Source of the DNA: a virus
IMG/VR virus record: IMGVR_UViG_3300007960_000047
Coordinates: 1 to 42,708 of that record
Direction: 5' to 3' (one strand)
Length of the DNA stretch: 42,708 nt
Part shown: positions 1-42,708 of the stretch, piece after piece
Layout of the letters: every line of letters starts with the position of its first letter
Position numbering within the stretch: the stretch's first letter is position 1
Notes under the pieces: generated by a model
Told to the model about the DNA's origin: nothing
The model's database searches: none
Seen by the model: the letters and a program-made list of their open reading frames with translations, nothing else
Position numbers and translations under genes: made by a program

Positions 1-2
1 CC

Positions 3-173
3 TTACTGCATGGTGAGAGGCTTAGGGCCCTGCATGATCATGCAAGTGAAACCCATAGCCCTGGCTTGGTTGCGTCCGTTCTCTACTCCTACCCTGTCTG
101 GGAACCACAGTGCTGGCATCCACCTGTCGTCTTGAGTTAGGAGATAGACATACCATCCGTCTGGTCTGTTCAT
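3..173 (-). CDS. hypothetical early protein, 56 aa
   Basis: I do not recognise this protein. It is a 56-residue frame starting MNRPDGWYVY and ending KPLTMQ, rich in aromatic residues and Met. The start is supported by a 4-nt ATGA overlap with the stop of the upstream gene (170-388) and by an AAGGG-type ribosome site inside that gene's last codons, so translation is probably coupled. The tight coupling and ordinary composition argue for a real gene rather than chance. It is the last of the small early-region genes before the window edge. Function unknown. Confidence 0.6.
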   Translation of the reverse strand: MNRPDGWYVYLLTQDDRWMPALWFPDRVGVENGRNQARAMGFTCMIMQGPKPLTMQ

Positions 174-388
174 TTCTTACCCTTCACAATGATGACCTTG
201 CTCAGGTTGGAGTACCGGAGTTCGGCGGTGTCGTCTGGTCCGATGTCATTGATACTGACATAACGCCCATCGTCAGGACTGAAGAAATTCTGGATGATAA
301 AGTCTTTACCATCCGCCCATGCCTGCTTGGCATCCTTCTGGTTACGATAGTCACGACCGTACGCGGGGATGATACTTCCGATATGCAT
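170..388 (-). CDS. hypothetical early protein, 72 aa
   Basis: A small soluble protein starting MHIGSIIPAY and ending KVIIVKGKK; no family recognised. The frame is open further upstream, but the Met at 388 follows AGGAG with a 7-nt spacer. The leader AGGAGTAAACA is almost identical to that before the 400-651 gene, which supports both starts. It contains Asp/Lys-rich central sequence (QKDAKQAWADGKDF) and a hydrophobic basic tail. It probably belongs to the early host-takeover set by position (downstream of the putative genome terminus, upstream of ThyX if the genome continues), but that is inference. Confidence 0.65.
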   Translation of the reverse strand: MHIGSIIPAYGRDYRNQKDAKQAWADGKDFIIQNFFSPDDGRYVSINDIGPDDTAELRYSNLSKVIIVKGKK

Positions 389-399
389 TTGTTTACTCC

Positions 400-651
400 T
401 TACAGGGTGCAGGTTCCAGGTCGGGCCCATGTACGCACGAACCCGGCGTCTACCAGTTCTTCCTTGTAGTCGGGCGGTGTACCGACTGTCCACGCCACCA
501 GACCTCCGTCGTGATCGTTGGCGACACGGATGTCTTGCCAGTCCTCATTAGACAGGAAGTCTTCCATCATCAACAGGTCATCGTTGGTGACGCTGACTGC
601 GTGTCCTTTGTGGATGTGATCAAGGAGACGAGGCATGTTGTTTAGGTTCAT
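400..651 (-). CDS. hypothetical early protein, 83 aa
   Basis: An acidic small protein starting MNLNNMPRLL, with a stretch of Asp/Glu and Met residues in the middle (TNDDLLMMEDFLSNEDW); no family recognised. The chosen start at 651 has AGGAG seven bases upstream, in a leader shared with the next gene. Longer versions of the frame would run into the terminator at 676-698 and are rejected. It lies 11 nt upstream of the 170-388 gene and probably shares its transcript. Function unknown. Confidence 0.65.
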   Translation of the reverse strand: MNLNNMPRLLDHIHKGHAVSVTNDDLLMMEDFLSNEDWQDIRVANDHDGGLVAWTVGTPPDYKEELVDAGFVRTWARPGTCTL

Positions 652-675
652 CTGTTTACTCCTGCTCGGACATAA

Positions 676-698
676 GAAAACCCCGACCACTGCGGGGT
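676..698 (-). terminator. rho-independent terminator, early region
   Basis: On the minus strand a CCCCG/CGGGG stem (extended by one A-T pair) with a 7-nt loop is followed directly by TTTTC. It sits between the tandem-repeat gene (753-1007) and the 400-651 gene. A second hairpin at 702-731 lies just upstream, so the two may act together. Confidence 0.7.
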
Positions 699-701
699 AA
701 T

Positions 702-731
702 GGACTAACATAGGTTTCCCTATGGTAGTCC
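702..731 (-). other. GAAA-tetraloop hairpin
   Basis: On the minus strand a 13-position stem with a single mismatch (GGACTA.CATAGG type arms) closes a GAAA loop. There is no U-tract directly after it, so it may be an RNA-processing or stabilising structure rather than a terminator. It resembles the hairpins at 1388-1415, 1860-1887 and 23395-23427. Confidence 0.55.
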
Positions 732-752
732 TTGGTTTGGGTGTCTGTCTGT

Positions 753-1007
753 TTAGAGAATTGCGATAATCCAGTTGTCACCATCCCGTTCGGCCTTAAA
801 TTCCAGGCCGACAATCCACAAAGTCTGGCATACGGTGACCATTTCATGCGTGGTTCCGCACACAATCTTCTGCACCTTCAAGAGAATTTCGATAACCCAG
901 TTGTTACCGTCCCGTTCGGCCTTAAATTTTAGGCCGACAATCCACAAAGTCTGGCATACGGTGACCATTTCATGCGTGGTTCCGCACACAATCTTCTGCA
1001 CCTTCAT
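753..1007 (-). CDS. tandemly duplicated small early protein, 84 aa
   Basis: The whole protein is two copies of one 42-residue unit (residues 1-42 and 43-84). Each contains KVQKIVCGTTHEMVTVCQ, then LWIVGL, FKAERDG and NW. The copies differ at only five positions (M/L, K/E, N/D, V/I, E/A). Each unit has two cysteines and one histidine. The start at 1007 follows AAAGGA with a 6-nt spacer. Function unknown; the short alternating hydrophobic segments suggest a small beta-rich fold. It lies among early genes and is followed by a hairpin and a terminator. No related family is recognised. Confidence 0.6.
   Translation of the reverse strand: MKVQKIVCGTTHEMVTVCQTLWIVGLKFKAERDGNNWVIEILLKVQKIVCGTTHEMVTVCQTLWIVGLEFKAERDGDNWIIAIL
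756..1007. repeat. 126-bp tandem direct repeat, two copies
   Basis: Positions 756-881 and 882-1007 are near-identical 126-bp units in the same orientation and in frame, forming the coding sequence of the 84-residue protein. They remain very similar at DNA level, including synonymous sites, which suggests a recent duplication or ongoing homogenisation. Confidence 0.85.
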
Positions 1008-1050
1008 GTGATGTCCTTTCGCTGGTTACGCCTTGGATAAGGCTTTCAGG

Positions 1051-1332
1051 TTACTTGTTGCGATCGCGGTAGGCCTGGATCGCCTTGTCTCTGGGTGACA
1101 TACCATCGGCATGGTAGGTCTGCACACCCCGCTGGTAACGCTTGCGGGCATCCGCCTTGCTCACCCGGACACGATCGGGCGTGTCGTGCACAGGCTGTGG
1201 AGAGGGACCGCCAGGCTGTACCCTCGGACTGTGAAGCTCGCCATGTCCCTGATAATCGTATCGGGACCAGATGAGAGGCTGGCATGGGTTCCGGGGACCG
1301 ATCCTCGGCGGGTTGTACTTGACAGGTTGCAT
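1051..1332 (-). CDS. hypothetical early protein, 93 aa
   Basis: Starts MQPVKYNPPRIGPRNPCQ. The N-terminal half is rich in Pro, Arg and His, and the C-terminal half is basic (SKADARKRYQRGVQ, SPRDKAIQAYRDRNK). No family recognised. The Met at 1332 is chosen because GGAG lies five bases upstream; the longer frame from 1371 would enter the hairpins at 1361-1415. A basic, Pro-rich small early protein could bind nucleic acid or a host enzyme, but nothing in the sequence shows which. Confidence 0.55.
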   Translation of the reverse strand: MQPVKYNPPRIGPRNPCQPLIWSRYDYQGHGELHSPRVQPGGPSPQPVHDTPDRVRVSKADARKRYQRGVQTYHADGMSPRDKAIQAYRDRNK

Positions 1333-1383
1333 GGTAACTCCGGACTGTTGACACAACGATAGCCCCGACATTCGGGGGCCTGG

Positions 1384-1415
1384 AAAACTACCCTGTGTAT
1401 TTCTACGCAGGATAG
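1384..1415 (-). terminator. GAAA-loop hairpin with U-tract, probable terminator
   Basis: On the minus strand the arms CTATCCTGCGTA and TACACAGGGTAG (one mismatch, one G-U pair) close a GAAA loop and are followed by TTTTCC. It is a diverged copy of the hairpin at 1860-1887, with the flanking TTAACCAT also conserved. Confidence 0.6.
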
Positions 1416-1669
1416 GTTAATGGTTAATGAAACGATTCTCGACCGTGTGACGCTTGCGTTGCATCGGTACGCTGTCACCGAATCCGAATCATTCGGGGGA
1501 TGGTCCTGCTACGGATCGCCCCGGCCCGGTCATCGGCAACTACCCTAGATCCACGGCCAGATCTACCCTGTACAGGGAATTCGCATCGGCAACGCTAGAT
1601 TACCATGCCCGCCGGAGGGAATCGGGAATAAGTCTCCGGTTCGGTGGTCCCGCTAGTCTGCTACGCTCC

Positions 1670-1824
1670 GGCCCAGTCTCGGGACATCCGAACAATCCGG
1701 ATGGCCCAGTCTCGGGACGCTGACACAAGCGTATAGCCTAGCATCGGCACGGTCGCCATATGTCGATAGACTTTGCATCCGTCTAGCCTACCCAATTCCG
1801 GGACATTCGGCCCAGTTTCGGGGA
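1670..1824. repeat. GGCCCAGT(C/T)TCGGG repeats, three copies
   Basis: Copies start at 1670, 1703 and 1809, all in the same orientation. The first two are identical over 15 bases; the third has one change. They lie in non-coding DNA next to the ATCGGG array. Confidence 0.7.
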
Positions 1825-1859
1825 GTCTATCGGGATCGGGCAGTCGTCCGCCCGTAATG

Positions 1860-1887
1860 CTACCCTCGGTATTTCTACCGATGGTAG
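1860..1887 (-). other. GAAA-tetraloop hairpin after first early gene
   Basis: On the minus strand the arms CTACCATCGGTA and TACCGAGGGTAG pair over 12 positions with one A-G mismatch around a GAAA loop. It starts just downstream of the 1895-2272 gene. No U-tract follows, so an RNase III-type processing or mRNA-stabilising role is as likely as termination. Confidence 0.55.
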
Positions 1888-1894
1888 CTGATGG

Positions 1895-2272
1895 TTAATC
1901 GTTGCCGCCGATCGGGACCCAACGCGTTGCTCCACCGACCTTGGCATCAATGATCTGCCCGGCGTGCCGTTCGTACCCGTCTGAGCACTGAATCCGGACA
2001 CCATAGACCTTAGACTTAAGGTCCGGTTCCGCCTTGCAAGCGGCATGCAGAGCGTACACAAAGGAACCGATAGGGTATTCGGCATTGCCTTTACCCACGC
2101 TCGGTGCTCCCTTGTCGGTATATCCCTTGAAATCGTAGCCTAGCCAGTTTAGGGAACCAATAACTTCCGGACTGACCTTTTCCCCGACCTTTGCATAGGT
2201 CGCCTTTGCTGCCGCAAACGCCGCGACGTTTGCCAGATCCTTACCATTGCACGATTCAATCTTAGTGGGCAT
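1895..2272 (-). CDS. hypothetical early protein, 125 aa
   Basis: The first gene after the putative genome terminus in the direction of transcription, so probably among the first expressed. It starts MPTKIESCNGKDLANVAA, with an Ala/Lys-rich helix at residues 12-32, and ends GGATRWVPIGGND. It has three Cys and several aromatic residues but no recognised domain, signal peptide or membrane segment. The start follows AAAGGAT with a 6-nt spacer. A GAAA hairpin follows the stop. A role in host takeover is guessed from position only. Confidence 0.6.
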   Translation of the reverse strand: MPTKIESCNGKDLANVAAFAAAKATYAKVGEKVSPEVIGSLNWLGYDFKGYTDKGAPSVGKGNAEYPIGSFVYALHAACKAEPDLKSKVYGVRIQCSDGYERHAGQIIDAKVGGATRWVPIGGND

Positions 2273-2554
2273 TTTCCTATCCTTTCCTATCGGGTCCTAT
2301 CGGGACGATACACTCGCCCCACTATCTAAACGGGACGGTGAGTTTTCACTCACGCAGCCCGTAGGATTTTTTTACGACATATCCGGATCATGCGTGCCAT
2401 CGGTGAAGCCTCCTATCGGGTCCGGCTCATCCGTCCCTACCATTCAAACGCAGCCCACCGTCCACACTCACGCAATCCGACAAGAAAATCCGACAGATTC
2501 CACACTTGAGACTGAGTCTCAATTGCAATCGGACAAATAGCAACCCCCAATTTT

Positions 2555-2582
2555 AGGGTAACCACTATAGGGTAACCACTAT
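2555..2582 (+). promoter_or_regulatory. 14-bp tandem repeat with plus-strand T7-promoter core
   Basis: AGGGTAACCACTAT is repeated perfectly at 2555-2568 and 2569-2582. The junction creates CACTATAGGG on the plus strand, identical to the -7 to +3 core of the T7 class III promoter. The upstream half does not resemble the T7 consensus. It would direct transcription towards the terminase end, opposite to all the genes. Confidence 0.3.
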
Positions 2583-2647
2583 CGGGGACCATCCTATCAC
2601 CCCCCACAATCGGGACACCCGTACCCAAACGAGGGACCATCCGACCA

Positions 2648-2720
2648 CCCACCGAAATCGGGGGGTCTCCAAAGTATAGCACAGATGCTATAGCCTGGAG
2701 ACCCCCCAGTATCGGGTGGG
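2648..2720. repeat. large palindrome (hairpin/cruciform)
   Basis: A perfect 12-bp stem (2660-2671 with 2696-2707, GGGGGGTCTCCA type) encloses a 3x3 internal loop, a 7-bp stem (TATAGCA/TGCTATA) and a CAGA loop. Outside it, CCCACC (2648-2653) can pair with GGTGGG (2715-2720) across a further internal loop. Either strand can form it. It lies in the probable terminus and could be a terminator, a concatemer-processing site or an origin element. Confidence 0.8.
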
Positions 2721-2765
2721 GCTATGGGGGGGCAGGTGGGTTGCTTTTAGTTCAGTATCCCGCCA

Positions 2766-2813
2766 TAATGTGCCGGATGTAAATTTGACACGACGTAATG
2801 TGCCGGATGTAAA
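2766..2813. repeat. 18-bp direct repeat, 30-bp period
   Basis: TAATGTGCCGGATGTAAA occurs perfectly at 2766-2783 and 2796-2813. The 30-bp period places the copies on nearly the same face of the helix, as in paired protein-binding sites. TTGACA lies between the copies on the plus strand, but I do not see a convincing matching -10. Confidence 0.75.
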
Positions 2814-2975
2814 ATCTAGGAGGTGTTACCACATATGGTGGCTACAGGCTCGACATTTGACACTAGACACTATTTGTGGTGCCTTGGGTTTCCCCAGACC
2901 CCTTCCCCTAGGTATAGACATCTGACACTATTGTAGTAGACATATGTAGTAGTAGTCATTGTGAATAATCTGACC

Positions 2976-2986
2976 GGGGGGGGGGG
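2976..2986. repeat. 11-nt G homopolymer
   Basis: Eleven consecutive G residues (C on the transcribed minus strand) lie about 17 nt downstream of the 3003-3016 promoter core. The length may vary or be miscounted by sequencing. Confidence 0.7.
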
Positions 2987-2997
2987 ATACTTAGGCC

Positions 2998-3022
2998 CTT
3001 TCTCCTATAGTTATCCAACAGA
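2998..3022 (-). promoter_or_regulatory. T7-like phage promoter, phiOR position
   Basis: The minus strand reads GGATAACTATAGGA at 3016-3003, identical over 14 bases to the site near 41740 and sharing AACTATAGGA with the site near 28490. T7 promoters contain CTATAGG at the same place around +1. It lies just after the large terminase gene, as phiOR does in T7, and would transcribe the terminus and early genes. Confidence 0.7.
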
Positions 3023-3046
3023 CGTAAAGCATTTACCCACAGTCAC

Positions 3047-4750
3047 TTACAACCTCCTCCAACTAGACCTCTTCTTACCCCTATGTACCGTAGTTCTACT
3101 CAGATAATTGTCCTTCCTCCGTGTCCTACCGTGAGCCTCTCTATCCCACGCTGCCAGTTCATCTTCCTTCCGTTTCTGTTCCTGCTCCAGTTGCATCTTG
3201 TCCAGATCCCTGAACATGTGTCCGGTGAACAGGCTACACACACCAGCCAGAGATTCAATCCGGTCATCGTGCCTCAGGCATCCCCTATCCCTGGTGACAT
3301 GGGTCAACTGGTACGCAGACTCCACATCCTTCAGACACAGGGGGTCGATAACCAACCGGTGACTGGTCAACACAGGTTCCAGTACGTCACAGATCCACGG
3401 TTCCTTACTCCCACGCTTAGCAGCCTTGGGTGCGTCCTCCACACCGATACCCAACCCCAGTTCTTCGTTCACCACCCTAGCCAAGTGAGTGGTGTACATA
3501 CCGTCACCATAGTCAGGCTCCACAACAATCCTGTTCACCTTACAGCGTTCAGCAATCTGTGCCAACTTCCGCAGGGTAGCCCCATCGTACCCACCGTCCA
3601 GTCCACCCCAGGCAGGAACCCGGATAAGACCATCCAGCATGTACCCTACCGCGTACCCAACCTCATCCTTCCCTCGTCCAGCCGGGTCCACCCACATCAC
3701 CTTGTCCGTGTAGGATTCCCACTCCGGTGAGACAAAGCCATGCTCATAGTACCGATCGTTACCGATACCCGGTGACTCCATCCCCTGTAGTGCCTTCACA
3801 TTCGCGTACACAATCCGCTTAGGCCCAACATCCGGGTCCACGTTATGCACGATAATGTCCCGCAGTTTTAACGGGAACCTACCCTCATCCGACAGCGTAG
3901 GATCCAGCATACGCTGCAACTGGTACCGGCTGGGACTGAGAGCCTTCACCTCCAGCAACTTCTCGATAGGCCAACGCTCAGGATAGGTAGCGTCCCCAGG
4001 CACAGCCTGACCACTCTCCAGTGCATCCCTGAGCCACGGAGCCAAGATCCACATACACCCGACACCACTCCCGTCATCCTCCGTAGGATCTGGATACTGT
4101 GCGGGAATACGGATACCGTTGTACCCCATGTCCTTCACCACATCCACCAGCACAGCCTCCACACTCTGGAAGGTGCCGATAACGGTGATGGTCCCACCGG
4201 GGTTCACCACGTCCTCGTACTCGTAGATCTTCTCCTTGATCTTGTCCCGAGCCTCCACCGTCCGACTGTTCTCCGGTGTCTCCAGATCGTCAGCGATAAT
4301 GTGGTCTACGTGACTACCGGTCACCATGCTGGCCAGACCGTACGCAGCCAGACTGGGGTCCTTATCCGCATACGTACGGTTACTCAACACTAGCCGCAAC
4401 TGTCCCCACAGGTCGTCCCCATCCGGCCTCATCTCAGCCAGATACGGACTGGACTCAATCAACTTCTTTACGAACCCCACGATCTTGGTAGCGTGCAACT
4501 GCGTACCCGCCTGCACCAGCACGGTGGCATTGGGGTTCCGCTTAAAGTACCAGCAGATCAGGGCAGCGATCAACAGCGTCTTCCCGAAGTTCCGCATAGC
4601 AAACAGTGCCCTGCGTTCCCCAGCGTTCTGAATCCACCGGGCTGTCTCAATCTGGATAGGGTGGGGTTCAATATTCAGACAGTCCCATATCAAGTGCATG
4701 AAAAAAGCGAAATCTTCTTTCATGGCTTTTTGAATCTCGGCTTCAGTCAT
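3047..4750 (-). CDS. terminase large subunit (T7 gp19-like)
   Basis: The ATPase-nuclease motor that packages concatemeric DNA into the procapsid through the portal. The 567 residues compare with about 586 in T7 gp19. The N-terminal ATPase has a Walker A-like AMRNFGKT (residues 51-58) and Walker B IIADDLET (151-158). The C-terminal RNase H-like nuclease shows VDPAGRGKD (acidic residue D355), VEPDYGDG (E411, D413) and HDDRIES (D495/D496). A highly basic tail ends SSWRRL. The start has GGAGG four bases upstream. It is the last late gene, followed by a phage promoter and the probable genome end, matching T7 order. It works with the small subunit at 4890-5105. Confidence 0.96.
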   Translation of the reverse strand: MTEAEIQKAMKEDFAFFMHLIWDCLNIEPHPIQIETARWIQNAGERRALFAMRNFGKTLLIAALICWYFKRNPNATVLVQAGTQLHATKIVGFVKKLIESSPYLAEMRPDGDDLWGQLRLVLSNRTYADKDPSLAAYGLASMVTGSHVDHIIADDLETPENSRTVEARDKIKEKIYEYEDVVNPGGTITVIGTFQSVEAVLVDVVKDMGYNGIRIPAQYPDPTEDDGSGVGCMWILAPWLRDALESGQAVPGDATYPERWPIEKLLEVKALSPSRYQLQRMLDPTLSDEGRFPLKLRDIIVHNVDPDVGPKRIVYANVKALQGMESPGIGNDRYYEHGFVSPEWESYTDKVMWVDPAGRGKDEVGYAVGYMLDGLIRVPAWGGLDGGYDGATLRKLAQIAERCKVNRIVVEPDYGDGMYTTHLARVVNEELGLGIGVEDAPKAAKRGSKEPWICDVLEPVLTSHRLVIDPLCLKDVESAYQLTHVTRDRGCLRHDDRIESLAGVCSLFTGHMFRDLDKMQLEQEQKRKEDELAAWDREAHGRTRRKDNYLSRTTVHRGKKRSSWRRL

Positions 4751-4852
4751 AATTCCTCCAGCATTCGTTTTAAGGCCCCTAGAAGCCCCGCTAAGAGCTT
4801 CTGGGACATAATAGGACTACGGACCCCAGTAGACCCTAGAATCGCTTACAGA

Positions 4853-4873
4853 CGATCCTAGAGCCTCTGAGAG
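4853..4873. repeat. intergenic repeat, copy A (terL side)
   Basis: Twenty-one bases starting CGATCCTAGAGCCTCTGAG, matching positions 5214-5234 with two differences. It lies in the 139-nt spacer between the small and large terminase genes. The same spacer has an AGAAGC/GCTTCT hairpin near 4791-4812 and CGGACCCCAG, which is the inverse of a sequence near 5174. Confidence 0.7.
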
Positions 4874-4889
4874 CAATAGGTAGGATTAC

Positions 4890-5105
4890 CTACCCCTCCG
4901 CCACCTGCATACGGAGGTGCTTAGCCGCCTTCAGCAGGGTGGGGTTAATGTCTGACTCAGGGATGTCCGCAGGCTCTTGGATACCTTGGTCCTTTAGAAA
5001 CTTGACAATCTGCTCCAGTTCCTTAGGGTCCAGAGTCTCGTCCCCATCCAGACGCTGGCAGATATACTCACAGAAGGAAGCAAAGACTTTCTCAGCCTTG
5101 GTCAT
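4890..5105 (-). CDS. terminase small subunit (T7 gp18-like), putative
   Basis: A short, largely helical acidic protein of 71 residues (MTKAEKVFASFCEYICQRLDG, then DPKELEQIVKFLKDQGI) immediately upstream of the large terminase. T7 gp18 is 89 residues and holds the same place. Small terminase subunits form rings that recognise the packaging site and regulate the motor. There is no clear helix-turn-helix, so the call rests on position, size and composition. The start has AAGGAG with a 6-nt spacer. Structured spacers with shared repeats flank the gene on both sides, which is unusual and may bear on its expression or on DNA recognition. Confidence 0.7.
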   Translation of the reverse strand: MTKAEKVFASFCEYICQRLDGDETLDPKELEQIVKFLKDQGIQEPADIPESDINPTLLKAAKHLRMQVAEG

Positions 5106-5127
5106 ATCGTTCTCCTTGCTAGATACC

Positions 5128-5234
5128 CTCTCAGAGCCTCTAGGATGCCCTGTACGGGCTTTCAGCAGTCAACTGGGGTCCGAACCCCAGAAAAGGCTAA
5201 AACGCCTGAGAGGCGATCCTAGGGCGTCTGAGAG
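5128..5234 (-). repeat. structured spacer upstream of terS: inverted repeats and hairpins
   Basis: Copy B (5214-5234) and an inverted copy C (5128-5147) of the repeat seen at 4853 can pair as long arms. Between them on the minus strand are CGCCT-CTC-AGGCG followed by TTTTAG (5199-5215, a short terminator-like hairpin) and a perfect 7-bp CTGGGGT/ACCCCAG stem with a TCGG loop (5173-5190). This could end or attenuate transcription into the terminase genes, or form a processing site. Confidence 0.6.
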
Positions 5235-5247
5235 GATGTCAGTATTT

Positions 5248-5841
5248 TTACTTACCGATTCCCTGCTTAGCCACCAGACGGGCCACACCCTGAGCCACAG
5301 CCTTATCACCCTTACGGATGATCTCCTGCTGGGCCAGGATATCCTTGGTCATGGTGACGGGGATTTCGGCGTTCTCGATCGTTTCGAGAGCGATGTCCAC
5401 ACCCTTCTTACGTCCGTTAAGCCATCCACCAATAACTCCCAGCAGACCAGAGAGGCCAACAGCAACAGGAGCGTAGGGGCCTCCGAAGATCGCCCCCACA
5501 GTAGTACCGACCTCTCCAATTGCCAGTAGAGCATTTCCAACTGACTCACCTTCGCTCAACTCCAGAGTAGCCAGCCGCTCACGCAGCAGGGGAAGTTCGG
5601 ACTCCATACGGTCGAGGTAGGCATCCAGCCGTACCTTCACCTCAGCAGCGTCCTGCTTAACGCTATCAGGCACAGCGGGGTTATCCAGAATCTCATCCAC
5701 CTTCTGCAACAGATCCTCCACACGGGTGATCTCCTGCTCGTAGGTGGCAATGTTGTTGGACACCCCACGCACTTCGGCACCCGTGCAGCCAACCAGCAGC
5801 ACCATAAGTACCAGTAGAATCAACAGATTACGAATCTTCAT
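5248..5841 (-). CDS. lipoprotein with spanin-like topology, putative u-spanin
   Basis: A 197-residue protein beginning MKIRNLLILLVLMVLLVGC, a lipoprotein signal peptide with lipobox LVGC (Cys19). Residues about 28-98 are charged and heptad-like, probably coiled coil. Residues about 103-141 are Gly/Ala-rich and hydrophobic and could span a membrane once or twice, followed by a charged tail. Outer-membrane lipid anchor plus inner-membrane segment is the layout of unimolecular spanins, which fuse the two membranes at the end of lysis. The tail is longer than usual, so a holin-like or other lysis role is possible. The start at 5841 follows AGAGGA; the longer frame lacks a ribosome site. It overlaps the preceding gene by 14 nt. 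Confidence 0.5.
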   Translation of the reverse strand: MKIRNLLILLVLMVLLVGCTGAEVRGVSNNIATYEQEITRVEDLLQKVDEILDNPAVPDSVKQDAAEVKVRLDAYLDRMESELPLLRERLATLELSEGESVGNALLAIGEVGTTVGAIFGGPYAPVAVGLSGLLGVIGGWLNGRKKGVDIALETIENAEIPVTMTKDILAQQEIIRKGDKAVAQGVARLVAKQGIGK

Positions 5842-6805
5842 ACAGTTTCCTCTTAGGTAAACGCCCCATGTCATCAGCCAATATTCCAATTGTCGGATCA
5901 ACAGTGTCCAGTGACTGAACAGCCAAACGTCTGGCTACAGCGTTAAACTCAGCAATACGGTCCTGAATACCGGAGGTTTGAAAACTAAGTGTATCACCAC
6001 CGTCTCCCCAACCAAACAATCCAGCGTTCAGCCTTTTACAGACCTTTTCAGCCTCCGCCAGATACGCTCTCCAGACAGAGCCGTCAGACAGACTAGCAGC
6101 AGCGGGATTGCCAAAGATAAGCAAAGTAGGAGTAGACACGATGCCCATACTGGCCCATGCCTCCAGCATCCCAACCCATGCCTGTTCTGTCTGTTCCAGA
6201 TTGGCTAGTGTGGTATCCAGAGAGTCTGTCGTGCAGGACACGCAGACATAGGGAAACATGCCCTGCTCCACCCATGCCGTAGCCATGTGCTCGTAAGTAC
6301 AATCGTTTGTATCAAACGTATGGATCTGGTTAGGGTAGGCAAACAACGCAGTCTTCCCACGCAAGGCTTCCCAGTCACCTTTAACTCTAGCGATGTGCCT
6401 GCTGGCAGCAAGACGATCATTGTAGTTAGCCGCATCTGGATTCAGAGCAATAGCGGTGGAGCCCATCTCAAGATTGAGAAACACAGGGTAATTTTCACCC
6501 CAGTTTTCTCCGTTGTACTGCCGACTTGTTGTCCTGTCTAGGACATCTAGAATAATGGGATACGACCCACGGCTAAACGGCAGTGCCGCAGGAGCATCGT
6601 AGTCCACGTCTTCGGGTGTGTAAGTAACACCCTGATAGCTGACAGAATCTTCTGGATCATCTTCATCCAGACCAAGGTTGAACTGAAACTCGTAGACACC
6701 ACGACAGAACTTTAAATAACTTGTATCCCATCGCTGATCTACCTGTCCAGAACTACGACCGCCTTGGTTGACAAAGCGAGTCCATGAGTAGAATGACCTG
6801 ATCAT
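5828..6805 (-). CDS. late protein of unknown function, possible TIM-barrel hydrolase fold
   Basis: A 325-residue protein starting MIRSFYSWTRFVNQGG. No family is recognised with confidence. The middle (about residues 95-290) alternates short hydrophobic strands with helices in a beta/alpha-barrel-like way: PIILDVLD, YPVFLNLEMG, KTALFAYPNQ, MFPYVCVSCTT, VSTPTLLIFG, NAGLFGWGDGG. Acidic residues sit at the ends of some strands, as in glycoside hydrolases. There is no signal peptide or membrane segment. It lies between the large spike-like protein and the lipoprotein, so it may be a virion-associated or lysis glycosidase; this is inference. AAGGAG lies three bases before the start. Confidence 0.45.
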   Translation of the reverse strand: MIRSFYSWTRFVNQGGRSSGQVDQRWDTSYLKFCRGVYEFQFNLGLDEDDPEDSVSYQGVTYTPEDVDYDAPAALPFSRGSYPIILDVLDRTTSRQYNGENWGENYPVFLNLEMGSTAIALNPDAANYNDRLAASRHIARVKGDWEALRGKTALFAYPNQIHTFDTNDCTYEHMATAWVEQGMFPYVCVSCTTDSLDTTLANLEQTEQAWVGMLEAWASMGIVSTPTLLIFGNPAAASLSDGSVWRAYLAEAEKVCKRLNAGLFGWGDGGDTLSFQTSGIQDRIAEFNAVARRLAVQSLDTVDPTIGILADDMGRLPKRKLYEDS

Positions 6806-6812
6806 AGACTCC

Positions 6813-9341
6813 TTACCAACGCCTGCGACGACGTTTGTTCAACAGCATACTCATGATAATAGCCCCGTCGTTGTATCCACCACTACTGGGTGAAGTGATA
6901 CCCACCGCAAGGTCTGTGAAGTTCGCCACGGGTGCCCCGTTGCTGGTGGTCGTGATGTATCCGCTGCTGTTGTTCAGCGTCACTCTCCAGTTGCTGTCAC
7001 CGATAGCCGGGGTGTCGCCTGTGAATCCGATCTTCAGCGTGTTGCCGCCGACGACTTCCAGGCTGTTGACAGCCTCCGGTGTCCCACCCGGCTTGCTGAC
7101 CGTTACCGGGTAGATGAAGAACCCGCCAGGCTCCGTGTAGGTGATGCCCGCGTCGAAGACAATGTAGACAAACCGTTCGCCCGCGTAGGCGTAGGCCCCG
7201 GTCGCGCCTGCTGGTGCAAGGCCGGGTGACGGTGCCGCCGTGACCCCTTGCAACGCACCGATTGCCGCGTTGGTCGGTGGCACTGGCGAACCATCTGCCG
7301 CGTAGGTGACGAACCGGGTAGCAATCGCCCCCGCCAGTGCCTCGCCCGTGGCGGGCTGGTACGTTGTATCCGTATCGACAAACAGCGTGGACGCCGCCGT
7401 GCCGCTGCCTCCACCGATGCGGATGCCGTCTGTGCCCAGTGTCCCGAGCGTGCTTTGGTAGCAGTCAACCCAGTACGACGCGGTGATGTTTACGTCGATG
7501 CCGAGCGACTCCGTGATGGAGTCGTTGAACACACCACGAAACAGACAGTTTGACATAGTCGTTTCGAGGTCGTTGTCGGACAAAGCGAGTTCATCAAGCC
7601 ACGAAGATGCGTAGAAGTAACAAGACGACATTTGTAGATCGTCAATCTGTGCTTTTTCCGCGCCTGCGTTGGGCTCAGAAATGGTCCCGAACTGAAGAAA
7701 CCGACTCAGCAGTGTCGGCGTTGCGCCCGACCCGTTGCAAAAAATTGGTGCCTGCACGCCGGTGAGATTACGAAACAGACATTGCCACTGGATCGCGTCG
7801 GCACTCGTCTGCGCCTCGCGGATCTGAAGCGTGTCGCAGTGTGTCCCGGTGCTCGTGGAGTCAATGTCCTCACCTAGCGTGTTGAACTGCAAAACGCTGC
7901 TGCCAGCGGTAACCTGATTAATGTCGTTCGCGTTATTCGAAAACGTGCACGAACGGTGCCGGTCGAATGTGGTAGATGTCTGGCACGCCGATACCTTGCT
8001 GTCCCTTGCCTCAATATATTCGAAGTTACCGAACGGGACTGCCGCCATAGAGGCCGTGCGGCCCGGCCCAATAATATCTACGTTCTCAAAGATCAGCCAG
8101 TTGTCGGTGCCAGCTGGCCCGGTAGTGCCAGCCTGTGGTGCGCCCGTGCGAAGCGTGCTAGTCGCGTCAAACTGCACCGTCAGGTCGTCGAGTTTCAGGA
8201 TAGCGGTACGCAGTCCGTCGTTGTCTGCGGAGCCGGTGATTCTGGCGTTTGCCTTTGTGGCAGACGGCAGCCGCGTGACAATGACCGGGCCGAGGCTTGT
8301 GTCCGATCTTTCTCCGTAAGTTTCCGTTCCAAGAAGGTGGTCATCTTCCACGATATACGCCACGCACCAAGACGCGGTCCCGTGCGCGGGTGCAGCGGTT
8401 GTGCCATCCCCTCGCTGCATCTCGCTAATGGCCGTGTGCAGATCGGCATACGGGTTTGCCGCCGCCGTCGCGTCAACACTGTCCGTCCCTGCGTAGTACC
8501 CGCCGTCACCTGTCGCCACACGCCCGGTAGCATCGTCGCCGTTTGTTGGATCGACGACCGCGTGCCGGAACTCGTACGCCGCGGCCGGGTCGAGGTAGAT
8601 GTAGTGCGTGTGCGGGTCGGTCGTGACGCTGTCCGCGTCCCCAATCTTTGGGTAAGCCGACGCCGTGATAGACGCCAGACCAGTCGTCGCCGCAGTCGTC
8701 CAATCGCCGCCGTTTGTCGGATCGAACGGCCCGACACGAAACAGCACTTCCTTCTCGTATGCACCGTTGCTTCCGGCGCGGTCCACCGTCGTCAGGCTTG
8801 TGGCTTCCTTGGTTACAGCTGTGCCGCTGCCGCCCCAGTTGTCGGTGACGGTCACGGACACCTTTGCAAGACCAAGCTCCCCCTCGTGCCCGTTGTAGAC
8901 GCGGCCACCGGCCACCACGTCAACGTAGAACCCCTCGCCCTGCGTGTAGCTGATGCGAGGCGACACCATCAGGCACACGGCCTCTGGATAGTCGAGCGTG
9001 CTGTTGTTCGTGACGCTGGCCCCACTCACCGCGTTGCTGGACACGCTGCCGTCCGTGACCGCTCCCGCGTCCATGTCCAGCGTGACGGAAGTGGTGTCGT
9101 CGTGGATCGGTTCTTCCAGGTAGCCCGTGACCGTCGTTCCGCTGGCCGATCGGTAGAACACCCGGATGCCGGTACGGCTGCCCGTGCTGGTCGTGCCGTT
9201 GACCTCGTCGGTGCAGTCGATGGTGCCCATCTCGTCGCCAACCGACGTGGTCACGGATGCCCCGGTCAGGCTGTCCACGGTAAAGGTGATCTCGGTGCCA
9301 TTGGCCGCGATGGCCGGGCTGGTCACGTCTCCGCTTGCCAT
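6813..9341 (-). CDS. large beta-rich spike or adhesin-like protein, 842 aa
   Basis: A Gly/Ser/Thr/Asp-rich protein. Residues about 1-230 look like beta-sandwich modules (repeated VSVTVTDN, GSSV-like strands). Residues about 250-700 contain a DPTNGDDATG...YAD.HTAI segment followed by many short strands with Asn/Ser/Cys turns, as in right-handed beta-helices of tail spikes and pectate-lyase-like proteins. A beta-sandwich-like C-terminus ends MLLNKRRRRRW. It probably binds or degrades a host surface polysaccharide, but no catalytic residues can be assigned. The gene is clearly richer in G+C than its neighbours (a sample line at 9061-9120 is 63%), suggesting transfer. The start has only a weak GGGG site, and a 16-codon leader ends on it. 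Confidence 0.55.
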   Translation of the reverse strand: MASGDVTSPAIAANGTEITFTVDSLTGASVTTSVGDEMGTIDCTDEVNGTTSTGSRTGIRVFYRSASGTTVTGYLEEPIHDDTTSVTLDMDAGAVTDGSVSSNAVSGASVTNNSTLDYPEAVCLMVSPRISYTQGEGFYVDVVAGGRVYNGHEGELGLAKVSVTVTDNWGGSGTAVTKEATSLTTVDRAGSNGAYEKEVLFRVGPFDPTNGGDWTTAATTGLASITASAYPKIGDADSVTTDPHTHYIYLDPAAAYEFRHAVVDPTNGDDATGRVATGDGGYYAGTDSVDATAAANPYADLHTAISEMQRGDGTTAAPAHGTASWCVAYIVEDDHLLGTETYGERSDTSLGPVIVTRLPSATKANARITGSADNDGLRTAILKLDDLTVQFDATSTLRTGAPQAGTTGPAGTDNWLIFENVDIIGPGRTASMAAVPFGNFEYIEARDSKVSACQTSTTFDRHRSCTFSNNANDINQVTAGSSVLQFNTLGEDIDSTSTGTHCDTLQIREAQTSADAIQWQCLFRNLTGVQAPIFCNGSGATPTLLSRFLQFGTISEPNAGAEKAQIDDLQMSSCYFYASSWLDELALSDNDLETTMSNCLFRGVFNDSITESLGIDVNITASYWVDCYQSTLGTLGTDGIRIGGGSGTAASTLFVDTDTTYQPATGEALAGAIATRFVTYAADGSPVPPTNAAIGALQGVTAAPSPGLAPAGATGAYAYAGERFVYIVFDAGITYTEPGGFFIYPVTVSKPGGTPEAVNSLEVVGGNTLKIGFTGDTPAIGDSNWRVTLNNSSGYITTTSNGAPVANFTDLAVGITSPSSGGYNDGAIIMSMLLNKRRRRRW

Positions 9342-9391
9342 CAGTCAATCCCCCGCAAGGTATCTGCTACCGTATAACATGCGTTACTCAT
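9341..9391 (-). CDS. possible 16-residue leader peptide, coupled to spike gene
   Basis: A short frame encoding MSNACYTVADTLRGID with a good ribosome site (AAGGA, 6-nt spacer). Its stop overlaps the start of the 842-residue protein by one base (TGATG). The large gene has a poor site of its own, so translation may re-initiate from this leader. It could also be a remnant of a longer N-terminus. Confidence 0.35.
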   Translation of the reverse strand: MSNACYTVADTLRGID

Positions 9392-9427
9392 TGTGTATCC
9401 TTTCTACGGACAACCTTCTGGACTACG

Positions 9428-10042
9428 TTAACCGCTGTCCTCTTGACTGCCCTTAGCAGTTGGGCCAAGTGAAATACCATTTACAAACTCCTGTGTGTGT
9501 TCTGTTTCTAGCCTGACCATGCCTCTTTCAAACTTCCGAAAAAGTTCCATGTCCATACAGCGACCACCGATAGCAACGATCTCTGTTCTGGATGCGTCCC
9601 AGATAGGATGCTTCTGAACCCACAGGTCTATTGTTTCGGAGTCAGGATCTTTAGGATCTTTAGGGACACGCTCGATAAACTCGACAACCTTACCGCTGGC
9701 TAGTACCTCTCGATCATGTGCCGCAAAGGCCAACGCAACATACTTAGGCCACACTTCGTGGTCGTACCGTCCAACATATTCTTCTGACTTGATCTTGAAG
9801 GTTTCTTCATACGCACGATTGATCAGTTTCATACGACCGTCAACCGACTTGGCCCACTTGGGAATAGGCGAGGAGTCTATCAGGGCTAGTGGTAGACCGT
9901 TTGCCCGCACCACCTGTGCTTCCGTATAGGATCTGTTCTTGTCAATTTCTTTCTTGACATCCCCACGGATTCTTGTCATTAGGCCGTACGCCACGCCTAT
10001 TGCTACCAGTGTCTGGGCAAAGTCTACCAGTAGTTGTTCCAT
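9428..10042 (-). CDS. membrane-anchored PAS-domain protein
   Basis: A 204-residue protein with an N-terminal hydrophobic segment (about residues 4-22, LLVDFAQTLVAIGVAYGL), a charged linker, and a PAS-like domain at about 55-168. The domain shows the usual order: a start near PIPKWAKSVDGRM, INRAYEETF, EEYVGRYDHEVWP, FAAHDREVLASGK, then WVQKHPIWDA and IVAIGGRCMDM at the final strands. PAS domains sense small ligands, redox state or light, or mediate pairing. No output domain is present; the tail is short and acidic. GAGGTG lies five bases upstream of the start. It sits among tail and lysis genes, where the membrane anchor might point to a lysis or signalling role. Confidence 0.65.
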   Translation of the reverse strand: MEQLLVDFAQTLVAIGVAYGLMTRIRGDVKKEIDKNRSYTEAQVVRANGLPLALIDSSPIPKWAKSVDGRMKLINRAYEETFKIKSEEYVGRYDHEVWPKYVALAFAAHDREVLASGKVVEFIERVPKDPKDPDSETIDLWVQKHPIWDASRTEIVAIGGRCMDMELFRKFERGMVRLETEHTQEFVNGISLGPTAKGSQEDSG

Positions 10043-10051
10043 GTTTACACC

Positions 10052-10213
10052 TCAGCCAACGAACGGAGGACCAGGATTCAGCCCATCCGTGTAATCCAAA
10101 GCAGGATCTGTAGAGATGGTAGCACCTCCGGTGTCTCCGCCATCGTCTCCGGGGTCACCACCACCTCCATTATCCACAGTTTCTGAACCGTACTGAATAA
10201 CCAGAATCCACAT
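10052..10213 (-). CDS. hypothetical Gly/Asp-rich protein, 53 aa
   Basis: A short protein: hydrophobic start MWILVIQYGSE, a Gly/Asp-rich middle (DNGGGGDPGDDGGDTGG) and a Pro-containing end (NPGPPFVG). Its start overlaps the stop of the preceding gene by one base (TAATG), which supports translation by coupling; no other ribosome site is obvious. It could be a small virion component or linker peptide; function unknown. Confidence 0.5.
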   Translation of the reverse strand: MWILVIQYGSETVDNGGGGDPGDDGGDTGGATISTDPALDYTDGLNPGPPFVG

Positions 10214-10638
10214 TACAGTGTCTCCAGATAGATCTCAATGACCAGACCGGTAGCAGGATCTGTAGCGGCTGCGGTGTAGTCAATCACAATCTGTAGAGAT
10301 TCGTTGAGAGCGACATAGTCAGAGGTAGAACTGCTGAAGGTAGTACCGTCACTATCTGTAGTTTCGTTTTCAAACGTTGCCAGCATAGCCGGACTGTCGT
10401 CGCCACCGGTAAGACTCACCGTAGTCCACGAACCCGGTGCCCCAACTTGCAACGACACAGTAGGATTGTCGCTGGTTTCAAACGTAGCACAGACATGTCG
10501 GAATCCGGTGATCCGCATGTTAGAGGGAGCAGACAGAAGTGGGCGGAAGTAGTAGGTGTTTCCTGCTGCTAGAGAGGCAATCTCGTAGTGAATAACGTTT
10601 CGGTTATTCATCATGTCTTGAGAAACTTGCTGTGTCAT
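10213..10638 (-). CDS. small beta-rich protein after tail fibre, 141 aa
   Basis: A beta-rich, Thr/Ser-rich protein (NTYYFRPLL, VSLQVGAPGSW, LQIVIDYTAAATDP, LVIEIYLETL) with no Cys pairs, signal or membrane segments. The start follows AAGGAT with a 5-nt spacer. It lies directly downstream of the tail fibre gene and is co-transcribed with it. That position and the all-beta character fit a small virion or fibre-accessory protein, or a fibre chaperone, but no family is recognised. Confidence 0.55.
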   Translation of the reverse strand: MTQQVSQDMMNNRNVIHYEIASLAAGNTYYFRPLLSAPSNMRITGFRHVCATFETSDNPTVSLQVGAPGSWTTVSLTGGDDSPAMLATFENETTDSDGTTFSSSTSDYVALNESLQIVIDYTAAATDPATGLVIEIYLETL

Positions 10639-10647
10639 GGGCTATCC

Positions 10648-12033
10648 TTAACTTCCATTTCCAAAGGCAATACACCGCACTGTGCCGGACGTCCCATAGT
10701 TCAGTGAAACATTGACTGTACTTCCAGTACCTGATGCCCACGTAGCGGTATTTGTTCCATCAATATCGTGTACATAGCCAGTGCCAAAGAGAGGCACAAG
10801 GTAATCGCCACTGCCGCTAGGCGAAACCATAAACATGAACAATTTTACGGTAAACGAAGCGGTGTATGATCCTGAACTAGTGCCATCACCGTTGTTTGAA
10901 ATTGTCATTGTACCAATAGAAAACTGATTACCAGTGATCTGTGACTGTAGACGAGCCTCTGCTGCATCTACATAACCTTTGTTGGCCGAGTCTCCAGATG
11001 CCGAAGGTGTCCCAAGATTGGTCAACTTATAGGTATTCATGTTGTAGTTGGCAGTAGGAATATTCAGATTGTTAAGGCGACGTAAGTCCACCGCATCGTT
11101 AAAATCTACAATATCACCAGCCACGCCCAGCCGTACATCCACATTACCATTTGCATCTACAATAAGCAAACGACGGTCTACGCCGGATGCCATCTTGAGA
11201 TGATCGTTGTCAATCTGTCCGTCCTGAATCATATCACTAGTGATACTGCCGTCAGGCAAGGAGGACGCAACTACTGAACCAGAAACAGTACGGACAAGGA
11301 TGTTGTCTGTACCGGTAGGGGGAGCGGTGTTAAACTGTAGGGTACGGATAGCACCGGTGACATCCAGATCGTAGTCTAGCGTCACCACCGGGTCCACTTC
11401 GTTGTCATCCGGCCTCTGATCCACACCAGAGACAGAGACAAACAACTGCTTGGCAACCGTCAGGCCAGAAGGAGCATCGGTCAACACAAAGTCGGTAGTG
11501 CTACCGTCACCACTAAACACCCAAGTGTCAAGGTTATCAATCTCAGAGATGTTGAGCCCAGCTACCGCAGCGTTCATCTGCGACACAGTAACTAGACTGT
11601 TACCACTGGTACCTGCGGAGGCGTTCTTTACCTCCAGTCCCTGTCCTGCCCAGTACGCACCAGAGACATCCTTGATCATTGCATCTTCGAGATCATCCAG
11701 ATTTTCTTGGATAAGGTAGAACAACTGGTTGCTGTCCCGGTTGAACACATCCTCATCCGTCACACTGTTGTCTACATAGTCAACATAACGGGAGGTGTTC
11801 TGAGTCTCCCGTGCCACGGTAACAATCGTACCGTTAGCAGGTGCAGCTACAAACGTCACCTTGCTAGGGGATGCGACAATAGAATAGTCAGTGGTAAACG
11901 TCTGCAACACACCGTTTACATACACCTTGATCTGGTTAGACCAAGCAATTTCATCGTCAGGAATCAGGTCAAAGGCAAACGGAAAGTCCACCTGTGACCC
12001 ATTCCCTGTGTAGGTTACTCTACTAAGAGCCAT
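10648..12033 (-). CDS. tail fibre protein (T7 gp17 N-terminal domain)
   Basis: A 461-residue fibre that attaches to the tail and binds the host. The N-terminus (about 1-115) matches the T7 tail fibre anchoring domain: VTYTGNGSQVDFPFAF, IKVYVNGVLQ, DYSIV, VARETQ, DEDVFNRDSNQLFYLIQENLDDL. A second module at about 171-250 repeats the same plan (FSGDGSTTDF, LFVSVSGVDQ, LDYDL, NTAPPTGTDNILV). A helical shaft with the typical NKGYVDAAEARLQSQI follows, then a beta C-terminus. AAGGAT precedes the start. The C-terminal tip is shorter than in T7, so receptor binding may be shared with the 842-residue protein. Confidence 0.88.
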   Translation of the reverse strand: MALSRVTYTGNGSQVDFPFAFDLIPDDEIAWSNQIKVYVNGVLQTFTTDYSIVASPSKVTFVAAPANGTIVTVARETQNTSRYVDYVDNSVTDEDVFNRDSNQLFYLIQENLDDLEDAMIKDVSGAYWAGQGLEVKNASAGTSGNSLVTVSQMNAAVAGLNISEIDNLDTWVFSGDGSTTDFVLTDAPSGLTVAKQLFVSVSGVDQRPDDNEVDPVVTLDYDLDVTGAIRTLQFNTAPPTGTDNILVRTVSGSVVASSLPDGSITSDMIQDGQIDNDHLKMASGVDRRLLIVDANGNVDVRLGVAGDIVDFNDAVDLRRLNNLNIPTANYNMNTYKLTNLGTPSASGDSANKGYVDAAEARLQSQITGNQFSIGTMTISNNGDGTSSGSYTASFTVKLFMFMVSPSGSGDYLVPLFGTGYVHDIDGTNTATWASGTGSTVNVSLNYGTSGTVRCIAFGNGS

Positions 12034-12043
12034 GTGTTATCCT

Positions 12044-15000
12044 TTAGAAGATGTCCGTGTCGTCGAGGTCAATGTCGTAATCCAGAATGTCTGACACTCC
12101 AGACTGAGTCTGTTGCAGTGGGCTACGAGAGTCCTGCATAATCTGGTTCAGACTCGGAAGGTTGGATGAAGTCTGCATAGGAGCAGCCTGACCAAAGTTA
12201 CTCAGGTCGGGGTCAATGTCCAACGTAGGCTCAGGGAGTGAACCAAGGTTGAAGGTAGGAACAAACGAGAAGTTACTAGGGGCGTTCTGAATCCCGAATG
12301 GTACACTGTTGTCAACGTCTACAACAGGCAGGTTAATTTCAGGGGTAGGCTGAGGATCATACTGGTCAAGCAGAAGATCCACAGGATCAGCAAACCCACT
12401 GAAATGTCGCAACATAAATGGCATCCTCAGCCACCACATGTTGGCACCGGGAATTACGTTAAGAACTCGGTTAAGAGATTCACTCTCAATGTCCGCATCA
12501 GGATCAGCTATCTGTTGTCCAAGTTTAAACGCAGACTTTACCGCATTAATGCCTCGGCTGAGTGCCGCAGATCCCATAGGATCATAACTACGGGCACCGG
12601 TAAACATGCTGATAGCCGTGGCAGGAACAATATTCCACGGACCAAACAGAGGAGCACGAATAAACGCCTCTCCAGCCTTCAGCAAAGGATCTTCTTCCAA
12701 CTCTTGGATAATATCTTCCCACTTGTCGCCGTTGTAGAGGACTCGTCGAAAAGCGTTAGACATCAGCTCACCAAACAGGTAGATACCCAAGTAGGTAAAT
12801 CCCTTCCAGTTGCTGATACCCTGAGCAGCCATAGCCCGCGTAAGAGTACGCTGGACAAAGGCGGTGGGGAACGAGATGAACATGAAGGCAGCATTAGCCA
12901 AAGCGTCGTCAGACCTACGGATGCTGTTAGGCGAAACAGAGGTAACGAATGACTCCGCGTCCTTGACACCAATGTTGGTCAGTCCGTCAATCAACTCCCT
13001 AGCATCTGCCTGGAACTGTGTCGGAAGTTCGTAAAGCCTACGCTCCATTTCAGGCACCTTGGCAAGGATGTCAGGATCGAGCTTCAGGAACTCCTGAGCC
13101 GCCGCTAGACGCTTAGGAGAAGTGATTCCGGCCTCTACCATCATCTGTGCCTTGTCGGGCCGTACACCGGCTTGTCGGGCCGCTGCAAGGAACGCACGGT
13201 TGCCTTCCTTCGTAGACCTGTCAAACCTCTGGTTGAGTACAGACAGACGGCTAAGGTCTGTCCTATGGTTATCCAGCAGGCCAGAGGACATGTAGAAGTG
13301 CATGGACTTGAGACGACGGGTCATCAGCATTTCCGTACCGAACTTCCGTGTCGCATCCTCAATCTTCCGCATGGTAACGGTAGCCCTGCTATTCTTCTGG
13401 CTATCAATCGCATCCACCATACCGTAGATACGGCTGTCGTCATACTCCAGATCGGCAGCAAAGCCAAACCTGCGGAGCATGTCACGGTCAATAGTCTGGA
13501 ACAGGATCTTCATAGCACGGGTCATAGACCGGATGTTACCGGTACCAATAGCACGGGCCAGTGCCACACTACCTTCGGTCGCTGCAATAGTCACAGGGAC
13601 AGAGGAAAAGGTAACCGTACGGGCAAACGAACTCAGGAAGTCAAGAATGTCACTACGGTTCGTAGGACTAACGCGGTTAGCAGCAATCTGTTCCAACTTC
13701 TTAAGATTGGCGACCAGTTTCTCCGCGTCAGCATCCCCAGCAGCCATCTCCTGCAACACACGAACAGCGTCCTGCCAACGAACAGGCTCACCAAACGTCT
13801 CTGCCAGAGTCTCTTGCAATGCAATCTGGTAGCCAATGCCTCGTTCGTAGTCGTAAGTCAGGTGATTCAGGTTAGTATCCAGAAGACCCTTAAAGTCTTT
13901 GTTCTTTAAGACAGCATCTGAGTACCAGAACTCCTGTTCAATCTTACGGAGAGCCGCAGCATCCTCATACAGATTGGTAGTCAAGTCAGCGTCAGGGATA
14001 TCGTCAATGTTGACTCCCTGTGCCCTCTTGGCGAGGGCCTCATGGGCAGCCTTCTTTAGTTCAGGACGCAGGGCAGCCATGTAGGAGTCCTGATCATCTG
14101 GAGTAAGTTCATTGAGACGGGTAGGAACCCTGTCGTAGGTACCTTTAAGACCATCTGCCAGATTGTTACCTTCAGGGTCAGCAATGATTCTGGCCTTAAA
14201 CAACGCAGCACGATACAGCGGGGCATCTCCGTCATTGTTCGGCTCGTATTGTTTAATCCACCCTCGCCAAGCACCACCATGACTGCCGTCCACAAGAATG
14301 TCAGACAGTTTGTCAAGGTTCTTACCCAGCATGACTCGATCTTTGATCTTGACCGGAAGGAAGTTCTCGATCAGGTTAGGCAGCACACCCGCACGGGTAG
14401 CACGGATGCCCATGTTGTCCATGTAGTTACGCATAGCGGCACCAATGGCTGCCGCTTCTGGGGTGGGGAATGGGGTGTTGTTTGCCAACGCAGACATAAC
14501 ATCCACACCAACAGCCTCATGCTCTGCCAGATTACTCTGGGTGGTTTCACCGAGGTGCTTTTCGATCTCCTGCATCAGCCGAGCACGAACACCTTGGATC
14601 TTCTTGGACCGCATGTACGCAGTTTCAACCGCAGTACCATCGGGTCGAACGACATAGGCAGACAAACCGTTGTCGTCAATCATCGAAGTCAGAGTCAGAT
14701 ACAACTTACGAAATCCAGTAAGTTCCTTCTTCTTCTTGATATTACTGACGATCTTGTTGGCATCCTCGGTGTTCATAAACCAAGTCAACTTACGGAATCC
14801 GTCCAGCAGAAGACCAGTAGCCCGGTACCCAAGAGTATCACTACTATTGACATGCTCTGCCACAACACGGGCCGCACGCTTAGCCATCTTACCTTTGTCT
14901 TCTCGGAGATGGACCACCCGTGAAGTCTGGAAGTCGGTACTCAACCATTCCTTGATCTTAGGGTCGGTAACTTCTTCCACATCCCCAAGTTGCAAAGATT

Positions 15001-16867
15001 GCTTGGCTTTGTCTACAGCCTCCTGAGCCTTGACCAGTTTCTTATTGGCCTCGGCCACACGCTCAACCTGAGTAAGCTCACGCTCGCTACCCTGCTTACC
15101 ACGCTGGATAACAGTACCATCTTCCAGTGTAACCTGTCGGACAGTACCGCCGGTAGCCTTGACAGTAGTACCATCCAGCTTCTGAACTTCAAGACTCCAC
15201 TGAAGGTAGGTACCACCGCCCTTGATCTTCTGTCGCTTCGCCTTAGCAGAGATGATCTTACCCTCGTAAGCGTCACCCTTCTTGGGTTTGATTTCGACAA
15301 TAGACTTATCGCTAAAGTCAGCCTGAGTAAACGGACGGACAAAGACCTTCTTGACAGGATTCAGTGCGTCCAGATATTCTGCACGGGCTTCAACCTCAGC
15401 CTTCTTAGCCTGGGACCACGCCGTATCCGGTAGTTTGCTGAACAGTTCATCCATGTCACCATCAAGCATACGCATAAACTGGTCGAGATCCCCGGCCTCT
15501 TCCATAGCCATGCCGAAGAACTTGGTGTTGATGAACTCTTCCAGTTCTGCCTTGCTAGGAACACGGGCGATGTAGTTTGTCAGTAGTTCCATACCCTTTG
15601 GTGTCTTACCAAGCATGGAGTTCTGGATGAGAGCCACGTTGGAGTCGTAGTCACCACCACTGCGTGTAGCACGGAGGACGTTGTACGCCTTCTCCATGTC
15701 ACCGACCAACTGAGGATCAAGAGCATCGTCGGGGGTGATACGACCAGAGTTAATCATGCTCTGGAGGTGCTCACTCACTGCGGTGTTCTTATTGTGCAAC
15801 ATGTACTCAGACACGTTGTGGTGAATGGGTCGTCCCATTGCCCTAGACACTAGAGAAGACAAGGCAAAGGCAAACAGACCGCTGGCTCCCAGACGGCCAA
15901 GGCTAACCCTAAAGTCATCATCCTCTTCTACAAGACCAAACCGAATGTTTGTTTCATGCTCGGCATACTGGAGGGCAAGATCCTGGCCCATGTTGCTGAG
16001 GGTAGTCGTACCTACCAGCACACGGCGAGCCCATGCGTCCTGAATAGGAACACCTGCCTCTACCAGACCCTCGATAATACGCCCCTCGTTGAACCGCTGG
16101 GCCATACGAGAAAACTTAGTAGATAGGTTGTTGCTGAGTTCACGAACAACCGAACTTTTACCGCCAAGACGGCCAAGGGTGCGGCCAACACGGGAAGTCG
16201 CCACCCTAGCCGCAGCCTTACCGCTGACAGACACCACACCAGCGGTACCCAGCGAAAAGATGTTTGCAGGATCGGTAATGACATCACCCAGGAACGCAAG
16301 ACCACCAGCCACAGTGTACGCGAAACCGTGATCTGCTGCGTAACCTTCAAGCATGGCGTCTACACGACTACGCTCGACCACTTCTTGGTGCAACTTGTTC
16401 AGTTTGTAGGGATCGTTGTTGGTCTGCCGCAGGATACGATCCTCGTCCAGCCCCATCTGCTCGTAGATACGTTTAGTATTGGGGTCCACGGTGTCCCACA
16501 CCTGCTTAGCCGTAGCCTCAGATAGAGGGACAGGACCATCAGCGGTAAGAACATTGCCTCCGCTTACCTCACCGATAAACCCGTAGGTGCGATCAGTAAG
16601 AGCGGACAGCCACTGGGTGCCGGTAGCAAGATACCACCGGTCACCCACGTAGCCTGCCCCACGCTGAGTCCGCAGACCGGCAGCAGTGAGTACACCACCA
16701 GTCATACGTGGAGCCACGGGGGCTGCCAGTCCGTCTCTGTCAAAGTATTGGACGTTCCAGTCAATTTCTCCCGCCTGCTTAGTGACAATTTCTTCCGCCA
16801 CTCTCGCGGGAGAGAAGAAGGTGGAGTCAGTGCCAACCGGAGTCAGCAGATAATCGGGAGTAGACAT
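12044..16867 (-). CDS. internal virion (ejection) protein, T7 gp16-like
   Basis: The largest protein, 1607 residues. By position it corresponds to T7 gp16 (1318 residues), the core protein ejected into the cell to build the trans-envelope DNA channel. It is mostly helical, with Ala/Gly-rich hydrophobic stretches at about 185-215 and again near residues 1350-1450 (FMFISFPTAF, FTYLGIYLFGELM), and a Pro/Asn/Asp-rich tail. I do not see the lytic transglycosylase motif that T7 gp16 carries near its N-terminus, so cell-wall opening may depend on another protein. AAGGAG lies four bases upstream. It follows gp15- and gp14-like genes, as in T7. Confidence 0.85.
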   Translation of the reverse strand: MSTPDYLLTPVGTDSTFFSPARVAEEIVTKQAGEIDWNVQYFDRDGLAAPVAPRMTGGVLTAAGLRTQRGAGYVGDRWYLATGTQWLSALTDRTYGFIGEVSGGNVLTADGPVPLSEATAKQVWDTVDPNTKRIYEQMGLDEDRILRQTNNDPYKLNKLHQEVVERSRVDAMLEGYAADHGFAYTVAGGLAFLGDVITDPANIFSLGTAGVVSVSGKAAARVATSRVGRTLGRLGGKSSVVRELSNNLSTKFSRMAQRFNEGRIIEGLVEAGVPIQDAWARRVLVGTTTLSNMGQDLALQYAEHETNIRFGLVEEDDDFRVSLGRLGASGLFAFALSSLVSRAMGRPIHHNVSEYMLHNKNTAVSEHLQSMINSGRITPDDALDPQLVGDMEKAYNVLRATRSGGDYDSNVALIQNSMLGKTPKGMELLTNYIARVPSKAELEEFINTKFFGMAMEEAGDLDQFMRMLDGDMDELFSKLPDTAWSQAKKAEVEARAEYLDALNPVKKVFVRPFTQADFSDKSIVEIKPKKGDAYEGKIISAKAKRQKIKGGGTYLQWSLEVQKLDGTTVKATGGTVRQVTLEDGTVIQRGKQGSERELTQVERVAEANKKLVKAQEAVDKAKQSLQLGDVEEVTDPKIKEWLSTDFQTSRVVHLREDKGKMAKRAARVVAEHVNSSDTLGYRATGLLLDGFRKLTWFMNTEDANKIVSNIKKKKELTGFRKLYLTLTSMIDDNGLSAYVVRPDGTAVETAYMRSKKIQGVRARLMQEIEKHLGETTQSNLAEHEAVGVDVMSALANNTPFPTPEAAAIGAAMRNYMDNMGIRATRAGVLPNLIENFLPVKIKDRVMLGKNLDKLSDILVDGSHGGAWRGWIKQYEPNNDGDAPLYRAALFKARIIADPEGNNLADGLKGTYDRVPTRLNELTPDDQDSYMAALRPELKKAAHEALAKRAQGVNIDDIPDADLTTNLYEDAAALRKIEQEFWYSDAVLKNKDFKGLLDTNLNHLTYDYERGIGYQIALQETLAETFGEPVRWQDAVRVLQEMAAGDADAEKLVANLKKLEQIAANRVSPTNRSDILDFLSSFARTVTFSSVPVTIAATEGSVALARAIGTGNIRSMTRAMKILFQTIDRDMLRRFGFAADLEYDDSRIYGMVDAIDSQKNSRATVTMRKIEDATRKFGTEMLMTRRLKSMHFYMSSGLLDNHRTDLSRLSVLNQRFDRSTKEGNRAFLAAARQAGVRPDKAQMMVEAGITSPKRLAAAQEFLKLDPDILAKVPEMERRLYELPTQFQADARELIDGLTNIGVKDAESFVTSVSPNSIRRSDDALANAAFMFISFPTAFVQRTLTRAMAAQGISNWKGFTYLGIYLFGELMSNAFRRVLYNGDKWEDIIQELEEDPLLKAGEAFIRAPLFGPWNIVPATAISMFTGARSYDPMGSAALSRGINAVKSAFKLGQQIADPDADIESESLNRVLNVIPGANMWWLRMPFMLRHFSGFADPVDLLLDQYDPQPTPEINLPVVDVDNSVPFGIQNAPSNFSFVPTFNLGSLPEPTLDIDPDLSNFGQAAPMQTSSNLPSLNQIMQDSRSPLQQTQSGVSDILDYDIDLDDTDIF

Positions 16868-16881
16868 ACGTCTCCTTGTTA

Positions 16882-19749
16882 TTACGGTAGCGGACCAGAC
16901 GGCATACCTCTGGTAAACTCGGCAAGATTCTCATTACCCACCTGTGCAGGGATAACACGGCGAGACTGACCAGCGTAGACAGTGGGATCTTTCTGCTGGA
17001 GTTGGCTGTAGTCGAACGTCCAACTCTTAATAGTTCTGTCGTTACTGCCGGGTACACGCTCACGCAAGAGGACCGCACCGCCCGGACTAGAGTCAAACTC
17101 TGATCGGTACTGAAAGTAGAACCTGCCGCTACCAAAGTATTGCTTAATATCAGTATCAGGATCAAACATTGGCGTACCATCGGTACCGGTAAACGACCTG
17201 AGTGCAGCCTCTGCCGCATCGTACCAGTTATCGTACTGATTATTGGTTGCCAACTTGGCAGCCTGATTGGCACCATCCGGGAACACAGGCTTCGCAAGTT
17301 TAAGTTCAACATCCCTAGCAAACCGCAGCGTATCAGAAGAGATTGGAGATATGCGAGCAGTGTACCCGATCTCAGTGGCTGCTTCAAACACGTTACGGAA
17401 GACACTAGAGTTGGGATCTTTAAACTTATTGGCAAACCACGCCCTGTTTACTTCTTCTTCGGACGACTGGTGAGCCTCCGGGGTAGATCCCAAGATATCA
17501 GACACAATGCGAATACCATTCTGACCCTTGTGGAACATGTAGCCCATGTCCTTAAGAGTCATAATGTTCTTCTCAATAGACTCTTCATCAGTCAACCCAG
17601 GATAGGCACCCATCTGGGTAATGCGGTTACGAAGAGTGTAGTCAAGTTCTTCAGACTTACCGTTGATCTTGACTTTAGTAATAGCCTTGTTCCACTCTCG
17701 CTCACCTTCGGTGGTAGCCAGTTTGGCATTGAACTCTTCAACCTGTTGCCATTCTTGGCTAAACAGTTCCTGCTTACGCTCAAGATCAGCCTGAGTAAAC
17801 TCCAGATTACCCTTGAGTCGCAGGAGTACGGCACCAAGTGTCTGATTGTTTGCTGAGTCACTGTACCTCGTCAACTGCTCGAAACTCATTTGTCCTGTGC
17901 GGACCAGCAGTCGCCTGAAGTTTTCAGTTGGAGTGTCAGTACCGTTAATCTCTGTAAGCCACGCCTCATCCGCAGCAGCCATACGGGCCGCAGTCAGAAT
18001 GGGCCGCTCGAACTGAACAGCGGCATCCCACATCTTGTTGCGTGCCTCTGCAATCTTGACTCTGTTCCCTTCCTTAAGGGCAGACTCCAGATTCTGGGCA
18101 CTGCGGTAGTAGTTGGTGATCATCTGCGTGGAGAACGCACTGGTCATTTCCTCTTCGTTGGCTTCCAACTTAAGGATGTATGCTTCCAGTTGTTCTGGAT
18201 TGGTGATGGGCGTACCGCCACGACGCAAGATCTCTTCGTTCAGAACAGCAGTGACCTGCACCGGGGTGGCCTGAATAGCAGCCTCAGGTTCATCCAGTAC
18301 AAGATTAGCGGGAGCAAGGTCTTTATTCCACTGACCACTAACTGAACCGGGGTCAGTCAACTGTGCAATTGCTTGGTCCCGTTTGTTAGCAATTCTGCTC
18401 ATACGAGCAGGACCAGTCGAGTTACCAAGGATGGTTTCGTAGCGTTTAGCAACTTGTCCAATAAAACTTGGATGCTGCGTTAGGTAATTCCACCCGCCGT
18501 TTACCTCATCTTGGGCTACGGCTTTACGGTAGGACTCTTTGCTTGTCTGGTTAAGTGCTTCTTGCAGATGGTTTTCAAGCATGTCACGGTTAGCTTTGTA
18601 GATCAGACGATCCCTAGCCGTCATGTCTGCACCGCCGCCTGCTGGGTATTCAGTTATGGCAATCATACCACTGACCGCGTATTTCTCAATCAGTCTTTCT
18701 TTGATCGAGTTGATACCCCTCTGGAGATCACCACCGTTCTTCTGACCCGGCTGAATAGACTCTTGAATCTTGTTCAGTGTCTGGGTATATTGGGTAAGAT
18801 CATTTAGCGAAACGACAGTGTCAACATCACCAATGTTACCGTCAATCCATTCCAGTGCTCTGGCTTGGACAAGGTGCCTGTCTTGGTTAAGATCCAGACC
18901 GTTAAGCACGTTTTCAAAGTCAGACCCAGGCAGATTTACAAGAGTGATAGTAGCTGCCTGAATAGACTCCTCTTTGGTAGACTTGTCGGCCTTTTGTTGA
19001 ACCTCTGCGTCCTGTCGGATAACCTCAACAAACAGTCTGTGCTGTGCTGCGACAAACCTACCGTCAATCTGTTCTTGAACTTCAGGACCAAACTCTTCTG
19101 GTAGATTCAACTGTTCGTCGGTCATAGTATCACGGAGGTGTTTTCCGATACTATTCATCAGGGCTTCAGGCCCACCATCTGCTGACCTGTAGGTGGCGAT
19201 GAATTCATCCATCGTCAGTTTGGTAGCGGAGGTCTTAATGACTGTCTCGTCTAGAAAGTTGCCAGTAGAGTTGACAAACCAACGCTCGGCACGGTCCTGC
19301 TGCTGCTTACGGTACTCCCGAAGATCAACAGCGGCATGGACTTCAGCCTGACCGATTAGGTTAGCCCAGTCCGCCTGCCGTTTGGTGCCACTAAACTGAG
19401 CAGAAGCCACCGTGTTGAACGCATTAATCTGCGTCTGGATAGCTGCTGCCTTCTCTTCGTAGTCATCGTCGTTAGGATCAAGCGTACGCAGTTCCGTGTC
19501 AAGTTCGAGAACACGGGAGGAGGCTACCTCCCATGCCTGTTCCACTTCCTGTTCCTGCTTACGGGTAGCAAACTGTCCGTACACGCTAGCAGCCTGACCG
19601 ACTGACTGTAGTACACCCAGCAACTGGGCAGCCGTCTGGTCAACACCTACGCTGCTGGCAAAGATCTGCCGCTGGGTAGGCTCCGGGGCCAACGCCCCTA
19701 ACTGACCGGGGCTAGACACCGGAAGGGATTGCGTCTGGATACGACTCAT
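16882..19749 (-). CDS. internal virion protein, T7 gp15-like
   Basis: A 955-residue, mostly alpha-helical protein. By gene order it is the T7 gp15 equivalent (747 residues), a core component that forms part of the ejection channel with the gp14- and gp16-like proteins. The N-terminal region (about 35-130) is Gln/Glu-rich and heptad-like (TRKQEQEVEQAWEVASSRVL). No catalytic motif is evident. The start overlaps the stop of the gp14-like gene (TGATG) and has GGAGG six bases upstream. The identification rests on synteny, size and composition rather than a recognised domain. Confidence 0.82.
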   Translation of the reverse strand: MSRIQTQSLPVSSPGQLGALAPEPTQRQIFASSVGVDQTAAQLLGVLQSVGQAASVYGQFATRKQEQEVEQAWEVASSRVLELDTELRTLDPNDDDYEEKAAAIQTQINAFNTVASAQFSGTKRQADWANLIGQAEVHAAVDLREYRKQQQDRAERWFVNSTGNFLDETVIKTSATKLTMDEFIATYRSADGGPEALMNSIGKHLRDTMTDEQLNLPEEFGPEVQEQIDGRFVAAQHRLFVEVIRQDAEVQQKADKSTKEESIQAATITLVNLPGSDFENVLNGLDLNQDRHLVQARALEWIDGNIGDVDTVVSLNDLTQYTQTLNKIQESIQPGQKNGGDLQRGINSIKERLIEKYAVSGMIAITEYPAGGGADMTARDRLIYKANRDMLENHLQEALNQTSKESYRKAVAQDEVNGGWNYLTQHPSFIGQVAKRYETILGNSTGPARMSRIANKRDQAIAQLTDPGSVSGQWNKDLAPANLVLDEPEAAIQATPVQVTAVLNEEILRRGGTPITNPEQLEAYILKLEANEEEMTSAFSTQMITNYYRSAQNLESALKEGNRVKIAEARNKMWDAAVQFERPILTAARMAAADEAWLTEINGTDTPTENFRRLLVRTGQMSFEQLTRYSDSANNQTLGAVLLRLKGNLEFTQADLERKQELFSQEWQQVEEFNAKLATTEGEREWNKAITKVKINGKSEELDYTLRNRITQMGAYPGLTDEESIEKNIMTLKDMGYMFHKGQNGIRIVSDILGSTPEAHQSSEEEVNRAWFANKFKDPNSSVFRNVFEAATEIGYTARISPISSDTLRFARDVELKLAKPVFPDGANQAAKLATNNQYDNWYDAAEAALRSFTGTDGTPMFDPDTDIKQYFGSGRFYFQYRSEFDSSPGGAVLLRERVPGSNDRTIKSWTFDYSQLQQKDPTVYAGQSRRVIPAQVGNENLAEFTRGMPSGPLP

Positions 19750-20288
19750 CAGAATCCTCCGGGTACGGGCGGACCAAGAATTTCAGGAGGCCCACCGAAT
19801 GTTTGTTTAGTGTTGAGTACCTGACCACTACCAGAGGTAGAAGACGGTAGAGAGTTGCCGATAGACAACCCGGTAGCGAAACCAGAGATACCGCCCTGAA
19901 GACCGGACAGGAAGGGGTTCTCCTTGTTACGATTCTTCTGTGCTTCAGCCCGGCTTTGAATACCAAGGATGTCCATCCACAACTGTGTGTTGATATCTGT
20001 AACTGACTCCGCACCCTGTGCTGCACCCGACACCTCAAGAGCGAGGGACGATGCCGACCGGGCGGCTGACGAGGCTCGGACGGTACCCAAGTAGCGGGCT
20101 TGCTGTAGTGCTACCTCTTCCCGTCGTTCTGCTGCGGCAATCCTTGCCGTTTCCTTTTCCACCCGTGCGGCTTCTGCGATCGCTTTGTTCTGCTGTTGCC
20201 TGGCACGGTTGGCACTTCGTGCCTGACTGTAGGAAAGAGCCCCTCCGATTGCAGCCAGAGTAAGCCCCAGTCCTATTTCGATTCCCAT
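19749..20288 (-). CDS. internal virion protein, T7 gp14-like
   Basis: A 179-residue protein starting MGIEIGLGLTLAAIGGALSYSQA, a hydrophobic N-terminal segment, followed by a long Ala/Gln/Arg/Glu-rich helix (about 20-75) and a Gly/Ser/Pro-rich tail (SIGNSLPSSTSGSG... GPPVPGGF). This plan is typical of T7 gp14, which inserts in the outer membrane as the first part of the DNA-ejection channel. AAAGGA lies seven bases upstream. It lies between tail tubular protein B and the gp15-like gene, the expected place. Confidence 0.82.
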   Translation of the reverse strand: MGIEIGLGLTLAAIGGALSYSQARSANRARQQQNKAIAEAARVEKETARIAAAERREEVALQQARYLGTVRASSAARSASSLALEVSGAAQGAESVTDINTQLWMDILGIQSRAEAQKNRNKENPFLSGLQGGISGFATGLSIGNSLPSSTSGSGQVLNTKQTFGGPPEILGPPVPGGF

Positions 20289-20385
20289 TCTGCAATCCTT
20301 TCTGGCAGTAGGGGCCTAGTATTAACCATTCTCTGTAGTCCTCTTCATACTCTTCTTCATCCTCCCAGTTACTTACTCTCGTCAT
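20035..20385 (-). CDS. doubtful small ORF between tail tubular B and gp14-like gene
   Basis: A 116-codon frame starting MTRVSNWEDEEEYEEDYREW. Its first 32 codons occupy the 97-nt gap between genes and encode a very acidic peptide; the rest overlaps the gp14-like gene in another frame and has shadow-like composition (Gly/Arg/Cys-rich). GGTGA, a partial ribosome site, precedes the start. T7 has gene 13 here, but there is no similarity to its acetyltransferase-like product. A real short acidic peptide is possible; the full frame is probably not conserved. Confidence 0.25.
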   Translation of the reverse strand: MTRVSNWEDEEEYEEDYREWLILGPYCQKGLQNGNRNRTGAYSGCNRRGSFLQSGTKCQPCQATAEQSDRRSRTGGKGNGKDCRSRTTGRGSTTASPLLGYRPSLVSRPVGIVPRS

Positions 20386-20386
20386 C

Positions 20387-22633
20387 TTATTTCACCGGGT
20401 TGGTCCGCTGCGGGACGAAATCGCCGATATACTCCAGTTTGGTAAGGAGGACTGGATACGGACTGGCGTTCTTGAGTACGATACTGGTGTCCTGACTGTT
20501 GCCAAACACCCGGACATTGAAACGACCGTAGTCGCTACGGTTTAGCACACCGATAACAGAGGAGCCAATACGGCTGCTGTTGTAGGCAAACGTCTTAGTA
20601 TCACGGTTCTTAGGCGTAACCTCAACCTCGTAACTGGTAGTGTCCTCATGTCGGACCTCCATAGTACGGATCTGGAAGTTACCCTGCACCGCTTGGTTCT
20701 GCTGATCTCTGACAATAGGCTGGCTGAGTTCACAACTCATCTCGTACAGTACGCCAACCACTGCGTCATTAGCATCATACCTGCCCTGTAGGGTGATCAG
20801 GGTATCACTGCCGTCCACCTCGACACCCACAGGCTTGATAGTCTGTCCTGCCTTGTCACCCCAACTACGGAGAACGACACGGTAGGCAGTCTCATCCAAT
20901 TCATTATCTGCCTTACCCGTCAGGGTGTAGGTAGTCAGGTTGGTACCGGAGTCGTACACACCCGTCAGGGTCTGCTTGGCATCCATTGTCACACCAAAGT
21001 CCAGCGGGGACTCTGCGTTGGGCACCTGAATGTCCACATACTCCAACCATATCTTACCCAATCGTTGGTGGATAATGTACAGTTTGGTTCTGCGGACACT
21101 CAGGCCGATAATCTTGCAGTCCACACCTGTGTAGTTGTACATACGCCAGCGTGCAAACGCAGACTGTAACTTCTGGTTGACATCCCAGTGGTAGTGGTAA
21201 ATGTAGATGTCTGACGAATCCTTGGCTGCCATAAAGGCCATGCCTTGGTTCTGATCTACAGTCTGGTAGAAAATGTCGGTAGGTAGATACTCCTGACACT
21301 GAATCGTAGCCTCGATAGCGAGGTTGCTGTCTGAGCCGAAGTCGTAGAAGTATTCCCACAGTGCCCCGTGGTTAGGCTTGTTCTCTGTAAACAGGATCTG
21401 TTGTCCTGCCAACTTAGGGCGCACCAAGTCAGAAGATCGGTATCCAGTAGTCGTCTGAAGATTGGTGCTGGAGGGAGAGAAGATATCCCTAGTCGTCACC
21501 TCGTGCTGGGTAGATTGGCTACCAAAGACAAGGATGCGATCATTCATTGGAATCAACCACTGCACTTGGTTAGCCTCAGGACCAGGCATAGTCAGGGTGA
21601 TAGGATCTGAGTCGGTAACATTCGTGTAGTCGTCCACCCAGAAGTTGAACAGGTCACCAGCCTGAGAGGCGACGAGAGCAGTCTCGCTACCGATCCACAG
21701 ACGATCTTGGAAGATGCAGATGTCCTTGATCGTTTCACCGATAAACGCAGGAGACGGGTTAGTCGCCGTGTCCCCAGACAAACGCTTGTTCCAGTCAATC
21801 GTGTCAATCTCAAACACACCAGCAGAGGTACGCACAATCTTGAACGGCATCAGATCCGGTGAGATAGTGTTGCCAGAAGCGTTTGCTTCCAGTCGTTCGT
21901 ACCACGGGCCGTCAAGGTTGTCCACATCCAGACCGCTACCGTCGTCGTCTGCCAGTGCAATGACTTCGTAGTATCCCGTAGGGTATCCAACCTGTCCACT
22001 TATCAAGTGGATAATGTCACCAATGCTGTGAAACTTAGCTCCATCGTGAGGCGGATGCCCGGATGGCCCAGCGTTGTATTCCGGGGGAACAGAAAGTTCA
22101 GTTTCTACATAGCCAGTAGTGCGGGACACTGTACCTTCTACCGCAGTGGGCACCTTGGTGTTCACCACGATAGTGGTGTTACCGTAGGTGATAGCCTTGA
22201 GTTTGTCACGGGAGGCAGTGCTTGCCGTAGCACGAAGGTACGCACTGACATCTACCCATCTAGTAGCGTCAGCCACGTTGATCGTCTCTTTGCTACCGTC
22301 TGACAGGTTAAAGATTTGTAGGCCCTTGCCTGTCATGACCAGAGTAGATAGGTCATTAGCCGGGGTGGTGTCACACTCGTCATCGTCAATCAGCAACACG
22401 TAGTCTTCATCCCCGTAGGAGAAGAAGTGAGTAAACATGTTGGTGTTGAGCGTAAGATCGTGAGCCCAGTCCAGTGCAGCAACATGGTGCGTACCGGGAC
22501 GCTTCTCCAGTCCACGCTGGATCTTCAGGATTACATTGTCTGCCGACTTGAACTGGTTGTCCAGCCGACTATCGTATGGTTGGGTAGACACACCGCCGTT
22601 CAGCGGGGCTACGGGCAACCTCATGTTAGGCAT
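20387..22633 (-). CDS. tail tubular protein B (T7 gp12-like nozzle)
   Basis: A 748-residue protein (T7 gp12: 794) that forms the distal tail nozzle. The N-terminus has the characteristic MRLPVAPLNGGVSTQPYDSR and NVILKIQRGLEKRPGT, typical of the family, and the middle has IGSETALVASQAGDLFNFW, a common nozzle-protein motif. The rest is beta-rich. The start at 22633 is chosen because AAGGGG lies five bases upstream and the family begins there; the frame continues further but without a ribosome site. It follows the 52-residue ORF and tail tubular A and precedes the ejection proteins. Confidence 0.93.
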   Translation of the reverse strand: MPNMRLPVAPLNGGVSTQPYDSRLDNQFKSADNVILKIQRGLEKRPGTHHVAALDWAHDLTLNTNMFTHFFSYGDEDYVLLIDDDECDTTPANDLSTLVMTGKGLQIFNLSDGSKETINVADATRWVDVSAYLRATASTASRDKLKAITYGNTTIVVNTKVPTAVEGTVSRTTGYVETELSVPPEYNAGPSGHPPHDGAKFHSIGDIIHLISGQVGYPTGYYEVIALADDDGSGLDVDNLDGPWYERLEANASGNTISPDLMPFKIVRTSAGVFEIDTIDWNKRLSGDTATNPSPAFIGETIKDICIFQDRLWIGSETALVASQAGDLFNFWVDDYTNVTDSDPITLTMPGPEANQVQWLIPMNDRILVFGSQSTQHEVTTRDIFSPSSTNLQTTTGYRSSDLVRPKLAGQQILFTENKPNHGALWEYFYDFGSDSNLAIEATIQCQEYLPTDIFYQTVDQNQGMAFMAAKDSSDIYIYHYHWDVNQKLQSAFARWRMYNYTGVDCKIIGLSVRRTKLYIIHQRLGKIWLEYVDIQVPNAESPLDFGVTMDAKQTLTGVYDSGTNLTTYTLTGKADNELDETAYRVVLRSWGDKAGQTIKPVGVEVDGSDTLITLQGRYDANDAVVGVLYEMSCELSQPIVRDQQNQAVQGNFQIRTMEVRHEDTTSYEVEVTPKNRDTKTFAYNSSRIGSSVIGVLNRSDYGRFNVRVFGNSQDTSIVLKNASPYPVLLTKLEYIGDFVPQRTNPVK

Positions 22634-22634
22634 C

Positions 22635-22793
22635 TTAACCCCTTTCGAGAGCCATGTGTTCCCAATTCCCAATCTCGTCTTCCAATTGCCACAGCAGCAT
22701 ACCGACCTTGTGCATCCAGTCAGGCCCAAGCAGGGTCAGCAGGAGGTTCTCGTTACCGTTGTACAGTGCGTCGATAATCTTGGAAGTGTTCAT
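22635..22793 (-). CDS. hypothetical 52-aa protein between tail tubular A and B
   Basis: A short, probably helical protein: MNTSKIIDALYNGNENLLLT, then LLGPDWMHKVGMLLWQLEDE and EHMALERG. The start has AAGGA six bases upstream, and the gene sits 9 nt after tail tubular A and ends 1 nt before tail tubular B, whose ribosome site lies in its last codons. The tight packing argues it is translated. No family recognised; it could be a tail-assembly factor or simply a coupling ORF. Confidence 0.6.
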   Translation of the reverse strand: MNTSKIIDALYNGNENLLLTLLGPDWMHKVGMLLWQLEDEIGNWEHMALERG

Positions 22794-22802
22794 TGGGTTT
22801 CC

Positions 22803-23372
22803 TTAGTTACGAACTCGGAAAGTGTTGGTCTTAAGATCAGTCGTGTTCAGCCAACTACGGTTGCGGGTGCTGGTGAGTTTAGCCATAGCAATAGCCTTAC
22901 TCTTCATAGCACGCACACGGAGTCGCTGATCAACTTCTGGATCACCCTTCACATCTGCCTGATACATCTGGGCAGCCTGATCGGTGATCATGTACTGGAA
23001 CGCAGGATCAAGGTCTGTAAACACAGGCTCGTAGATCACCCGCAGTTTAACACTGGAGGTGAACTGGTCTGTGTTGTTGTCGATATCGTACAGGTAGTTA
23101 CCCCTGCGTACCAGCCTGCGTTCACGATCTGTGTCTCGTCCGTCCACCCGTAGAATACCGGGGGCGAGGACAATCTTGTTCTCTGTAGTAGGGTACAGTT
23201 CGATCTGAACTTCATCCCCATACTCTATAGCATACTGTGTGAGCATTTCATCCAGAATAGCTTCGGCAATACTGGTGTCGTTCGTCCCGTCTGTCACAAG
23301 AGACGACACAGGCTGCTCACCGTTGCTACGCAAGATTCGGTTGACTGCATCCAGTCGAGTTAACTGAGCCAT
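22803..23372 (-). CDS. tail tubular protein A (T7 gp11-like adaptor)
   Basis: The 189-residue adaptor ring between portal and nozzle (T7 gp11: 196). It shows the family pattern MAQLTRLDAVNRILRSNGEQPVSSL, then DTSIAEAILDEMLTQYA, an IELYPTTENKIVLAPGILRV strand region, DFxxLDPAFQYMITDQAA-type helix and a basic C-terminus. The Met at 23372 is chosen: AGGAG lies seven bases upstream and the family begins there. It is the first gene after the terminator that follows the capsid genes, so its expression depends on read-through or processing. Confidence 0.92.
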   Translation of the reverse strand: MAQLTRLDAVNRILRSNGEQPVSSLVTDGTNDTSIAEAILDEMLTQYAIEYGDEVQIELYPTTENKIVLAPGILRVDGRDTDRERRLVRRGNYLYDIDNNTDQFTSSVKLRVIYEPVFTDLDPAFQYMITDQAAQMYQADVKGDPEVDQRLRVRAMKSKAIAMAKLTSTRNRSWLNTTDLKTNTFRVRN

Positions 23373-23390
23373 GCTGAATCTCCTGTGTAA

Positions 23391-23427
23391 GAAAAGGCTG
23401 ACCACCAGTTTCCTGATGGTCTAGCCT
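23391..23427 (-). terminator. intrinsic terminator after capsid genes (Tphi position)
   Basis: On the minus strand a 13-bp stem (AGGCT, then GACCATCAG pairing with CTGGTGGTC and AGCCT; one bulge, one G-U pair) closes a GAAA loop and is followed by TTTTC. T7 has its terminator Tphi at the same place, between gene 10 and gene 11. It overlaps the leader of tail tubular A. Late tail genes must be reached by read-through. Confidence 0.85.
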
Positions 23428-23440
23428 GAGTGAGGAACCA

Positions 23441-23491
23441 GGGTCTACCTACGGTAAACCCAAGAGAAAGGAGGCGTATCTACAAGTAGAT
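23441..23491 (-). other. two further hairpins upstream of the capsid terminator
   Basis: A 9-bp stem with a 3-nt loop (23441-23449 with 23453-23461) and a 6-bp ATCTAC/GTAGAT palindrome (23478-23491). With the terminator they make three stem-loops in a row between the 128-residue protein and tail tubular A. They may be RNA-processing sites or raise termination efficiency. Confidence 0.5.
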
Positions 23492-23505
23492 CCGAAGGAG
23501 GCAGG

Positions 23506-23892
23506 TTAGGCAAGACGGACGAGGAGCAGAGCAATAGTACCGTCGCCGTTAGCGATCGACACATTACCAGCCGAAGTCACACCAAGAGCAATGTCGGTAT
23601 TCACAACGCCCAGCGTGCCGTCGTTGTCAGTAATGAAGCCAGCACCGCCGAACAGTTTAGTCACAGCAGCACCGTCCGACTCTACAACAAACTGAGCAAA
23701 GGTGACATCGGAAGTCGTAGCGGTCTCAGCCACAATCAGGAAAACCGCACCCTTAAGGTCAGCGGCTTTACCAAGAATGACAGTCTCGTCATCGGCCATT
23801 GCCAGAGTTCGAGCCGTACCCGGCTGGAAGTTCTGCCACGACGCATCGCCAGTCGCATCGTACTCGTTAAAAGCGTTAATTTCGATAGGCAT
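23506..23892 (-). CDS. putative capsid-associated (decoration) protein, 128 aa
   Basis: A Gly/Ala/Thr/Val-rich beta protein starting MPIEINAFNEYDATGDASWQ, with TARTLAMADDETVILGKAAD and VTFAQFVVESDGAAVTKLFGG. It lies 18 nt after the capsid gene and just before the terminator, so it is made with the capsid at high level. Its size, all-beta character and place suggest a decoration or head-stabilising protein, but no family is recognised. An AAAGGA-type site lies upstream of the start. Confidence 0.5.
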   Translation of the reverse strand: MPIEINAFNEYDATGDASWQNFQPGTARTLAMADDETVILGKAADLKGAVFLIVAETATTSDVTFAQFVVESDGAAVTKLFGGAGFITDNDGTLGVVNTDIALGVTSAGNVSIANGDGTIALLLVRLA

Positions 23893-23910
23893 GGATATGG
23901 TTCCTTTCTA

Positions 23911-25008
23911 TTAAGCCTTCTTGAAGGCCGTGACCAGTTCGGGCTTGAGGGTACCGCCACCGATCCACACCTTGGCACGGATCAGTTCGTTGTCGGTACG
24001 GCTGGGAGTCTCGACCTTGACAGTCGGACCCATCTTGCTGACGAAACCGATCGCATCACCCTTGAACAGCAGAGCCGAAACGTTGGTTGCGTCAAGGTTA
24101 CGGTTCTCACCGCTGACCGCAGCCTGCGGGTTGCCCGCGCTGGTCCAGTTCTGAGCGAAGCCGGTGCTACCACGGGCCGCACCATTCCACAGACCGTGCT
24201 TCCAGATGGAGACACCGTTGTAACGGAGCGGGGTGTTGTAGTCGTAGTACTCAGAGATCGACAGCGGGTTGCTGTTGATGTTCATGTCGGCGTAGATCGA
24301 CACGTTACCAGCGGTGCTGGAACCCGACGAGATGAGGGTGTCGAGCTTGAACAGTTCCTGCCACAGCTTGGGGCTGACAACGCAGTTCAGGCCGGTGGCG
24401 GGGATACCTTCGTTCTCCAGAGCCACGACGTAGTCGTCAATGTAGCCGAGGAGCAACTGGGCACCGGCGAGGTCTTCGGTCACGTCAGTCGGGTGGTCGA
24501 TGGCATCGGTCTGGGCGAAGTCGCCAGCCGTCCAGTCGTAGGAACCACGGTAGAACGACGCATCAGCGTTGCTGTCAGCGGTCGTCTCCGCAGCAGCGTA
24601 CAGCATCTTGAGGGTTTCAACCTCGACCCACGACGACAGGGCATCAGCCATCTGCACCGTGTACTGGGCACGGACAGCGGGCACCTGCTCGATCATGGTG
24701 ACGAGATCCTCGTACTCCACACCGGTCGCCTGCGGGCGATCGTCGAGGTGGATGGTACGGTACGCCTGATCCATGTCAAGACCGTAGAACGAGTCACCGA
24801 AGTTGTGCTTGTAGGAACCAATGCGACCGGTGATCATGAATCGCTTGCTGGTGCCGGAGTCGATCATCTGCTGCTGAACCATCCGGTTCACGAACAGGTT
24901 GTACTGGTACTGAGCCTGAACCTCAGGCGCATAAGTATCAATGAACAGATCGTAACGGGTAGGAGACGCCTGCGTTGCGTCACCAAAGGGGTTTACTTGA
25001 TTGGCCAT
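23911..25008 (-). CDS. major capsid protein (T7 gp10-like)
   Basis: The 365-residue head shell protein (T7 gp10A: 345). It has the family layout: a short N-terminal arm, YAPEVQAQYQYNLFVNRMVQQQ, the FMITGRIGSYKH loop, DLVTMIEQVPAVRAQYTVQMADALS spine-like helix, and GLNCVVSPKLWQELFKLD followed by beta strands. It lies after scaffold and portal, with AGGAG six bases upstream of the start, a strong site suited to high expression. A 213-nt untranslated spacer with a GTAGTGGC/GCTGCTAC hairpin separates it from the scaffold gene; I see no clear promoter there. Confidence 0.93.
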   Translation of the reverse strand: MANQVNPFGDATQASPTRYDLFIDTYAPEVQAQYQYNLFVNRMVQQQMIDSGTSKRFMITGRIGSYKHNFGDSFYGLDMDQAYRTIHLDDRPQATGVEYEDLVTMIEQVPAVRAQYTVQMADALSSWVEVETLKMLYAAAETTADSNADASFYRGSYDWTAGDFAQTDAIDHPTDVTEDLAGAQLLLGYIDDYVVALENEGIPATGLNCVVSPKLWQELFKLDTLISSGSSTAGNVSIYADMNINSNPLSISEYYDYNTPLRYNGVSIWKHGLWNGAARGSTGFAQNWTSAGNPQAAVSGENRNLDATNVSALLFKGDAIGFVSKMGPTVKVETPSRTDNELIRAKVWIGGGTLKPELVTAFKKA

Positions 25009-25221
25009 AGTATTCTCCTAAATGGCAATTTTCCGAACAAGAAAACTACACTCCAGGCGAATCTGGTTGTTCTGGGTTATTCCGTAGGAGTCCCAGAGTC
25101 CTCATCTGTAGTCTGCACTGTGGTTGCTGGGGTCCGTAGAGCCATGCGAGACAGTGTCAGGGAGTGGGGAAAGACAAAGCACCGTAGCAGCGTTAGCCAC
25201 TACGATGCAAAGATAGAGAAG

Positions 25222-26037
25222 TTATCGTTGGCGAGCAGCAATCTCCGCACCACGGCGGACACGCTCTCGTACTTCACGCTGATACTCCGGGTCTGTGCGG
25301 AACCGGGGGTCAGCCATCGCCCTCGTAGTCTCAGGACTGTTGGGGAGCAGATAAGGTTGATGCGTCACGGCAGTGGGAACGCTGTTTGGTGCAGCAGAGG
25401 GCTCACCAGAGTCAACCATACCGCCTTCCTTACGCATACGTGCGACCGCAGCCTCGATCACAAACTCATACTTACCGGGGTCGTTAAGATCACCGGCTAC
25501 CTGTGGCATGTTCTGTGCGATGTACTGCTGCACGGCTTCCCAGTTCTCTTTACCACCGACCAGAGACTCCGCTTTCTCGCGGTAGTACTGCTGGGCAACG
25601 GACATGAGTTGGTTCAGGGTGGCGAAGTGAGACTCTAGAGCCTCCTTGGGTACACCAGCCTTGTCCATGACAGAGATAAAGTCCTTATCAAACTCACCCT
25701 TCTCTGCGTCATACAGTTCGTTGACCGGTCGTGACCAGTCAAACTGCGGGGTGTTATCGGTAGGCTCAGGCTCCGCATCGGTCGGCTCAGGTTCAGGCTC
25801 AGTGGGAGTCTCCTCCTGCTTCTGAGGCTGCTGCTTGAGGCGAGTGAGTTCGGCCTGTAGTTCCTTGTAACTGTTGACGAGATCATCCTGAGACTTGAAT
25901 GAGGTGCCGGGAATGGTGGTGTCAGCCTGTCCGGGGACGCTGCCGTCGATCGGATTAGGCTGGGGAGTAGGGGCAGGCATAGCCGGGGCGGCATGAACCT
26001 GTTCGGCACCGGTGGGGGCGGGGTGAATATCAGACAT
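25222..26037 (-). CDS. capsid assembly scaffolding protein (T7 gp9-like)
   Basis: A 271-residue acidic, Pro/Glu/Gln-rich protein (T7 gp9: 307) that directs shell assembly and then leaves the head. There is a Pro/Ala-rich disordered start, FKSQDDLVNSYKELQAELTRLKQQ coiled coil (about 47-72), an acidic TEPEPEPTDAEPEPTD tract, a helical middle (KAGVPKEALESHFATLNQLM; ENWEAVQQYIAQNM) and a basic C-terminus (EYQREVRERVRRGAE), which in this family contacts the capsid protein. AAGGAG lies five bases upstream. It lies between portal and capsid as in T7. Confidence 0.9.
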   Translation of the reverse strand: MSDIHPAPTGAEQVHAAPAMPAPTPQPNPIDGSVPGQADTTIPGTSFKSQDDLVNSYKELQAELTRLKQQPQKQEETPTEPEPEPTDAEPEPTDNTPQFDWSRPVNELYDAEKGEFDKDFISVMDKAGVPKEALESHFATLNQLMSVAQQYYREKAESLVGGKENWEAVQQYIAQNMPQVAGDLNDPGKYEFVIEAAVARMRKEGGMVDSGEPSAAPNSVPTAVTHQPYLLPNSPETTRAMADPRFRTDPEYQREVRERVRRGAEIAARQR

Positions 26038-26046
26038 TTAGGCTCC

Positions 26047-27630
26047 TTACTGTTGATTCCTTGCTTGATCCTCGATCACACGGCCACCCGTCTGGATAGC
26101 CTGCTGTGCAACCTGTTGCTGTAGAGCAGCCTGCTGCTGGGCCTCTGCCCTAGCCTGCTGTTCCTCTTCACTATACTGCAATTCTTCGGGGTTCAGACCA
26201 GACGACACCATCAACTTACTGAGGATGTTGTCAAAGTTCAGACTCTGGACACTCTCGGGTGGCATAGCCTGCAACACACCAAGCAGTGACTGAAGTCTGG
26301 CACCCTCCAACTGTCGTCCAAGCGCATCCAGACCAGTCTTGATCTCCAGTCTGCCGACCTGTTCCAGTAGGTCGAAGTTCTCTTTAGGCCACGTACCCTT
26401 CTTCTTCTCAATCTCCATGCTGCGGAGGACAACCGGACGCTGGATCTGCTGAGCAATGCTGCCCAGTACGTTACCCAGTGTCTGTTCCATTTCCTGTACC
26501 GCCTGCTGGATCTGGTACGCAGTCACTCGTTCACCTGTCAGGCTACGAGCGGTGTCCGCCAGGAACACCCTAGACAGTTTCTCCTCACTCATCTGCACAC
26601 TGGCGGCCAGAGCCTGCAACTGTGAGTTGAGCGGGGGTGTCAGCCAGAAGACATCTTCCTGACGGGCGGTGATAACGTCCATGTTGCGGATGTCTTCGTG
26701 GTCGATATCCTCTGGACGAGTGATACCCGTGGGGTCCACAGCGGGGTGGACACGGGAGATGGCGGCGGCAGACTCAACGAGTGCCTTGGTCAGCATCTCC
26801 AGACTACGGATCTCACCCCAGTTGGTTTCAACCAGTGATCGACCGTAGTCCTCGGCGTGTACACGGGACCAGTTGATATGGTAGTAGGGACTGTTTGTGT
26901 AGGTCTTACCGGATTCGTAGGTTTCACACCTGAATTCCTTGGTAACGTCCCACTTCTTGGTAGACACATTCCACATCAGTTTGGTGAAGTGTGCCTCCAG
27001 TCGTCCATTCTCCATCATCAACGCAGACTTACGCTTGCCCCCGTTGAGAGAGGCAAGGTTGTCAGGCAGAAGGTCAGGCTCCAGCCAGTCACGGACGATC
27101 AGTTCGGCAATCTTACCGGCAGCGTCACGCCGGAGGACAAAGTCAGACACCGGGTAGACCCGGAAGTCATACTCATCACTCTGGTACATGAGACTGTCAG
27201 CCAGCACGATAGCGTTGAGCACGACATTGTGCAGTGCCTGTCGGTAGTTGCTGGCCTCCAGCCGGTTGGCTAGCCAGAACTCTGTCTGGATACCCACGTT
27301 CCTAGCACCACTCATCTCCTCTGGTGAGAACACAGGGATCTGCGGGATGTTCCAGTTAAAGAACGGGATGTTGTTCAGCGGATAGATAGCAGCTACAATC
27401 TTACTGGTCAACTGCTCACACAGTACAGACACAGTAGAGGAATACTTCTCGGTCAGTAGATCCTGATCGCTGTAGTATTCGTACTCAGGCAACAGTCCAG
27501 CGTTGACATACGCTGCCATCTCCCTGAGATATTCCATCTTGGTAGAGCGAGCATTGTTCAACAGCCTGAAGCGTTCCTCCAGTGTGGACGCATTGTTCAG
27601 GATCTCTGCGGTTGGGAACGAGTAGGCCAT
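26047..27630 (-). CDS. portal (head-tail connector) protein, T7 gp8-like
   Basis: A 527-residue protein (T7 gp8: 536) forming the dodecameric DNA channel to which terminase and tail bind. It has the T7-type portal pattern: LEERFRLLNNARSTKMEYLREMAAYV, LLTEKYSSTVSVLCEQLTSKI, PFFNWNIP, a long helix EMEQTLGNVLGSIAQQIQRPVV and a Gln/Ala-rich C-terminal helix (QQQAALQQQVAQQAIQ). GGAGG lies seven bases upstream of the start. It is preceded by the small 63-residue protein and followed by the scaffold gene. Confidence 0.94.
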   Translation of the reverse strand: MAYSFPTAEILNNASTLEERFRLLNNARSTKMEYLREMAAYVNAGLLPEYEYYSDQDLLTEKYSSTVSVLCEQLTSKIVAAIYPLNNIPFFNWNIPQIPVFSPEEMSGARNVGIQTEFWLANRLEASNYRQALHNVVLNAIVLADSLMYQSDEYDFRVYPVSDFVLRRDAAGKIAELIVRDWLEPDLLPDNLASLNGGKRKSALMMENGRLEAHFTKLMWNVSTKKWDVTKEFRCETYESGKTYTNSPYYHINWSRVHAEDYGRSLVETNWGEIRSLEMLTKALVESAAAISRVHPAVDPTGITRPEDIDHEDIRNMDVITARQEDVFWLTPPLNSQLQALAASVQMSEEKLSRVFLADTARSLTGERVTAYQIQQAVQEMEQTLGNVLGSIAQQIQRPVVLRSMEIEKKKGTWPKENFDLLEQVGRLEIKTGLDALGRQLEGARLQSLLGVLQAMPPESVQSLNFDNILSKLMVSSGLNPEELQYSEEEQQARAEAQQQAALQQQVAQQAIQTGGRVIEDQARNQQ

Positions 27631-27633
27631 AGG

Positions 27634-27825
27634 TTAGCCTCCAGTTCCGGGGATACCCAAACCGGTAGACACCAGCAGGCTACGCACACCTCGTCGGTTC
27701 TGTGCCATACGACGCTGCCGTTGGATACCGTACATCTCGCTCTTCTCTTCCTCTAGTCGCTGTTGTGCGATCTCTTCATTTGTGGGCTGCGGCGGGGGAG
27801 CCGGGGCACTGCCTCCGAAACTCAT
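27634..27825 (-). CDS. small protein upstream of portal, 63 aa
   Basis: Starts MSFGGSAPAPPPQPTNEEIA, a Pro-rich segment, then a charged helix (QQRLEEEKSEMYGIQRQRRM) and ends LVSTGLGIPGTGG. Short proteins of this plan commonly lie just before the portal in T7-like phages, where T7 has the tail-assembly gene 7.3; relation to gp7.3 is not demonstrated. The ATG overlaps the upstream stop (ATGA) and GGAG lies seven bases upstream. Confidence 0.6.
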   Translation of the reverse strand: MSFGGSAPAPPPQPTNEEIAQQRLEEEKSEMYGIQRQRRMAQNRRGVRSLLVSTGLGIPGTGG

Positions 27826-28088
27826 GTGTCATCTCCTTTGCGTAGGAAGGTTAGTGGAGTGTCTGGCTTCACCGGAAGTTCATCACGGTTGTCAGCCAAC
27901 GCATACATACGGGCAAGCAGGGCACCGCTGGCCCTCACCTTACCTTGCAAATACTGAATCTGGTTGGAATCCTCCGGGCCAGACGACAATAGATCCTTCT
28001 CCCAAGCAATCATAAGCGTGAGAAGTTCCTTGTACAGGCTCGGTGAGACGTAGTGTCTCTCGGAGGAGTTCGTCTGGTGTTCTCGCAT
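27822..28088 (-). CDS. hypothetical protein, 88 aa, overlapping papain-like gene
   Basis: A helical, charged protein: VSPSLYKELLTLMIAWEKDLL, then QIQYLQGKVRASGALLARMYALAD, a YLxGKV-type segment often seen in small phage proteins near portal genes. The start at 28088 has AGGAG nine bases upstream, a strong site. This makes a 149-nt overlap in another frame with the end of the 174-residue gene. An internal Met at 28013 would shorten the overlap but has a worse site. Function unknown. Confidence 0.55.
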   Translation of the reverse strand: MREHQTNSSERHYVSPSLYKELLTLMIAWEKDLLSSGPEDSNQIQYLQGKVRASGALLARMYALADNRDELPVKPDTPLTFLRKGDDT

Positions 28089-28464
28089 TACATTCTACTC
28101 CTATGTTCCTCAGGAACTGTCGTCCTCCCCACACACAGGTGACTGCGTTGGGAATGGACACGCTGTCTTTGACTTCCCTAGCCATCGCACGGAGGTTGTA
28201 TTCCAACCCTGCGACTATCCCAGTGGTAGCCTTATGTATATCTGTAGTCACGTTGGGAAACTCTACGGAAATGAACGGAGGAAGCCTGTCCATGAACTCT
28301 TCTGCGTCGTACCAACAGGTAGACCCATGTAGATCACAGTTGTAGACTAGGTTGTTTATCCACAGTGCTGTATGTCCGAATACCTGACCGGAGGCACGGC
28401 GGTAGGGCATGTTCTGTGGTGTCCTCGGGTAGTAGAGAAAACCGATGTAGTGACCCTTCTCCAT
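27940..28464 (-). CDS. possible permuted papain-like (NlpC/P60-type) protein, 174 aa
   Basis: The first gene after the promoter near 28490. An early FGHTALWINN (His31) and a later SIPNAVTCVWGGRQFL (Cys110) give the His-before-Cys order of circularly permuted papain-like enzymes (NlpC/P60 YiiX-like, LRAT-like). Such proteins cleave peptide or acyl bonds, and a cell-wall or lysis role would be plausible since no other lysin is recognised. The call rests on two motifs only. It has no signal peptide. The last 50 codons are overlapped by the next gene. A weak GGGGTAA-type leader precedes the start. Confidence 0.45.
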   Translation of the reverse strand: MEKGHYIGFLYYPRTPQNMPYRRASGQVFGHTALWINNLVYNCDLHGSTCWYDAEEFMDRLPPFISVEFPNVTTDIHKATTGIVAGLEYNLRAMAREVKDSVSIPNAVTCVWGGRQFLRNIGVECNARTPDELLRETLRLTEPVQGTSHAYDCLGEGSIVVWPGGFQPDSVFAR

Positions 28465-28481
28465 ACTTTACCCCCCCTTAG

Positions 28482-28505
28482 GGTTATCCTATAGTTGGAT
28501 AATTT
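28482..28505 (-). promoter_or_regulatory. T7-like phage promoter upstream of structural genes
   Basis: On the minus strand AACTATAGGA (28496-28487) matches the ten-base core of the two other sites and the CTATAGG of T7 promoters. It is embedded in a palindrome (TTATCC...GGATAA). It lies just after the terminator that closes the replication genes and about 20 nt before the 174-residue gene, so it would start the structural transcript. Confidence 0.65.
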
Positions 28506-28510
28506 GTGCT

Positions 28511-28547
28511 GAAAGTCCTGACAGGGGTGCGTAACTCCTGCCAGGAC
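28511..28547 (-). terminator. terminator-like hairpin after exonuclease gene
   Basis: On the minus strand GTCCTGGCAGG pairs with CCTGTCAGGAC (one mismatch) across an 11-nt loop and is followed by TTTC. The weak U-tract suggests partial termination. It separates the replication operon from the promoter near 28490. Confidence 0.55.
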
Positions 28548-28553
28548 AGTGGT

Positions 28554-29231
28554 TTAGTCGTCCTCTGCTCGCATGATCCGGCTACAGGACCGCATTGTCC
28601 AGCAGTACTCCGTAGTGTAGCCCTTTTCTGCGTACCAATCTGTCACAATGGATGTTGCTTCAGCGGGCGTACGGCAGCCGCTGAGGCGTTTCAGTGCTTT
28701 GGCTGGTCCAACCCCCACTATGCCTCGAAATCCATCTGTCGCGTCGCCTGAGGCCCACTGGACGTGCTCCAGTAGCCACGCCTCATTCTCACGGACGTGG
28801 AAGGGGCACTTGGACTTGTCAGGGTTGTAGTGCCAGCCGGGAATCTGCTGTAGATCCTTGTCGATCGTCACGATAATAGGTACTTCTACCGACTCAGTGG
28901 TGGCTAGGATACCCATGACATCGTCAGCCTCCAGTCCCTCTCGTTCCTCCACCTCATACATGACACGGAGGTAGTCTTTGACATTGTCCAGATAGGTGGG
29001 ACGGGACTGGTCCTTACGGTTGGACTTGTAGTCGGGGAACGAATCGTACCGGTAGGATCGGCCAAGTGAAAGACACATCTTGAAACTGTCGGCACCGCTA
29101 CCGGATACCCACTCACTGGTGATCTTGTCGGCTAGCATGATAGCAAACCGTTCGTTCTCCGTCTGTGCATCCGTGGCTGCGGCTGCCTTGTACGCGATGA
29201 TGTCACCGTCAAGCAGAGCGACCGTCTTCAT
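28554..29231 (-). CDS. 5'-3' exonuclease, FEN/T7 gp6-like
   Basis: A 225-residue structure-specific 5' nuclease that in T7 degrades host DNA and removes RNA primers. Metal-binding acidic residues are in the usual order: LLDGD (D8, D10), DYKSNRK, GLEADD (E101, D103, D104), DKDLQQ (D124, D126) and the helix-hairpin-helix region with SGDATDGFRGIVGVGPAKAL (D163, D166). The Met at 29231 fits the family N-terminus, but its AAGGA is too close; an ATG at 29258 with GGAG 13 bases upstream is an alternative. It overlaps the dATP/dGTP hydrolase gene and is the last replication gene before a terminator. Confidence 0.9.
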   Translation of the reverse strand: MKTVALLDGDIIAYKAAAATDAQTENERFAIMLADKITSEWVSGSGADSFKMCLSLGRSYRYDSFPDYKSNRKDQSRPTYLDNVKDYLRVMYEVEEREGLEADDVMGILATTESVEVPIIVTIDKDLQQIPGWHYNPDKSKCPFHVRENEAWLLEHVQWASGDATDGFRGIVGVGPAKALKRLSGCRTPAEATSIVTDWYAEKGYTTEYCWTMRSCSRIMRAEDD

Positions 29232-29562
29232 ATCCTTGGTTAAACTTGGGGCGATCATCAAAGTCTGGGTTCTCCTTTACGGTGTGCAGCATGAACATGA
29301 CGTTGCAGAGGGCAGCAGCAAGGTGGTCCTCACTGGTGTCCCCCATCCAGAATTGCTGGAGGTGACGCAGACAGGAGTCATAGCAGGCTGAGACGTTCAT
29401 TCCCTTCTCCCAGTTGCGGTCACCATAGTGTACTGCTCCCTCCTCCAGTCGTTTAGCCAAGGCAAGCAGGGCATGAGGACTGATCAGGTCAAACCTACCC
29501 TTGCCGGTACGGTCGTCACGCACGGCACCGGAGTCAAACACACGCTTGTCAGTGACACTCAC
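29209..29562 (-). CDS. MazG-like dATP/dGTP diphosphohydrolase (DUF5664 type)
   Basis: A 117-residue helical protein with the pattern RVFDSGAVRDDRTGKGRFDL, ALLALAKRLEEGAVHYGDRNW and HLAAALCNVMFML of the phage family annotated as dATP/dGTP diphosphohydrolase (DUF5664), related in fold to MazG pyrophosphatases. Metal would be bound by the helix acids (EE.., ED in GDTSEDHLA). It probably adjusts purine dNTP levels or cleans up toxic nucleotides. The GTG at 29562 is chosen because AAGGA lies six bases upstream; an ATG at 29592 is possible but lacks a site. It overlaps the DNA polymerase end by 14 nt. Confidence 0.75.
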   Translation of the reverse strand: MSVTDKRVFDSGAVRDDRTGKGRFDLISPHALLALAKRLEEGAVHYGDRNWEKGMNVSACYDSCLRHLQQFWMGDTSEDHLAAALCNVMFMLHTVKENPDFDDRPKFNQGYEDGRSA

Positions 29563-31327
29563 ACCAGTTCCTTCCAACTTTGTATTCCCCATCCAGTCTA
29601 ATCCTCAGGTTGTAGTGTTCACCGGCAGCGGTAATACTGTCAGCGAACAGTTGTCCAATACTCTCGGCAATCTCAGGCTCACACTCAAACTGTTGTTCGT
29701 CATGGATTGCTAGCAGCAGTGCCCAGCGTCCACCGTGTGGTCCGTATAGGGACACAGCGTTCTTGTAGAACAAAGACAGGGCACGCTTCATCACGATAGC
29801 CTCACCACTCATCAGCAGGCTGTTCAGTGCCCGGTAGTCCTGACGGATAGGGATGTGCCTACCGTCCAGACCAACGATGTGACCACGGGCAGCCTGAGAC
29901 TTGAGTACCTGTTCCAGTCTAGCCAACGCAGGCAGTGACTCACGGAACCTAGCCTTCAGTCGCTTACCCTCGGCTGGTCCCTTGCCGGTAATGGTACCGA
30001 TCTTAGCGTCACCAGCACCGAACAGGTAGCCGTAGAAGAATGTCTTCGCGTTGTCACGGGTGGGTAGACCAGCCATCTCTTGGTTATGCGTGTGGATGTC
30101 ACCGTTCAGGATGACCTCGGCATACGCACCGTTGTCATACTGTGCCATGTAGTGGGCCAGCATACGGGCCTGTAGGCCAGATGCGTCACAACCGACCTGT
30201 GCCCAGCCGTCCCGTGGTCCGAAGGACGATCGGCACTCCTCACCGAACGGCTTACCAACCTTGGGCACCTGTGCCATGTTAGGCTCGGAGTGTGACATAC
30301 GGCTAGTCACCGTACCCAACGTGATGACAGACCCATGCACACGACCATCACGGTTGTAGTCAAACCACTGTGCGATCTGCGACAGACGCTTATCGTACAT
30401 GCGGATCTTGTTTAGCAGTTCGGCCTCTGGAAACTTACGGGCCAACTCGTCAACCACACGCTCGTCAGTGGCAGGCTTACCGCTGTCGGTAAACTTGGTG
30501 GGCTTCCAGCCACGACGCTCCATGAAGTGCTTGGCGATGTGGTCACCGCTGCCTGGGTTAAACTCCGTTACGGTCAACTTGTATCTTAGTGGACCATCCC
30601 TAAGTAACGGTCGAATCTTAGCGGGGGCATCAGCCTTGCGACGGTAGCCCTGCATGGTGTCAGGATCGTAGTAGTAGTGCGGGGTCTTGAGCCATGTGAT
30701 CTTGAACCACGGCTTGACCATACGCACCAGTTCCTGTAGTGCGTCATACCGCAGCAGTTCGATCTTGGTCTTGAGATCCTCAGCCACATCGGGGAAGAAC
30801 TCGACACCATTCTGGATCTGCCTGCTGATGATGCTGGCAACCTCATGCTCCAGAGACATGGCACTGGCGAATGGCTTGACCTTAGGCAACAGGTGCTGGT
30901 AGATCTTAGCCGTGAGTGCTACGTCCTGTCGGCAGTAGGTCAGCATCTCTTGGGAGAACGCAGAGAAGTCGTGAAACTCCAGCTTGTTGCTGCCTAGGTA
31001 CTTGCCCCACGCCTCCAGACTGTGCCCACCCACCGGGTTGGACTGCCGGTCAGGGTACAGCAGGCGTGACATGAGGATTGTGTCGTAACTCGGAGGCAAC
31101 TTGCGTCCGTTACCCAGCAGTTTCTCTACCACAGGGTCGTCGAACATGCGACAGTTGTGTCCGATCAGGCGATCGGCAGAACACAGGTGGTCAAAGGCTT
31201 GGTCCATGTTGTCAGGCGTGAACTCCCGAACCTCACCAGTCTGGATATCCTGCGTCACAATGCAGTAGATAGTAGTAGCATCCAGTAGTAGGTTGTCTGC
31301 CTCGACATCGTAGACCAGTACCTTCAT
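29549..31327 (-). CDS. DNA polymerase, T7 gp5-like family A with 3'-5' exonuclease
   Basis: The replicative polymerase, 592 residues (T7 gp5: 704). Proofreading exonuclease motifs: DVE (D7, E9), GHN...D (N58, D63) and YCRQD (Y131, D135). Polymerase motif A is GCDASGLQAR (D381), motif B RDNAKTFFYGYLFGAG (R424, K428, Y432) and motif C IHDE (H542, D543, E544). Tyr432 is at the position of T7 Tyr526 and E. coli Phe762, typical of virulent T7-type enzymes. The ATG follows the upstream stop with no gap and has GGAGG five bases before it. The long T7 thioredoxin-binding insertion seems absent or short, consistent with the smaller size. Confidence 0.97.
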   Translation of the reverse strand: MKVLVYDVEADNLLLDATTIYCIVTQDIQTGEVREFTPDNMDQAFDHLCSADRLIGHNCRMFDDPVVEKLLGNGRKLPPSYDTILMSRLLYPDRQSNPVGGHSLEAWGKYLGSNKLEFHDFSAFSQEMLTYCRQDVALTAKIYQHLLPKVKPFASAMSLEHEVASIISRQIQNGVEFFPDVAEDLKTKIELLRYDALQELVRMVKPWFKITWLKTPHYYYDPDTMQGYRRKADAPAKIRPLLRDGPLRYKLTVTEFNPGSGDHIAKHFMERRGWKPTKFTDSGKPATDERVVDELARKFPEAELLNKIRMYDKRLSQIAQWFDYNRDGRVHGSVITLGTVTSRMSHSEPNMAQVPKVGKPFGEECRSSFGPRDGWAQVGCDASGLQARMLAHYMAQYDNGAYAEVILNGDIHTHNQEMAGLPTRDNAKTFFYGYLFGAGDAKIGTITGKGPAEGKRLKARFRESLPALARLEQVLKSQAARGHIVGLDGRHIPIRQDYRALNSLLMSGEAIVMKRALSLFYKNAVSLYGPHGGRWALLLAIHDEQQFECEPEIAESIGQLFADSITAAGEHYNLRIRLDGEYKVGRNWCECH

Positions 31328-31594
31328 TCATCCCTCCAGTTTATCCAGTTCGTACTCCAACAGTTTGGCTTGCAGATTGGCAACACGGTGGAGAGCATGA
31401 CGCTCAGCCTCCCGTGCCCGTTCCACTTCCTTCCACAGTTCTCGCAACTGGTCAGGATTCGTGGGAGTAGGCTTACGCTGGAGTGCCAGCAGTTGGTCCT
31501 GAATTAGGTTGAACTTGTACAACGGCACAGTATTGTCTTCTACCCACTGTTCGATCATGTTCAGTAGGTCAAAGAGTCCAGGTTCATTGTCCAT
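31328..31594 (-). CDS. hypothetical coiled-coil protein, 88 aa
   Basis: An acidic helical protein: MDNEPGLFDLLNMIEQWVED, a short Pro/Thr linker (RKPTPTNPDQ), then a heptad-like helix (LRELWKEVERAREAERHALH...LQAKLLEYELDKLEG) at about residues 48-88. It starts on the stop of the 57-residue gene (TAATG) and ends directly against the DNA polymerase start. Lying between primase-helicase and polymerase, it may be a replisome accessory, but no family is recognised. Confidence 0.6.
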   Translation of the reverse strand: MDNEPGLFDLLNMIEQWVEDNTVPLYKFNLIQDQLLALQRKPTPTNPDQLRELWKEVERAREAERHALHRVANLQAKLLEYELDKLEG

Positions 31595-31767
31595 TAGTTG
31601 TCCTCCTCTTTAGGTTCTTCTTTCCTCGGTCGTCCAATCCGTTTGGTTTGTGACAACTTCCGCACCTCTGTGGTCAACGCCTCTACCTGTTCAGACAGGG
31701 CGTTGAGTGTAGCCAGAAACTTCAGCGGGTTCTGTGCCGTCAGTGGATCGTGCTTCCAGTCTTTCAT
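31594..31767 (-). CDS. 57-aa protein with coiled coil and AT-hook-like basic tail
   Basis: MKDWKHDPLTAQNPLKFLAT, then a Leu/Val heptad helix (about 20-39) and the basic TKRIGRPRKEE, which has the Arg-Pro core with flanking basic residues of AT-hook minor-groove binders, and an acidic end. It shares TAATG overlaps with both neighbours and GGAGG lies upstream of its start. A small DNA-binding replication accessory is a reasonable guess only. Confidence 0.55.
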   Translation of the reverse strand: MKDWKHDPLTAQNPLKFLATLNALSEQVEALTTEVRKLSQTKRIGRPRKEEPKEEDN

Positions 31768-33458
31768 TAAGCCTCCAGCATATCTTCAACATCGGTCTTG
31801 TGTACGGGTGGCTGCTCGGTGATCAGTTCCTCCAGTCTACCAGAGTCGTGACTGTAGATCAACTCACCAGCCACACCGGTGGTGCCTGCCCGTCGTGCCT
31901 TCAGGATACGCACAGTCGTGGTGTTACGCTCCATGTCCGTGTCGGCCTGTTGGTTACGCTCCAGTGCCACCACCTCATCAGACATCTGAGCAATACCACC
32001 GGAGCCACGCAGGTGCTTGATCGTGATCTGTCCACCCTCCTCGAACGGCTTGCCATCCGGTCGTGACAGGTGGGTCACAGCCCCCAGCCACACGCCAGTA
32101 CGCTCGACGAACGACCGCAGGTTGGTCATGAGTACGTCGATATCCTTACGCTCGTTGTTACTCTCGATACCCGACACGGCGATAGAGATGTGATCCAGGT
32201 AAATCTTCGTACACCCCAGTCCAGTCGCCATGTAGTTCAACTTGCACAGCAGGTTGTCACTCTCCAGACTACCGAAGTGGTTGTACAGGTAGAGCCCAGA
32301 CTTGTTGTAGAAGTCTCTGGCCTTGGTGTACGCATCCACATCCAGTGCCTCGGCAATCATGGGTGGATCGTCCGGGTACATCTCCTGAATCTTCTGGCTG
32401 GCGAGGATACGCCTCACCGGCTGGTTGATACGCAGTCCGATCAGGTCGTTGAGTGTGTCGGATGGCGACTCCTCCAGCATCAGGACACCCACCTTGTGTC
32501 CATTCTCTACGTCGAAGTTGATCATCTCCCTGATCATGGTAGACTTACCCATGCCGGTGCCTGAGCAGAACATGGTGAGGTCACCATCGGCACGGCCCAG
32601 CAGTTTCTTGGTCATGCACTTGTAGGGGTAGGGGTAGATGTTGTCCGTAGACATGGTGGCCTTCACCTCGGAGGCGTGCATGATGCCATCCGGTCGGAAG
32701 GGGTGAGGGTTGTTCAGATCCTCAGCCAGTTCCTTGTGCTTGCCAGACTTCAGGTACTCGTTGGGATCTTTGTACCTGAGTTTGGTGATGTACGCTTTGC
32801 CAGGAGACAGCAGGGATGCACACTCCTGTGCCGCTGCCTTACCCTCAGCGTCGTTGTCGAACACAAACTCTACCGCGTCGAACGATTCCAGAAACTCTAG
32901 GTTCCTGCGTACCGCCTTGGCTGCACCCGCTGCCCCGTTGGGGATGGACACCACGGGTGTGCTGTTGCTCAGTTCGTACAGCGTCATCGCGTCGATCTCG
33001 CCCTCGGTCACACGGATCTTGTGTCCGCCACGCCAGAGGTGCTGACCGAACAGGGGTGCCTCATCCAGATCGCCTTTGCTGTAGAACGCCTTCTTGTCTG
33101 TCTTGCGTACCTTCTGGTACACCACCTTACCGTTCACCTGATAGTTTGCCACCTCCATATGGTAACCCACACGGTAGCCAAACTTCTTGCAGGTCGTCTC
33201 ACTGATCCTGCGGTGGGGCAACGGTTGGTATTGCAGATCTCCGGTGACAAAGTTGTTGTCCACTGGTTCCTTTCTCTGTGTCGTACCGTCTCCACGGTAG
33301 TATGTCTGACAAGCAAAGCACCATCCCGAACCATCCTCGTAGCGGTTCAGGTTGTCACCATCCTTGTCGCCACCGTTGGCTCGACAGTTGGGACACGGTT
33401 CTCTTGCAGTAATCAGAAGTCCTCCTTCGTGATTTCTCGGATTGTTTCTCTCCACCAC
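31767..33458 (-). CDS. primase-helicase, T7 gp4-like
   Basis: A bifunctional replication protein of 563 residues (T7 gp4A: 566). The primase zinc domain has CPNC (22, 25) and CFAC (47, 50). The TOPRIM part has TEGEIDAMT (E152) and FDNDAEG (D201, D203). The hexameric RecA-like helicase has Walker A SGTGMGKST (299-307), an acidic MLEE (about 327-330), Walker B IYLDH (D422), and VTHLSRP followed by LRGSGGIAQMSD. The C-terminus is acidic (VEDMLEA), as used by T7 gp4 to bind the polymerase. The GTG start has AAGGA six bases upstream; the gene overlaps the nuclease gene by 46 nt. Confidence 0.97.
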   Translation of the reverse strand: MVERNNPRNHEGGLLITAREPCPNCRANGGDKDGDNLNRYEDGSGWCFACQTYYRGDGTTQRKEPVDNNFVTGDLQYQPLPHRRISETTCKKFGYRVGYHMEVANYQVNGKVVYQKVRKTDKKAFYSKGDLDEAPLFGQHLWRGGHKIRVTEGEIDAMTLYELSNSTPVVSIPNGAAGAAKAVRRNLEFLESFDAVEFVFDNDAEGKAAAQECASLLSPGKAYITKLRYKDPNEYLKSGKHKELAEDLNNPHPFRPDGIMHASEVKATMSTDNIYPYPYKCMTKKLLGRADGDLTMFCSGTGMGKSTMIREMINFDVENGHKVGVLMLEESPSDTLNDLIGLRINQPVRRILASQKIQEMYPDDPPMIAEALDVDAYTKARDFYNKSGLYLYNHFGSLESDNLLCKLNYMATGLGCTKIYLDHISIAVSGIESNNERKDIDVLMTNLRSFVERTGVWLGAVTHLSRPDGKPFEEGGQITIKHLRGSGGIAQMSDEVVALERNQQADTDMERNTTTVRILKARRAGTTGVAGELIYSHDSGRLEELITEQPPVHKTDVEDMLEA

Positions 33459-33754
33459 TTGCCGTCCTTAGCCTGAGCGTACTTACGCCAGCCAATGACG
33501 ATGATCTTACGGTTCTTGTTCTGGACCCACAGTTCAGCGGTAGGGTTGGCAAGGATCTTCTTGACCCGTGCCGACATGTTGCCGGTGGAGGTAGCCTGTA
33601 CCAGATACACAGCCTGGCCGTCGAAGGTCACAAGGTCAGCAAACCCGAACAAGTCCTGCCGGATCTTTGACCATTGGTTCCACTTCTCAACTACCTCGAT
33701 CGGCATACCCTGTTGCCGGTAGTAGTCCAGCGTTCTGCTGGTGGGTGTTGCCAT
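33413..33754 (-). CDS. PD-(D/E)xK-like nuclease, in T7 endonuclease I position
   Basis: A 113-residue protein between SSB and primase-helicase, where T7 has the Holliday-junction resolvase gp3. The central DLFGFADLVTFDGQAVYLVQATS resembles the D...(E/Q)xK-like core of small PD-(D/E)xK nucleases, with Asp at about 40 and Gln in the (E/Q)xT position, then RVKKILANP and a basic C-terminus (KYAQAKDGKWWRETIREITKED). It probably resolves junctions or degrades host DNA. It is not T7 gp3 itself by sequence. The ATG overlaps the SSB stop (TGATG). Confidence 0.6.
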   Translation of the reverse strand: MATPTSRTLDYYRQQGMPIEVVEKWNQWSKIRQDLFGFADLVTFDGQAVYLVQATSTGNMSARVKKILANPTAELWVQNKNRKIIVIGWRKYAQAKDGKWWRETIREITKEDF

Positions 33755-34320
33755 CAGAAGATGAACTCGTCCCCGGTGTCGGGAGTCGTCTCGATCTCGT
33801 CGGGGATGTCAATGTCCAGCAGGCTGGCAGCACGATCACGACCGCTGCCACCACCAGCGTCACCACCATCCTCACGGTTCTTCTCAACGATCTTGACACC
33901 GTCGAGATACAGCTTCAGGCCCTGATGGTTCTTGTTCATGCTGCCGTCGTTGTAGCTGGGGGTGCAGGCCACACGGATCTTGTCGGTGGACCACGGGTTG
34001 TACTTCAGGGGCTTACCGTCAGTGTCAGCCGTCACGAAGTCATCCTTCTTGGTCACGGCCTTGAGTACCTTGACCTTCTGGTTGTCGTAGGTAGCGTCCT
34101 TCAGGGCGGTGGTGACCTTCACAGGCTCATGCCCCTTCTCTTTACGCATGTCATTCTCAAGGTCAGTCAGCGTCTTGACGAACGCCTTGTGTTCCTTGTC
34201 GGTCATGTCGATAACCATACCAGCGACATACTGGTCACGCAGTTCATCCTTCTCGACCACCTTGGTCCAGTAGGAAAGGCAAGCGGGCGAGGCGACGGTG
34301 TTACGGTACAGGTTGCTCAT
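33754..34320 (-). CDS. single-stranded DNA-binding protein, T7 gp2.5-like
   Basis: A 188-residue protein (T7 gp2.5: 232). The OB-fold region shows DKIRVACTPSYNDGSMNKNHQGLKLYLDGVKIV and KPLKYNPWSTDK. The C-terminus is a long acidic tail ending DTGDEFIF, with the terminal aromatic Phe that T7 gp2.5 uses to bind polymerase and primase-helicase. AAGGAGG with a 6-nt spacer gives strong translation, suited to a protein needed in quantity. It lies between a 50-residue ORF and the nuclease gene. Confidence 0.85.
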   Translation of the reverse strand: MSNLYRNTVASPACLSYWTKVVEKDELRDQYVAGMVIDMTDKEHKAFVKTLTDLENDMRKEKGHEPVKVTTALKDATYDNQKVKVLKAVTKKDDFVTADTDGKPLKYNPWSTDKIRVACTPSYNDGSMNKNHQGLKLYLDGVKIVEKNREDGGDAGGGSGRDRAASLLDIDIPDEIETTPDTGDEFIF

Positions 34321-34331
34321 GTGAATCCTCC

Positions 34332-34484
34332 TTAGTTGCTCTGGTTAATGATCGCGGTCTTGATACCCTTGTGAATCCTAAGGGCATGTCGGAGCAGTCG
34401 TTCCCATTCCTCTACGGGTTTGCCACTCTCGATGATTGACTTCAGGTACGCTGAGATGGTGATGTCCAGTTCTCTATCAGTCAT
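34332..34484 (-). CDS. hypothetical 50-aa protein
   Basis: A short helical protein, MTDRELDITISAYLKSIIES, then a basic second helix (EEWERLLRHALRIHKGI) and a hydrophobic end. The start shares a 4-nt ATGA overlap with the metallophosphoesterase stop, so translation is probably coupled. It lies directly upstream of SSB. No family recognised. Confidence 0.6.
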   Translation of the reverse strand: MTDRELDITISAYLKSIIESGKPVEEWERLLRHALRIHKGIKTAIINQSN

Positions 34485-35245
34485 CCGTATTGCCTTTCCA
34501 ATTCCTTTATACTGACGTACTCCACTCCCGGTGCCTCGACAGGAGACTCGGGCCTTACCTTGAGTATACCATATGTCCAGCCCCGTGTCGAGCGTTTGGC
34601 ATACGGTGGGACATATCCGTCGTGCATGAACGCCGGGGCACTCATCACCATACGCACACCTCCGGGCACTGGTACCGTGATAAACTGTAGACTATGCTGG
34701 TGCCCCTGGATCAGGTGGTTACTGGTGTGCTTAGCCACCGTGCTCAGACTCAACGGTCGTCCCGTATTCCCCATCATACAGTGGGTGTAGTGGATACCAC
34801 CGATGTTCACGATCTCCCCATACTCATACACACTGTCCCAATATTGAGTATAGGCGACAATATCGTCGAAGTCAACCACCGTACTGAACCCGTACGGATC
34901 TTTTTTCTTGGCCCTGTCGGCACGCTCCTCATGGTTGCCTTTGATCTTGATGCGTTCCATGACATGGGGTGCGTGCTTGTGGCTACGCTGACGGGCAGAC
35001 CACTCGTCGATCGGGGCGAACACACGACGCTGTGCCTCCACCATAGCCGCCACATCCTGACGGAAGGTGGTGACCTTGATGTCATCCCACCCGGACATGC
35101 TGTCCAGACTGCCGAAGTCACCGATGCTGATGACCGCCCGTGGTCGTTCCTCCAGGATCATACGGCCCAGCCAGTCGAACCGGGAGAAGTCATCCTCGGG
35201 GTGAGTGTGTGCGTCGGCAATCACTAGGTCATAGTCGTGTGTCAA
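34481..35245 (-). CDS. calcineurin-like metallophosphoesterase
   Basis: A 254-residue phosphoesterase with the full two-metal signature: DAHTH (D11, H13), GDFGS (D43), GNHEE (N104, H105, E106), a later IHYTHC (H155) and GHQHS (H182, H184). Such phage enzymes may act on nucleic acid ends, nucleotides or signalling molecules; the substrate is not shown. The start is TTG at 35245, with GGAGG seven bases upstream inside the dCMP deaminase end, and the gene overlaps that gene by 4 nt. It lies between nucleotide metabolism and replication genes, fitting a role in DNA processing. Confidence 0.85.
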   Translation of the reverse strand: MTHDYDLVIADAHTHPEDDFSRFDWLGRMILEERPRAVISIGDFGSLDSMSGWDDIKVTTFRQDVAAMVEAQRRVFAPIDEWSARQRSHKHAPHVMERIKIKGNHEERADRAKKKDPYGFSTVVDFDDIVAYTQYWDSVYEYGEIVNIGGIHYTHCMMGNTGRPLSLSTVAKHTSNHLIQGHQHSLQFITVPVPGGVRMVMSAPAFMHDGYVPPYAKRSTRGWTYGILKVRPESPVEAPGVEYVSIKELERQYG

Positions 35246-35718
35246 ACCTCTACCTCCTGTCCGTCCACTCGGATGGTCATGCCGAATCGGGTAGACACGG
35301 CACGGATAAACACCTCGTTACGCCTGAGCATACGCAGCCCGGAGATCACCTCCGTCTCCCACTTGCGGGGAGTCATCAGCATACGCTCGAAGTGAACCAC
35401 TACCGTCTGGATACCGGCGGCGAGGATGTCCGTAGCACAGTGCAGGCAGCAGGCCCACGGTGCGTACAGCGTGCCGCCATAGGTGTAGTCAGACTTGAGC
35501 AGTGCGTCTGTCTCGGCATGGATAACTGCCCACTCCTTGTCCAGAGACGGTGGATCATTATCAACACATCTATTCCAACCTGAATCGCCATTGATCCACG
35601 CACCAACCTGTGTGCTGGGGTGGGTACTCAACTGTGCCGCCTCGTATGCCTTCATCAGCCCAAACTCATCGTCTGGATCGTAGAGAGGAGACACCAGTGG
35701 TGCCAGGAATTCAGCCAT
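35242..35718 (-). CDS. deoxycytidylate deaminase-like zinc enzyme
   Basis: A 158-residue member of the cytidine/dCMP deaminase fold. Zinc and catalytic residues: HAETD (H67, E69) and PWACCLHC (P87, C91, C94). dCMP deaminase converts dCMP to dUMP, the substrate of ThyX, and so would feed thymidylate synthesis with dUTPase and ThyX in this genome. The N-terminal FGLMKAYEAAQLSTHPSTQVGA matches the family start. The ATG at 35718 leaves a 19-nt gap after the RNA polymerase; an upstream TTG at 35748 would overlap it and adds unlikely residues. The ribosome site is weak. Confidence 0.8.
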   Translation of the reverse strand: MAEFLAPLVSPLYDPDDEFGLMKAYEAAQLSTHPSTQVGAWINGDSGWNRCVDNDPPSLDKEWAVIHAETDALLKSDYTYGGTLYAPWACCLHCATDILAAGIQTVVVHFERMLMTPRKWETEVISGLRMLRRNEVFIRAVSTRFGMTIRVDGQEVEV

Positions 35719-35737
35719 CGGGCTTCGGATACTACGG

Positions 35738-38092
35738 TTAACCAACAAAGTTCGTACTCCTTTTCACTAGGTTCAGATCGAAGTCTCCCTTGTCAGGATG
35801 AGGCGGGAGGTCGATCCCTTGACTCACTCGAAACTCTTCCATAAGGTCATGCTCATGCAGTCGGACAAACTCCTCTCGGATAATGTCACGCATCTTGGGG
35901 ACATCACAGGCGTGGGTGCCGAATGAATCGTGCACAGCCGACATGCTGGTGATTCCCTCTGCCTGCATACGGTTGATCACCATACCCATGTGGCACGCAT
36001 CCAGTGAGTGGATGTAGTTGGGTGCAATACCCCTGATCTGTCGTGCCTTCAGCAGTACACGCTGATCCTTGGGCACCCACGTTGCAAACTTCTGGAGCAG
36101 CGTAGCCACCCACCGTTGCTTCATCACCAGATACTCTTGGTTGACTACGAATCCCAGAGGGGTAACCCACTGGCAGGGGATGTTGTGGTTAGAGCAGATC
36201 TCAGCACACTCCTGTAGCCAGTCCATGATCTTGCGTCCTGCCACGATAACCTTACTGATGGACTCATGCAGACAGTCACGCATGTAGTTCAGGTTGTTGT
36301 TGACTTCTCCTGGCACTTGGTCAACCAGTCCGTCAATCAACAACTGCGTCCTCATGCCCTGTTTGGTCACACCGTAGGGTGTAGTCATGGTACCACGCTT
36401 ACAGGTATTGCGATCAACGTGTGGCTTCCACGCAGCAGCAGCCTCAGCAATATTTGGGTTGTCACTGTGGATATCCTGCTCGATCATACGCATGACCTGA
36501 TCAGCCACATCCTTGTAGATGTCATTCGGCTTAGCACTGTCGATCAGGTTCGTAGCCGCCGCACCAACAGGGTCACGACCCAAAGCGGAAAGGTGCTGAA
36601 GACCGTTGCAGGTACCATCCATAGCCACCGGACATCTGGACTTATACCGCCGATGATCACCAGAACGAACAGCGTTGCGATAGTCAACGGCAGCAGCAAG
36701 AGCCCGGTAAGGACTGTCGCAATCAGACCATCCACGGTAACGGAACGGATCGTCTGCCCAACGGATGATGTCGTCATGGTTTTCCTCTACCTTCTTGATC
36801 TTGTCCTCTAGGGTATCCTTGTCCCACCCGATACAGTTGGCGAGGTGGATACGCAGCCAGTACCACCCGTCGTCACCCAGTTCCTTAGCCTCACCAAACT
36901 CCAGCAGTGCCTTGCCAATGTCGTCGGCCTGCGGATGCAGTGCGGTAGACACCGGGTACATACGACCACGCCAGTCCATCTGCCAGACGAACCAGATGTT
37001 CTCGTACCTGCTGAAGCGTTCCGCTAGGTATATCTGGTTGAGCAGCGTGCGTCGTCGGCTACGCTGGCTACGGTTGTACTCATGCACACGGTAGCAGTCG
37101 AACCGATACTTACTGCGTACTTCCTTGTCGTCCACATTGTCAGGCACGGGTGGCAGCGGTCGTTCCTCTGCGGACACCATGTCCCCAAGGCAACCACCAG
37201 CGTCAAACACCTGCTTGACAACGGCTAGTACCTCTTTGTTCACACGCCACGGTGTAGCCTGTAGGCTGTTCACTGCGTGGATCATCTCACCTACGTCTTC
37301 TATCCGGTAGATAGCCGACCGCCTACGGTAGTCTGACTTCACCAGAGGGAGGTGATGCCAGTCGTAGCCACCCTTCTTCAGGTCTGTCCAGTCGTTGGGA
37401 GGCACCACCATCGGCATGTACCACGGCTGGAGGATCTCAAACTGTTCGATGTTCTGCTTGATCCACTGCGACACATCATCACGCAGGGTCAGCCTGACCT
37501 CACGCTTTCTCTTTGCCTTGTTGAAGAACACCTTGTGCTCGAACAGACTGGTGTGCTGGATGGCAAGGTGCATCAGCAGGCTACCTGTCTGAAGCCTGAC
37601 GACCCTGTCCTTGGGAATGTCCCATTCGTGACGGGCCATCAGCTTCTTAGCGTTCTCCTGCTTCCACTCTCTGGTGTACTTGATCGCAGTCTTGTAGACC
37701 TTGGGGCACTCACGTTTGAACTTGTCGAACGCACCCTCAACGTCCACGTCACCACCGATAGAGATGGCACAACTCTGGATGTTTGTCTCTTCGTGAGTGA
37801 AGTTCACCATGTTGATCAGCGTGATCAGTGCCAGGCGATCGGCAGGCAACGACACGATAGGCTTGGCCCACGATCGGATACCAACCAGACTGCTCTTGCC
37901 CAACGCTGCCATCTGCATCTTCTCGATCTCAGGGACGAGGGAGGTCATCGCGTCACGAATGACCCGCATTGCCGGAGGGTGCTGGCTCAGGTTCTGCTGG
38001 CTTAGCAGTTCGTGATACCGTTGCACCCCCCGGTCAATAGCGGACATTTCGATCTCCCGCTCCTCGTCATAGAGGTGGGGAGGTACCTTCAT
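35738..38092 (-). CDS. single-subunit RNA polymerase, T7 gp1-like
   Basis: The phage transcriptase, 784 residues (T7: 883), which should read the promoters near 41740, 28490 and 3010. Motifs: DWRGRMYP (373-380), motif A MDGTCNGLQH (D492), motif B RNTCKRGTMTTPYG (R561, K565, Y573) and motif C VHDSFGTH (D722). The C-terminus ends TNFVG; T7 ends in FAFA. Unlike in T7, it is not the first gene: it lies behind ribonucleotide reductase and dUTPase, downstream of a phage promoter, so it could be auto-activated once made from host-driven read-through. The ATG overlaps the upstream stop (TAATG), with GAGG nearby. Confidence 0.97.
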   Translation of the reverse strand: MKVPPHLYDEEREIEMSAIDRGVQRYHELLSQQNLSQHPPAMRVIRDAMTSLVPEIEKMQMAALGKSSLVGIRSWAKPIVSLPADRLALITLINMVNFTHEETNIQSCAISIGGDVDVEGAFDKFKRECPKVYKTAIKYTREWKQENAKKLMARHEWDIPKDRVVRLQTGSLLMHLAIQHTSLFEHKVFFNKAKRKREVRLTLRDDVSQWIKQNIEQFEILQPWYMPMVVPPNDWTDLKKGGYDWHHLPLVKSDYRRRSAIYRIEDVGEMIHAVNSLQATPWRVNKEVLAVVKQVFDAGGCLGDMVSAEERPLPPVPDNVDDKEVRSKYRFDCYRVHEYNRSQRSRRRTLLNQIYLAERFSRYENIWFVWQMDWRGRMYPVSTALHPQADDIGKALLEFGEAKELGDDGWYWLRIHLANCIGWDKDTLEDKIKKVEENHDDIIRWADDPFRYRGWSDCDSPYRALAAAVDYRNAVRSGDHRRYKSRCPVAMDGTCNGLQHLSALGRDPVGAAATNLIDSAKPNDIYKDVADQVMRMIEQDIHSDNPNIAEAAAAWKPHVDRNTCKRGTMTTPYGVTKQGMRTQLLIDGLVDQVPGEVNNNLNYMRDCLHESISKVIVAGRKIMDWLQECAEICSNHNIPCQWVTPLGFVVNQEYLVMKQRWVATLLQKFATWVPKDQRVLLKARQIRGIAPNYIHSLDACHMGMVINRMQAEGITSMSAVHDSFGTHACDVPKMRDIIREEFVRLHEHDLMEEFRVSQGIDLPPHPDKGDFDLNLVKRSTNFVG

Positions 38093-38373
38093 TATTCCTC
38101 GTCCTCATCCGTGTTGAGCACCACCGCATAGTCAGGCGGGAACACAGCCACGATCTCGTCGTCATCCCCAAACAGGATACGGTCGCCATTCATGTTCATG
38201 CTGAGTGAGGCAGCGGTGATCTCCACCGACGCACCACTCTCGTTACCAACGCAAAGGTAAGTCCTAGTGTCCTGTACTTCCAAAGCCACCTCCTCCTCGA
38301 TCTGTGCTTTCTTCCGTGATGCTACCGGGTGCGAAGCAAATCCGAACGGTTCGTTGAATGCAGGCTTGGGCAA
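38092..38373 (-). CDS. hypothetical protein, 93 aa
   Basis: Read from a TTG at 38373, which has AAGGGAG six bases upstream inside the dUTPase gene; it then begins MPKPAFNEPFGFASHPVASR. A GTG at 38409 is an alternative but lacks a site. There is a charged helix (KKAQIEEEVALEVQD), beta-like middle and very acidic end (VVLNTDEDEE). It overlaps dUTPase by 110 nt and the RNA polymerase start by 1 nt. Because it is coupled to the polymerase it might regulate it, but nothing in the sequence shows this. Confidence 0.5.
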   Translation of the reverse strand: MPKPAFNEPFGFASHPVASRKKAQIEEEVALEVQDTRTYLCVGNESGASVEITAASLSMNMNGDRILFGDDDEIVAVFPPDYAVVLNTDEDEE

Positions 38374-38725
38374 TACGATCTCCCTTCTGGATAGTGTACT
38401 CACTTCCACTGTTGTTCACCAAGATAACCTTGACATCCCCACGGTAGTCACTGTCGATAGTGCCGGGGGAATTAGCCACCGTGATTCCCTTACTGGATAG
38501 GCCACTTCTGGACCTGATCAACATTTCCCACCCCGGTGGTAGTGCAACTTTGAACCCTGTATATATGATTCTACGCTCACCAGATGCCAAAGTCAAGGAC
38601 TCGTACGACCGTAGATCTACGCAACTTGAGCCACGGGTGGCGTACGTTGGGATAAAGTCAGGGTCTACTGCGTCAATCAGAATCGTCTGCTGTTGAATGG
38701 GTGTCTCCGATGTCAACGAGTTCAC
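38264..38725 (-). CDS. dut: dUTPase (deoxyuridine triphosphatase)
   Basis: Hydrolyses dUTP to dUMP and pyrophosphate, protecting DNA from uracil and supplying ThyX. All five trimeric-dUTPase motifs are present: ATRGSSCVDLRS (about 29-40), RSRSGLSSKG (71-80), SPGTIDSDYRGD (86-97, catalytic D91 and Y94), KGDRIAQACI (114-123) and the C-terminal RGGGGFGSTG. The family length of about 150 fits a GTG start at 38725 (153 residues); the frame is open further but would lie inside the reductase gene. The ribosome site is weak, and the start overlaps the reductase end by 53 nt, suggesting coupling. Confidence 0.9.
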   Translation of the reverse strand: MNSLTSETPIQQQTILIDAVDPDFIPTYATRGSSCVDLRSYESLTLASGERRIIYTGFKVALPPGWEMLIRSRSGLSSKGITVANSPGTIDSDYRGDVKVILVNNSGSEYTIQKGDRIAQACIQRTVRICFAPGSITEESTDRGGGGFGSTGH

Positions 38726-39634
38726 AGTGGTTGCCTGAGCAAGCGTAGGACTGTGATCCCACAGTGTTGTCCTCTCGCTCGTAGTCTGCAAGTTGGGTCC
38801 AGTCAATGTGTTCGGGGGTAAGTTCTCGCAGAGATTCATATTCCTCCTTGGTACACTCCTGATAGGGTGCCTGCTTGTAGGTGCCGCCGTCCCACGGGAG
38901 GAACGACACCCCACTCATGTGGTCAAAGTGTTCGTACACCCAGGCACCAACCTTCAGCCACTCGTCTTCCTTCACACTCACGGTGATGCTGGGCTTGTGT
39001 TCGCACCAATACTTCTGGTACGTCAGCCACAGTTCCAACTGTTGGATAGCGTCCTGATCCTCACGGTACACCGCACCCTCCGGTGCCTTGACCGGAAAGT
39101 AGAACACGGTGGTGGTGTCAGGCTTCATCACACAGGGCTCATGCTTGACTCCCTGTTCCTTCAGGAATTGGGTGAGGGGATCTTTGTTGTCACCACGGAC
39201 AGACCGGATGTAGTAGGGGCTGTACCGTGGGTGGATACCAGAGGCAGAGTTACACAACTGTGACACCGTACCGCTGGGCTTGACACAGGTGATGGCAGCC
39301 GAAGGGTTGATGCCCAGACGCTCTGCCCACGTCTCGTTGGTAGCAATGGCTTCATCCTTTAGACGGCCAAGAAGTGTCGGGAGATACCCGTGTGTCCCGT
39401 TGGTTAGCGGGTTGTCCATGATACCAGTGAGTGACACACCCAGCAGTGCTTCCTCCTCCGTGTTACGCTTCCACTTCTTGCGGAGGTAACGGAAGTCGGT
39501 TAGCGTAGCCTGAAGGGTACCAAGGATGGTAGCCACCCGCACCTTACGGAGCAGGCTTTCCTGTGTGTCATCCGGTCGGACTACCAGCTCGGTTAGATTA
39601 CAAAAGGCACATGACCGCAGGGTAATTTCTGAAC
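38673..39634 (-). CDS. nrdJ: class II ribonucleotide reductase, exon 2
   Basis: The second exon, joined to exon 1 (40440-41394) by intron removal. The join codes for NPCSEI: the thiyl-radical Cys319 comes from T of exon 1 plus GT of exon 2, with Asn317 and Glu321 completing the catalytic triad. Downstream are SCAFCNLTEL (Cys330, partner of Cys84), LLGVSLTGIMDNPL, CVKPSGTVSQLCNSASGIHPRY (P-loop-like finger) and a C-terminal CSGNHC (Cys617, Cys622), the redox pair with the C-x4-C spacing of monomeric B12-dependent reductases such as that of Lactobacillus leichmannii. An ATG at 39677 opens this frame inside the intron, but that product would lack the catalytic Cys. The spliced protein has 638 residues. 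Confidence 0.9.
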
Positions 39635-40439
39635 CATTGTTGTTACTAGACCACAGCATTTCTGTGTGGTTCCCCATGTTACCACGGGGATCAGACTATA
39701 TCACCACCCGACAGAGCCGGGGCAATACGTTCGAGTTTGTATTCAAAGCTTGGAAGGACATACGGTCGGACAGTGTCAACAAAGAGTTGAATGTCCTTTG
39801 TCTTGACACGAAGGTGCCAATACTTACCGTGTCTCACGACAGATGTGCGGATGTTGGTCTTATCGTAGATAGCCTTGCTTAGGGCTTGGTTATCTGCGTA
39901 AGAGAATCCCTTGGTGTGCAGACCGACGCTGGCGTGAGGATTCTTGAACCGTGTGTCAAGATGTGTGCCCCCGTCTGCCATGAAGATAATAGCCAACGCT
40001 TCGGCATCCATCATGGCTAGCATGTGAGGGTCAATAACTTTCTTCTTGTCAATGTACACACGATCTCGGATCTTCGTCAGCTTCGGGTGCCGCTTGGACT
40101 CCAGACGCACTTGCGGGGCACGGGTGTACCCATCTGTGTTGTAATCTGGACGATCCCTAATCACACACCCGACGAAGGTTTCCAAGGTTTCTTTTACCCA
40201 CTCCACGTAGTCTAGGTTTTCTTTACGCATGTTCATAATGAACTGAGCGTTACACTTGCTGTTCTTCTGATAGATGCCACCATCAAAGGTAGCCATGTAA
40301 TACAGTCGCTTTGAAATATCTTTACTCATAGTCGTTACACCTCCCTATACAGGGTTGGCACGGGATTGTCCTAATAGGAGTTCCCCCGTTTTTAGTATTG
40401 TTATTCGATCGTTATTGCTAACGAAAGCCGCATTCGTTT
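39635..40439 (-). other. group I intron in ribonucleotide reductase gene
   Basis: An 805-nt intron with classical group I boundaries: exon 1 ends in U and the intron ends in G. P1 pairs exon CCGU with GCGG at 40431-40428, giving the required U-G pair at the 5' splice site. P10 pairs GAAU (40435-40432) with the 3' exon GUUC. P4 is ACGGG (40389-40385) with CCCGU (40364-40360), enclosing a UCCU/AGGA P5. P6 is GCC/GGU with a CCCU-GUAU-AGGG extension. P7 is GACUA (40333-40329) with UAGUC (39698-39694). The splice restores NPCSEI exactly. The endonuclease gene occupies the loop inside P7. P3 is only weakly drawn (UACU/AGUA). Confidence 0.9.
39691..40329 (-). CDS. LAGLIDADG homing endonuclease, intron-encoded
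   Basis: A 212-residue endonuclease that would cut intron-less copies of the reductase gene and so spread the intron. The second LAGLIDADG motif is clear, EALAIIFMADGGTHLD (about 110-124, Asp119); the first, LYYMATFDGGIY (about 9-20), is degenerate. This pattern matches the LAGLIDADG_2 type. Basic segments (RLESKRHPKLTKIRDRVY) suit DNA binding. Its ATG overlaps the 5' strand of P7 and its TGA directly follows the 3' strand of P7. AGGGAGGTG, part of P6, serves as ribosome site 9 bases upstream, so folding of the intron should compete with translation. Confidence 0.88.
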   Translation of the reverse strand: MSKDISKRLYYMATFDGGIYQKNSKCNAQFIMNMRKENLDYVEWVKETLETFVGCVIRDRPDYNTDGYTRAPQVRLESKRHPKLTKIRDRVYIDKKKVIDPHMLAMMDAEALAIIFMADGGTHLDTRFKNPHASVGLHTKGFSYADNQALSKAIYDKTNIRTSVVRHGKYWHLRVKTKDIQLFVDTVRPYVLPSFEYKLERIAPALSGGDIV

Positions 40440-41394
40440 ACGGATTAGTACCGATCCAGTGCACGCCTGGGTCACGACGGTCAGGCATCAGGTCAATGGC
40501 TGCCTGCCGGTTGAAGATCCCACGCTCACCACTCTTGCTCTCGTAGAGGGCGGTCCACTCACGGAGGAAGGAACCTACGGATGGGGTGCCGAGGTATGTG
40601 GCACTGTTGTTGGCGAGGGCTCGCTCTGGGTGGTCGTTCCACCATGCACCAGACTTTGCCGTTGCCAGATCAGTGTCCCCCAGATCAGACAGTGAGATAA
40701 GAGCAGACCGACGAACACCCCCAACCACCACGACTTCTGCCGTCTTGCAGACCAGATCGTGGCACTCCATGCTGGTGAGTTTCCTGCCTGCCGCCTGCTT
40801 GAACACACGCACTGCGAACCTGAACAGTTGGTCGAGGGGCTCTGGTCCACTGGCTCTACCTCCAAAGGTCTTGAGTCTGCTGCCTGCCGGTCGCACTTTG
40901 CTCATGTCCCACCGTGGGATACGACCAAGGTACAGCATGGCGATCAATTCACGGAATGCTTTAGCCCATCCAAGTTTACTGTCGGCTACCACAATGGTGG
41001 TGTCCGTGTGGTAGAACTCGTCAGCCACCACGGGCAACTGACGGATGCACTCCTGCTCGACGCTGAACCCCACACCCGTACCGTTCATCAGGATGTACAG
41101 GATCTCGTCGAACGCAACCTGATCGTCGATGGCAATGAACGCACAGTTGTACCCAGCCACGTTCTCCTTGGCTAGGGCTGGGCCTGCGGTCATCAGGCAC
41201 CGCATACTGGGCATGACCTCCTTGTCGTAGATCGCGTTGTACAGTTCGTCGTATTCCTCCGTAGTCAGAAGGTCACGGAAGAACTCCATGTACCTGGTGA
41301 CCGTCTCCTCCCACGTCTCTCGCCGTCCCTTGTCGTCTACCCACCGGGCGTAGCGAGAAATATGGATAAACTCGGTATACACATCCTCTGTCAA
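40440..41394 (-). CDS. nrdJ: class II ribonucleotide reductase, exon 1
   Basis: The N-terminal half of the B12-dependent reductase that makes deoxyribonucleotides for phage DNA. It shows SRYARW..., MPSMRCLMTAGPAL, GYNCAFI (Cys84, one of the redox pair), ILMNGTGVGFSVE, and ends IGTNP before an in-frame stop formed by intron sequence (TAA at 40438). Without splicing the product ends just before the catalytic Cys. The start is TTG at 41394, with GGAGGTG eight bases upstream inside the 104-residue gene, 3 nt after that gene's stop: clear translational coupling. It lies in the operon driven by the promoter near 41740 with dUTPase and RNA polymerase. Confidence 0.93.
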
Positions 41395-41397
41395 GGC

Positions 41398-41712
41398 TCA
41401 GGCACCTCCGACGATAGAGGCGTACCAACTGGGGACAGCCGTACCACTGGCACTCTCAGCCGTGACCAGTGCAATGCTGTCTCGTCGGGTGTCGGTAAAG
41501 GTACGAGTCTCCCCGGTGGGGACAATGATTTCAGCCAACTGCGTGTTGCTATCCTCATCAGCGTACACACGGAAGGTGATGTTTGCCACACCAGCACCGA
41601 ACGTGAACTGAACGGGGCTGCCACTGTTCACACTGCGTGTCCAGATGGTGACCTCCGAACCTGTGGTGTCAATCGTGTTCGTGTTGCCAGAGATACCAGT
41701 CACAATAGCCAT
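41398..41712 (-). CDS. small beta-rich protein, 104 aa, first gene after promoter
   Basis: A Thr/Ser/Val-rich protein with alternating strands (SEVTIWTRSVNSGSPVQF, ANITFRVYADEDSNTQLAEI, VPTGETRTFTDTRRDSIALV) ending PSWYASIVGGA. It resembles small Ig-like or virion-decoration proteins more than an enzyme, which is odd at the head of the nucleotide and replication operon. AAGGAG lies four bases upstream; its end contains the ribosome site of the reductase. No family recognised. Confidence 0.6.
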   Translation of the reverse strand: MAIVTGISGNTNTIDTTGSEVTIWTRSVNSGSPVQFTFGAGVANITFRVYADEDSNTQLAEIIVPTGETRTFTDTRRDSIALVTAESASGTAVPSWYASIVGGA

Positions 41713-41732
41713 ATGATTCTCCTTATTAAAGG

Positions 41733-41755
41733 GGTGTCCTATAGTTATCCATCAG
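41733..41755 (-). promoter_or_regulatory. T7-like phage promoter upstream of reductase/RNA polymerase operon
   Basis: The minus strand reads GGATAACTATAGGA at 41750-41737, identical to the site at 3016-3003 over all 14 bases. The TAA in it is the stop codon of the 45-residue gene. Transcription would begin about 25 nt before the 104-residue gene. Confidence 0.7.
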
Positions 41756-41882
41756 GATACAGACGCTTCAGTTGTTCTTCCAGATCCCCCTCATCTTGTA
41801 TGCCCTTGTCGTGCAGGTCCACAATATCTTGGGGGTCGTAGTCTCCGTTGATCTGACTCTCGATTTCATACCAGTCACACAT
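41745..41882 (-). CDS. hypothetical acidic protein, 45 aa
   Basis: MCDWYEIESQINGDYDPQDI, then VDLHDKGIQDEGDLEEQLKRLYPDG: very acidic, probably helical at the end. GGAG lies six bases before the start at 41882, which overlaps the ThyX stop by 8 nt. The longer frame reaching into ThyX has no site. Its stop codon lies inside the phage promoter. Function unknown; small acidic phage proteins often inhibit host enzymes, but this is only a possibility. Confidence 0.55.
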   Translation of the reverse strand: MCDWYEIESQINGDYDPQDIVDLHDKGIQDEGDLEEQLKRLYPDG

Positions 41883-42534
41883 GATTATCTCCAAGTCTGT
41901 GCTTCTTGAACGCACCCCAGGTAATGGGGAAGTATTCCTCGATCCACTTCGCAATCACCTCAGCATACACCCGGATCTCCTCCTGTGCATGGGAGTGCAG
42001 CCTCAGTCTCACAAAGTGCAGCAGATTGTGAAGGTCCACCGTTGCATAGAACTCCGTGTACAGGGACACAGGCAGTACCATGCGGGCCATCTCACGGGAC
42101 ACACCCTGATTGAGCATGTCCTCATACACCAGCAGTGACATGCCTGTGATTCCAATTGCCCCCGGTTCCTTGTAGTCTACAGTACCATCGGACATCTGCT
42201 TGTTGTCCTTGGACTGCCCACGCCACACCTCAGGCTCATAGAACTCACACGGTGCCTGCTTGTACCGGTAGGATGCCTCCGCATAGCTCCACGTCCGGTG
42301 CCGTAACCACTGTCGTGCCACAAAGATAGGACACTTGACATACATCTGGACAACGGCGTGCTCGAACGGTGAGGTGTGCTCATGCTCCATGAGGTAGTTC
42401 AGGAGTTTGGTTGTCTCCTCAACCGTCCGCTCCTGTTTGTCACCACCGTAGGACACACGGGCAGCACGCTCGATACTCTGGTCACTACCCATGTGGTCGA
42501 TGATCTCGATGATACCGTGGTCAAGTACCTTCAC
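41875..42534 (-). CDS. thyX: flavin-dependent thymidylate synthase
   Basis: Converts dUMP to dTMP using FAD, NADPH and methylene-tetrahydrofolate. The 219 residues match the family. The ThyX signature is present as RHRTWSYAEASYRY (78-91), with Ala85 where the consensus RHRxxSxNExSxRY has Asn. HTSPFEHA (53-60) and the C-terminal LHNLLHFVRLRLHSHAQEEIR are also typical. With dCMP deaminase and dUTPase it forms a complete dUMP-to-dTMP route. The start is GTG at 42534, overlapping the upstream stop (GTGA), with GGAGGTG four bases before it. Confidence 0.95.
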   Translation of the reverse strand: MKVLDHGIIEIIDHMGSDQSIERAARVSYGGDKQERTVEETTKLLNYLMEHEHTSPFEHAVVQMYVKCPIFVARQWLRHRTWSYAEASYRYKQAPCEFYEPEVWRGQSKDNKQMSDGTVDYKEPGAIGITGMSLLVYEDMLNQGVSREMARMVLPVSLYTEFYATVDLHNLLHFVRLRLHSHAQEEIRVYAEVIAKWIEEYFPITWGAFKKHRLGDNHV

Positions 42535-42708
42535 TCGTCACCTCCTTCTTCTACATCATTCAGATACTCAGACTTGTACCAAAGAATACGCTCACGAAAT
42601 TCTTGCATGTCCTTGGATAAGTACTGCCACCGTAGATCATTGCGGATACGAGAGTCTGGATTAGTATACAATGCTCGTGTGATTATCTCGTCCGCTTCTT
42701 CTAGATCA
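42531..42708 (-). CDS. partial gene at window edge, C-terminal 58 residues
   Basis: The frame is open from the window edge to TGA at 42531 and reads DLEEADEIITRALYTNPDSR through RERILWYKSEYLNDVEEGGDE. It is helical and charged; no family is recognised. Its end contains the GGAGG for ThyX. The start lies outside the window. Confidence 0.6.
   Translation of the reverse strand, partial: DLEEADEIITRALYTNPDSRIRNDLRWQYLSKDMQEFRERILWYKSEYLNDVEEGGDE

Follow-up and report, generated by a model that had tools for sequence, protein, structure and literature searches.

What would a T7-like phage do with a PAS domain tethered to a membrane? The question is raised by a 42.7-kb virus contig (the window, by which we mean the whole stretch of 42,708 nucleotides analyzed here). 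It carries genes for a T7-type RNA polymerase, a helicase-primase and DNA polymerase A, together with portal, capsid-assembly protein, tube, nozzle and gp14-like genes and a T7-type large terminase subunit (TerL). The window TerL shares no more than about 37% identity with those of named phages, so we place the window in a distant T7-like lineage. A sequence-only reading had pointed to one protein with a transmembrane start, a single PAS domain and no output domain, and had called this combination unusual in a T7-like phage. It had proposed that the protein senses cell energy, redox state or a ligand to time lysis, or uses the PAS fold to assemble a holin-like complex.

A single PAS domain behind one membrane segment

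The protein is encoded by an ATG-initiated minus-strand ORF whose GAGGTG ribosome-binding site (10048..10053, minus strand) overlaps the stop codon of the ORF before it. Its parts are as follows.

9428..10042, minus strand: TM-PAS gene, 204 aa (Pfam, AlphaFold)
9977..10033, minus strand: N-terminal membrane segment, residues 4 to 22 (hydrophobicity and charge)
9533..9874, minus strand: PAS fold, residues 57 to 170 (Pfam, AlphaFold, Foldseek; PAS_4 match at 9584-9877)
9476..9550, minus strand: C-terminal helix after the PAS core, residues 165 to 189 (AlphaFold)

Profile search and structure prediction both return a PAS domain, and the architecture first read from the sequence is borne out. Residues 56 to 153 match Pfam PAS_4 (E = 2.2e-10), scoring 41.2 bits where the curated cut-off is 23.1, and PAS (PF00989) also exceeds its cut-off. 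No other PAS_4 match occurs in the genome. An AlphaFold model, run on a 13-sequence alignment, has a canonical PAS core at about residues 57 to 170 (pLDDT 91 to 98 from about residue 61 onward), preceded by a low-confidence helix (residues 2 to 40). Foldseek searches of the PDB with this model return PAS domains, led by that of BvgS (6zj8, E = 1.5e-8). Just 34 residues follow the core, partly as one helix, and Pfam detects no kinase, HTH, GGDEF, signaling or other output domain in the protein.

The sole membrane-like stretch is LLVDFAQTLVAIGVAYGLM (Kyte-Doolittle 1.72). No positive charge precedes it, and six K/R residues occur among the 20 that follow. By the charge rule, this pattern predicts an N-out/C-in topology with a cytoplasmic PAS domain. 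We rejected an i-spanin (Rz) identity, which needs an N-in anchor and a periplasmic coiled coil, whereas the charge rule predicts N-out/C-in.

The gene lies in the T7 holin slot

Genes on the minus strand follow one another in the order below, with the PAS gene between the 53-aa and 842-aa genes.

10648..12033, minus strand: gp17-like tail fiber gene, upstream of PAS (PHROG tail fiber matches)
10213..10638, minus strand: 141-aa gene, upstream of PAS (no family match)
10052..10213, minus strand: 53-aa Gly/Asp-rich ORF, directly upstream of PAS (sequence)
6813..9341, minus strand: 842-aa gene, downstream of PAS (no family match; putative tail or receptor-binding protein by position only)
5828..6805, minus strand: 325-aa gene (no homolog found)
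5248..5841, minus strand: lipoprotein, candidate unimolecular spanin (lipobox LVGC, coiled coil, internal hydrophobic stretch)
4890..5105, minus strand: small terminase subunit, TerS (weak T7 DNA-packaging match)
3047..4750, minus strand: large terminase subunit, T7 type (PHROG match, similarity to phage TerL)

To place the gene among tail and lysis genes, as the sequence-only reading did, is fair: a tail fiber gene lies upstream and a spanin-like lipoprotein and the terminase downstream, with no recognizable holin or endolysin annotated near the PAS gene. The gene sits in the T7 holin slot, between the gp17-like tail fiber and TerS. In the Pseudomonas phages gh-1 and Henninger, this interval contains the holin (17.5; "class II holin"), and in Bordetella BB8 and Agrobacterium Alfirin it is occupied by small membrane proteins.

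The slot invites the explanation that the PAS protein is itself the holin, its membrane helix oligomerizing into a lesion and its cytoplasmic PAS domain controlling oligomerization. Such a protein would be a mirror image of T4 holin T, which has one membrane segment and a periplasmic sensing domain. Small proteins with one or two membrane segments at this place in other T7-like phages argue for it, as does the lack of any other credible holin-type protein among minus-strand ORFs of at least 28 aa in the window. The remaining hydrophobic minus-strand ORFs are other frames of known genes or contain a hydrophobic stretch within a soluble protein; the exceptions are the lipoprotein (5248-5841) and an 81-aa ORF at 2437-2682 that has no support. 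Against it, the 204-aa protein matches no holin family in PHROG or Pfam, and no PHROG at all.

Neither an endolysin nor a DUF5675 gene lies within two genes of the window PAS gene, whose neighbors are tail genes and small ORFs; the nearest recognized lysis-type gene is the lipoprotein, about 3.6 kb downstream. Because no endolysin was identified and that gene is so far off, the lysis assignment in the window rests on position and family. We rejected the 325-aa gene (5828-6805) as an endolysin: it has no family and no relatives, and an AlphaFold model made without an alignment (pLDDT 33) left the fold search uninterpretable. The 174-aa protein at 27940-28464 (minus strand) carries a GHTALWINNLVYNC motif that recalls papain-like hydrolases and would make it a possible endolysin; it matches no family or phage relative, and was likewise set aside.

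Several other features of the window were recorded. The internal hydrophobic stretch of the lipoprotein (5248-5841, minus strand) is glycine-rich, and the protein has no clear database relatives. A 16-codon ORF at 9342-9392 (minus strand), MSNACYTVADTLRGID, has its own AAAGGA ribosome-binding site and a TGA overlapping the ATG of the 842-aa gene; it is a possible leader peptide or a possible case of translational coupling. Ribonucleotide reductase is split into two ORFs (both phrog_367; 38673-41394, minus strand), and the ORF that separates the halves (39691-40329) encodes a LAGLIDADG homing endonuclease, which suggests an intron or intervening endonuclease. The ORF at 753-1007 (minus strand) is a near-perfect direct repeat, with VQKIVCGTTHEMVTVCQTLWIVGL occurring twice.

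A phage TM-PAS family

No PAS gene occurs in the 80 TerL-related T7-like contigs, within the stretch of each contig covered. The gene is thus a special feature of the window lineage, and "unusual in a T7-like phage" was an apt description.

No close relatives emerged from single-protein pattern scans with the window PAS protein, TerL or the 325-aa protein; short alignments were needed for such scans to recover the PAS family. Searches with tblastn identified two phage lineages of matching architecture, Cellulophaga phi14:2 and Chryseobacterium MA9V, and small-alignment scans added further members from IMG/VR as well as one from a Flavobacteriaceae assembly. A fold search of viral models with the window model points to proteins of Cellulophaga phi18:3 and phi19:1, and a profile search confirms the kinship of both, and of proteins from phiSM and Ingeline (E = 1e-8 to 1e-12, within a small set). 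The family that emerges from pattern scans, PHROGs and fold search comprises proteins of about 155 to 290 aa in some 20 phage lineages, which span crAss-like, jumbo, T7-like and other phages.

Nearly all members consist of a membrane segment, a coiled coil and one PAS domain. The window protein fits this family, with an N-terminal membrane segment, then one PAS domain and no output domain. All 13 working-alignment members match PAS_4 at E < 0.1, and 8 of the 13 match PHROG 10199, to which phi18:3 gp090 belongs. Invariant family residues include P59, P61, M71, N75, Y78, D94, F106, D110, E124 and G160; the window protein retains the invariant residues, so the family signature is present. The charge rule predicts a cytoplasmic PAS domain in the window protein and in 12 of the 13 relatives listed, and the opposite orientation for the phi18:3 type, the phi19:1 type and L032, which have positive N-termini. 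One relative, L129, lacks a membrane segment and is a soluble member. In another, L128, the TM-PAS gene overlaps a u-spanin-like lipoprotein gene whose product has a C-terminal membrane segment (2386-3485).

Relatives often lie in lysis modules

A peptidoglycan hydrolase gene lies no more than two genes from the PAS gene in 8 of 20 lineages, where random placement predicts 1.15. On that basis P is about 7e-6, or about 9e-4 if two lysis genes per genome are allowed; with approximate gene counts and lineages separated by eye, these values are orders of magnitude only. The phi14:2 order is PAS, GH19 endolysin directly after, then a spanin-like gene. That of phiSM is a 2-TM holin-like protein, TM-PAS, an L-Ala-D-Glu peptidase (endolysin), an i-spanin-like gene and a lipoprotein. 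GH108 directly follows PAS in L023, and L032 has an M15 peptidase directly before TM-PAS and an Rz-like gene directly after. At two genes' distance are Amidase_2 in L126 (TM-PAS, 2-TM protein, Amidase_2), GH108 in L129 (PAS, XhlA-like small holin-like protein, GH108), GH108 in MA9V-2 (before PAS) and the endolysin of phi18:3 (after PAS).

When DUF5675 is counted, the number rises to 11 of 20 lineages. It takes the place of the endolysin beside PAS in L008, L012 and Ingeline. PHROG 25644 includes both the L008 gene that follows DUF5675 and the phi14:2 gene that follows the endolysin, which indicates that DUF5675 occupies the endolysin slot; it may be a peptidoglycan hydrolase. DUF5675 genes in the endolysin position beside TM-PAS are found at 889-1257 in L008, 6365-6781 in L012 and 3689-4120 in L121. 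No recognized lysis gene lies beside PAS in the L027 group, L006/L033, the L009 group or L133.

These neighborhoods also bear on whether the PAS protein is the holin. No separate holin is evident next to the endolysin in phi14:2, L023 and L032, and the TM-coil regions of some relatives have weak matches to PHROGs named holin or hol-like chemotaxis, both of which suit a pore former. In phiSM, Ingeline, phi18:3, phi19:1 and L126, however, the PAS gene is flanked by separate small 2-TM holin candidates, and the soluble L129 protein adjoins a holin-like gene. We therefore rejected the notion that the PAS protein is always the holin, and consider it unlikely that the window protein is one. The earlier suggestion that the PAS fold helps to assemble a holin-like complex may still hold, but the same evidence speaks against the PAS protein being, in general, the pore. 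With holin candidates of their own encoded beside several family members, and one member soluble, the protein is better explained as a regulator of the holin step.

Tail genes flank the window PAS gene, and many relatives lie just after tail genes, which could mean that the protein is associated with the virion or tail and that its PAS fold is only an assembly module. We regard this as very improbable. In phi14:2, phi18:3, phi19:1 and phiSM, neighboring proteins are marked as detected in virions by mass spectrometry (MS/MS) and the PAS proteins are not; records with such annotation list none of the relatives as a virion component. The N-terminal membrane segment and the location of relatives between tail and lysis genes argue against a virion role as well.

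A possible VqmA-like pocket in the PAS domain

The best PDB matches of the family profile are to VqmA, a PAS receptor for the quorum-sensing signal DPO (6ugl, 6kju and 6ide; E = 5e-6), with BvgS behind (5e-4). Structures 6KJU and 6IDE are of DPO-VqmA (PMC8284805), and residues F67, F99 and K101 of VqmA are critical for DPO binding (PMC10426928). Two of these three align with conserved family residues. F67 corresponds to F106, which is F or Y in 18 of 18 family sequences checked, and K101 to K144, a lysine in 12 of the 13 aligned members and an arginine in the thirteenth. F99 is not conserved: its counterpart is V142, a position occupied by V, I or L in the family. The family pocket thus appears VqmA-like but not identical, and another ligand would be as likely as DPO. 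LOV or heme sensing is unsupported, as the family alignment shows neither a LOV cysteine motif nor any conserved Cys or His. Of the signals first proposed, a ligand is plausible, given the kinship to the ligand-binding PAS domain of VqmA and the two retained positions. Redox or energy sensing gains no specific support: a conserved Cys and a LOV motif are lacking, and in the closest fold, that of BvgS, no cofactor was found.

No ligand has been found for the BvgS PAS domain, and mechanical action through its flanking helices has been proposed (PMC3726324). By analogy, a mechanical relay of this kind could be an alternative working mode for a helix-PAS-helix protein. It would also accord with a different role, in which the phage protein acts on host signaling as a decoy PAS domain, dimerizing with a host sensor or titrating its ligand, or blocks superinfection at the membrane. 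PAS domains commonly dimerize, the protein has no output domain, its closest fold is the PAS domain of a sensor kinase for which ligand-free coupling is proposed, and some family members lie away from lysis genes. A host-signaling role leaves the repeated endolysin adjacency in unrelated phages unexplained, and we hold it to be quite unlikely.

A proposed regulator of lysis timing

We propose, with modest confidence, that the TM-PAS protein is a membrane-anchored regulator of lysis timing in the phage lysis module, and that it probably helps to set the moment of host-cell lysis. Two findings strengthen the lysis link of the sequence-only reading: unrelated phages repeatedly carry homologs in their lysis modules, and the window gene occupies the T7 holin slot. 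The N-terminal helix would tether the protein to the inner membrane, with the PAS domain in the cytoplasm by the charge rule. There, the PAS domain would most likely bind a small molecule or a partner, and the resulting conformational change would pass through the PAS-flanking helices to the holin step, so that the signal could advance or delay lysis. The holin contacted would be a separate protein in phiSM, Ingeline, phi18:3 and L126; in lineages with no other holin candidate, the PAS protein itself might form the pore.

A broader proposal is possible, though we find it doubtful. Besides holin, endolysin and spanins, the lysis cassettes of many unrelated phages might contain a dedicated PAS sensor that, at the membrane, uses a VqmA-like pocket to read a host- or population-derived small molecule and gates the holin step directly, allowing lytic phages to time lysis chemically without transcription. 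Direct chemical gating of the holin, if true, would be categorically new. PAS proteins have already been annotated in phages (phi14:2 g078), but we found no paper in the open-access literature that links a PAS domain to a holin or a lysis cassette, or a sensor domain to lysis timing.

Lysis time is among the most important phage traits. The signals behind it have been worked out in few systems, namely T4 lysis inhibition (RI and T) and, for induction, VqmA-phi. A sensor-type domain in lysis modules across phages would connect the holin directly, and in a testable way, to a chemical or metabolic cue, and the isolated members (Cellulophaga phages phiSM, phi14:2, phi18:3 and Ingeline) make the idea testable.

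Comparison with known systems

The closest counterparts in phages are the "PAS fold protein" g078 of phi14:2 (crAss-like, Steigviridae) and gene 249 of MA9V-2. Both have the same order of N-terminal membrane segment, coiled coil and one PAS domain, as well as lysis neighbors and the shared invariant residues. They differ in sequence (26% identity over the length) and in their Bacteroidota hosts, and their annotation is by similarity only, with no function proposed. PHROG 10199 (phi18:3 gp090) and PHROG 31932 (phi19:1 gp108), neither functionally annotated in PHROGs, likewise combine a membrane segment and a PAS fold near an endolysin. In contrast to the window protein, they have the opposite predicted topology and a degenerate PAS domain, with no Pfam PAS match in those scanned.

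T7 gp17.5 and the Ghunavirus holin (Henninger gp45) occupy the same genome interval and have one membrane segment, but are about 70 aa long, have no PAS domain and show no sequence similarity to the window protein. The BvgS PAS domain (6zj8) is the best Foldseek and best single-sequence PDB match of the window protein, but belongs to a histidine kinase.

The nearest known ideas are T4 T/RI lysis inhibition and VqmA-phi. In T4, holin T and antiholin RI set lysis time through one membrane segment and a soluble domain that takes the signal. The sensing domain of T is periplasmic and is not a PAS domain; the window protein would work in a like manner, without homology. VqmA is the closest solved relative of the family profile, with aligned N33, Y36, D53, F67, D71 and K101 conserved. 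VqmA-phi of phage VP882 is a phage PAS protein that controls entry into lysis, connecting a host signal to lysis via transcription (PMC12802170). Unlike the window protein, which has a membrane anchor and no C-terminal HTH DNA-binding domain, VqmA is a soluble, HTH-containing transcription factor that controls the lysis-lysogeny switch.
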